In this document: positions 1-36,769 of the stretch, one piece after another | Layout of the letters: each line of letters opens with the position of its first letter | How positions within the stretch are numbered: position 1 is the first letter of the stretch | Source of the DNA: a virus | DNA: 36,769 nucleotides | Strand: one strand, 5' to 3' | Virus record (IMG/VR): IMGVR_UViG_3300009151_000180 | Coordinates: 1 to 36,769 of that record | Notes under the pieces: model-generated | What the model was told of the DNA's origin: nothing | The model's database searches: none | What the model saw: only the letters and a program-made list of their open reading frames with translations | Program-made: the position numbers and the translations under genes

Positions 1-39
1 ACCAATCTTTTGCAAATGGCTTTGACCAAGGGGGGGTGT

Positions 40-1233
40 ATGAATAAGATAGAAATAAGATATAAAAAAGTTGAGGATTTAATTCCTTATGTTAATAATT
101 CAAGAACGCATAGCGATGAACAGGTTTCTCAAATTGCTTCTAGCATGAAAGAGTTTGGTTGGACTAACCCAATTTTGCTTGATGGTGAAAATGGAATCAT
201 AGCTGGTCATGGTAGATTGATGGCGGCTAGAAAATTAAACCAAACCGAAGTGCCAACAATAGAACTAGCTGGATTAACCGATATACAAAAAAAGGCTTAC
301 ATTATTGCAGACAATAAACTTGCTTTAAATGCTGGTTGGAATGATGAAATATTAAAACTTGAAATAGCAGAGCTAAAAAATGCAGGATTTGATCTTGGTC
401 TTACAGGATTTAATATTGATGAGCTAAAAGCCTTTGATCCTATTATAGAAGGTTTAGTTGATGAAGATCAAATTCCTGATGTGCCTGAAGAACCTAAAAC
501 TAAACTTGGTGATATATATAAGCTAGGCAATCATAGATTAATGTGCGGTGATTCGACTAGCGTTGATGCTATTGATAAATTAATGAATGGTGATAAAGCT
601 GATGTAGTATTTACTGATCCACCTTATGGAATGTTTTTAGATGCAGACTTTTCTAAAATGGGTGGCGCTGGATCAATGACTAATAAATCAGGAAATAAAT
701 ATGATAAAGTTATTGGTGATAATAATGACTTTACTCCAGCATTAATTAATACTGTATTTGCTTCATTTGGATACTGTAAAGAAATATTTTTATGGGGCGC
801 TGATTACTATGCTGAACTTCTACCAAATAAAAATGAAGGATCATGGGTGGTATGGGATAAAAGATTAGATGAATCAGCAGATAAAATGTATGGATCAACT
901 TTTGAATTATGTTGGTCTAAAGCTAAACACAAACGAATGATGGCAAGAGTTAAATGGGCTGGTATATTTGGCATGTCTAAAGAGCATGATAAAAAAAGAG
1001 TTCATCCAACTCAAAAGCCTGTTGAATTAGTTGCTTGGTTTTTTGATTATTTTAGCCTTAAAGATAAAAAAAATGTAGTTGATTTATATGGCGGATCAGG
1101 TAGCACTCTTATTGCATCAGAAAAGGTTGGCAAACATTCTTATGTTATGGAACTTGATCCTAAATATTGTGATGTTATTGTTAAGCGATGGGAAGATTTT
1201 ACAGGACAAAAAGCGGAGTTATTAAGTGAATAG
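40..1233 (+). CDS. ParB-like nuclease domain fused to N4/N6 DNA methyltransferase
   Basis: Probable DNA-modifying enzyme that methylates adenine or cytosine exocyclic amines, protecting phage DNA or marking it. Residues about 1-130 form a ParB/Srx-like domain (IIAGHGR at 53-59). The methyltransferase half carries the catalytic DPPY at 193-196, then HPTQKPVEL at 322-330 and the SAM-binding loop DLYGGSGST at 348-356; motif IV before motif I is the beta-class order. I start at the ATG at 40 because a G-rich ribosome site (30-37) precedes it; a TTG at 10 is in frame and the frame is open to base 1. If the genome is circular this frame continues back to the ATG at 36707. It overlaps the small terminase gene by 8 bases, a usual position for such genes in phages. 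Family call is firm; target site and N4 versus N6 are unknown. Confidence 0.9.
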   Translation: MNKIEIRYKKVEDLIPYVNNSRTHSDEQVSQIASSMKEFGWTNPILLDGENGIIAGHGRLMAARKLNQTEVPTIELAGLTDIQKKAYIIADNKLALNAGWNDEILKLEIAELKNAGFDLGLTGFNIDELKAFDPIIEGLVDEDQIPDVPEEPKTKLGDIYKLGNHRLMCGDSTSVDAIDKLMNGDKADVVFTDPPYGMFLDADFSKMGGAGSMTNKSGNKYDKVIGDNNDFTPALINTVFASFGYCKEIFLWGADYYAELLPNKNEGSWVVWDKRLDESADKMYGSTFELCWSKAKHKRMMARVKWAGIFGMSKEHDKKRVHPTQKPVELVAWFFDYFSLKDKKNVVDLYGGSGSTLIASEKVGKHSYVMELDPKYCDVIVKRWEDFTGQKAELLSE

Positions 1234-1696
1234 AAAACCTATAGAGCTTCATTTAATTAATGGCACAACTCCCGAACATGATGCCATTGTATTGCCTGAA
1301 TCTTTAAGGCAAAGAATACCTGCCGCAGAATGGATGGACAATCCTTCCGCATGGAATAAAGCACTTTTTGTTATAGAAACTTCTGATTATCTTTTTGATG
1401 TTTATGGAATAGGATCAGCTCAAGACAAGCATACTTTAACCATGCTTGCAGATCAAATTGACCTTTATATCCAATGTGGAATAGGTATAGAAAAAAATGG
1501 GATTGTTACTGTATTTAATGACGGCAAAACAATTGGACCTAATCCTTTTATAACTATTAGAAACAATACTCTTAAACTAATCATTCAATTAATGAATGAA
1601 TTGGGTTTAACGCCTAGAAGCAGATTAGGTAAAGTTGGATCGTTGCCAGCATCTACCATTAATTCTTTAATGCTAGGACCACAAGTTAAGAGATGA
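1226..1696 (+). CDS. terS: Terminase small subunit, P27-like
   Basis: Likely the DNA-recognition subunit of the packaging motor, binding phage DNA and handing it to the large subunit. The 156-residue length, the central run of repeated helices (about 50-90) and the C-terminal LGLTPRSRLGKVG segment are typical of the P27 small-terminase family, where this last motif recurs near the end. The start is GTG at 1226, with AGCGGAG about 9 bases upstream, inside the end of the methyltransferase gene. It overlaps the large subunit gene by ATGA, so the two are probably translationally coupled. The call rests on the motif and on position directly before a clear large subunit. Confidence 0.82.
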   Translation: MNRKPIELHLINGTTPEHDAIVLPESLRQRIPAAEWMDNPSAWNKALFVIETSDYLFDVYGIGSAQDKHTLTMLADQIDLYIQCGIGIEKNGIVTVFNDGKTIGPNPFITIRNNTLKLIIQLMNELGLTPRSRLGKVGSLPASTINSLMLGPQVKR

Positions 1697-3351
1697 ATTA
1701 TTTAACGGGTGTTCAATATGCTCAAGATGTAGTTAAGGGCAATATTGAAGTTTGCAATAATATAAAATTAGCATGTCAGCGTTTTCTAAATTTTATGGAA
1801 GACAAGCATTGGGAATATGAGTTCTTTCCTGAATATGTCGAGCATGTATTAAATTTTGTAGCAATTCTTGTTCACACCAAAGGTCCTGATGCTGGTAAAC
1901 AAATTGTATTAGAGCCTTTTCAAATTTTTCTTATTTGTGGCATATATGGATTTCGCCATAAAAAAGATCATACAAAAAGAATGACCACCGATGTCATTGT
2001 TTTTATTCCTCGCAAAGCTGGCAAATCAACTCTTACTGCAATTATAGGTTTATATGAATTAGCATTTAACGAAGCTGGAGCGGAAGTGTTTACCCTTGCT
2101 ACTAATCGAGAACAGGCATCTATTGTATTTGATGCGGCTCGTTCAATGATTGAAAATATGCCAGCAGAAATTAAAGCATGGTATCGAGTAAGCAAATATG
2201 AAATTGGTAAAGCTAATGACAGTCAAACTATGTTCCGCGCTTTATCCCGCGACAATAAAAAGTCAGGCGATGGTAAGAATGCTAGTTGCGCTATTATAGA
2301 TGAAGCCGCACAGATTATAGACCGCAATAGTATTGAAGTTATATTTTCAGGCATGGTTGCCCGAAAAAATCCATTAAGAATTTATATAACAACTGCAAGT
2401 TTTACTAAAGACACAAAGTTTTTTGAAGACTTAACTGCATTTGAAACAATGTTAAATGGTGATGCGCCTGACAATCCTCATTGGTTTGGTTTGTTATATG
2501 GACTTGATCCACAAGATAATTGGAAAGATGAATCAACTTGGGCTAAAGCTAACCCAATGCACGGCATATCTGTTTATCAAGAAGCCATTAAAGAGCGATG
2601 CGAACAAGCTAAATTTAAGCCAGCGGCTCTTAATGAATTTCTTTGCAAAACTCTTAATGTTTATGTATCCGCTAACACTGCCTGGATTGATCGCGACTAT
2701 TGGGATAAATCTACAGGCGAAGATAAACCTGAACCTGAAGAAGTATTTATTGGCTTTGACTTGGCGGCAACTCGCGACTTAAATGCAGTTTGCACCTTAA
2801 AGCGATATGCTTCCGAGGATTATTATGCTGAATTCAAATTCTTTTTGCCTGAAGAAGCGTTATCCTTGATTCCAAGTCATTATCGTGGTATATTTGACCA
2901 AGCCGTTCAATCTGAAATATTGCATATCACAGAAGGCAATGTTATGGATGATCGCGAGATTTCTGAATATATAAAACAACAAGCTACTTTATACAATGTT
3001 AAAGAAGTAGGTTATGACGCTTACAATGCGGCTTCTTTAGTTGCTCGACTACATGATAATAGCATTCCTGTAAAAAAGGTTGGACAGGGCATGGCTGTTT
3101 TAAATAACCCATCCAAGCATGTTGAAAAACTTATTATGCAAAATGCTATTAAACACAATGGCAATCCATTTGTAGGTTGGCAATTAAGTAATTGTGAAGT
3201 TTATACCGATGTTAATGGCAATATTAAGATTCGCAAGAATGAAGCAGATAAGTCAGCAAAAGTAGATGGTATAATAGCGCTCATCATTGCGATGCACTGC
3301 TCATTAGATCATCCATTAGTTTCTACATCTTTTGGATTTAGAAGCATATAA
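1693..3351 (+). CDS. terL: Terminase large subunit (Terminase_1 family)
   Basis: ATP-driven motor and nuclease that packages DNA into the prohead. The ATPase part has a Walker A variant PRKAGKST (106-113) and Walker B CAIIDEA (199-205), followed by an ITTAS coupling-type motif at about 232-236. The C-terminal nuclease part shows GFDLAATRDL (354-363, first catalytic Asp at 356), a second acidic YDAYN segment near 445 and KVDGIIAL close to the end, which fits the RuvC-like metal-binding set. The 552-residue length is normal. The ATG overlaps the terS stop as ATGA. The portal gene follows after 9 bases with an AAAGGAA site. Confidence 0.96.
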   Translation: MNYLTGVQYAQDVVKGNIEVCNNIKLACQRFLNFMEDKHWEYEFFPEYVEHVLNFVAILVHTKGPDAGKQIVLEPFQIFLICGIYGFRHKKDHTKRMTTDVIVFIPRKAGKSTLTAIIGLYELAFNEAGAEVFTLATNREQASIVFDAARSMIENMPAEIKAWYRVSKYEIGKANDSQTMFRALSRDNKKSGDGKNASCAIIDEAAQIIDRNSIEVIFSGMVARKNPLRIYITTASFTKDTKFFEDLTAFETMLNGDAPDNPHWFGLLYGLDPQDNWKDESTWAKANPMHGISVYQEAIKERCEQAKFKPAALNEFLCKTLNVYVSANTAWIDRDYWDKSTGEDKPEPEEVFIGFDLAATRDLNAVCTLKRYASEDYYAEFKFFLPEEALSLIPSHYRGIFDQAVQSEILHITEGNVMDDREISEYIKQQATLYNVKEVGYDAYNAASLVARLHDNSIPVKKVGQGMAVLNNPSKHVEKLIMQNAIKHNGNPFVGWQLSNCEVYTDVNGNIKIRKNEADKSAKVDGIIALIIAMHCSLDHPLVSTSFGFRSI

Positions 3352-3360
3352 AGGAAAAAC

Positions 3361-4770
3361 ATGGCTATATTAGATATATTCAAAAGAAAACCAAATCAAA
3401 ACGCGCAAGAAAGTAATTCACTTTTTGGAAATACCGCCCTTGGTAATAACATACTTCGTAATGTTAAATCCCAGGGAGTTCAATCTTCTAATCAACTTTT
3501 ATATGTAACAACATCATCTGTCAATGCTGCTGGTCGAGTATTGGATATGTCCACACTATCCCGTAACTCCACTGTTATGGCTTGTGTAAATGCTAAAGCT
3601 CGCGCATTAGCTCAATTGCCTATTAAAATTATGGCTTATAGCGCTGATGGAAAAATGGTTGATGCAATTACCGATCCAAATGTTTCAACTCGCGACAAAG
3701 CTAAAGCCAAAGCAGTTTATAATTTATTAAATAATCCAAATAATTATCAATCATCATACGAGTTTTGGTATCAATGGTCTATGTGGTATGACCTATCAGG
3801 CGAAACATTTACCGCTTTATGGCGCAAAGAGCAATCAAACTCTACGCTAACACCTATGGAAATGTATCTTTTGGATTCAACTTTAATAACCGCTCAAATC
3901 ACACCTACTCGTTATCCTACTTATAGATTATCGACTAGCACATACGGATTTAATAAAGATGAACCATTAGATTATTTCCAAGTTATTCATGCAAGTGAAA
4001 TGGCTTGGCAAGGTAGTTCCGGTTTTAACAAAGGTATTCTAGCAACAGAATTAATATCATTAGATCAAGACATTGATTTATATGCTAATTTTATTATGCT
4101 TAATGGTGCTAAACCTTCAGGCATGTTTGTTACAGATCAAGTTATTCCTGACGCTAAATTTAAAGAAATTGCCGCAAGACTTAAAGAAGCTTGGACATCT
4201 TTAACAGGTTCTCGCTCTACTGACTTATCTAAACCAGGTCAAGGCATGTTATTAGATAATGGCATGAAATATATGCCGTTAAATATGCTTACCCTTCAAG
4301 ATGCAGATGCTAGAGAATTAAAAAATCAAACTATGAAGCGAATTTGTGGTTTATTTGGAGTTCCGCCTGCAATGCTTGGTATTGCTGATATGAAATACAA
4401 TAACACACAAACAATGCTTGATGAATTTTACAAATCAACAATGTGTCCGCTAATTACTAATATTGAACAGAAGTTTAAAACTTCTCTGCTAAATGGTTAT
4501 CCAAACCTCTGCATTAAATTTCAAACTGAAGATTTTTTAAAGGGCGCGCCCCTAGATCAAATGAATTACGCTGTAGCGGGTGTTAATAGTGGTATAATGA
4601 CACCTAATGAAGCGCGAGAATACCTTAACAAGCAAAACTTGGAAGGCGCAAACGAATTAAAAGATACATCAAAACAAGTTAAACCAATTTCAGGAACTTC
4701 ACCAACCGATACAGGTGGGGGCGGAAATACCTCTACTATTAATCGCACAGGTCAAGCCGGTAAAGCTTAA
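3361..4770 (+). CDS. Portal protein, HK97 gp3-like
   Basis: Dodecameric ring at the special capsid vertex through which DNA enters and leaves and to which the tail attaches. The 469-residue length and the sequence around LSRNSTVMACVNAKARALAQLP (about 61-82), the region GLFGVPPAMLGIADMKYNN near 332-350 and the polar, Gly/Thr-rich C-terminus are typical of the phage_portal family PF04860. It lies between the large terminase and the prohead protease as expected for HK97-type head modules. AAAGGAA precedes the ATG by 6 bases. The gene ends in TAATG, which also starts a very small downstream reading frame. Confidence 0.95.
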   Translation: MAILDIFKRKPNQNAQESNSLFGNTALGNNILRNVKSQGVQSSNQLLYVTTSSVNAAGRVLDMSTLSRNSTVMACVNAKARALAQLPIKIMAYSADGKMVDAITDPNVSTRDKAKAKAVYNLLNNPNNYQSSYEFWYQWSMWYDLSGETFTALWRKEQSNSTLTPMEMYLLDSTLITAQITPTRYPTYRLSTSTYGFNKDEPLDYFQVIHASEMAWQGSSGFNKGILATELISLDQDIDLYANFIMLNGAKPSGMFVTDQVIPDAKFKEIAARLKEAWTSLTGSRSTDLSKPGQGMLLDNGMKYMPLNMLTLQDADARELKNQTMKRICGLFGVPPAMLGIADMKYNNTQTMLDEFYKSTMCPLITNIEQKFKTSLLNGYPNLCIKFQTEDFLKGAPLDQMNYAVAGVNSGIMTPNEAREYLNKQNLEGANELKDTSKQVKPISGTSPTDTGGGGNTSTINRTGQAGKA

Positions 4771-4880
4771 TGACATTAAAAGAGTTACTTGACAAATTAA
4801 CCCAACAGGCTAAAAAGAGAAAACCTCAACCTGTTAAAACCAACGGAATGAAAGAAAAGGGAGTGCCAATTCATGACTGA
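4770..4880 (+). CDS. Small basic peptide between portal and protease (36 aa)
   Basis: A 36-codon frame that starts inside the portal stop codon (TAATG) and ends 8 bases inside the protease gene. The product is lysine-rich, with a short helix LKELLDKLTQQAKKR at 3-17. The exact stop/start overlap fits translational coupling, and the stretch would otherwise be about 100 bases without a gene in a tightly packed region. I do not recognise a family. It could be a small head-assembly accessory or only a coupling device that carries ribosomes to the protease start. Confidence 0.5.
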   Translation: MTLKELLDKLTQQAKKRKPQPVKTNGMKEKGVPIHD

Positions 4881-5661
4881 TATAAAATTTCTATTTGAAT
4901 CAAAAGTTGCTTTAGGCGTTAAAAACGACGAAGCTCAAGGCGGTAGCGGACAAATTCAAGCTACTGTAACGACATGGGGCGCTCGCGAAGGTGCTGATGG
5001 TCGTAAATTCAATTATCAACCTGAAGGCTTTGCTCAATGGGCTGATGAATTTGCTAAATCAGGCAAACCGCTTCCAATGTTTTTTCAACACAATGATATG
5101 TCTATGCCGGTTGGCGAATGGACTTCATTTGAGTTTACTGACAATGGAATGGATGCTACAGGCAGACTTTATACAAACACAACTGCTGGAAAAGACCTAT
5201 ATACAATCATGAAAGAAAGTCCAGCTATGGTTGGCGGTGTTTCTGTTGGTGCTTATGCTGACGAATATTCAATGGTTGATGAAGATGGTATGGATGTAGG
5301 CGCTGATGAAGATGGTTTTTTCCAAATTAAAAAAGGCGGATTAAAAGAAGTGTCTATTGTTATGAATCCAAACAATCTTGAGTGTAATGTTTCCAAATTA
5401 GAATGCTTTAGAGCTGATGGCTCTTTAGATTTAAAACTAATCGAGAAGGCATTGCGTGATGCAAAACTTTCAAGAAAAGATGCGACCACTGCGTCTTCAA
5501 TTTTCAAACAAATTATAGAAACTCGTGATGAGCCTATTATTGTTTCTGAAAAAGCACCTAGTCAGAGTGATGCTGATGCGGTGGTAGATGAGCAAAAAAT
5601 TCTTAATGCTTTTGCTGAAAGAGAATTGCTCAAAATTTTAAACAATCGTCTTAAAGGATAA
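4873..5661 (+). CDS. Prohead serine protease (HK97 gp4-like, peptidase U35)
   Basis: Maturation protease expected to cleave the N-terminal delta region of the capsid protein in the prohead. The herpesvirus-protease-like fold is indicated by the sequence and by the candidate catalytic residues His73 (in FFQHNDMS) and Ser124 (in GGVSVGAYADE), with a further conserved segment KEVSIVMNP at 158-166. The C-terminal 90 residues are polar and helical, as in relatives where the tail acts in assembly. Length 262 is somewhat longer than the minimal family. AAAGGGAG lies 9 bases before the ATG. The capsid gene starts 3 bases after its stop. Confidence 0.93.
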   Translation: MTDIKFLFESKVALGVKNDEAQGGSGQIQATVTTWGAREGADGRKFNYQPEGFAQWADEFAKSGKPLPMFFQHNDMSMPVGEWTSFEFTDNGMDATGRLYTNTTAGKDLYTIMKESPAMVGGVSVGAYADEYSMVDEDGMDVGADEDGFFQIKKGGLKEVSIVMNPNNLECNVSKLECFRADGSLDLKLIEKALRDAKLSRKDATTASSIFKQIIETRDEPIIVSEKAPSQSDADAVVDEQKILNAFAERELLKILNNRLKG

Positions 5662-5664
5662 ATC

Positions 5665-7026
5665 ATGTCAGACAAAATTATCGAAAAGTTAGACGCTATT
5701 GAAGCAAAACAAGTTGAAGCTGTGGAAGCAGTTAAAACTGATGTTGATGCTAAATTAGCTGAAGCGCAAAAAGTCTTTGATGAAAAAGCAATTTCATTTG
5801 AAGAAAAAGTAGCACAATTAGAAGCTAAAGTTGCTTCTATTCAATCTGCTCCATTAGTTAAAACTTACAAAACTATCGCTCAAGAAGTTAATCGTTCAGT
5901 TAAAGAACAATTAAAATCTTTTGTTGAAAAAAATGGTAAGTCAGAAAAAGAATTAAAAATGTGGGAAGATGCTGGTCAATATGAAGCATACATGAAGGAA
6001 GCTTCAGCATTAACAGGTTCAGGCGCTGGTGTTGGTGGTAGAACAGCTTATGATCCTGTATTTGTTGCACTTCGTTTAGCAAATCCTATGCGTGGTTGTT
6101 CAAGAGCTGTTGCAACTGATGGCGCAACATATCAATTCCGCGCTAAAACAGGTGATGCTGGTGCTGCTTGGGGCTATGCAATTCAAAACAATGGTTCAGC
6201 TACAACAGAATCAACTAACATTTGGCAATTAACATTGCAAGATTTGAATGTTCAATTTCCAATCAGAACTGCTGCGCTTGATGATATTGATGGTTTAGAA
6301 TCAAATGTTGTTTCAGATATGCTGCTCGAATTTTCGCAACAAGAAGGTTTGAGTATGATTCAAAACAACGACCAAGGTGCGACTTCACTTCCTTATGGTG
6401 GTTCTAATGGTCTTCGTGGTCTTAATCAGTATGCTGGTGCTAACGCTTCTTATACAGGTGGCACAACATCAGTTGCAGCTTATGGCACTTCAGGCACAGG
6501 TTCTACTTCAGGCTTGCATTCATTAGCTACATACGATCAATTAACATCTAACACAAACTCTGTAACTACAAACAATGTAACTTACAAAGATGTTGTTAAT
6601 TTAATCTATGCTTTACCACAAGAATATTGGACACCAACAACTAAATTTGTTATCAATCCTGTAATGTTAGGTGCGATTCGCGGTTTAGTAGATACAAATG
6701 GTCGCCCAATCTATGTTGATGGTTTAGCTCGTGAAGATGGTATTGTTGGCACATTACTTGGTTTTGATGTAGTGGTTAATAAATATCTTGACACACCTAA
6801 CCAATTAGCGACAGGCGCTGCTGGAACAACTCCTAAATATCCAATGTATTTTGGTGATTGGAATCGTTTCCATGCAATCGTTGATCGTTTAAATATGGTT
6901 ATGCGTCGTTATGATCAAACTTTACCAGGCTCAATCACATTCTATGGTGAAAAGCGTTTGGCAACTTCAGTAGTGAACCCATTTGCTGGTGTTCGTTACA
7001 GATCAACAGTAACAGCTAATAGCTAG
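5665..7026 (+). CDS. Major capsid protein 1, HK97 gp5-like, with delta domain
   Basis: Main shell protein with HK97 fold (453 aa). Residues about 1-60 are a highly charged predicted coiled coil rich in Ala/Glu/Lys, and residues 1-111 as a whole look like the scaffolding delta domain removed by the prohead protease. The mature part probably begins near EASALTGSGAGVGGRTAYD (112-130). Later landmarks are FPIRTAALDDIDG, SNGLRGLNQYAG, the Gly/Ser/Thr-rich insertion after it, and FYGEKRLATSVVNPFAGV near the end. A second, shorter paralogue follows at 7100, after a hairpin terminator. The start ATG is 3 bases after the protease stop. Confidence 0.95.
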   Translation: MSDKIIEKLDAIEAKQVEAVEAVKTDVDAKLAEAQKVFDEKAISFEEKVAQLEAKVASIQSAPLVKTYKTIAQEVNRSVKEQLKSFVEKNGKSEKELKMWEDAGQYEAYMKEASALTGSGAGVGGRTAYDPVFVALRLANPMRGCSRAVATDGATYQFRAKTGDAGAAWGYAIQNNGSATTESTNIWQLTLQDLNVQFPIRTAALDDIDGLESNVVSDMLLEFSQQEGLSMIQNNDQGATSLPYGGSNGLRGLNQYAGANASYTGGTTSVAAYGTSGTGSTSGLHSLATYDQLTSNTNSVTTNNVTYKDVVNLIYALPQEYWTPTTKFVINPVMLGAIRGLVDTNGRPIYVDGLAREDGIVGTLLGFDVVVNKYLDTPNQLATGAAGTTPKYPMYFGDWNRFHAIVDRLNMVMRRYDQTLPGSITFYGEKRLATSVVNPFAGVRYRSTVTANS

Positions 7027-7048
7027 TAGTTAGTAATAAATGTATGGC

Positions 7049-7080
7049 AAAAGGGCGGTTTAATCGCTGCCCTTTTTTTT
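7049..7080 (+). terminator. Rho-independent terminator between the two capsid genes
   Basis: AAAAGGGC (7049-7056) pairs with GCCCTTTT (7069-7076); the stem can extend inward through G-U and G-C pairs to a 6-base loop, and is followed by a T run to 7080. It sits in the only sizeable gap of the head module, right after the first capsid gene. It should reduce transcription of the second capsid gene and everything downstream relative to the first. Confidence 0.85.
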
Positions 7081-7099
7081 AATCAATTAGGAACAGACC

Positions 7100-8137
7100 A
7101 TGAATACAACTGAAAAAATTTTAGATGGCATCAAACAGACGCTTGAAACAGGAAAAAAAATCACTATTGATTTAAGTGAAGCTTCTACCCTAACAGGCAG
7201 CGGTGATGGTGTAGGTGGTCGCACCTACTTTGATGATGCTTTTGCAGCATTACGATATGCAAATCCTTTCAGACAAGGATCAAGACAAATTAAAGCAAGC
7301 GGTTCATCTGTGCAATTTGTGGCAAAAACAGGTAACGCAGCTAACAGCACAAACCCTTGGCTTTATGCAATAACACCAAATTCAGGTTCACCAAATATTG
7401 CAACATCTACTTGGCGACTACCAACAAGAGTTATAACAGCTCAATTGCCTATTAGAATGGCGGCAATGGATGATATTAATTATTTAAATGAAACTTTAGT
7501 AGAAGACCTTATGTATGAGTTTTCACAACTTGAAGCGCAAAGTATGTCCACTAACAACGATCAATCAGGATCATCAACAACATCAACAGGTGCTGTTAAT
7601 GGTTTAAGAGGTCTTGTAGGAACATACTTAACAAGCACTTCAGCGGCTTCTTACGGCAGTTCAGGCAATGCTATAACGGATGGTATTCATACCATTAAAT
7701 CAATCAGCCATAGTGATACTGTGCCGGATTATGACATGTTAGCTGATATTGCTAATGCTTTACCTAGTCAATATTGGTCAAGCCCTACAACAGCTTGGCA
7801 TATTCATCCAACACTTATTCAAACATTAAGAAAATTAAGAACATCAGGAACATCAAATGGTTTATTAGAAACAGGCGATGATGATGGTGGTGCAGCAGTT
7901 CATATCTTTGGTTTTCCTGTAATTCCTAATCCTTATTTAGAAGCTCCAGGAACAACGGGTAATTGTGCTTTAATTTTAGCTGATTGGAATAGATTTTTAA
8001 CTATTGCTGATGTTGAAGAAATGACTATTCAAGCTATGGAACAAACTACTCCAGGCTTTGTTACTCTTTATGCTGAAAAGCGTTTAGTTTCAACTATTCG
8101 TGATCCATTTGCTGGTATTCAATTAATAGGAACATAA
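7100..8137 (+). CDS. Second capsid paralogue, HK97-fold, lacking the delta domain
   Basis: A 345-residue paralogue of the preceding major capsid protein. Shared landmarks are LTGSGDGVGGRTYFDDAF (31-48; first copy LTGSGAGVGGRTAYDPVF), LPIRMAAMDDIN, VNGLRGL, LADWNRF and YAEKRLVSTIRDPFAGI. It lacks the 84 or so extra N-terminal residues of the first copy, so it resembles the matured form and may enter the shell without processing. It lies just after a terminator, implying lower dosage. Possible roles are a vertex (penton) protein, as T4 gp24 is to gp23, or a minor shell component that tunes the capsid; both are inference. AGGAAC precedes the ATG. Confidence 0.9.
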   Translation: MNTTEKILDGIKQTLETGKKITIDLSEASTLTGSGDGVGGRTYFDDAFAALRYANPFRQGSRQIKASGSSVQFVAKTGNAANSTNPWLYAITPNSGSPNIATSTWRLPTRVITAQLPIRMAAMDDINYLNETLVEDLMYEFSQLEAQSMSTNNDQSGSSTTSTGAVNGLRGLVGTYLTSTSAASYGSSGNAITDGIHTIKSISHSDTVPDYDMLADIANALPSQYWSSPTTAWHIHPTLIQTLRKLRTSGTSNGLLETGDDDGGAAVHIFGFPVIPNPYLEAPGTTGNCALILADWNRFLTIADVEEMTIQAMEQTTPGFVTLYAEKRLVSTIRDPFAGIQLIGT

Positions 8138-8138
8138 T

Positions 8139-8807
8139 ATGGCAGATACATTAGGGCAAGTTGCTTTTGGCTCTACTCGCAATCCGTTTAACTATGATAA
8201 AGTTGAACAGATTTCAAGAGATACAACTACTGCATGGATTACAACTACTGAAATTGACAATCAACTAAATTTATTTGGTGATACTTCACAAAATACATTT
8301 TTAGCTGGGTTAGAGCTTTCAGTAAGAATGGCAATTGAAGATTATCTTGGTATGTCTATTTTTGCTCAATCTTATAGAGTTTATTATGCTACCGATTCAT
8401 TGTATGCAACCCCTGTATGTTTAGATTTGCCCGAAATATCACAAGGATCAACATTAACCAATGGTGTAACTATTGATAGTGTTAAATATTACGATGGAAA
8501 CACTCCAAGCGCTTTACAGACATTAACAAGTGGTTCTAGTAATTATTATTATGATGTAACCGGCAATAAAGTTATTTTAGTTAATGGTATTCCATCTAAT
8601 ATTAGTCAAAACAGAACTGCACCTATTATTGTGGAATATACATTATCTGCAAATGCTTTAGCTTCTTATCCTGTAATTAAACAAGCGGGATTATTGTTGC
8701 TAACTCATTTATATAATAATAGAAGTGAAACTGTGCAAGGTGGATTGCAAAATATTCCTTATGGTGTAGATGCTTTATTAAGACCTTACAAACCTTTGGT
8801 GATGTAA
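8139..8807 (+). CDS. Head-tail connector protein (HK97 gp6 / phiE125 gp8-like)
   Basis: Probable adaptor ring that joins portal to tail. The N-terminal half contains the helical ISRDTTTAWITTTEIDNQL segment and the acidic MAIEDYLGMSI motif (about 66-76), and the C-terminus has LLTHLYNNRSETVQGG and the closing VDALLRPYKPLVM, which is the signature ending of the phiE125 gp8 / gp6-like connector family. Length 222 is normal. It starts one base after the second capsid gene and abuts the next gene directly, in the usual place for the first connector. Confidence 0.85.
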   Translation: MADTLGQVAFGSTRNPFNYDKVEQISRDTTTAWITTTEIDNQLNLFGDTSQNTFLAGLELSVRMAIEDYLGMSIFAQSYRVYYATDSLYATPVCLDLPEISQGSTLTNGVTIDSVKYYDGNTPSALQTLTSGSSNYYYDVTGNKVILVNGIPSNISQNRTAPIIVEYTLSANALASYPVIKQAGLLLLTHLYNNRSETVQGGLQNIPYGVDALLRPYKPLVM

Positions 8808-9152
8808 ATGGCAATTAAACGCTTTGAAAATGTTGATGTTAATACTTTAACTTTTAGCACAAATAGTTATGGTGAAAATGTAACAACAATAACAAAGAAA
8901 TTTACAGGAAGACCATTAGTGTCATCTGTTAAAAATTCTTTGCAGATAACATCAGATACGCGAATTTACCAGGATTTAATTAACTTTAAGTTCCAATATA
9001 CGCCATGGATTCAAGATATTGTTATTAATCAAAACTTATATTCATTTACTTGGCGCACACAAGATTGGCGTATAACAAATGCAATAGAAGCTGATGATAA
9101 AATGAGTGTAACTATTCTTTGTTATCGTTCTGATCCTGTTACAAAGGTTTAA
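8808..9152 (+). CDS. Head-tail adaptor/stopper-like protein
   Basis: A 114-residue beta-rich protein in the place of the second connector (stopper, SPP1 gp16-like, phage head-tail joining family PF05521). The central NLYSFTWRTQDWRITNAIEADDK-like strand pattern, which ends with an aromatic-rich hairpin and a last strand MSVTILCYR, matches the small barrel of that family. Its ATG follows the connector stop codon with no gap, and the next gene starts 3 bases after its stop. The call depends partly on position; similarity to known members was not computed. Confidence 0.62.
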   Translation: MAIKRFENVDVNTLTFSTNSYGENVTTITKKFTGRPLVSSVKNSLQITSDTRIYQDLINFKFQYTPWIQDIVINQNLYSFTWRTQDWRITNAIEADDKMSVTILCYRSDPVTKV

Positions 9153-9155
9153 TAA

Positions 9156-9575
9156 ATGGCTACACAACAAAATGTTACACAGTATGCACAGGCTATACAG
9201 GCTCAATTGACTAGCATTGCAAGCCCAATTCCTGTATATTCTAACTTTAACAGAAACTATGCAACAGAGCAAAAATTTATAATTTGGCACTTAAGAAATG
9301 TTCATCAACCTGTATATACAGGTGTGAATCAAAACAATAAAGGTATTGATAGACCTATTTTTCAAATTAGTGTCTTTAGTGTTTATATGGATGATGGATT
9401 AACTATTGCTAATACAATCATTCAAGCATTACATGGTTATAATGGATTATTTGGTGGCTCAACTTATGGCTTTCAAATATCTAAAGCAGATGTTCAGTTT
9501 TTGTATCATGGATATGATAATACCACTGCAATTCATCAAGTGTTTATGGATTGCACATTAGATATACCAACATAA
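9156..9575 (+). CDS. Tail completion / tail terminator-like protein (DUF3168-like)
   Basis: A 139-residue alpha/beta protein lying between the adaptor and the tail-tube genes, where siphoviruses keep the tail terminator (lambda gpU-like). It opens with a helix VTQYAQAIQAQLTS, then IPVYSN, has a QISVFSVYMDDGLTIANTI strand-helix unit and ends with a strand carrying IHQVFMDCTLDIP, the typical closing strand of DUF3168-type proteins that stop tail-tube growth. Family assignment is by pattern and position only. Confidence 0.55.
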   Translation: MATQQNVTQYAQAIQAQLTSIASPIPVYSNFNRNYATEQKFIIWHLRNVHQPVYTGVNQNNKGIDRPIFQISVFSVYMDDGLTIANTIIQALHGYNGLFGGSTYGFQISKADVQFLYHGYDNTTAIHQVFMDCTLDIPT

Positions 9576-9606
9576 GATTTATTAATTTTAATTTAAGGAT
9601 TTAATT

Positions 9607-10101
9607 ATGCCATTACCAACCAAAGTTTTACCAGGGTTTAGCGCTACGCTATATGCGCAACCAACCACAACGCCCACTGTTTTAACAAATGCACAATTAG
9701 CAACTTTAGCAAATGTAGCGGCTATTGCTGTAACAGGCAATGTTGTGAATGTTGAAGCTATCCCAGCATTTGGTCAGGATGATGCTGTGGCTAGTTTTAC
9801 TGTTGCCGGATCAAGACAGTCAGACAAAATTCCAACTCAATCAGCTCCAACATCATTAACTATTACGGCTGCTTGGAATCCTTCAGATACAGTTTTATTA
9901 TTGCTTCGTGGCGATGCTTATACAGGCACAATAGACAGAACATTTGTTATTTCTGCAACTGACGGCACAGGCACAGTTTACTATGCTTTTAATGGTAGAG
10001 TAGCAGAATGGAAGATTGATGCTCAACCGGGTGCTGAAGCAAAAGCAGTTTTTACTATTCACCCAAGAGGCAACCAATATGGTTGGTCTAATACAGCTTA
10101 A
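9607..10101 (+). CDS. Major tail tube protein, copy 1
   Basis: Likely subunit of the tail tube (164 aa). It shares with the next gene nearly identical blocks: VEAIPAFGQDDAVASF, AGSRQSDKIPTQSAPTSLTI, LLLRGDAYTGTIDRTFVI, AYY-type strands FNGRVAEWKIDAQPGAEAKAVF-like and the ending HPRGNQYGWSN. TTTAAGGATTTAATT gives a good ribosome site before the ATG. Position directly after the tail terminator and before the chaperone/tape-measure genes is the standard one. It is the more divergent in its first 50 residues, which would face the outside or the neighbouring ring. Confidence 0.8.
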   Translation: MPLPTKVLPGFSATLYAQPTTTPTVLTNAQLATLANVAAIAVTGNVVNVEAIPAFGQDDAVASFTVAGSRQSDKIPTQSAPTSLTITAAWNPSDTVLLLLRGDAYTGTIDRTFVISATDGTGTVYYAFNGRVAEWKIDAQPGAEAKAVFTIHPRGNQYGWSNTA

Positions 10102-10123
10102 TAATTAACGAAGGAGTATTAAA

Positions 10124-10642
10124 ATGGCTTTACCAAATAAAATTTTACCAGGGTTTAGTGCCTCAATGTGGATGCAAACAGGCACAACACCAACACCATT
10201 AACAGTAGCAAATTTATCTGTATGGACAGCTCAAGTAGCAACGATTGTAGGAACAGCAGCTAACGGAACAGGCGCAAGCGGAACTGCATTAAATGTAGAA
10301 GCAATTCCAGCGTTTGGTCAAGATGATGCAGTAGCTTCTTATGGTGTAGCGGGTTCAAGACAAAGTGATAAAATACCTACACAATCAGCCCCTACAAGCT
10401 TAACAATTACAGCGCCATGGAATCCTAGTGATGCAGCATTGTTATTGATTCGTGGTGATGCTTATAACGGAACTATTGACAGAACTTTTGTAATTGCAGC
10501 AACAGACGCAGCTACAACTATTGCATACGCATTTAATGGTCGTGTAAGTGAATTTAAAATTGATGCAGCTCCAGGCGCAGAAGCTAAAGCTGTATTTACA
10601 GTTCATCCTCGCGGAAATCAATATGGTTGGTCTAATACTTAA
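10124..10642 (+). CDS. Major tail tube protein, copy 2
   Basis: Tandem paralogue (172 aa) of the preceding tail-tube gene. From VEAIPAFGQDDAVAS onward the two are closely alike and both end in HPRGNQYGWSNT. An insertion of small residues, GTAANGTGASGTALN (about 43-57), lengthens this copy near the N-terminal third. AAGGAG lies 9 bases before the ATG, a stronger site than that of copy 1, so this one may be made at higher level. Whether the tube is built from both, or one forms only the ends or is decorative, cannot be told from sequence. Confidence 0.8.
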   Translation: MALPNKILPGFSASMWMQTGTTPTPLTVANLSVWTAQVATIVGTAANGTGASGTALNVEAIPAFGQDDAVASYGVAGSRQSDKIPTQSAPTSLTITAPWNPSDAALLLIRGDAYNGTIDRTFVIAATDAATTIAYAFNGRVSEFKIDAAPGAEAKAVFTVHPRGNQYGWSNT

Positions 10643-10651
10643 GGAATTAAT

Positions 10652-10879
10652 ATGAAATTATCCGAAGCTATTGATACATTAACATCTACATACCAAAGCC
10701 TTGATGCTGTAGCATTGGGGCTTCCTGTAGATGCTAAAGAAGTGCAAGCAGCATTAGCAAAAGCAAAACCTGATACAGCTGAATTTGTAGCATTAACTGT
10801 GTTAGCAAAATACAATCCTTTAATCCAAGAAATTAAAACAAAAGAGATTACAAATGACAACACAGATCAACTCAAATAA
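10652..10879 (+). CDS. Small conserved-looking protein in tail module (75 aa)
   Basis: A helical, Ala/Lys-rich 75-residue product with AAGGAA 6 bases before the ATG. It starts 9 bases after the second tail-tube gene and overlaps the next gene by 26 bases. No motif recognised. Location suggests a tail assembly or tail-tube accessory role; the composition (helix LPVDAKEVQAALAKAKP at about 24-40) would also suit a small chaperone-type protein. Confidence 0.6.
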   Translation: MKLSEAIDTLTSTYQSLDAVALGLPVDAKEVQAALAKAKPDTAEFVALTVLAKYNPLIQEIKTKEITNDNTDQLK

Positions 10880-11081
10880 TGATTTATTAAATTATCTAGT
10901 AACTCAATCCAATTCAGGTCAAAAGAATTGGTTTGGCTTTGCTCAACAACGACTTACGGGAATAACTTTAGCTCATGAGATTGCAAAAAATCATGCGGAT
11001 AAACTTACACCTGAAGAAGCTGTTGATTATGCTGTAAAACTTAATAATGCTATTTATCAAAAAATTATTAAGGCTGATTAA
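10854..11081 (+). CDS. Small tail-module protein (75 aa)
   Basis: Unknown 75-residue helical protein, with the segment LTGITLAHEIAKNHADKLTP (33-52) and a C-terminal helix EEAVDYAVKLNNAIYQKI, a layout seen in short phage proteins of unknown role in tail operons. It starts inside the previous gene (26-base overlap) after an AAAGAG site and its stop shares one base with the start of the HK97 gp10-like gene, so the three genes are tightly coupled. Confidence 0.6.
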   Translation: MTTQINSNNDLLNYLVTQSNSGQKNWFGFAQQRLTGITLAHEIAKNHADKLTPEEAVDYAVKLNNAIYQKIIKAD

Positions 11082-11629
11082 TGCAGAATACATTTGAAGT
11101 TAAAGGTTTAAAGGAAACTTTAAAAATCTTTGACGATTTAAGAGATGAAATTGGTGATGCTAGAAAGTCTAGCAATATTTTAGTTAAAACTGTTAAAGAA
11201 GCTATGAAACCTGTGTTAAGCATGGCTCAATCTTTAACAGCATCTCATAGTCAAACAGGGTTATTGCATGATTCATTAACTATTGTTGGCAGACGACCAA
11301 CAAACAAAGATAAAACTTCAAGATATGTTAATGCCAATGATGCTGCAATTGCTATGGTTACTACAAAGCCAATTCCTAGAAGTTTAAAAAAGGAAGGCTT
11401 TAAACAATTTGGTCATTTAAGAGGTTCTGAACTTAAAAAAGCAAAGAAAACTTTTTATGAATCTGCCGGTGTATTTTATGATGCTAGAGCTATTGCAAGT
11501 GAATTTGGAACTAAAAATAGACCAGCTCATCCTTATTTAAGAGTTTCATTGGAAAGCCAACAACAACAAGTATCTGATTCGGTAGCAAGAATTTTACAAC
11601 AATATATAGAAAAATTTAAATCACTATAA
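11081..11629 (+). CDS. HK97 gp10-like tail/neck completion protein
   Basis: A 182-residue protein with the family's signature C-terminal segment EFGTKNRPAHPYLRVSLE (about 142-159) and an N-terminal strand-helix start, FEVKGLKETLKIFDDL. In HK97-like phages gp10 acts at the head-tail interface or tail completion and normally lies between the adaptor and the tail terminator; here it lies after both tail-tube genes. The start overlaps the previous stop (TAATG). The family call is fairly secure, the exact role less so. Confidence 0.8.
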   Translation: MQNTFEVKGLKETLKIFDDLRDEIGDARKSSNILVKTVKEAMKPVLSMAQSLTASHSQTGLLHDSLTIVGRRPTNKDKTSRYVNANDAAIAMVTTKPIPRSLKKEGFKQFGHLRGSELKKAKKTFYESAGVFYDARAIASEFGTKNRPAHPYLRVSLESQQQQVSDSVARILQQYIEKFKSL

Positions 11630-11643
11630 CATAGGAGTATTAC

Positions 11644-12117
11644 ATGAATAAATTAGGTCAGTTACTAGGCAATGAATATGAGCAGCATAAAGAATCTATT
11701 TTAACAAGAGATTTTACTTATAAAGGCATGTCTTTAAAAGTAAGAATTCCAAGTGTAGCAAAAATGGAATCTATTTATAATGAATTTAAGAATCCAAATA
11801 AAGATGCAATTGAAGTTATATACAAAGAATTAACAGATAAGTTAATTATTAATCCTGAAGATAAAGTAGAAAAAACTGATAACGATATAATTATAGATGG
11901 CAGATCACAAAGAGAATCTGCTAAAAATACTTATTTAACAAGATTTAGAATTTTAGAATACTTTAAATTTTTAGTTGCTCAAGAAGGTCAAGATATTAAT
12001 ACTTTAACTTATGAAGACATTAATATCAGCATTCCTTCTTTGACTATTCAAATGGAATTTGTTGATAAAATTAATGAAGTTATTTTACCAAATTATGAAG
12101 ATATAAAGTCAAAGTAA
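11644..12117 (+). CDS. Tail assembly chaperone (G-like)
   Basis: A 157-residue acidic and lysine-rich protein directly before the tape measure, where siphoviruses have the two-frame chaperone pair (lambda G and GT). It opens like other chaperones with a short helix and a strand pair (FTYKGMSLKVRIPSVAKME, about 24-42), then helices. Two A-AAG tetramers lie in its last five codons, and the next frame (-1) is open from 12099 across its stop codon, so part of the ribosomes probably continue into the downstream gene. TAGGAG is 5 bases before the ATG. Confidence 0.7.
   Translation: MNKLGQLLGNEYEQHKESILTRDFTYKGMSLKVRIPSVAKMESIYNEFKNPNKDAIEVIYKELTDKLIINPEDKVEKTDNDIIIDGRSQRESAKNTYLTRFRILEYFKFLVAQEGQDINTLTYEDINISIPSLTIQMEFVDKINEVILPNYEDIKSK
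12103..12117 (+). promoter_or_regulatory. Candidate -1 programmed frameshift site
   Basis: The chaperone gene ends with codons ATA AAG TCA AAG TAA. Each AAG is preceded by an A, giving two A-AAG tetramers (12105-12108, 12111-12114) where tRNA-Lys could slip back one base, the second being immediately before the stop codon. The -1 frame has a TGA at 12096-12098 and then stays open through the whole downstream gene, so the slip must occur within 12099-12117. After the second site the fusion would read VTGSLRTQVRCAMVF. No classical seven-base slippery sequence is seen. Confidence 0.5.
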
Positions 12118-12137
12118 CAGGCTCGTTAAGAACCCAG

Positions 12138-12461
12138 GTGCGTTGTGCAATGGTTTTTAACGGGCATACAATACAAGATATTGACGCATTAGATGAAACT
12201 ACAATGAATGAAATTATTGTAATGTATTCCGATGGTGTATTAGGTAATAATAAAAATTTGGTAACAATGGGAACTCTTACATCAGGCGTATTTAATTATA
12301 TGCGACCACCAAATTCAAAATCTTATACATTAAAAGAAATGCTTGGAAGTGCTTACAATTATATTTATCGTGAAGAAGCTAGTTTGCCTAATGAATCATT
12401 ATTGGCTTTCATAAGTCAAGCGCCTGGATTTAATATTGACAAATTTAAAGGTAAAGAATAA
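12138..12461 (+). CDS. Tail assembly chaperone second part (T-like)
   Basis: Probably the C-terminal part of a frameshifted chaperone (lambda GT type) that brings tube subunits to the tape measure. As a separate gene it would start with GTG at 12138, or with ATG at 12150, which has AGGTG 9 bases upstream. The frame is -1 relative to the preceding gene and open back to 12099. The sequence IQDIDALDETTMNEIIVMYSDG (about 14-35) and a helical C-terminus suit this family's zinc-free T domain. The final TAATG overlaps the tape measure start, as usual. Confidence 0.62.
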   Translation: MRCAMVFNGHTIQDIDALDETTMNEIIVMYSDGVLGNNKNLVTMGTLTSGVFNYMRPPNSKSYTLKEMLGSAYNYIYREEASLPNESLLAFISQAPGFNIDKFKGKE

Positions 12462-14371
12462 TGGCAATTATTTCAAGATTAGCGGTTTTACTTGGACTTG
12501 ATGCGGGTGAATTTAACGCTGGACTAGGAAAAGCCAAAGCTGGAATAACTGAATTTACACAATCAACATTAGGCGCAAAGCTTGGTGTTGCTGCTTTAGC
12601 TATTGGATTTGCTGAATTTGCTAGGTCAGCGGTGCAATATGCAGATCAGATTTCAGATGTAGCAAAAGCTAATGATATGGCTGTTGGAACTGTTTTAGCA
12701 CTAAATGAAGCCATGGTAGAAAATGGTGGTAATGCAGAAGCCGCTAGTCGTATGATGTCAGGCTTTAGTAAACAAGTTGAAGCTGCCGCTTCAGGCACAG
12801 ATAAAACCCGCGAAACATTTCAAAAGCTTGGAGTATCACTTCAAGACCTTAAAAAACTTTCTGTTGATGATCTACTTATAAAGACTTTAAAAGGTTTAAA
12901 TGACATTCAAGATTCAGCTACTCGAAATGCTAAAGCTATGGAATTGTTTGGTAAATCCATTAAAGGCGTAGATATTAAGGGATTTTATAATGATTTAATA
13001 GAAGGCAAAGATAAAAACAAAGAAGCAGAGCAATCTTTTATGGAAACTAAAGCTGTTATGGATGCTTTATCAGCAACCATGATGCAAGCTAAAGTTGATT
13101 TTATAGAAACATTTGCACCGGCAATTGAAAGTTTAACTAAAATATTTTTAGATTTAGCATACGCAATTCATTCTGCATTTAGAGCAGGTAAGGATTTATT
13201 AACTTTAAATTTTAAAGATTTAAAAACTTATGATTTTGCTGGTGTGCAATTTGAAAAAGATTTAAATGCTAGATTTGAAAAAGCTCGATTGGCTTCGCTT
13301 GCTGCTCAAAAAACACAATTTGGCGGTCGAGAAGTCAGTGCTTTAGGTGATGAAGGAAAAAGACAAACTGAAGAATTACAAAAGCAAATACTTACTTTTA
13401 ATCAAGAAGCAAAAGCTGTTGGAGAGGTTAAATCTGAATACGAAAAATTAACTGCTCAATTTAATCTTGGTGGTAAATATGCTAAAGCTTCTAACAAGGA
13501 CAAATATGATGCCGCTGTAGCTGCTTATAAATTAGATGAAATGCACCAGCAAGAGCAAACTAAAAATGAAATAAAAATATATGACACAGAAATAGAGCGT
13601 TTACAGTTACAAGCAGACATGGCTGGGTTTAGTGATATTGAGCAAAAAAAATTAATGGCTCAATTAGATTTGCATATTAAATTAAATGATGAAGTTAAAA
13701 AGCAAATTATTAGCCAAGAACAAGCAGATCAAATATATAGCTCATTTACAAAAATGCAAAAACAACAAGATATGACTTTGCAAGCTCAACAAACATTTTC
13801 TGCTGGTTGGAGCAAAGCTTATAATGATTGGGTTGAAAAATCTAAAGATGCAGCTGCATTAGGTAAACAAGCTTTTGAAGGTATGGTTCAAACTATGTCT
13901 TCTGCTTTAGATGAATTTGTTAAAACAGGCAAATTAAACTTTAAATCATTAATTTCAGACATGATTCAACAATTAATTAGATTACAACTTCAAGCTCAAT
14001 TGTCAGGCATTTTAGGTATGATTGGTAAATCTTTTGGATTTGGAGGCGGAGGCGGAGGCACAAGTGTTCCTATAGATTTTTCATTATTTACACCTAAAGC
14101 TGATGGCGGTTCTTTTGGTGGTAATCAGCCTTTATTAGTTGGTGAGAATGGTCCTGAACTTATGATTCCAAATCAATCAGGTGTAGTTGTTCCAAACAAT
14201 TCTTTATCGTCAATGATGGGAAGCCAACCTCAAATAGTATATAATGGTCCATATATTGCAAATATGAGTGCTATTGACACTCAAAGTTCTGTGCAGTTTT
14301 TAGCAAAAAATAAACAAGCGGTATGGGCTGCAAATCAATCAGCAACTAGATCATTACCGCAATCGAGATAA
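12461..14371 (+). CDS. Tail tape measure protein
   Basis: Sets tail length and is ejected with the DNA (636 aa). It begins LAVLLGLDAGEFNAGLGKAK, the conserved opening of many tape measures, has a hydrophobic helix LGVAALAIGFAEFARSAV (about 28-45), long coiled-coil stretches through the middle, a Gly run near 525-531, and the C-terminal signature GGSFGGNQPLLVGENGPELM (about 547-566), as in lambda gpH relatives. At roughly 1.5 angstrom per residue a tail of about 95 nm is implied (rule of thumb). The start shares one base with the chaperone stop. Confidence 0.93.
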   Translation: MAIISRLAVLLGLDAGEFNAGLGKAKAGITEFTQSTLGAKLGVAALAIGFAEFARSAVQYADQISDVAKANDMAVGTVLALNEAMVENGGNAEAASRMMSGFSKQVEAAASGTDKTRETFQKLGVSLQDLKKLSVDDLLIKTLKGLNDIQDSATRNAKAMELFGKSIKGVDIKGFYNDLIEGKDKNKEAEQSFMETKAVMDALSATMMQAKVDFIETFAPAIESLTKIFLDLAYAIHSAFRAGKDLLTLNFKDLKTYDFAGVQFEKDLNARFEKARLASLAAQKTQFGGREVSALGDEGKRQTEELQKQILTFNQEAKAVGEVKSEYEKLTAQFNLGGKYAKASNKDKYDAAVAAYKLDEMHQQEQTKNEIKIYDTEIERLQLQADMAGFSDIEQKKLMAQLDLHIKLNDEVKKQIISQEQADQIYSSFTKMQKQQDMTLQAQQTFSAGWSKAYNDWVEKSKDAAALGKQAFEGMVQTMSSALDEFVKTGKLNFKSLISDMIQQLIRLQLQAQLSGILGMIGKSFGFGGGGGGTSVPIDFSLFTPKADGGSFGGNQPLLVGENGPELMIPNQSGVVVPNNSLSSMMGSQPQIVYNGPYIANMSAIDTQSSVQFLAKNKQAVWAANQSATRSLPQSR

Positions 14372-14374
14372 TAT

Positions 14375-15061
14375 ATGGCTAATTTAAACAACATACTTGC
14401 AATAGCTGAATCAGTAGGAATCAATGACCAAAAATTTGTTGGTCAAATGATTAGTCGTAATCAACGCATATCCGCTTCTGAAATCTTAACTGTTCAACCT
14501 TTTGCTTTTGATATTAAACCAATGAATTATTTGCTTTATAGTCAAAACAGAAATCTATTGTCAGCCCTTCGTGTAGCAGACAAATCAACCGAACAATACT
14601 TAAACTTTGGCACAACAGGCTGGACAAACTATATTAATTATCAAGGTGATATGACATCAGGTCAAATTTCATCTTGTCAATATCAAACATCATCAGCAAA
14701 TAAAAATATTGTATTAGGTGCATTACCATCAATATCATCTACCGCTTACATTGTAAAGACAGGCGATTTTTTACAAATTAATAGATATTCATATATAGCA
14801 ACCGCAGATGTTCAAAGAGGAATTGATACAACTGTTGTAATTCCTGTTCACAGAACAATTTTAAATACTTTAGCAAGCCCTGTATCAGCAGTTATTGGTC
14901 AATATGGAACAACTGTATCAATGGGCGGAACAGCTTATACAGGCGTTACATTTCCAATTTTATTAAGAGATTATCCAACCTATACTTTAGTGCCTATGAC
15001 TAATGATTCATTTATTAATTGGTCGGGAACATTTAAAGCGTTTGAAAATGTATTAACTTAA
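14375..15061 (+). CDS. Distal tail / minor tail protein
   Basis: A 228-residue beta-rich protein immediately after the tape measure, the place of the distal tail (Dit-like) or lambda gpM-like protein that caps the tube. It has the strand segment FDIKPMNYLLYSQNRNLLSAL (about 49-69), VKTGDFLQINRYSYIATADV (about 128-147), in which a GDFLQI-type turn is common in distal tail proteins, and a last domain with VTFPILLRDYPTYTLVPMT. I cannot place it in a named family with confidence. Its stop lies 15 bases before the fibre gene, with an ACAAGGAC site between. Confidence 0.62.
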   Translation: MANLNNILAIAESVGINDQKFVGQMISRNQRISASEILTVQPFAFDIKPMNYLLYSQNRNLLSALRVADKSTEQYLNFGTTGWTNYINYQGDMTSGQISSCQYQTSSANKNIVLGALPSISSTAYIVKTGDFLQINRYSYIATADVQRGIDTTVVIPVHRTILNTLASPVSAVIGQYGTTVSMGGTAYTGVTFPILLRDYPTYTLVPMTNDSFINWSGTFKAFENVLT

Positions 15062-15076
15062 CACAAGGACAATATT

Positions 15077-16669
15077 ATGGCATTACCTATTTCAATTACA
15101 TACACATTTGCTACTGCGACAGGCGCTATACCTTTGTCGCAATTAGACACAAATTTTAGTTTAATAACATCTACAATTAATGGAATAGGTGATGGAACAA
15201 CCGCATTAACAACTCCAGCAATTGGCGCAGCCACAGGCACAAGTTTGTCTTTAACTAATGCGCTTACAATTGCTAATGGCGGAACAGGACAAACAACTAA
15301 AACTAATGCTTTTGATGCTTTATCGCCAACAACAACAAAAGGCGATGCAATTTTTTATGATGGAACGGACAATGTAAGACTTCCTGTTGGCACTAATACT
15401 TTTGTTTTAACTGCTGATTCAACAACAGCAACAGGCGTTAAATGGGCTGCGCCAGCTACATCAGGAACAGTTACAAGCGTTGCACAATCGTTTACAGGCG
15501 GATTAATTTCAGTAAGCGGATCACCAATTACATCTTCAGGAACATTAGCATTAACTGTTGCTGGAACATCAGGCGGAATCCCTTATTTTTCAGGCGCATC
15601 AACTTGGGCTTCATCTGCTGTATTAGCGTCTAACGCATTAATGGTTGGCGGTGGTGCTGGTGTAGCGCCATCAACAGTAACCACAGGCACAGGCGTTGTT
15701 ACAGCTTTAGGCGTTAATACAGGAACAGCTGGTGCGTTTGTAGTCAATGGTGGCGCATTAGGAACGCCAAGTAGTGGCACAGTTACCAATTTAACAGGCA
15801 CAGCATCAATTAACATTAATGGAACTGTAGGCGCTACTACAGCTTCTACAGGAACATTTACTCAATTAACAGTTAATGGTGCAAACTTAAATACAGCTAT
15901 ATCACCAACAGGCACAAGCACAGTAACAATTTCACCAGCTGGAGCTTTAACAGAAGGAACTGCTGGTGTAACACATAATTTATTAGGCAATGTTACTGCA
16001 ACAACATCTAATCAAACTATTGCATTAAGCCCTACAGGAACAGGCACAGTAGCAATAAGCCCTGTCGGTGCATTAACAATTAACCCAACAGCCGCATCAA
16101 CTATTAACAATGCTTCTATTGGTCAAACAACGCCTCTTGCTGGATCATTTACAGCATTATCAGCAACATCTAATGCTGTTACATCAGTATTGGCTGCAAC
16201 AAGCGGTTTAACAGCTAATACATCCGTTGCTTCAACACTTACATATACAACAGGCGGTATTACTTTAGCAACTCAAACTGCGGCAGCTGGTTCAGTATGG
16301 CGCGTTAGAGCTTATGGTCAGTTTGTAGCGGCAACATCAGCAACAGCTCGAAATGCTCAAATTGCTTGTTTTTGGGGAACAACTCAATTAACAGCAATTA
16401 CTCCAGCGGTTGTTATATCAGTAGCTCAAACAACGGGTTGGGTGGTTGAATTTGAATTAACTGCAACATCAACAACTGCTATTTGGACAACGGGTATATT
16501 AACAGGCAGAATTTCATCTGCAACAACATCAGATAATTATATGGCAACAGCAGCTTCAACAACTGTAACTGCTGGCGCACAAACATTAGATTTAAGAGTA
16601 TCAAGCTCTGTGGTTGTAGCTGGCGATTCATGGACTGTTCAACAAGTTACAATGGAAAGAATTAAATAA
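15077..16669 (+). CDS. Tail fibre protein, Ala/Thr/Gly-rich
   Basis: A 530-residue elongated structural protein made largely of Thr, Ser, Ala and Gly. It holds the tail-fibre hallmark IANGGTGQTT (about 68-77), followed by repeated beta-strand units such as SPTGTSTVTISPAGALTEG and SPTGTGTVAISPVGALTIN (each about 50 residues apart near 276-340). The last 150 residues are less repetitive and more aromatic, and probably form the receptor-facing or attachment head. The position between two baseplate-type proteins is unusual for a fibre. ACAAGGAC is 8 bases before the ATG. Confidence 0.75.
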   Translation: MALPISITYTFATATGAIPLSQLDTNFSLITSTINGIGDGTTALTTPAIGAATGTSLSLTNALTIANGGTGQTTKTNAFDALSPTTTKGDAIFYDGTDNVRLPVGTNTFVLTADSTTATGVKWAAPATSGTVTSVAQSFTGGLISVSGSPITSSGTLALTVAGTSGGIPYFSGASTWASSAVLASNALMVGGGAGVAPSTVTTGTGVVTALGVNTGTAGAFVVNGGALGTPSSGTVTNLTGTASININGTVGATTASTGTFTQLTVNGANLNTAISPTGTSTVTISPAGALTEGTAGVTHNLLGNVTATTSNQTIALSPTGTGTVAISPVGALTINPTAASTINNASIGQTTPLAGSFTALSATSNAVTSVLAATSGLTANTSVASTLTYTTGGITLATQTAAAGSVWRVRAYGQFVAATSATARNAQIACFWGTTQLTAITPAVVISVAQTTGWVVEFELTATSTTAIWTTGILTGRISSATTSDNYMATAASTTVTAGAQTLDLRVSSSVVVAGDSWTVQQVTMERIK

Positions 16670-17350
16670 TTGAATCCAATTTATTTTTATGCAACGGACA
16701 TAACTTGGGTAAATAATTCAAGTAATCCTGTTGCGTGGACTAATTCAAGCGTTCAGGTTGTAGATTGGACATCGCAAGCGCAAACTAATATTATTAGAAT
16801 GGCTGATTTTGTTAGAGTTACAACACCGACAGCCACTTATAGATTTGCAACAACACCAAAAGCCATTACAGTTTCTGCGGTTGATAGTCAGCCATTTGAT
16901 GCTGTAGGTTCGTTAGTTAAAATTGGTGACGCTGCAAGAGATATTAAATCAACATCTAACGAAACATCTGTTACATTGGTTGGATTAGATACAGCTTTGC
17001 TTGGCTGGGTATTAAGTCAAAATGTAAAAGGCTCTTTAATTGAAATGTGGCACGGATTTTTTGATGCTGATAACAACCTTATTGTATCAGGCGGAACAGG
17101 AGGTCTTTATAAATTTTTTACAGGATATATAAATTCATTTTCTATATCAGAACAATGGATGGAAGAAATTCGTCAATTTGTTGGAACAATTGTTGTAAGC
17201 GCTGCTTCTATTCAAATTATTTTACAAAACAGAACTGCTGGCAGATATACCAATAACAATGCTTGGCAATTTTTTAACGCTGGCGATACATCAATGAATC
17301 GTATTTCATACATACAAACTATTAATTACTCTTTTGGAAAAACTGCTTAA
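16670..17350 (+). CDS. Minor tail protein, lambda gpL / DUF2163-like
   Basis: Probable distal tail or hub protein (226 aa). The segment GSLIEMWHGFFDADNNLI (about 120-137), FFTGYINSFSISEQWMEEI (about 149-167) and the end pattern NRTAGRYTNNNAWQFF with a closing NYSFGK resemble proteins at the gpL position of siphovirus tails. The start is TTG at 16670, directly after the fibre stop, with GGAAAGA 9 bases upstream; no ATG fits before residue 43. The next gene lies after 18 bases. The exact family name is by memory of the pattern, so moderate confidence. Confidence 0.62.
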   Translation: MNPIYFYATDITWVNNSSNPVAWTNSSVQVVDWTSQAQTNIIRMADFVRVTTPTATYRFATTPKAITVSAVDSQPFDAVGSLVKIGDAARDIKSTSNETSVTLVGLDTALLGWVLSQNVKGSLIEMWHGFFDADNNLIVSGGTGGLYKFFTGYINSFSISEQWMEEIRQFVGTIVVSAASIQIILQNRTAGRYTNNNAWQFFNAGDTSMNRISYIQTINYSFGKTA

Positions 17351-17368
17351 TTTAATTTATTAATAAAT

Positions 17369-17827
17369 ATGACAATAGAATATAAGGTAGCAACAGGCAA
17401 AGAATGTTTTGATGACATATCCAAAATGTTTGAAAGTCATTATGAAGAATTATCTGTAACTAAAGGTTACAAATTAAATCCCGATTATGATTTTTATTGG
17501 GAAGCTGATAAAAGAAAAATATTAAAAATAATTTTATGTAAACAAGAAGATGAAATTATTGGTTACATTATTTATTTTATTGGATTAAATTTACATTACA
17601 AAGATTGTTTATTAGCAACTGAAGACATTTATTATTTAAAGCCTGAATACAGAAAAGGTCTTATTGGACCAAGAATGTTTGTATTTGCAGAAAAATATTT
17701 AAAATCAATTGGTGTAAATATGATTAGGTATAGCACAAAAACGCATTTAGATAATTCAAGGTTATTTGAATTTTTAGGATGCAAATTTGTAGAGAAAGTT
17801 TATGTTAAAACATTGGACAAACAATAA
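17369..17827 (+). CDS. GNAT-type acetyltransferase
   Basis: A 152-residue protein with the GNAT fold order: N-terminal strand and helix, strand pair around EIIGYIIYFIG (64-74), strand EDIYYLKPEYRKGLIGPRM (90-108) where RKGLIGP is a variant of the acetyl-CoA-binding R/Q-x-x-G-x-G/A loop, then helix VFAEKYLKSIGVN and the C-terminal SRLFEFLGCKFVEKVYVK. It probably transfers an acyl group to an amine; the target is unknown. It lies between the gpL-like and J-like genes, in the place of lambda K/I, and its stop overlaps the J-like start (TAATG). It could modify a virion or host protein. Confidence 0.78.
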   Translation: MTIEYKVATGKECFDDISKMFESHYEELSVTKGYKLNPDYDFYWEADKRKILKIILCKQEDEIIGYIIYFIGLNLHYKDCLLATEDIYYLKPEYRKGLIGPRMFVFAEKYLKSIGVNMIRYSTKTHLDNSRLFEFLGCKFVEKVYVKTLDKQ

Positions 17828-20800
17828 TGATTTTTGTAATTAACTTTTTATTATTTTTCTTAATTTCAAATGAAGCTCAATCTGGCGGAATGTTATTGGT
17901 TGCAGCTGGCGTATTTGAAGCTGGAAGTTGGGCTGCAGCTGTTGTTGGATTTGCTATTAACATGGTTGCTTCGTCAATTATATCAAGTATATTTGCGCCT
18001 GATACACCTAATACAAATCAGCAAGCGCAGCCAAATCCTGGCAATCCTCAACAAATTCCACCAGCTGGAAATAATAAACTTCCTGTAGTTTACGGAACAG
18101 GATATGTTGGCGGTGTTATTACTGATTTATCTATTACATCAGACAATCAAACTCTTTATTGGGTTTTTTCATTATCAGAAGTAACAAATACAGAAACGGG
18201 CGGAACACCTGATACATTTAGTTTTGGTAACATTTATTGGGGTGGAAAGCTTTGTATATTTGATACATCAGATTTAACTAATGTTACAGGATTAAAAGAC
18301 GAATCAACAGGCGTTGTTCAAGACATTAATGGTTACATGAACATTTATCTTTATAAAAATGGTTCAAATCAGCCTGTAAATACTACATCAACAGCTATTC
18401 AAGTTATGCAACAATCAGGTCTTGTTTACACTTGGGATAGCAGTAAATTAATGAGCAATTGCGTATTTGCTATTGTTAAACTTAAATACAATACAGACAG
18501 AAATTTAACGGGATTAAATCAAACTCGATTTCAAATAACTAATTCAAGAAATGCTCCAGGCGATTGTATTTATGATTATTTAACTTCTGATCGTTATGGC
18601 GCAGCATTATTTACAACTCAAATTGACACAACAAGCATTACGGCTTTAAATACTTATTCAAATCAAGTTATAAGTTACACGCCATATAGTGGAGGTTCTG
18701 CAACTCAAAAAAGATTTCAATTTAATGGCGTTGTAGATACAGCTCAAAAAATAATGCCAAACATTCAAATGATGGCTGATTGTTGCGATTGTTTAATTAA
18801 ATACAATGAAATAACAGGGCTTTGGGGAGTTATTGTTCAAAAACCAGCTTACACAGTTGCAATGGCTTTAAATGATAGCAATATTATTTCAGCAATTACA
18901 GCAACACCTATTGATTTATCAAATTCATTTAATATTGTGGAAGTAAAATTTCCCGATGGAACAGCTAAAGATTCATTTGCATCAGCTGAATATGATTTAG
19001 CGGTTATTGATCCAGCTTTATTATTTCCTAATGAGCCTGTAAACAAACAATCCGTTAATCTTAATTTGGTTAATTCAAGCGTAACAGCTCAATATATTGC
19101 CAACAGATTTTTAAAAGCAGCCCGTGAAGATTTACAAATTCAATTAGAAATTGATTACACAGGGCTTCAATTAGAAGCTGGCGACATTGTTACAGTGACT
19201 AATACTAATTATGGATGGACTGCAAAATTATTTAGATTGTCTAAAGTAACAGAAAAATTTAGTGATAGCGGTCAAGTATCAGCTACATTAAATCTAATGG
19301 AATACAATCCAGCTGTTTATGATGATTATAGCGTCACTCAATTTACACCAGCACCAAATACAGGCATAGGTAGCGCCACAGCTTTTGGCGTTGTTCCTAC
19401 ACCTACTGTTTCAGCGTCTTATCCATCTAACGCTATTCCAAGCATATTTATTCAAGTTACAAGCTCAAGCGCTGGTATTACTCAATATGCAGAAGTATGG
19501 TATTCAGCTTATCAATACCCAACAGCAGCGCAATTAATATTTGGCGGAACAACTGTTATTAATTCAAACGGAAATCCTTATGGTATTAATGTAACTATGC
19601 CTCTTGTTGAATTAGGCGGATTGCCAGCTGGAAATTATTACTTTTTTAGCAGAATGGTAAACAGTTTAGCAAAAAGCGCTTATTCATACGCTTCAACAGT
19701 CTTTAATTGGAAACCATTAACATTTCAATACACTAATCGTTATGTATCAATTGCTTATGCTGATGACGCTGTTGGCACAGGATTTACATTTAACCCTAGA
19801 AGCAAAGCATATTATGGTCTTGCAAATCAAACATCAAATACAGCATCAAGCGTTGTAGCTGATTATCAATGGTATTTAGCAAGCCCAACTTTTGGTTCAA
19901 ACAAATTTTTAATTTACACAAACAGAACAAATCGCAAATTTAGTTTTGCAACTGACACCGCAGCTTACGCAGCTGGAACAGCATCTTTTGTTCCTACATC
20001 AACAGCCACTTATGATCCGTCTTTATGGTCAGGATTAATAGACGGAACAAATATTATTGATTTGGATAAACGAACAGGACAAATTATTGCGACAGGCACT
20101 ACAACTACGGGAGCTGGTCAAGTATCTATTGTTAATACAAATGATGGTCAAGTGGTTGCAGCGCTTCAACAATTTTTAGATTTTGGTGGACCATCCACTT
20201 ATACAACAGCATCAGTCGCATCTTTAACTATTGACATTTATGGTCGTGTGGTTGGCTTTACATCTATTGATAATTTCTTTATGACTATATCTCAATTTGT
20301 AGCTACATCAGGACAAACTGTATTTAGCGTAACAAGAGCTTCAAATTATATTCAAGGTCAATGTTTAGTATTTTCTAATGGCGCATTGTTAGCAACAACT
20401 GAATATACTGATACCGCTGGAGCTACAGGCACAGTGACATTAACTACAGGCGCATTAACAGGCACAAACATTACTATTGTATCAATGAGAGCTATTTCAA
20501 GTGCAGTTTATTATAACAATGCTCATATTAATGTATTAAGCGTAGCATCTAATGTAGTTACTTGGAACAGCGCTACAATGCCTTATGAAAATATTGACAT
20601 TGGCGATATTATTACTTTTGCCAATACAGGAACACCAACTCAATATACTGTAACGGGCGTTAATTATGCTACTCAACAAATAACATTTAGTGCTACTGTA
20701 ACGGGAGTAACTGCTGGTTCAGGTATTTATTTTTATAGAGCTTCAAGCTCAAGTTATCAAGTGTTTAGTAGATATACAGACACAGTTACTAATGCTGCAT

Positions 20801-21198
20801 CTTATACCCCCACATTATGGAATTTTGAAACAGGCTATGAACTTCCATTTATTAATGGAGTGGCTATTAATGCAAATGATTACAATTTGACAGGCAATAC
20901 ATACACTTCTACACCTAATTTAATGTCAGGCGCATTAGATATTATTCAATTTACAGGCAATAATGTTACCTTACCAACAGGAAATTATGTAAATGTGGTA
21001 ACATATACAGTTAATGGACAAACAAGTTATTCGTTTAATTCTATTGCCAATGCCTTTGATTTGTTTATGAATGGTATGTTATTAGTGAATGGCACAGATT
21101 ATACATCTACTACTTCAAGTTATACTTTAACTAATACGCCAGCTGATAATACTACTGTTTTACAACAACAAACATTCGCTAGATATGGCGCTGCATAA
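17827..21198 (+). CDS. Tail tip / host-specificity protein, lambda gpJ-like
   Basis: Central tip protein (1123 aa) that closes the tail and contributes to receptor contact. Residues 1-70 are hydrophobic, with two candidate membrane-type helices (FVINFLLFFLIS and GSWAAAVVGFAINMVASSII), as in many J-like proteins. The conserved start of the hub domain is NKLPVVYGTGYVGGVI (82-97), followed by TLYWVFSLSEV. The middle has RFLKAAREDLQIQLEI and LEAGDIVTVTN, typical of gpJ, then fibronectin-like and fibre-like repeats to the end (VTLTTG, NGTDYTSTTSSYTL). An alternative ATG at 17890 (residue 22) is possible because the first start has a weak ribosome site. Confidence 0.85.
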   Translation: MIFVINFLLFFLISNEAQSGGMLLVAAGVFEAGSWAAAVVGFAINMVASSIISSIFAPDTPNTNQQAQPNPGNPQQIPPAGNNKLPVVYGTGYVGGVITDLSITSDNQTLYWVFSLSEVTNTETGGTPDTFSFGNIYWGGKLCIFDTSDLTNVTGLKDESTGVVQDINGYMNIYLYKNGSNQPVNTTSTAIQVMQQSGLVYTWDSSKLMSNCVFAIVKLKYNTDRNLTGLNQTRFQITNSRNAPGDCIYDYLTSDRYGAALFTTQIDTTSITALNTYSNQVISYTPYSGGSATQKRFQFNGVVDTAQKIMPNIQMMADCCDCLIKYNEITGLWGVIVQKPAYTVAMALNDSNIISAITATPIDLSNSFNIVEVKFPDGTAKDSFASAEYDLAVIDPALLFPNEPVNKQSVNLNLVNSSVTAQYIANRFLKAAREDLQIQLEIDYTGLQLEAGDIVTVTNTNYGWTAKLFRLSKVTEKFSDSGQVSATLNLMEYNPAVYDDYSVTQFTPAPNTGIGSATAFGVVPTPTVSASYPSNAIPSIFIQVTSSSAGITQYAEVWYSAYQYPTAAQLIFGGTTVINSNGNPYGINVTMPLVELGGLPAGNYYFFSRMVNSLAKSAYSYASTVFNWKPLTFQYTNRYVSIAYADDAVGTGFTFNPRSKAYYGLANQTSNTASSVVADYQWYLASPTFGSNKFLIYTNRTNRKFSFATDTAAYAAGTASFVPTSTATYDPSLWSGLIDGTNIIDLDKRTGQIIATGTTTTGAGQVSIVNTNDGQVVAALQQFLDFGGPSTYTTASVASLTIDIYGRVVGFTSIDNFFMTISQFVATSGQTVFSVTRASNYIQGQCLVFSNGALLATTEYTDTAGATGTVTLTTGALTGTNITIVSMRAISSAVYYNNAHINVLSVASNVVTWNSATMPYENIDIGDIITFANTGTPTQYTVTGVNYATQQITFSATVTGVTAGSGIYFYRASSSSYQVFSRYTDTVTNAASYTPTLWNFETGYELPFINGVAINANDYNLTGNTYTSTPNLMSGALDIIQFTGNNVTLPTGNYVNVVTYTVNGQTSYSFNSIANAFDLFMNGMLLVNGTDYTSTTSSYTLTNTPADNTTVLQQQTFARYGAA

Positions 21199-21207
21199 GG
21201 GGAAAAA

Positions 21208-21555
21208 ATGTCAAACGCTTTTAATTTAAGTCAATTAGCCAATGGTGTAAATACATCAGGTCAGGTCAATGTTGGCTCGTATGCTACAGGAACACTTCCA
21301 GCTGCTAATGGTGGCACAGGATTATCTTCACCTGGAACAGCGGGTAATGTATTAACATCTAACGGATCAGTTTGGGTTAGCACAACAGGCGGTTCAGGCT
21401 CGGTAGCCAATGGCACAATGTATGAAAACAGCTTGATTGTTAGTGCAAATTATACTTTAACAGCTGGAAAAAATGCTTTTAGTGTTGGACCAATCACAAT
21501 AAACGCTGGAGTTAATGTTACAATTCCAAGTGGTCAGCGTTGGTTTATTTTATAA
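21208..21555 (+). CDS. Small tail-fibre module (115 aa)
   Basis: Short fibre-type protein. It starts with a linker helix (AFNLSQLANGVN) and then has ATGTLPAANGGTGLSSPGTA, containing the NGGTG fibre motif, and a NVLTSNGSVWVS turn. The C-terminal half is a beta helix-like stretch ending with GQRWFIL, a trimer-tip type end. A GGGGAAAAA ribosome site precedes the ATG. It is the first of a set of small fibre genes following the tip protein. Confidence 0.7.
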   Translation: MSNAFNLSQLANGVNTSGQVNVGSYATGTLPAANGGTGLSSPGTAGNVLTSNGSVWVSTTGGSGSVANGTMYENSLIVSANYTLTAGKNAFSVGPITINAGVNVTIPSGQRWFIL

Positions 21556-21564
21556 GGACAAAAT

Positions 21565-22134
21565 ATGGCTTCATTAATTAATGCTTCAACTGCTGGTGCT
21601 GGTGGGTTAATATCAACCGCTGATGCGTCAGGCATACTACAAATTCAAACTGCAAGCACAACTGCATTAACTATTAATGCTTCTCAAAATGCCACTTTTG
21701 CTGGAACTGTTGCGGCAACATCATATACAGGCGATGGTTCAGGATTAACAGGAACGGGCGGAATGACATTATTATCCACTTTAACTACATCATCAGGAAC
21801 TACAGTTACTGCATCAGGATTAAATTTAACATCTTATAAAATGATATGGTGTTTTTTTAGTGGAGTAACTCCTAGTAGTAATTCAATTTTTTATATTACA
21901 ACAGGAACTGGAACTAATACCACTATATCAGCAACTTCAAGCCAAGCTCAAAATGGAAATATATATTTTGATTTAATATCAGGAATTGGCACATCTTCAT
22001 TTATTTCTAACGCAGCAGCATCTTCAAAACAATTTTCTTCAGGATACACAACAGCATCTACATCAATATCCTTTAACTTTGGTGGAACTAATACATTTAC
22101 AGCAGGCACAATATACATTTACGGAGTGAAATAA
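21565..22134 (+). CDS. Small tail-fibre / receptor-binding module (189 aa)
   Basis: Fibre-type protein with an N-terminal repeated-strand part (TALTINASQNATFAGTVAA) and the shaft motif YTGDGSGLTG (about 54-63), found in many phage fibre shafts. The last 120 residues form a separate domain that begins GGMTLLSTLTTSSG and ends TIYIYGVK. The same domain occurs in the gene at 23175 (GGMTLLGTITPTAV ... FVIYGVK), so the two carry related tips. It is likely a receptor-binding or capping domain. The start has TAAGGACAAAAT upstream, and the next gene starts 1 base after its stop. Confidence 0.7.
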   Translation: MASLINASTAGAGGLISTADASGILQIQTASTTALTINASQNATFAGTVAATSYTGDGSGLTGTGGMTLLSTLTTSSGTTVTASGLNLTSYKMIWCFFSGVTPSSNSIFYITTGTGTNTTISATSSQAQNGNIYFDLISGIGTSSFISNAAASSKQFSSGYTTASTSISFNFGGTNTFTAGTIYIYGVK

Positions 22135-22135
22135 T

Positions 22136-22975
22136 ATGTCATCAGTCGTCATAGCCGGAAATACATCAGGCACAATAACATTATCAGCGCCCGCTGTTGC
22201 TGGAACTAATACAATTACTTTACCTGCATCTACAGGGACTGTAGCTCTTACATCACAACTTGGTGGTGGATTTAGAACCCATGTTTTAACTTCAGGAACT
22301 ACATATACTCCATTATCAACAGTAAAATCATTTTATGTATTTGTATATGGTGCTACAGGAGGAAGTGCAGTATATCCAGCAGGGGGTATGGGAGGTGCTG
22401 GTTATTCAGAAAAGTATTATTCAAGTCCTTCAGGTTCTTATACATATGCAATAGGTGCAGGTGGAACTTCAGCAGGAACAGCAGGAGGTTCAACTACTTT
22501 TGATGTTATAACTGTAACAGGAGGAAGTGCAGTAACTTCTACATCAGGCGGCACAGGTGCATCAGGTTCAGGTGGTGACTATAATTCTACAGGAGGAACT
22601 GGTGGCACAGCAACTGCCACTGCTAATGGTGGTTCTGGAGGCAGTGGTTCAAGAGCTGGTAACGGTGGTAATGGTGGTGCAGCAGTTTCATCAACTACTG
22701 GCGCTGGTGGAGGTTCAGGCGGTAATAATGCTACAACATCAACTGCTGGTATTGCAGCAACATCTAAAGCTGCTGGTGCATTAACTCTTACATCAACTTT
22801 AGGAAATATAACAGAAATATTTAATGCTGGAGCTACAAATGGAACAGGAGCTAGTGGAGGTTCAACATTAGACATTTCTTTTATTTGGAGTTCAAATGTG
22901 CAATCTGGAGCACAAGCTGGTAATCCAACTACTACTGGCAGAGATGCTCGTATTATGATTATTGAATTATTATAG
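22136..22975 (+). CDS. Glycine-rich tail adhesin
   Basis: A 279-residue structural protein whose N-terminal part (AGNTSGTITLSAPAVAGTNT) is a fibre attachment repeat common in phages, followed by FRTHVLTSG and a domain of Gly clusters from about 75 to 215: GGMGGAGYSE, GAGGTSAGTAGG, SGGTGGT-type and GGNGGAAVSS runs. Such alternating Gly-rich runs form packed polyglycine-II helices in known phage adhesins (T-even phage S16 gp38 type) and display variable loops. The ending RDARIMIIELL is the usual closing strand of these proteins. A host-receptor role is likely. Confidence 0.75.
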   Translation: MSSVVIAGNTSGTITLSAPAVAGTNTITLPASTGTVALTSQLGGGFRTHVLTSGTTYTPLSTVKSFYVFVYGATGGSAVYPAGGMGGAGYSEKYYSSPSGSYTYAIGAGGTSAGTAGGSTTFDVITVTGGSAVTSTSGGTGASGSGGDYNSTGGTGGTATATANGGSGGSGSRAGNGGNGGAAVSSTTGAGGGSGGNNATTSTAGIAATSKAAGALTLTSTLGNITEIFNAGATNGTGASGGSTLDISFIWSSNVQSGAQAGNPTTTGRDARIMIIELL

Positions 22976-22983
22976 GAATAAAT

Positions 22984-23175
22984 ATGATAACAGCTAAATT
23001 AGATAAAAATAATATTGTAGTTGATACAATTGTAGCTACTCTTAAAGAAGCTCAAACAGCATTTCCAAATGATACATGGGCAGAATGTCCTGATTGGATA
23101 GGTATTGGTATGGATATTAATACACCTAAACCAGAACCAATTCCTGCACAATTAACAGAACAAGGAGTAGCATAA
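22984..23175 (+). CDS. Small tail-fibre associated protein (63 aa)
   Basis: A 63-residue product that opens with a strand MITAKLDKNNIVVDTIV and has the aromatic motif WAECPDWIGIGMDINTP (32-48), a pattern shared by short phage proteins encoded next to fibres (fibre-associated, sometimes called assembly proteins). AGGAATAAAT precedes the ATG. The stop overlaps the next fibre gene (TAATG). A capping or assembly helper role is inferred from position. Confidence 0.62.
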   Translation: MITAKLDKNNIVVDTIVATLKEAQTAFPNDTWAECPDWIGIGMDINTPKPEPIPAQLTEQGVA

Positions 23176-23804
23176 TGTCACTTATATTAGACGGAACAAA
23201 TGGGGAAACCTTTCCATCATGGACAACAGCTACAAGACCATCAAGCCCAACTGCTGGTCAAGTAGGTTATAATTCATCATTAGGAATATTAGAATCTTAT
23301 AATGGTTCAATATGGATAGCTGGAGGATTGCCAACACCAAGCACATCAGGAAATTTACTAACTAGCGATGGAACAAATTGGACAAGTGCTACAGCATCAG
23401 CAAGCGGTGGTATGACATTACTTGGAACAATAACTCCTACCGCAGTAAATTCTGTATCATTGGGTAGTTTAGTTTTAACATCTTATAAACAAGTGCAAAT
23501 TGTTATTAATAACATTTCTAATGGCGTAACAACGGGAGCGGGCTTTACTTTTAGCAGTGACAATAATCAAACTCAAAAAAATGTAACTAATGATGCTAAA
23601 ACTACAAGAGGAATAGTTACTATAGATTTAGGAACAGGCACAATAGGCGCTGGAGTAATTACAACTCAAGGCGGAACTCAAGCAGCAGCGTTAGCGGGAG
23701 GAAGCACTAACATAGCAACATCATCAACTACTATTTATATAAGAATGAATAGCACTAACACTTTCGATGCAGTAGGTTCATTTGTAATTTATGGAGTAAA
23801 ATAA
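23175..23804 (+). CDS. Tail-fibre / receptor-binding module (209 aa)
   Basis: Fibre-type protein with an N-terminal segment ILDGTNGETFPSWTTATRP and the phage-fibre turn SSLGILESYNGSIWIAGG (about 33-50), a linker TSGNLLTSDGTNWTS and a C-terminal domain GGMTLLGTITPTAV to FVIYGVK that is related to the tip of the gene at 21565. It overlaps the previous and following small genes by TAATG junctions. It may be an alternative receptor-binding tip. The related C-terminal domains suggest a duplication followed by divergence. Confidence 0.72.
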   Translation: MSLILDGTNGETFPSWTTATRPSSPTAGQVGYNSSLGILESYNGSIWIAGGLPTPSTSGNLLTSDGTNWTSATASASGGMTLLGTITPTAVNSVSLGSLVLTSYKQVQIVINNISNGVTTGAGFTFSSDNNQTQKNVTNDAKTTRGIVTIDLGTGTIGAGVITTQGGTQAAALAGGSTNIATSSTTIYIRMNSTNTFDAVGSFVIYGVK

Positions 23805-23920
23805 TGACTAATCAAGAAAAAATAGACTTGGGTTTTTGCACTGCTCAAACTGATTCAATTACAGGTGAAGTAACAATTATCCCTTATTCTGATGAAGAAG
23901 TAGCAAGATTACAAGCTTAA
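23804..23920 (+). CDS. Small protein after fibre genes (38 aa)
   Basis: A 38-codon frame whose ATG overlaps the preceding stop (TAATG). The product is acidic, with a middle GFCTAQTDSITGEVTIIPYS (10-29) and a C-terminal helix. The tight coupling and normal codon use support it as a real gene. It may be the counterpart of the fibre-associated small protein at 22984. No family recognised. Confidence 0.55.
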   Translation: MTNQEKIDLGFCTAQTDSITGEVTIIPYSDEEVARLQA

Positions 23921-23997
23921 ATAATATAAGATTTTCTTAACTTATTTTTGAAAGTGTATTATGGATTATCAAGCCACAATTATGTTAAAGTCTAGTT

Positions 23998-24177
23998 GTG
24001 AATGACACAATTGATGATTATTTCGATTTTCTACAAGATAAAACAATCAAAGGTATTGGCGCTGATAGCTACGATGGTAAAAATTATTTGGTTATTTTAC
24101 TATCTGACGGCTCTCTTGCTTATATATCTAGCGATAACAATCTTTATATTGCTGTTGAAAAGCATCTTATTAATTAG
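23998..24177 (+). CDS. Small acidic protein (59 aa), GTG start
   Basis: A 59-residue frame starting at GTG 23998 with an in-frame stop just upstream at 23986. The product opens with an acidic helix NDTIDDYFDFLQDK, then a beta-hairpin set KGIGADSYDGKNYLVILLSD and GSLAYISSDNNLYIAV. It looks far more protein-like than the overlapping frame at 24002-24190, which gives only Ile/Leu-rich text. The 77-base gap before it (23921-23997) is AT-rich with no promoter I can defend. Function unknown. Confidence 0.65.
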   Translation: MNDTIDDYFDFLQDKTIKGIGADSYDGKNYLVILLSDGSLAYISSDNNLYIAVEKHLIN

Positions 24178-24191
24178 TAGAAAGAAATAAC

Positions 24192-24353
24192 ATGGATATG
24201 CAAGAACACACGAAACATGTATTAGATACAGTTTCGGGACTTACGGCTTTTGGCGCAATAATGAATTTTTTACCAGCTATTGCAGCATTGTTATCAATAA
24301 TTTGGTATTGCATTAGAATTTATGAATGGATTAATTCTAAAATTAATAAATAA
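24192..24353 (+). CDS. Small membrane protein, holin-like (53 aa)
   Basis: A 53-residue protein with an N-terminal amphipathic part (HTKHVLDTVSGLTAF) and a hydrophobic helix from about 22 to 45 (MNFLPAIAALLSIIWYCIRIYE), followed by a basic end. The LPAIAALLSIIW-x-IRIYE pattern occurs in short phage proteins often annotated as class II or III holins. It sits after the tail genes, a usual place for lysis genes in some siphoviruses. A second, 3-helix holin is encoded at 35523, so this could be an accessory pore former. The stop overlaps the next ATG (TAATG). Confidence 0.6.
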   Translation: MDMQEHTKHVLDTVSGLTAFGAIMNFLPAIAALLSIIWYCIRIYEWINSKINK

Positions 24354-24715
24354 TGCCATTAAAAAATAAGAGTAATAGATGTCAGTATTTAAGAGATTGG
24401 AAGGCAAACAATCGCGAAAAGAATTTATTTCAACAAGCATTATATAGATCAAAAACTAGAAATATTCCGTTTGATATAGAAATATCAGACATTATCATTC
24501 CTGAAATATGTCCCATTTTGGGACTTCCCTTAAAAAAATCCATTGATGGAAATAGAGATTTTAGTCCTAGCCTTGATAGAATAGATAATTCTAAAGGTTA
24601 CACAAAAGGCAATATTCAAGTAATATCATCTAAAGCTAATACAATGAAGCACAATGCTGATAAAGCTGATTTAATTAACTTTTCTAATTGGGTGAAAGAA
24701 AATTATGGCAAGTAA
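24353..24715 (+). CDS. HNH-type endonuclease
   Basis: A 120-residue phage nuclease of the type with a basic N-terminus followed by CPILGLPL (54-61) and the conserved SPSLDRIDNSKGYTKGNIQV core (72-91), then SSKANTMKHNA. This LDRI(D)NSKGY-x-x-GN pattern is typical of freestanding phage HNH endonucleases and homing-type nucleases. It could cut DNA at a site in competing phages or act in packaging. The ATG overlaps the preceding stop and the 3' end overlaps the next gene by 11 bases. Confidence 0.8.
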   Translation: MPLKNKSNRCQYLRDWKANNREKNLFQQALYRSKTRNIPFDIEISDIIIPEICPILGLPLKKSIDGNRDFSPSLDRIDNSKGYTKGNIQVISSKANTMKHNADKADLINFSNWVKENYGK

Positions 24716-24917
24716 ACATAGCGAAGCTGGTAAAGGTTCGGTTAATAAGCTTAAACAAAAAAGCTTGTATGATGAAAATTACGAGCGCATTTGGGGCAAA
24801 AAAGAGAACAAGCTTTATGATGAGCGCTATTATGATTCTGATGAAACAACTTCTTGGGATGAAGACAAAGCAAATATTATAGGTATTAATTCAGATGGTG
24901 ATCATTATATTAAATGA
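24705..24917 (+). CDS. Small polar protein (70 aa)
   Basis: A 70-residue highly charged protein with Lys/Ser N-terminus, KSLYDENYERIWGKKENKLYDERYYD-like middle with many Tyr and Asp residues, and an acidic end. It overlaps the HNH gene by 11 bases and the next gene by ATGA. No membrane segment or known motif. Function unknown. Confidence 0.55.
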   Translation: MASKHSEAGKGSVNKLKQKSLYDENYERIWGKKENKLYDERYYDSDETTSWDEDKANIIGINSDGDHYIK

Positions 24918-25066
24918 TTGCTTATGGTGCTAAAAGAGTTGGCGGTAAGCTATTATTAAGACGCTGGTTTAAAATAAGAAGCTCTGATAAAAATAAAAGA
25001 GTTCATGCTGAAATAGAAAGGCTGCGCAAAAAATGGTGGCACTTTAAAACTAGATGGGAGCTTTAA
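24914..25066 (+). CDS. Small basic protein (50 aa)
   Basis: A 50-residue, strongly basic and aromatic product, with RRWFKIRSSDKNKR (16-29) and RLRKKWWHFKTRWEL (36-50). It starts in an ATGA overlap with the previous gene and its stop is followed with no gap by the next ATG. The charge pattern suggests nucleic acid or membrane-surface binding, but I recognise no family. Confidence 0.6.
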   Translation: MIAYGAKRVGGKLLLRRWFKIRSSDKNKRVHAEIERLRKKWWHFKTRWEL

Positions 25067-25324
25067 ATGAAAATGCTTATTTTATTATTATTAGCTATAC
25101 CGGCTTATGCCGCAGATTATATGGTCATGCAATACAATGAAAATGTTCGCATAGTATTATCTAAAGAGCCTTGCGGTGATGTTGGATTTAAAGCCGTTGC
25201 ACAAAGAATAGATAAAGAAATAATGAAAGCTTGTTGGACTGCCAAAGGTAATCTTATTCATATTCAATGGGAAGGTGGCGATTTTAGCGACTTTGATGTT
25301 AATAGGTTTGCTGATATAAAGTAA
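25067..25324 (+). CDS. Exported small protein with signal peptide (85 aa)
   Basis: The first 16 residues form a clear Sec signal peptide (KMLILLLLAIPAYA, cleavage probably after AYA). The remaining 69 residues carry two cysteines (KEPCGDVG at about 36-43 and KACWTAKG at about 54-61), which could form a disulfide in the periplasm, and an acidic C-terminus. It is the last gene of the late rightward operon, directly before the terminator. A role in lysis, in superinfection exclusion or at the cell envelope is possible, none shown. Confidence 0.65.
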   Translation: MKMLILLLLAIPAYAADYMVMQYNENVRIVLSKEPCGDVGFKAVAQRIDKEIMKACWTAKGNLIHIQWEGGDFSDFDVNRFADIK

Positions 25325-25343
25325 TACACACTATACACACGAT

Positions 25344-25372
25344 AAAAAAGGGACTTTTTGAGTCCCTTAATT
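25344..25372. terminator. Bidirectional terminator between converging operons
   Basis: GGGACT (25350-25355), loop TTTTG, AGTCCC (25361-25366), extended outward by A-T pairs. The A run at 25344-25349 gives a T run on the minus strand, so it is a strong terminator for the leftward block (pqqA side); TTAATTATT on the plus strand is a weaker tail for the rightward late operon. It lies where the two transcription directions converge. Confidence 0.85.
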
Positions 25373-25423
25373 ATTGGTAAATACCGATTTTCTGAAGAAC
25401 GCTATTCACCTTATTTAAAGCTA

Positions 25424-25495
25424 CTACTTATTCATAACATACATAGTAACTTCAAATCCAAATCTCATTTCTGTAGCTGCTGGAGTTGTCCACAT
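25424..25495 (-). CDS. pqqA: PqqA, precursor peptide of the cofactor PQQ
   Basis: A 23-residue peptide opening MWTTPA and with the core GFEVTMY at 13-19. PqqA peptides are about 22-29 residues, often start MW-x-x-PA and keep a Glu and a Tyr three residues apart (E-x-x-x-Y), here E15 and Y19; PqqE links these side chains and the linked pair becomes pyrroloquinoline quinone. The ATG is at 25495 (minus strand) with AAAGGA 8 bases upstream, a promoter-like pair at 25533-25561 and the terminator at 25344-25372, so it looks like a one-gene unit. No pqqB, C, D, E or F is present here, so host enzymes must act on it. PQQ serves methanol dehydrogenases, which suggests a methylotrophic host and a metabolic helper role during infection. 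The peptide is too short for most gene finders. Confidence 0.9.
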   Translation of the reverse strand: MWTTPAATEMRFGFEVTMYVMNK

Positions 25496-25532
25496 GATAT
25501 ATATCCTTTGTTATCCAAGCAATTTGCCTGTA

Positions 25533-25561
25533 AATATAAGATTATCTGTTTATGCAGACAA
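25533..25561 (-). promoter_or_regulatory. Promoter-like sequence for pqqA
   Basis: On the minus strand, TTGTCT (25561-25556) and TATATT (25538-25533) are separated by 17 bases, a good sigma-70 arrangement (4 and 5 of 6 consensus matches). A start about 7 bases after the -10 box would give a leader of some 30 bases before the pqqA ATG. It lies in the gap behind the SSB-like gene, so pqqA could be transcribed independently of the recombination operon. Confidence 0.6.
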
Positions 25562-25578
25562 ATCCATCAGTAAAATCA

Positions 25579-25815
25579 TTAAAATGGCATGGTTGAATCA
25601 GATGCGGTTGTATTTGATCCCGCGCCATCTTTAGCTTGAGGTTCGCGCATTGTTACCCAGCCATCAAAATTAACAGGAATTGATTCAATAAGAATTGAAG
25701 TGCCGCCTTGTTTATTAGACATTGCAACGCCTACCTTTGTCCATCGAGCTTTTGTTTCGCCCTCTTTGTTTACATACTCGCCTGTTTTAGCGATTAGATC
25801 ATGAGTTATAGCCAT
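25579..25815 (-). CDS. SSB-like single-strand DNA-binding protein candidate (78 aa)
   Basis: Short protein (78 aa) starting MAITHDLIAKTGEYVNKEG, then ARWTKVGVAMSNKQGGTSILIE (24-45, two strands of a small barrel) and SIPVNFDGWVTMREPQ. It ends with a Ser/Thr/Asp tail closing in DSTMPF, reminiscent of the acidic D-D-D-I-P-F tip by which bacterial SSB binds partner proteins. Its neighbours are YqaJ exonuclease and ERF annealing protein, so a single-strand binding role in recombination is plausible. The start overlaps the exonuclease stop (TAATG). Confidence 0.6.
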   Translation of the reverse strand: MAITHDLIAKTGEYVNKEGETKARWTKVGVAMSNKQGGTSILIESIPVNFDGWVTMREPQAKDGAGSNTTASDSTMPF

Positions 25816-26474
25816 TATTTAATTTCCTTTAAGTTATTTACAGTAGTTTCTATTTCCTGTAAGAATAAGGTCACCTTATCTTCCATCATTTTAATATACT
25901 CATCATCACGATAAATACGCTTTACAAATCCTTGTAGATGATCCGGCATTTCAGGATCGTAGGATACAAGGTCGCAAAATTCTCTTTTGTCATTTCCATT
26001 AGAACCAGGAACACAAGCCAATTGCCACATACATTGATCATAATACTGCTCTAATTGCTTACCTTCAGTTAAAATATTATCCAAATGATTTTCAGGGTTA
26101 GGTATCTTAATTTCAATTAAAGAATTAGTAGCATCAACAAGTCCATCAGGTGAACATTGACCGCCTTTAATAGTAGGGTGTAAAACAATTGCTACTTGAT
26201 CTACAAAGGTATTATATTTAACTTCATACCATGCCCTAGCCATAGGTTCTAAATCAATTCCTCGTTGCATTGCGGGGGTTTTATAGGTATCTAATTTCTT
26301 GCCTGTCAATCTTTCCCTAATAAGTTCATTCTTATACTTTTTTTTAGTTAAAGATTCATTGCCTGATCTACCTTCAGTTAAAAGATCAGCTATTCTTGAA
26401 CCGCCAATGCACCCAATTCTTAAAGCCATCCATTCGGGGCTACCTTGCTCTATACCTTTTATTATTCTATTCAT
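25815..26474 (-). CDS. YqaJ-family recombination exonuclease
   Basis: Lambda-exonuclease-like enzyme (219 aa) that resects double-strand ends to give single strands for the ERF annealing protein. Motifs in order: GSPEWMALRIGCIGGSRIADLL (11-32), MQRGIDLEPMARAWYE (69-84), CSPDGLV (107-113, metal-binding D110), LIEIKIPNPENHL (119-131, catalytic E121 and K123) and QYYDQCMWQLA (143-153). Length is typical. It overlaps the SSB-like gene by one base and the upstream nuclease-like gene by 8 bases, so the module is one operon transcribed leftward. Confidence 0.92.
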   Translation of the reverse strand: MNRIIKGIEQGSPEWMALRIGCIGGSRIADLLTEGRSGNESLTKKKYKNELIRERLTGKKLDTYKTPAMQRGIDLEPMARAWYEVKYNTFVDQVAIVLHPTIKGGQCSPDGLVDATNSLIEIKIPNPENHLDNILTEGKQLEQYYDQCMWQLACVPGSNGNDKREFCDLVSYDPEMPDHLQGFVKRIYRDDEYIKMMEDKVTLFLQEIETTVNNLKEIK

Positions 26475-26904
26475 TTAATTTTAAGTTCCTATAAGTTACA
26501 CCATCGTGCCATTGTTGATCGGTTGATTTGTCATAAAGACCTATTACTTTATCAGGATGAAGAAGCAAAGGCTTTTGATCCTTAAAACAAAAAGCATAAA
26601 GCAAAGGACATTTTTCAGAGCTATACCATTCCATAAACATTGGAAGCATTTTAATTTCTGAAGATTTAATATTAGCAGTTCCCTTAACCATTATTAACCC
26701 AGCTTTGCCATTATTATTAATATAAAAATCAGGCATATTTCTAATAAAGGTATTTAAATCATAAAAGTTAGGAATCGGATCATTTTTTTCATCAAATCCT
26801 AATCGTCTATAAAAATAACCTTTAGTTGAGCAATAAGTTTCAAACAATACTTCCGCTATATTAACGACATTATTTCTTTCTTTATAAGAATGAGCGCCAT
26901 TCAT
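26467..26904 (-). CDS. PD-(D/E)XK-like nuclease with altered motif, candidate
   Basis: A 145-residue protein with NMPDFYINNNGKAGLIMVKG (51-70), whose spacing resembles the PD-...-E-x-K core of small nucleases and resolvases (VRR-NUC or Hjc type), but with Met in the usual Glu place (LIMVKG instead of x-x-E-x-K). Helices follow, with MLPMFMEWYSSEKC. If active, it may use another acidic residue; it may instead be a DNA-binding relic or subunit. It lies in the recombination operon and overlaps both neighbours (ATGA and 8 bases). Confidence 0.45.
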   Translation of the reverse strand: MNGAHSYKERNNVVNIAEVLFETYCSTKGYFYRRLGFDEKNDPIPNFYDLNTFIRNMPDFYINNNGKAGLIMVKGTANIKSSEIKMLPMFMEWYSSEKCPLLYAFCFKDQKPLLLHPDKVIGLYDKSTDQQWHDGVTYRNLKLNE

Positions 26905-27074
26905 AATTTAGGGCTTTCAATCTTGCCATATAAAGGTGCTAGAATATACTTATCGCCAAGCTCTCTTTTAATAGCCTCAATTCTTGTTTTACGGGCTTCT
27001 AAAGCCATCAATTCTTTCGCGGAATAGGGTAGCGTCACTCCGTAAAAATTACTGTTTCTTGATCCGTAAATCAT
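26901..27074 (-). CDS. Small protein in recombination operon (57 aa)
   Basis: A 57-residue frame that fills the gap between ERF and the nuclease-like gene, joined to both by ATGA overlaps, which is strong support for a real gene. It starts MIYGSRNSNFYGVTLPY and has a basic helix ELMALEARKTRIEAIKREL (21-39). No known family. It may be a small partner of the annealing protein or nuclease. Confidence 0.68.
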   Translation of the reverse strand: MIYGSRNSNFYGVTLPYSAKELMALEARKTRIEAIKRELGDKYILAPLYGKIESPKL

Positions 27075-27613
27075 AGTTCGCCCTTTCTTTTATCTTTGGC
27101 TTCAATAACCATTTTAGATAGGGTGCGATCATTCTTAACTTCGCCCATGACAAAATTGTAATTTGCCTGGAGTTCTTCTAAAGTTTGTGATTGATTAATT
27201 TTTTGAAGATAATCTGCCGCATTAAGAGCTGCGGATTGACCATCATCATCATCGGCATAAAGAGCGCAAAGGCTGGATATAGAATATCTGCGGATATAAC
27301 TAATTGCAGAACCTAATCCTTGCGGGTCTTGTTTTTGAATAGGACAGACGGCAGTATCCTCAATCCATTCACCGGAGCTATGGAGTAACCTAGTTGTTAG
27401 ATGGAGTTTATTGTCGTCTGATGGGCTTAAAGATTGAAGAATAGCAATGCCATTATCATTAAGTGGTTTCTTAACCGCTTCAATCACTGAATTAATATTT
27501 GCGTATTTGGATTTAAAATGCGGATTAGTAGAATCTTTAGCGGCAAATCTAATTTCTTTTTGCGCGGCTACTAAAGCTTCAGCTATCTGTTTGATGCTGT
27601 CGGATGTTTTCAT
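27071..27613 (-). CDS. erf: ERF-family single-strand annealing protein
   Basis: Recombinase (180 aa) that pairs single strands produced by the exonuclease. It has the ERF signature NPHFKSKYANINSVIEAVKK (30-49), GIAILQS, and the second block DPQGLGSAISYIRRYSISSL (96-115), followed by a run of acidic residues DDDDGQ. The C-terminus is a polar, charged helix. AAGGACAAG lies directly before the ATG. The gene precedes the 57-residue gene by an ATGA overlap and follows an unknown gene after 26 bases. Strong family match by motif. Confidence 0.95.
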   Translation of the reverse strand: MKTSDSIKQIAEALVAAQKEIRFAAKDSTNPHFKSKYANINSVIEAVKKPLNDNGIAILQSLSPSDDNKLHLTTRLLHSSGEWIEDTAVCPIQKQDPQGLGSAISYIRRYSISSLCALYADDDDGQSAALNAADYLQKINQSQTLEELQANYNFVMGEVKNDRTLSKMVIEAKDKRKGEL

Positions 27614-27639
27614 CTTATCTTGTCCTTATGTTAGTTTCG

Positions 27640-28044
27640 TTAAATTACATGCGATATTGTATCTTCATAAGCCCATTTAGCAAAGCTATTTGTTTCATAG
27701 TTTTCAGCTATAAACTTTGCAAGTGTTTTAATTTCGGCATCATACAAATCTTTAATGCGACCAATCTTATCGTCTTTAGAATCATAAAGAATATTCTTTA
27801 CTTGATTTTGCAGTGTAATCTCATCATAAAAATCTGAAAATACATCAGCATTAAAAGTAATATGATGTTCAATTAATTCTTGTAAAGATATGTGCGGTTC
27901 TAAATCTACCCAATCAGGATCAGGATTAATCATAGATTGAATATGAATCTTGTGCTGAAAATCTCGTTCTTGGTTAGACATACTTGCCCCCGTAACTTGT
28001 TGATTTGGGGCTATTTTATCTTTATCTTCTTGATTTGGCAACAT
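27640..28044 (-). CDS. Unknown acidic protein, first cytosolic gene of leftward operon
   Basis: Product of 134 residues, rich in Asp, Glu, Gln and Ile, with HHITFNADVFSDFYDEITLQ (about 60-79) and a helical end. The ATG at 28044 follows the stop of the membrane peptide gene with no gap (TAAATG); an alternative start at 27981 (residue 22) has a GGGGG ribosome site. No known domain. It may be an early regulatory or host-takeover protein, as its promoter is the leftward one. Confidence 0.62.
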   Translation of the reverse strand: MLPNQEDKDKIAPNQQVTGASMSNQERDFQHKIHIQSMINPDPDWVDLEPHISLQELIEHHITFNADVFSDFYDEITLQNQVKNILYDSKDDKIGRIKDLYDAEIKTLAKFIAENYETNSFAKWAYEDTISHVI

Positions 28045-28155
28045 TTATTTACCCAACCAATCAAAAACCATTGGAGTTAATATATAAAGGCATATTGCAA
28101 AATAAGCCCAAAAAGCAGTGGCAAAAATTAAACCGAGTATTAAATCTTTTTTCAT
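28045..28155 (-). CDS. Small membrane protein (36 aa)
   Basis: First gene after the leftward promoter. A 36-residue peptide with two Lys at the N-terminus and one hydrophobic helix LILGLIFATAFWAYFAICLYILTP, ending in a short basic tail. AAGGAA precedes the ATG by 5 bases. Its stop is followed directly by the ATG of the next gene, so the two are coupled. A role in membrane or superinfection control is possible; no family recognised. Confidence 0.7.
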   Translation of the reverse strand: MKKDLILGLIFATAFWAYFAICLYILTPMVFDWLGK

Positions 28156-28200
28156 GTCGTTTCCTTATAGTTTCTTGTTTAAAAAGTGTTGCTAGGTGCT

Positions 28201-28228
28201 AATATACCCTTTTCAACATTTGTGTCAA
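28201..28228 (-). promoter_or_regulatory. Leftward early promoter
   Basis: On the minus strand a perfect TTGACA (28228-28223) and TATATT (28206-28201) are 16 bases apart, followed about 46 bases on by the small membrane gene. This is the best promoter in the window and should drive the recombination operon. The region 28156-28237 between divergent genes also contains TTGTTT and TAATAT on the plus strand, 19 bases apart, as a weak rightward candidate overlapping the same DNA. Confidence 0.72.
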
Positions 28229-28237
28229 ATTTTTTTT

Positions 28238-28588
28238 ATGAAGAATAATGAACATTTGGCACAGTCTTTGCTTATCCAATGGTTTAGGCTGCAATATCCA
28301 TTAATGGCTAAATGTTTATGGGCTATTCCAAATGGTGGGGCTAGACATATAGGAACTGCTATTAAACTCAAACAGGAGGGGGTTACAGCGGGCGTGGCGG
28401 ACTTATTTTTAATGATCCCTAGTCAGGGTAAGCATGGGCTATTTATTGAGATGAAGAAGGATAAAAGTGCAAGATTACAACAAAATCAAATAGACTTCTT
28501 AAATTTAGCAGAATCAATGGGTTATGGTGCAGAAGTGGCTTATGGATTTGAGGAAGCACAAAAAATAATACAAAAATACTTGCTTTAA
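28238..28588 (+). CDS. VRR-NUC domain nuclease
   Basis: Small stand-alone VRR-NUC endonuclease (116 aa), a structure-specific nuclease type linked to Holliday junction and flap cutting. Motifs are WAIPNGGARHIGTAIKLKQE (28-47), GVTAGVADLFL (48-58, metal-binding D55), HGLFIEMK (66-73, E71 and K73), and RLQQNQIDFL near 79-88, all as expected. The ATG at 28238 has no Shine-Dalgarno sequence; an in-frame GTG at 28196 would add 14 residues of unlikely sequence. It is the first gene of the rightward early block. Confidence 0.92.
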   Translation: MKNNEHLAQSLLIQWFRLQYPLMAKCLWAIPNGGARHIGTAIKLKQEGVTAGVADLFLMIPSQGKHGLFIEMKKDKSARLQQNQIDFLNLAESMGYGAEVAYGFEEAQKIIQKYLL

Positions 28589-28608
28589 CTATAAATATCG
28601 GTTTATAG
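28589..28608. repeat. Inverted repeat after VRR-NUC gene
   Basis: CTATAAA (28589-28595) and TTTATAG (28602-28608) form a perfect 7-base inverted repeat around TATCGG, directly after the VRR-NUC stop. Followed by a short T run, it may be a weak terminator, or an operator for a repressor at the start of the DUF1376 gene. It lacks G-C pairs, so a stable hairpin is doubtful. Confidence 0.4.
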
Positions 28609-28644
28609 TGTTTTTACATTACAAGATAACAGACAAGGAAACTA

Positions 28645-29295
28645 ATGCACTACTATCAACACAACATATCAGACTACAGAGCTGATACAGGGCATCTAAC
28701 CCTATTAGAACATGGTTGTTATCATCAACTACTAGATCAATATTACCTTAATGAAGAACCGCTTCCATTAGACATAGACAAAATATTCCGATTACTTACA
28801 GCAAGGACAGAAGATGAAAAAAATGCTATTAAAAATGTTCTTAAAGATTTCTTTATGGAAACTGAAGTTGGTTTTGTTCAAAGAAGGTGTGATGATGAGA
28901 TTAAATTCTATCACGAAAGAATAGATTCTGCCGCAGCCGCTGGTCGTAAGAGTGCCGAAAAACGGGCGAATTCCAACGGGCGTTCAACGATCGTTCAACG
29001 GGCGTTCAACCAACTAATAACTAATAACCAAGAACCAATAACTAATAACCATAAAGATATATACACCGATTTTGATATATTTTGGCAACAATATCCCAAA
29101 AAGGTCGGTAAAGAAGCAGCAAAGAAATCTTGGAATAAGATAAGACCTAATTTACAAGATGTTCTCAAAACCCTAGCTTGGCAAAAAGAAAGTAAGCAAT
29201 GGTTTGAGAAGGGTGGACAGTTCATACCAAATGCTAGCACTTATTTAAATCAGCATAGATTCTTGGATGAGCCTTCTGTATCAGTAACATTTTAG
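28645..29295 (+). CDS. DUF1376 replication protein (lambda O-like role)
   Basis: Replication-initiation protein of 216 residues. The first 85 residues match DUF1376: MHYYQHNISDYRADTGHLTL, EHGCYHQLLDQYYLNEEPLP and VQRRCDDEI. A low-complexity linker (about 98-140) follows, encoded by the direct repeats treated under the origin entry. The C-terminal part, FDIFWQQYPKKVGKEAAKKSW (about 143-163) and GGQFIPNASTYLNQHRF, is the usual partner domain of such proteins. AAGGAAACTA precedes the ATG. A role in opening the origin and loading helicase is likely, as for lambda O, helped by the loader-like gene at 31418. Confidence 0.88.
   Translation: MHYYQHNISDYRADTGHLTLLEHGCYHQLLDQYYLNEEPLPLDIDKIFRLLTARTEDEKNAIKNVLKDFFMETEVGFVQRRCDDEIKFYHERIDSAAAAGRKSAEKRANSNGRSTIVQRAFNQLITNNQEPITNNHKDIYTDFDIFWQQYPKKVGKEAAKKSWNKIRPNLQDVLKTLAWQKESKQWFEKGGQFIPNASTYLNQHRFLDEPSVSVTF
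28961..29055 (+). repeat. Iteron-like repeats, candidate replication origin
   Basis: Inside the DUF1376 gene lie four copies of AACGGGCG or the variant AACGATCG at 28961, 28975, 28986 and 28997. The last three are spaced 11 bases apart, about one helical turn, with the unit AACGGGCGTTC. Immediately after comes an AT-rich run with tandem copies of ACTAATA and TAACCA (29011-29055). GC-richer iterons followed by an AT-rich unwinding zone inside the initiator gene is the same plan as lambda ori. The reading frame is kept open through it. Confidence 0.55.
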
Positions 29296-29303
29296 GAAGA
29301 AAG

Positions 29304-29660
29304 ATGATAAATGAAATATTATGTCTATCAGCAATTATGTTTGGTGAAGCTCGCGGTGAACCTGATCTTGGAAAAGTTGCAGTTGCTTATACTGCAATTA
29401 ATCGCAAAGCCGATCCAAATTATCCGAAAACTATTTGTCAAGTAATGAAGCAACCAGCTCAATATCAGTTTCTTGATTATGGTATGCCTACACAAAAACA
29501 AATAGCATATTTAGAACCGCTTGCAAAAGCAATTTTAGAAAGAAGGATTAGTGATCCAACAAGGGGCGCAAAATGGTATCACACCAAACAAATGCAAAAA
29601 CCTTTTTGGGCAAGACAAAAAGAAGTTAAGATAGCAATAGCAAATCATATATTTTATTAA
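29304..29660 (+). CDS. SleB-like cell wall hydrolase (118 aa)
   Basis: Probable peptidoglycan hydrolase of the SleB family (hydrolase_2). It starts with the catalytic segment LSAIMFGEARGEPDLGKVAV (8-27, E15 as candidate catalytic acid), continues VAYTAINRKADPNYPKTIC and has QYQF and the second block GAKWYHTKQMQKPFW at about 89-103. It is short but covers the core domain and has no signal peptide, so it needs a holin or acts from within. It lies in the early region, away from the main holin at 35523, and may act on the wall at a different stage. Confidence 0.82.
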   Translation: MINEILCLSAIMFGEARGEPDLGKVAVAYTAINRKADPNYPKTICQVMKQPAQYQFLDYGMPTQKQIAYLEPLAKAILERRISDPTRGAKWYHTKQMQKPFWARQKEVKIAIANHIFY

Positions 29661-29669
29661 GGACAAGAA

Positions 29670-29936
29670 ATGACACAAGATAATACAATGGGAAATTTAG
29701 AAACTTGGGTTCGTCAGTTAAATGGCGAACTCGATGTTCAAGAGGTGGCTAAAACTAGACCAGCACCAATAGAAGATATTGTTGCACCATATTCTGTATT
29801 TTTAAGAATGTATGACAAAGTAGGACTTTGTGCAGCTACAAACAAAAGAAGATCAAGTAGGTGTAATATTGAATTTGTATTTGATGGCAATACTAGAAGT
29901 TTAAAATCAGTTAGAATGATTCATAATGAAAAATAA
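29670..29936 (+). CDS. Unknown protein (88 aa)
   Basis: An 88-residue product with N-terminal WVRQLNGELDVQEVAK, a core VFLRMYDKVGLCAATNKRRS (47-66) and a beta ending EFVFDGNTRSLKSVRM. No known motif. TAAGGACAAGAA precedes the ATG. It overlaps the next gene by 11 bases. Cytosolic; function unknown. Confidence 0.6.
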   Translation: MTQDNTMGNLETWVRQLNGELDVQEVAKTRPAPIEDIVAPYSVFLRMYDKVGLCAATNKRRSSRCNIEFVFDGNTRSLKSVRMIHNEK

Positions 29937-30144
29937 AGAACCTGATACCAAAGAATGGCTTTTAAAAGTCCATAGACAAACTCAAACTGATCTTGAATAT
30001 AGAAAAGCATTGGCTAGAGATGTTAATGAACTTGTAGAAGCATTAGATTGGATGGTTGAAGGATTAACCCAGGGTGATCCAAGATTTGACACAATACCCT
30101 GTGTTAGAAATGCAAGAATAATTTTAGAGAAACTTAAAGGATAA
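29926..30144 (+). CDS. Unknown small helical protein (72 aa)
   Basis: A charged, mainly helical 72-residue product with EWLLKVHRQTQTDLEYRKAL (11-30), NELVEALDWMVEGLTQG (35-51) and a Pro/Cys-containing turn followed by RNARIILEKLKG. The pattern looks like a small conserved phage protein, but I do not recognise it. It overlaps the previous gene by 11 bases. Confidence 0.6.
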   Translation: MKNKEPDTKEWLLKVHRQTQTDLEYRKALARDVNELVEALDWMVEGLTQGDPRFDTIPCVRNARIILEKLKG

Positions 30145-30147
30145 TAT

Positions 30148-30366
30148 ATGGAAACTAAAGCATGGTTAATAGAAGAAGTAGATCAGCATGGAAATGTAGT
30201 ATGGAACATAACCTCATTCTTTGAGCCGGACAGTCTTCAATGGACTAAAGATTTAAAAGGCAAAAAGCATAATATTATTATTTCAAGACTTGGAGTAATA
30301 GAATCTAAAACAATTAATGGAATTGAGAAAAAATATGACAGCGCTAAATTTGTTTTTGGTGATTAA
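30148..30366 (+). CDS. Unknown small beta-rich protein (72 aa)
   Basis: 72 residues, opening METKAWLIEEVDQHGNVVW, a typical strand-turn-strand start, with DSLQWTKDLKGKKHNIIISR in the middle. Likely a small cytosolic domain of about two sheets. No known family. Its end overlaps the membrane peptide gene at 30335 by 32 bases. Confidence 0.55.
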   Translation: METKAWLIEEVDQHGNVVWNITSFFEPDSLQWTKDLKGKKHNIIISRLGVIESKTINGIEKKYDSAKFVFGD

Positions 30367-30454
30367 TGTTATTGCTTTAATTTTTTGGGTAATGATTATT
30401 TTTGCAGTTGTAATGATATTAATCGAATTATGGAAGGATATGAATAATGAATAA
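30335..30454 (+). CDS. Small membrane peptide (39 aa)
   Basis: A 39-residue product with a single long hydrophobic helix, LNLFLVINVIALIFWVMI continuing through IFAVVMILIELW, and an acidic/amidic tail KDMNNE. GAGAAAAA lies upstream of the ATG. It begins inside the previous gene and overlaps the next, an exported protein, by 8 bases. Together with the next two genes it forms a cluster of envelope-directed small proteins. Confidence 0.6.
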   Translation: MTALNLFLVINVIALIFWVMIIFAVVMILIELWKDMNNE

Positions 30455-30698
30455 ATTACTAATAGCATTATTAATAACACTATCAGCATCCGCTTATGCA
30501 CAAGAGCCACAATTTTATAATCAATATAATCGCAATGATTTGACGGACTATAGAAATTCAGGAAGCGGTTACACTTTGTTATTTATATTAAATAAAGTAT
30601 TTGGAAAGCCTGAACCTAAAGCAGAATGGGAAATGAAAGAGCCGACAATAGAAGTTGGTCAGTTTCAATATACAGAGATTAAAAATGAAAATCATTGA
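30447..30698 (+). CDS. Exported small protein with signal peptide (83 aa)
   Basis: Residues 1-18 form a signal peptide (NKLLIALLITLSASAYA, cleavage likely after AYA). The mature part is polar with several Tyr/Gln (EPQFYNQYNRNDL) and a KPEPKAEWEMKEP segment; it has no Cys, so it is not a lipoprotein. AAGGATATGAAT precedes the ATG. The pairing with single-pass membrane peptides on both sides is reminiscent of a two-component spanin, but the exported protein lacks a lipobox, so that reading is weak. Confidence 0.6.
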   Translation: MNKLLIALLITLSASAYAQEPQFYNQYNRNDLTDYRNSGSGYTLLFILNKVFGKPEPKAEWEMKEPTIEVGQFQYTEIKNENH

Positions 30699-30798
30699 TA
30701 ATTTTATATATAACATTATGCTATTTTTAGCTATGGTTGGATTTGTAGGATTGGTGGTAGGTAGTTATTTAATGTTAGAATTGGTATTTATCCGATGA
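30685..30798 (+). CDS. Small membrane peptide (37 aa)
   Basis: A 37-residue peptide with a basic start and one transmembrane helix (IYNIMLFLAMVGFVGLVVGS), followed by a short hydrophobic end. It overlaps the exported-protein gene by 14 bases and the next gene by ATGA. The start is ATG at 30685, with AGAGATTAAAA upstream. Function unknown. Confidence 0.55.
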   Translation: MKIIDNFIYNIMLFLAMVGFVGLVVGSYLMLELVFIR

Positions 30799-30986
30799 GT
30801 TGGGCTATGGAAGTTTTATTTAGGTATTTAGTTTTTGATGACTTTGGTGAACCGCATAAGCGATTTAGAACAAAGCATGAAGCTGAAGTCTATATTCAAA
30901 ATAGACCTAATCATAAAATTGAAAGATTGCCAACACCGCCTAAAGAAAATGTATTTGATCTAATAACAGATGAACCTCCATTTTGA
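30795..30986 (+). CDS. Unknown small protein (63 aa)
   Basis: 63-residue cytosolic product with VLFRYLVFDDFGEPHKRFRT (7-26), HEAEVYIQNRPNHKIERLP and an acidic tail ending DEPPF. The DDFGEPHKRFRTKHEA region resembles short phage proteins with a strand-turn-strand-helix fold in which an arginine-rich turn precedes a helix. No assigned function. Overlaps both neighbours by 4 bases. Confidence 0.58.
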   Translation: MSWAMEVLFRYLVFDDFGEPHKRFRTKHEAEVYIQNRPNHKIERLPTPPKENVFDLITDEPPF

Positions 30987-31126
30987 GCCATATACTAATT
31001 ATTCTTACAGGCGCTATATACACTTATATTAGCGCTGAACAGTTTTGGATTGGCAATCATGGAATGGGTATTTGCTATTTTGGCTATGCGATAGGAAATG
31101 TTGGTTTATATATGATGGCTAAATAA
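30983..31126 (+). CDS. Small membrane protein with TTG start (47 aa)
   Basis: A 47-residue product starting at TTG 30983 inside the preceding stop region. It has two hydrophobic stretches, HILIILTGAIYTYISAEQFW (3-22) and MGICYFGYAIGNVGLYMM (28-45), separated by a polar GNHG turn, so a two-helix hairpin is likely. No ATG is available upstream in frame and the sequence between the helices is well formed, which supports the TTG. Similar short hairpin proteins occur in other phages, with unknown role. Confidence 0.6.
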   Translation: MSHILIILTGAIYTYISAEQFWIGNHGMGICYFGYAIGNVGLYMMAK

Positions 31127-31137
31127 AAGGAAAATAT

Positions 31138-31428
31138 ATGATAAGAGAAGATAGAACTAGAAATACAGAAATTCCTTTATATTATTGGATAAGAGAAAAG
31201 GGCAGTATAAATAATATTGAAAGTGGCATGATGTTAGGATATAAACCTACGGGATGGCATATTGCAACTGAAGTTTTAAAGAGATACTATAGGCTTAAAG
31301 GTATAAAGCCTAACAAAGAAAATAAATATGACGATATAGTTCGTAAATCTGCTTATAAATTTGGTTCTTTACCACAATTTGTTTATGCTAATTTTAATTT
31401 TCATGTAGTAGGTGATTATGAATTCTAA
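31138..31428 (+). CDS. Unknown basic protein (96 aa)
   Basis: 96 residues, basic and aromatic, with IPLYYWIREKGSINNIESG (12-30), GYKPTGWHIATEVLKRYYRL (34-53) and KFGSLPQFVYANFNFHVVG. AAAAGGAAA lies 5 bases before the ATG. Placed before the helicase loader-like gene and overlapping it slightly, so it may act in replication. No family recognised. Confidence 0.58.
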   Translation: MIREDRTRNTEIPLYYWIREKGSINNIESGMMLGYKPTGWHIATEVLKRYYRLKGIKPNKENKYDDIVRKSAYKFGSLPQFVYANFNFHVVGDYEF

Positions 31429-31840
31429 TAATAAGCAAGATTTTAAATCAATGATGGACACTGTAACAACGCTATATCAAAAACATCCGTTTGATCAAGA
31501 TACACTTCGAGTTTGGTTTGCAAAGCTAGAAAAGTATGATTTTAATGTAGTAACTAAAGCTTTTGATAAGCATGTTGATAGTAGTAAATTTATGCCTACA
31601 GTTTTTGACATATTACAATTTTGTCGAGAAAAGCCAATTGAGTTTGTGCAACTACAAGCACCAAAATTATCAAAACAACAAAACCATGAGTATTCGCATG
31701 AAGTTTTAAAGTTTATGGCAGAACAAGATAATAATAAACCTAAAGATATGAAGGCATGGGCTAAAAGGATTATTGCTAATCCAAAGAATTATCCGGCTAT
31801 ATCTTTAAAGTTTGCTAAAGATGCGGTGAATGCGAAGTGA
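31418..31840 (+). CDS. Replicative helicase loader-like protein (G39P/P-like)
   Basis: Helical protein of 140 residues. The segment FDQDTLRVWFAKLEKYDFNV (about 26-45), with a helix followed by HVDSSKFMPTVFDILQFC (about 53-70), follows the W-x-x-x-L-x-x-Y ... P-T-x-x-D-I pattern of the helicase-loader/inhibitor family seen in SPP1 G39P and DUF relatives. The C-terminus KAWAKRIIANPKNYPAI is polar. The ATG at 31418 has AGGTGA upstream; an in-frame GTG at 31412 is possible. It would supply the host DnaB helicase to the origin opened by the DUF1376 protein. Confidence 0.55.
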   Translation: MNSNNKQDFKSMMDTVTTLYQKHPFDQDTLRVWFAKLEKYDFNVVTKAFDKHVDSSKFMPTVFDILQFCREKPIEFVQLQAPKLSKQQNHEYSHEVLKFMAEQDNNKPKDMKAWAKRIIANPKNYPAISLKFAKDAVNAK

Positions 31841-32901
31841 ATTATTTATCAGTTTGTAGCGGTATAGAAGCAGCATCAGTAGCATGGCATGATTTAAATT
31901 GGAAAGCAGTTGGTTATTCTGAAATAGAAAAATTTCCATCGGAAGTGCTACATCACCATTATCCAAATGTTATTAACTTTGGTGATATGACAAAATATAA
32001 AGATTGGAATATAAATGAATCAGTTGAGCTTTTGGTCGGAGGAACACCTTGTCAATCATTCTCACTCGCTGGGTTGCGAAAAGGACTTGACGATCCAAGA
32101 GGAAACCTTGCGCTTGTCTTTTGTGGACTTCTTGACCACTTTAAACCCAAATGGTTTATTTGGGAAAATGTTCCAGGTGTCTTATCATCAAATAGAGGAC
32201 GGGACTTTGGAAGCTTCCTTGGGGCGGTGGCAAAACTCGGGTATGGGTTTTCATACAGAGTTCTTGACGCTCAATACTTTGGAATCGCCCAAAGACGCAA
32301 AAGAGTGTTTGTTGTCGGACATTTTGGAAGTTGGCAACCTAGCGCCAAAGTATTATTTGAGCGCGACTGCTTGTCAGGGAATATTAAGGCGAGCAAAAGA
32401 AAGGAACAAAACACTACCGACACTTTTATACCAAGCATTGCAAACTGTTTGCAAACAACCTCTCACGATTGGAGCAGAGCAGACGGATTTAATATGATAG
32501 CTAAAGTTTATGAAACTCATCCAGCAGATAGTAGGGTTAAAGAAATGGGCGAAACTTGTCAAACTATAACTTCAAGATGGGGAACGAGTGGTGGAAATGT
32601 TCCATTAGCTATACAAGATATTAGAGCAATAAATAAATCACAAAATGGAAAAGGTTGGAATGATAGTGGTGTAAGTTATACAGTTGATACTCATGCAACT
32701 CAAGGGGTGTTATCTGAAGCTCTAGTAAGAAAATTAACGCCTATTGAATGTGAAAGATTGCAAGGTTTTCCCGATAATTATACTAATATTAAAAATAATT
32801 GTCCTGATGGGAATAGGTATAAAGCTTTAGGCAATTCAATGGCAGTTCCCGTAATGAAATGGATTGGTGAAAGGATCAATAATGCAAAACAAATGGAGTA
32901 A
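31837..32901 (+). CDS. C5-cytosine DNA methyltransferase
   Basis: Cytosine-C5 methyltransferase of 354 residues. Motifs in order: SAM loop CSGIEAASVAW (7-17), catalytic GGTPCQSFS (68-76, Cys72), ENVPG (110-114), QRRKRVFVVG (152-161), a variable target-recognition region (170-290), then LTPIECERLQGFPD (about 306-319) and RYKALGNSMAVPVMKW (about 330-345), the complete set. GTG start at 31837 overlapping the loader-like gene by 4 bases. It may protect the phage DNA against host restriction; its target site cannot be read from the sequence. Next gene starts within its end. Confidence 0.96.
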   Translation: MNYLSVCSGIEAASVAWHDLNWKAVGYSEIEKFPSEVLHHHYPNVINFGDMTKYKDWNINESVELLVGGTPCQSFSLAGLRKGLDDPRGNLALVFCGLLDHFKPKWFIWENVPGVLSSNRGRDFGSFLGAVAKLGYGFSYRVLDAQYFGIAQRRKRVFVVGHFGSWQPSAKVLFERDCLSGNIKASKRKEQNTTDTFIPSIANCLQTTSHDWSRADGFNMIAKVYETHPADSRVKEMGETCQTITSRWGTSGGNVPLAIQDIRAINKSQNGKGWNDSGVSYTVDTHATQGVLSEALVRKLTPIECERLQGFPDNYTNIKNNCPDGNRYKALGNSMAVPVMKWIGERINNAKQME

Positions 32902-33151
32902 AGTTAGTAAATATTGCATTGAGCGCAATAATTTTTATATATCTCAATATACTCTTGCGGATGGAGCAAAAAGATTTGTATTATGGGATGGAAACAAGAT
33001 GATTAAAATACACAATGACGCAAAGGCGCTAAAAGATGAAGCAGAGAGATTGGACAGTGAATCCGCAAAACATTCACCAATTGATGATTTATTTGGAAGA
33101 ATTAATCAAACAAGGAAAGACACCAAAAGTTACGATCAAAGAAAAAGCTGA
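32882..33151 (+). CDS. Unknown protein (89 aa)
   Basis: 89 residues with KYCIERNNFYISQYTLADGA-type beta segments and a polar C-terminal tail (HSPIDDLFGRINQTRKDTK). ATG at 32882 with AAAGGA upstream; it begins within the end of the methyltransferase gene. A TRKDTKSYDQRKS tail is read from the same DNA that encodes the start of NinB in another frame (116-base overlap). Function unknown. Confidence 0.55.
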   Translation: MQNKWSKVSKYCIERNNFYISQYTLADGAKRFVLWDGNKMIKIHNDAKALKDEAERLDSESAKHSPIDDLFGRINQTRKDTKSYDQRKS

Positions 33152-33404
33152 AAGCGGTAGGTCTATTGAGGCTAATAAGTATTTGTGGGGCAGATTGTAT
33201 AAAAGCATTAGTAACTTTACAGGTTATTTACCAATGGAAGTTCATTTGTTATGTGGACATCTATTTCTTACAGAACAAAAGATGATTAATGAAGTGCAAG
33301 TTCCGTATGTTAGATCAACCACAGATTTGACAGTTGAAGAATTTAGTTTATATATTCTGCAAATAGAATCTTATTTTGCACAATTAGGATGGTCAATTGA
33401 CTAA
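33036..33404 (+). CDS. ninB: NinB-like recombination protein
   Basis: A 122-residue relative of lambda NinB (Orf), which helps the recombination step by binding single strands and SSB. It has KTPKVTIKEKAESGRSIEAN (28-47), KYLWGRLYKSISNFTGYLPMEVHLL (48-72) and PYVRSTTDLTVEEFSLYILQ (89-108), the family landmarks. Starts at ATG 33036 (AAAGGCG upstream) within the previous gene. Positioned away from the ERF/YqaJ operon, in the rightward block, as in other phages that keep NinB near nin-region genes. Alternative start at residue 17. Confidence 0.8.
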   Translation: MKQRDWTVNPQNIHQLMIYLEELIKQGKTPKVTIKEKAESGRSIEANKYLWGRLYKSISNFTGYLPMEVHLLCGHLFLTEQKMINEVQVPYVRSTTDLTVEEFSLYILQIESYFAQLGWSID

Positions 33405-33687
33405 AGATGAAAAACGACACTATGAAAAGCTATCTCAACTTGGTTGCATTGTTTGTCATAATCTTGGGTTTGGTTATTCAGCTCCGCATATTCACCATAT
33501 ACGGCATGGGGTTGGATTGGCTATGCGTAGCCATTGGAGTTTGGCTATCCCTTTATGTCCTTTGCATCATCAAAATGGCGGTCATGGTGTGGCGCTCCAT
33601 GCTGGTCAAAAAACATTTGAAAAAAAGTATGGAACAGAATCAGAGCTTTTACACCAAACTTTAACAATTTTAGAGGGCAATTTATGA
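33397..33687 (+). CDS. HNH nuclease, Ref/DUF968-like (96 aa)
   Basis: Small HNH-type nuclease with zinc-binding CIVC (17-20), the histidine pair in HIHHIRHGVG (31-40), and IPLCPLHHQNGGHGVALHAG (51-70), followed by GQKTFEKKYGTESELL. This arrangement fits the RecA-dependent nuclease (phage P1 Ref) and its phage relatives. Together with NinB it points to recombination-coupled DNA cutting. TTG start at 33397 overlaps NinB by 8 bases. Its stop overlaps the tiny gene at 33684 (ATGA). Confidence 0.8.
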   Translation: MTKDEKRHYEKLSQLGCIVCHNLGFGYSAPHIHHIRHGVGLAMRSHWSLAIPLCPLHHQNGGHGVALHAGQKTFEKKYGTESELLHQTLTILEGNL

Positions 33688-33746
33688 TAGAATTATTATT
33701 CGGTGTTATTATCATGGCAATAGCCATTTATCTAATGAATAGGTAA
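33684..33746 (+). CDS. Tiny membrane peptide (20 aa)
   Basis: A 20-codon frame, coupled to the HNH gene by ATGA. The peptide is nearly all hydrophobic (LLFGVIIMAIAIYLM) with a charged start and an Arg end, so it should insert in the membrane as one helix. It has AGAGGGC upstream. Very short, so support rests on the overlap and the good helix. Function unknown. Confidence 0.45.
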   Translation: MIELLFGVIIMAIAIYLMNR

Positions 33747-33750
33747 TCTT

Positions 33751-34155
33751 ATGAAAAAAGTGTATTCAATTAAAGAAGCTCAATTAGAAGTGCCTACAGT
33801 AACTATTGGCGAATTCTTTTTAAAGCTACTTCATGCAGCAACCAATGGTCATCTTTTACATCTACAAACCAAATCATATTCAGAACACAAAGCGCTACAA
33901 AAGTATTATGAAGGATTGCCCGACCTTGTAGATTCAATTATTGAAGAATGGCAAGGCGCATATCAAATTATTGTAGAATACCCAGCAACTTATGAAGCAC
34001 CTAATCCTGATGCTTTAACAGAAGTTACGGCAGTAAGAGATTTTCTAGTAAAGAATAGAGCTATTGTAGGTGATTACAGCTCAATTCAAAACAGTGTTGA
34101 TAATCTTATGTCACTTTTAGATTCAACTGTATATCGCTTAACCTTTTTAGATTAA
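33751..34155 (+). CDS. Dps/ferritin-like or DUF5856-like protein (134 aa)
   Basis: Helical protein (134 aa) whose N-terminal half, FFLKLLHAATNGHLLHLQTK followed by SYSEHKALQKYYEGLPDLVD, has the helix-turn-helix and His/Glu spacing of ferritin-like and Dps-like four-helix bundles (H28, H34 and H37 followed by E45 and H46). Phage DUF5856 proteins look similar. The second half supplies the other two helices (NPDALTEVTAVRDFLVKNRA and SIQNSVDNLMSLLDSTVYRL). A DNA-protective or virion-assembly role is possible. No ferroxidase activity is proved. Confidence 0.5.
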   Translation: MKKVYSIKEAQLEVPTVTIGEFFLKLLHAATNGHLLHLQTKSYSEHKALQKYYEGLPDLVDSIIEEWQGAYQIIVEYPATYEAPNPDALTEVTAVRDFLVKNRAIVGDYSSIQNSVDNLMSLLDSTVYRLTFLD

Positions 34156-34586
34156 TGCCAACTGCCCCGCTCAATACAAAGTGTCGGGAATTAGGTTGTA
34201 GTAATCCAAAAACTAGCCGATCTACTTTTTGCAACAATCATGGTGGGGCTATAACAGAAAAAGGCAAAGAAAATAGTAAGTTGTATTCAACCGCTTTTTG
34301 GAAGAAACAAAGAATAGCTCAATTAAGTAAGAATCCATTATGTGCAGCATGTTTAATAGATGGACAAGTAATTTCAGCAATTCATATTGATCATGTCTTT
34401 CCGCATAGGCAAGATCAAAGCAAATTTAGAAGTAATCTGTTTCAAAGTTTGTGTGCGCCCCATCACACCTTAAAAACTCAAGAAGAAAACAAGGGCATTT
34501 ATCTTTATTACTCACCAAACGGGATTATTGAATACAATGATACAGATTATGCCAAACAGATTGCTGACCAAACAAAACTTGCGTAA
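34155..34586 (+). CDS. HNH endonuclease (143 aa)
   Basis: HNH endonuclease with zinc-type ligands CRELGCSNPKTSRSTFCNNH (10-29), CAACLIDG (about 63-70), the catalytic stretch IHIDHVFPHRQDQ (about 76-88) and SLCAPHHTLKTQEE (98-111). Proteins of this type are often encoded near the terminase and assist in the packaging cut. Here it is far from terS in the linear map, but 3 kb across the junction if the genome is circular. It starts in a TAATG overlap with the previous gene. Confidence 0.85.
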   Translation: MPTAPLNTKCRELGCSNPKTSRSTFCNNHGGAITEKGKENSKLYSTAFWKKQRIAQLSKNPLCAACLIDGQVISAIHIDHVFPHRQDQSKFRSNLFQSLCAPHHTLKTQEENKGIYLYYSPNGIIEYNDTDYAKQIADQTKLA

Positions 34587-34893
34587 GATATATAAGCTAT
34601 GTGCATCTTTACCTCCATTTAATGAATATCCAATGCCACAACCGCATAAAATTTCATTTAGTGTAATAAATACTAATGAAGTATTTGGTTACTTTCATAC
34701 AGATCCAATGAGAATTGAGATTGATAAGATGTGCGACACCTGGGATCATATATTTCAGACGATGATGCACGAATGTATTCATGTTGCATTGTATAAAAGC
34801 AATCATAAGGACTTTGACCAACATGAGTTAAAGTTTAATAAGATAGCTAAAAGAATTTGTGATATGTATAAATTTGATATAAAGGAGTTTTAA
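34549..34893 (+). CDS. SprT-like zinc metallopeptidase (114 aa)
   Basis: Candidate SprT-family peptidase with the zinc motif HECIH at 74-78 (in MMHECIHVAL), then a third possible ligand His92. The N-terminal half is basic. SprT proteins cut proteins bound to DNA, so it could clear host proteins from DNA. Start uncertain: ATG at 34549, 34537 or TTG at 34528 (GGGA upstream of the last). It overlaps the HNH gene by 38 bases with the chosen start. AAAGGAG for the next minigene lies inside its 3' end. Confidence 0.68.
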   Translation: MPNRLLTKQNLRKIYKLCASLPPFNEYPMPQPHKISFSVINTNEVFGYFHTDPMRIEIDKMCDTWDHIFQTMMHECIHVALYKSNHKDFDQHELKFNKIAKRICDMYKFDIKEF

Positions 34894-34932
34894 ATGGGAA
34901 TTGATACATTAACATTTAAAAAAAAATTATGA
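34894..34932 (+). CDS. 12-codon leader peptide with A9 slippery run
   Basis: A 12-codon frame MGIDTLTFKKKL begins right after the SprT stop with an excellent AAAGGAG at proper distance, and ends in an ATGA overlap with the exported nuclease gene. It contains nine consecutive A residues (34918-34926) read as Lys codons, so a -1 slip at A-AAA-AAA would fuse it to the next frame. It may be a leader that couples translation or tunes nuclease expression. Confidence 0.5.
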   Translation: MGIDTLTFKKKL

Positions 34933-35369
34933 TAAAACTTTTATATATATTACTTTTTTTGCCTTTATTTATTTATGCAGGCGATTTGCCTAATTCTAAA
35001 ATAACACCGGGTTCTGTTAGAAATGTTTCAATTAAAGAACTATGCACAACAAGCACAAGTTTGGTGCGTAATGTGCCTGAATCGCTTAAAAAAGATGTTT
35101 ATCATAATTATGGTTTAAATGGCAATGATAGATCAACATGCAAAGAAGGTTATGAAATTGATCATTTAATTAGTCTTGAATTAGGTGGTGATAATTCAGG
35201 TAATAATTTATGGGCAGAAAGTTTTTGTGGTAATAACAATGCACATGATAAAGATAAGCTTGAAAATGAATTACATCGTCAAATATGCAATAATAAAATT
35301 ACGATGGAAGAAGCTCAAGAATGCATTCGCACTAATTGGGTGATTTGTTATAGTAAAACTTTTAAATAA
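34929..35369 (+). CDS. Exported HNH-like nuclease (146 aa)
   Basis: The first 17 residues are a signal peptide (LLYILLFLPLFIYA, cleavage likely after AYA-like IYA). The mature part carries the nuclease-like block EGYEIDHLISLELGGDNSGN (73-92; D78, H79, N-rich), NNAHDKDKLENEL (103-115) and a C-terminal helix EEAQECIRTNW. Proteins with this EIDHLI-x-LELGG motif are exported HNH-type nucleases of bacteria and phages. Six cysteines (39, 71, 100, 120, and two near the end) suit the periplasm. It may degrade DNA outside the cytoplasm, for example incoming phage DNA or free DNA. It is followed by an AAAGGAAA site for the next gene. Confidence 0.75.
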   Translation: MIKLLYILLFLPLFIYAGDLPNSKITPGSVRNVSIKELCTTSTSLVRNVPESLKKDVYHNYGLNGNDRSTCKEGYEIDHLISLELGGDNSGNNLWAESFCGNNNAHDKDKLENELHRQICNNKITMEEAQECIRTNWVICYSKTFK

Positions 35370-35379
35370 AGGAAATATT

Positions 35380-35520
35380 ATGAAAGAAAAATTATTACAA
35401 TTATGGGATTTTACTAAAGTTGCATCATTATGGATTTTTATTGTGTTTAAAAGATGTTGCAAAGTTGTTGTTGAAGAAACAATTAAAGCACTTCAATTCT
35501 TGGATACATTTTTAGGATAA
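35380..35520 (+). CDS. Small membrane-associated protein (46 aa)
   Basis: 46 residues with an amphipathic start (KEKLLQLWDFTK) and a hydrophobic segment VASLWIFIVF (14-23), then basic KRCCKVVV and an amphipathic end. AAAGGAAA precedes the ATG by 5 bases. It lies just before the holin and its stop is 2 bases before the holin ATG. It could be a lysis regulator (antiholin) by position. No family recognised. Confidence 0.6.
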   Translation: MKEKLLQLWDFTKVASLWIFIVFKRCCKVVVEETIKALQFLDTFLG

Positions 35521-35522
35521 TT

Positions 35523-35918
35523 ATGGGAATCGTTGATAGTTTATTAGATATTGGTGGAAAGATTATTGATCGTGTTATTCCTGATACTAATGCTCGCGAA
35601 TTAGCTAAAGAAGAATTAAATAAAGCTGTATTAGAGCAAGGATTTCAAATTGATTTAGCTCAATTAAATATTAATAATACAGAGGCACAATCAGACAATA
35701 TATTTAAATCAGGATGGCGACCATTTGTAGGTTGGGTTTGTGGTATTGCATTTGGATTACAATTCCTTATATTTCCATTAGCTAATTGGTTTCTTATGGC
35801 ATTTGGTCATATTGCTATTGCTGTGCCATTTAATATGGACATGCTTATGTATGCACTTGGTGGATTGCTTGGTCTTGGTAGTATGAGAACTTATGAAAAA
35901 ATGAAAGGTGTCGCTTGA
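35523..35918 (+). CDS. Holin, GTA-type 3TM family
   Basis: Membrane pore former (131 aa) of the gene-transfer-agent 3-helix holin family. Polar N-terminal half with EELNKAVLEQG helix, then SGWRPFVGWVCGIAFGLQFL (63-82, first two conserved features: a W-R-P start and the first helix), PLANWFLMAFG, and the third helix MDMLMYALGGLLGLGSMRTYEKMKG (105-129). The R-T-x-E-K ending is typical. Gene order holin then endolysin (35915) with a TTGA overlap is a classic lysis cassette. Confidence 0.9.
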   Translation: MGIVDSLLDIGGKIIDRVIPDTNARELAKEELNKAVLEQGFQIDLAQLNINNTEAQSDNIFKSGWRPFVGWVCGIAFGLQFLIFPLANWFLMAFGHIAIAVPFNMDMLMYALGGLLGLGSMRTYEKMKGVA

Positions 35919-36349
35919 AATTATCAGAACATTTTACATTAGAAGAATTAACTTATAGTGATATTGCTAAAAGACATTCTTTAAATAACACTCCTGATAA
36001 ATTTACTATTGGGAACCTTACTCGAGTTGCTGCTTTACTTGAGGATGTTCGTGATTTATTTAATCAACCTATTCGGATCAATAGCGGTTATCGAAGTATC
36101 ACAGTTAATTCTTTGTTGGGAAGTAAGCCAACATCGCAACATTGTATTGGGTGTGCGGCTGATATACATATAGATGGATTAACGCCTGATCAAATTGTTA
36201 AGAAGATTATTAAGAGTGATCTTCAGTATGATCAATTAATTAGGGAGTTTGATAGTTGGGTGCATATATCTGTGCCTAATGGTGAAGGGTATATAGCGCG
36301 CAAGCAAGCGCTTATTATAGACAAGACAAGCACACGCCCTTACGCATAG
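35915..36349 (+). CDS. Endolysin, M15 family peptidase
   Basis: Peptidoglycan peptidase (144 aa) of the M15 (DD-/LD-carboxypeptidase-like) type. It has INSGYRS (55-61), SQHCIGCAADIHI (74-86, giving zinc ligands H76 and D83) and SWVHISV (114-120, H117). It would cleave peptide cross-links after the holin opens the membrane. The start is TTG at 35915, AAAGGTG upstream, overlapping the holin stop. No signal peptide. The family match is secure from these three motifs. Confidence 0.93.
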   Translation: MKLSEHFTLEELTYSDIAKRHSLNNTPDKFTIGNLTRVAALLEDVRDLFNQPIRINSGYRSITVNSLLGSKPTSQHCIGCAADIHIDGLTPDQIVKKIIKSDLQYDQLIREFDSWVHISVPNGEGYIARKQALIIDKTSTRPYA

Positions 36350-36460
36350 ATGGATGAGTATGTGCTATGTGATATATTGTGTGCATTAGACTATGTTAAG
36401 TGGTTAGTATTAATATATATAATAATAAAAGGATTACAATGGATAAAACAGAGATATTAA
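36350..36460 (+). CDS. Possible small membrane protein (36 aa)
   Basis: A 36-codon frame starts directly after the endolysin stop (TAGATG). The product has an acidic start (DEYVLCDILCAL) and a hydrophobic helix (WLVLIYIIIKGLQWI). It overlaps the next gene by 22 bases, and there is no clear ribosome site beyond coupling. The same stretch holds the AT-rich TATAAT at 36418-36423 that could serve the next gene. Weak support. Confidence 0.35.
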   Translation: MDEYVLCDILCALDYVKWLVLIYIIIKGLQWIKQRY

Positions 36461-36720
36461 AGATAGCCAATGACTACATCACTAAAGATAGGCAAGCTAC
36501 GCATGGACAGGCAGAAGATAACTTTGCTAACATCGGAAGACTATGGGCTGCTTATCTTAATCATCCAATTACACCTCAAGATGTTGCAATACTAATGACA
36601 TTACTTAAGATAGCTAGATACAAGCACAGTCCATCGCATGTAGATAATGCAATAGATATGTGTGGGTATGCAGCATTAGCGGGCGAGCTAGGACAGGGGG
36701 CTATAAATGACATCAAGTAA
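36439..36720 (+). CDS. DUF6378-like phage protein (93 aa)
   Basis: A 93-residue protein with RQATHGQAEDNFANIGRLWA (18-37) and PITPQDVAILMTLLKIARYK (42-61), then HVDNAIDMCGYAALAGE (65-81). This DVA-x-LM-x-LLKIAR and D-x-x-GYA combination is the DUF6378 signature in phages, where function is not known. ATG 36439 has AAAAGGA upstream; the longer in-frame start at 36400 has none. It overlaps the next gene by 14 bases. Confidence 0.8.
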   Translation: MDKTEILKIANDYITKDRQATHGQAEDNFANIGRLWAAYLNHPITPQDVAILMTLLKIARYKHSPSHVDNAIDMCGYAALAGELGQGAINDIK

Positions 36721-36769
36721 CAACGCTAACTTATTGAATAACTTAATGTTTATGGCTTATCTAAACGAG
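36707..36769 (+). CDS. Partial gene running off the window end
   Basis: A frame opens at ATG 36707, overlapping the previous stop region, and remains open to the end of the window (21 codons: Asn/Leu-rich start). If the genome is circular, the frame joins base 1 in phase and passes through the codons at 1-39 into the ParB/methyltransferase frame, so this may be its true N-terminus or a short separate gene whose stop was lost. The window alone cannot decide. Confidence 0.5.
   Translation, partial: MTSSNNANLLNNLMFMAYLNE

Follow-up and report, generated by a model that had tools for sequence, protein, structure and literature searches.

Precursor peptide of pyrroloquinoline quinone encoded by at least five groups of methylotroph viruses suggests that host methanol oxidation is kept running during infection

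In the biosynthesis of pyrroloquinoline quinone (PQQ), PqqE acting with PqqD cross-links a glutamate and a tyrosine of the precursor peptide PqqA, after which PqqF/G, PqqB and PqqC finish the cofactor. Cyanophage psbA is an auxiliary metabolic gene (AMG) that replaces a consumed component of host energy metabolism. The phage-encoded pqqA described here would be comparable by analogy, in that the phage provides a used-up part and a host energy pathway is kept going; the part, however, is a cofactor precursor peptide and not an enzyme or photosystem protein. The bacterial family concerned, the Methylophilaceae, has published counts of 3-12 copies of pqqA and a single pqqBCDEFG set (PMC4109929), and in an OM43 isolate xoxF was the most abundant transcript (PMC5120137).

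Closest among described viruses is the T4-like Methylophilaceae virus population VP_266 from Lake Baikal, reported in 2020 with PqqA and a methanol dehydrogenase, which were read as support for PQQ and methanol oxidation (PMC7678222); a 2026 reservoir study additionally lists viral pqqA, pqqD and pqqE (PMC13188868). VP_266 shares with the present case a Methylophilaceae phage background and PqqA, but it is T4-like and has a methanol dehydrogenase, whereas here PqqA occurs alone in a 37-kb phage of the P19250A type. A preliminary description of this DNA had called such a gene an unusual AMG; given the 2020 report (PMC7678222), it is not unprecedented. The spread over five phage lineages and the absence of the gene from isolate descriptions went unremarked in that study, and the published descriptions of Melnitz, MEP401/402, MEP301 and Venkman make no mention of pqqA. 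Within the literature searched, the five-lineage breadth, the substrate-only pattern and the confinement of the gene to phages of methylotrophs thus appear to be new.

The window, that is, the whole stretch of DNA analysed, is a 36.8-kb virus record (IMGVR_UViG_3300009151_000180) with phage genes along its entire length, and its pqqA is located within a bona fide virus genome. The terminase large subunit gene (TerL; 1693..3351, plus strand) places the window beside P19250A, a phage isolated on the LD28-clade Methylophilaceae strain IMCC19250, with 84.6% identity between the two TerL DNA sequences and 45 of 61 compared window proteins common to the isolate. Judged by this relative, the window's own host is probably a methylotroph of fresh water, a methylotroph host having been proposed in the preliminary description; the exact peptide also occurs as operonic PqqA at 17 Methylophilaceae loci.

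The gene itself (25424..25495, minus strand) comprises 23 codons, ATG to TAG, and encodes MWTTPAATEMRFGFEVTMYVMNK, with MWTTPA at residues 1-6 and GFEVTMY at residues 13-19, including E15 and Y19, which we take to be the Glu/Tyr pair that PqqE joins in the E-x3-Y arrangement of established PQQ biochemistry. An AAAGGA ribosome-binding site, read from the sequence, lies 8 nt ahead of the ATG (25504..25509, minus strand). The reading frame, its ribosome site, the two motifs and the E15/Y19 pair are all as first described, and the assignment to PqqA made there is upheld by profile searches: the peptide scores 40.3 bits against Pfam PF08042 (E=3e-10; gathering score 21.1) and 38.8 bits against NCBIfam TIGR02107 (cut-off 20), thereby passing both curated thresholds with the E-x3-Y spacing in place. 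At the level of sequence, the window pqqA is therefore confirmed to encode a true PqqA, the ribosomally made precursor of PQQ. PHROGs holds no family matching the window PqqA, and no other PQQ gene was found alongside it.

The neighbourhood of the gene is that of a phage recombination module. On the minus strand, an Erf-like ssDNA annealing protein (27071..27613; PHROG 2324, E=4.2e-53), a YqaJ/RecE-like recombination exonuclease (25815..26474; PHROG 149, E=1.4e-39) and a small SSB-like gene ending in ...MPF (25579..25815), which lies 83 nt upstream of pqqA, form a leftward transcription unit of which pqqA is the final gene; the presence of the Erf-like protein and the exonuclease on one strand suggests a unit of the replication/recombination stage. 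The unit is closed by a predicted intrinsic terminator, AAGGGACTCAAAAAGTCCCTT followed by a T run (25348..25368, minus strand), with two terminator-like sites found against 0.2 expected. Upstream of pqqA, a weak sigma-70-like site, TTGTCT-17-TATATT (25533..25561, minus strand), is no better than chance (one found against 2.3 expected in shuffles). P19250A and two closely related records of IMG/VR have the order SSB, pqqA, terminator as well; among them the spacers are barely alignable and the PqqA peptide is fully or nearly conserved. Between the window and P19250A, 7 of the 72 pqqA bases differ, all silently.

Immediately 3' of pqqA lies a hairpin, GGTGAATA...TATTTACC (in full GGTGAATAGCGTTCTTCAGAAAATCGGTATTTACC; 25373..25410, minus strand), which is letter-identical in P19250A and in the contigs labelled L511 and L189. 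This element of ~35-41 nt is kept 3' of pqqA within the window lineage, and the hairpin and terminator region together give a fold z of -5.7; the hairpin has no Rfam match, is absent from 187 Methylophilaceae genomes and was not found 3' of pqqA in the other isolate lineages examined. The P19250A-like contig L189 (CAIYXB010000030.1), which has its own pqqA and 37 proteins resembling those of isolate phages, was rejected as evidence of host-to-phage transfer, being a phage contig misbinned into a bacterial metagenome-assembled genome (MAG).

Beyond the window lineage, a tblastn search of 50,697 phage records with the window peptide matched nine named Methylophilales phages (P19250A, MEP301, Venkman, MEP401, MEP402 and four Melnitz) and ctXG6705, a host-less environmental podophage genome from a spring, giving ten phage genomes in all; the two remaining matches belong to a bacterial contaminant that was filed as an Acinetobacter phage. 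MEP431-434 and Venkman EXVC038S were not among the matches and may not be in the collection. Klebsiella-, Methylobacterium- and Pseudomonas-type PqqA queries retrieved all or some of these records and no others, so that four PqqA queries against this collection returned only methylotroph phages, ctXG6705 and the mis-filed bacterial assembly. The latter, 'Acinetobacter phage MD-2021a' (L008, CAKLQF020000010.1), was rejected as a source of viral PqqA; it is a bacterial chromosome with a full pqqABCDE cluster, ppk and fur.

The named isolates resemble the window in all having pqqA, and differ from it in their peptides (73-100% identical to that of the window), in the position and orientation of the gene and in that PqqA is unannotated; none of the ten matched phage genomes has a PqqA annotation at the gene. 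Antisense 'hypothetical proteins' are annotated across pqqA in Melnitz (L007/L259, 76100-76195, minus strand) and in ctXG6705 (L002, 2067-2195, minus strand), where the annotation consequently gives the wrong strand. The expectation that so short a gene may be widely overlooked is thus borne out in isolated methylotroph phages, in which pqqA is either unannotated or hidden beneath such calls.

In IMG/VR, the pattern FGFE[VI]TMY occurred in at least 119 contigs, and all 119 listed contigs have an in-frame ATG 11-13 codons upstream of the motif with no intervening stop. In viruses, 15 distinct DNA sequences translate into exactly the window peptide; in hosts, 57 do. Intact reading frames in the listed contigs, 15 viral DNA versions of one peptide and silent-only differences from P19250A argue that the window pqqA is more than a chance occurrence. 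Contigs were assigned to lineages by comparison with isolate genomes, excluding antisense ORFs over pqqA, after single-linkage clustering of neighbourhoods had been dropped as too loose for lineage counts; of the 119 listed contigs, 83 have at least two other proteins in common with one of five isolate lineages (P19250A, Venkman/ctXG6705, MEP301, MEP401 and Melnitz). These lineages have few proteins in common with one another, and pqqA occupies differing places in them: 3' of the recombination genes in P19250A, antisense and adjoining the recombination genes in Venkman, MEP301 and ctXG6705, at the opening of a leftward module behind a consensus-like TTGACT...TATAAT promoter in MEP401, and adjoining a tRNA-Leu gene in Melnitz. 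The gene was therefore probably gained several times independently. In MEP401 (L257, 41896-42500), this promoter sits in a non-coding control region of ~1 kb, and in L517, a relative without pqqA, the next gene stands straight behind a similar promoter. Large viral contigs unlike the isolates, with PqqA of the ...DMRFGFEITMYIANR type, were also observed (L035, 356 kb; L052, 166 kb; L060, 148 kb; L011; L106), and their hosts may be other PQQ-making bacteria.

Selection on the peptide is evident in the viral genes. Across 102 distinct viral genes, dN/dS, computed without the codons of the search motif, is 0.18, and W2, P5, R11 and N22 are invariant, indicating protein-level selection on PqqA; translation itself is predicted, all 120 distinct viral pqqA genes having an RBS-like motif upstream where shuffled sequences gave 12.9. 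As the search motif fixes E and Y, the invariance of E15 and Y19 rests on two separate pattern scans of viral contigs, which covered most though not all substitutions, in copies otherwise well conserved, and returned no copy with either residue replaced. A conserved sigma-70 promoter before viral pqqA was not detected above shuffles (33 against 37.4).

On the host side of the pathway, the window peptide is letter-identical to PqqA at 75 host loci in bacterial genomes, 17 of which lie 140-330 nt upstream of pqqB, and pqqB/C/E adjoin the identical peptide in host loci; the phage peptide is thus the same sequence as peptides encoded with pqqBCDE. This identity to operonic host PqqA makes the peptide presumably a native PqqE/PqqD substrate there, so that substrate competence is nearly built in. 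With the chromosomal genes the window pqqA has in common the identical 23 residues and the E15...Y19 spacing, and stand-alone copies are common in hosts as well (PMC4109929); unlike them, it sits among phage recombination genes, has a spacer and terminator of its own and uses different synonymous codons. Host copies are mostly orphans, 114 of 133 not adjoining pqqB. Among 150 Methylophilaceae genomes, 149 carry pqqA, at a median of 4 copies (range 1-12) and with more than one copy in 141; genomes of ~1.4 Mb or less mostly have 1-3 tabulated copies, and it is there that a multiplying phage genome would be expected to shift dosage most. PqqE exceeded its cut-off in 140 of the 150 genomes and in none of 50 pqqA-bearing viral records, in agreement with the earlier proposal of a host that has the enzymes and a phage that supplies substrate alone; the rest of the pathway is accordingly found in the host. 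A PQQ-dependent alcohol dehydrogenase was over cut-off in 1 of the 50 viral records. That record (L049, IMGVR_UViG_3300025120_009955, 72 kb) is Melnitz-like and T4-type, with pqqA and the dehydrogenase ~6 kb apart, a pairing that resembles the published Baikal VP_266.

The distribution of pqqA is that of an accessory gene. Among terminase relatives in the window lineage, represented by contigs of at least 32.9 kb that may be incomplete, 3 of 8 have pqqA, and in two relatives without it the site beside SSB holds other short genes or spacer instead. A 42.8-kb record with a TerL 95% identical to that of MEP401 is without pqqA, on a contig that may be incomplete. Such a distribution implies that pqqA is not required for this phage type, at least not in every host. 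Among 29 Melnitz-type relatives, 0 showed the gene, in records that are mostly too short to reach from terminase to pqqA.

Taken from genome comparison, the most probable reading is that these phages feed PqqA, a stoichiometrically consumed substrate, to host PQQ enzymes, and we consider it likely. During infection, phage pqqA would be translated off the leftward recombination-module transcript; the peptide would be bound by host PqqD and PqqE, which would join E15 to Y19 before host PqqF/G, PqqB and PqqC complete PQQ, as in the established pathway. The replicating phage genome would act as an added pqqA template while host transcription fails, and PQQ would be kept flowing to the very abundant XoxF methanol dehydrogenase, sustaining the supply of energy and carbon. 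Since one PqqA is used per PQQ while the enzymes turn over, extra gene dosage would pay for the substrate, a logic that matches the host's own excess of several pqqA genes over generally one pqqBCDE set. Arguing for substrate supply are the curated identity of the peptide, its identity with that of hosts, the low dN/dS, the retained E15 and Y19, the recurrence of the gene, its methylotroph specificity and the PqqE-free viruses, together with multiple pqqA genes against a single enzyme set and xoxF as top transcript on the host side. Against it stand the accessory nature of the gene, the chance-level promoter in the window and hosts that already possess 1-12 copies.

Other explanations account for parts of this evidence. 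The 23 codons fall below usual gene-calling cut-offs, one 'Acinetobacter phage' PqqA record proved to be bacterial DNA and one pqqA-bearing MAG contig proved to be phage, all of which could suggest that the ORF arose by chance or that cellular DNA has contaminated the viral collections; such an artefact is refuted here by complete isolated-phage genomes that have pqqA, by family E-values near 1e-10 and by a window that is phage-like over its full length. A genuine gene might nevertheless be passive cargo, either a functionless host fragment or a mobile pqqA that passes between phages and hosts with no gain for the phage, as its accessory distribution, its varied positions and orientations, the small cost of so tiny a gene and the prevalence of orphan copies in hosts would allow. 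This is improbable in view of selection and host association: the peptide is conserved amid unalignable spacers under constraint on its amino acids, RBS-like motifs are universal among the distinct viral genes, and the gene is strictly tied to phages of PQQ-dependent methylotrophs.

Phages shut down host pathways, and a peptide that resembles the substrate might in principle tie up PqqD if strongly expressed, such that phage PqqA might titrate PqqD/PqqE or compete with the host peptide, lowering PQQ synthesis and redirecting carbon. In a decoy of this kind, however, loss of the cross-linking pair or of the core that forms the product would be expected, whereas no viral copy with changed E15 or Y19 was found in the two pattern scans, and the window peptide, being the same as operonic PqqA of hosts, ought to yield PQQ; with the reactive residues retained, we regard inhibition as very unlikely. 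An equally slight probability attaches to an action of pqqA by another route, such as signalling, an effect on translation or a structured RNA element on the 3' side, in which case the PQQ pathway would be incidental. The conserved hairpin of the window lineage is in keeping with the last of these, but it does not recur behind pqqA in the other isolate lineages examined, and selection acts on the amino acids while synonymous change is free.

In a wider sense, the presence of pqqA in at least five groups of methylotroph viruses suggests that host methanol oxidation is kept running in infection. We lean slightly towards the more general view that phages attacking PQQ-dependent methylotrophs acquired, repeatedly and independently, only the consumable RiPP substrate, that PQQ supply is a general takeover target in methylotrophs and that PqqA dosage is rate-limiting in infection. 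Cultured phage-host pairs (Venkman, Melnitz, MEP301, MEP401 and P19250A) make the function of a viral RiPP precursor directly testable; the medium published for OM43 has PQQ added to it. If substrate supply is the true explanation, a cofactor precursor of 23 residues, missed by standard gene calling, would be common in viruses that infect the abundant methanol oxidisers of seas and fresh waters (OM43, Methylopumilus), and AMG surveys that rely on called genes would fail to see genes this short. It would then pay phages to buffer the supply of PQQ, and the flow of methanol carbon through infected cells would be partly under viral control.
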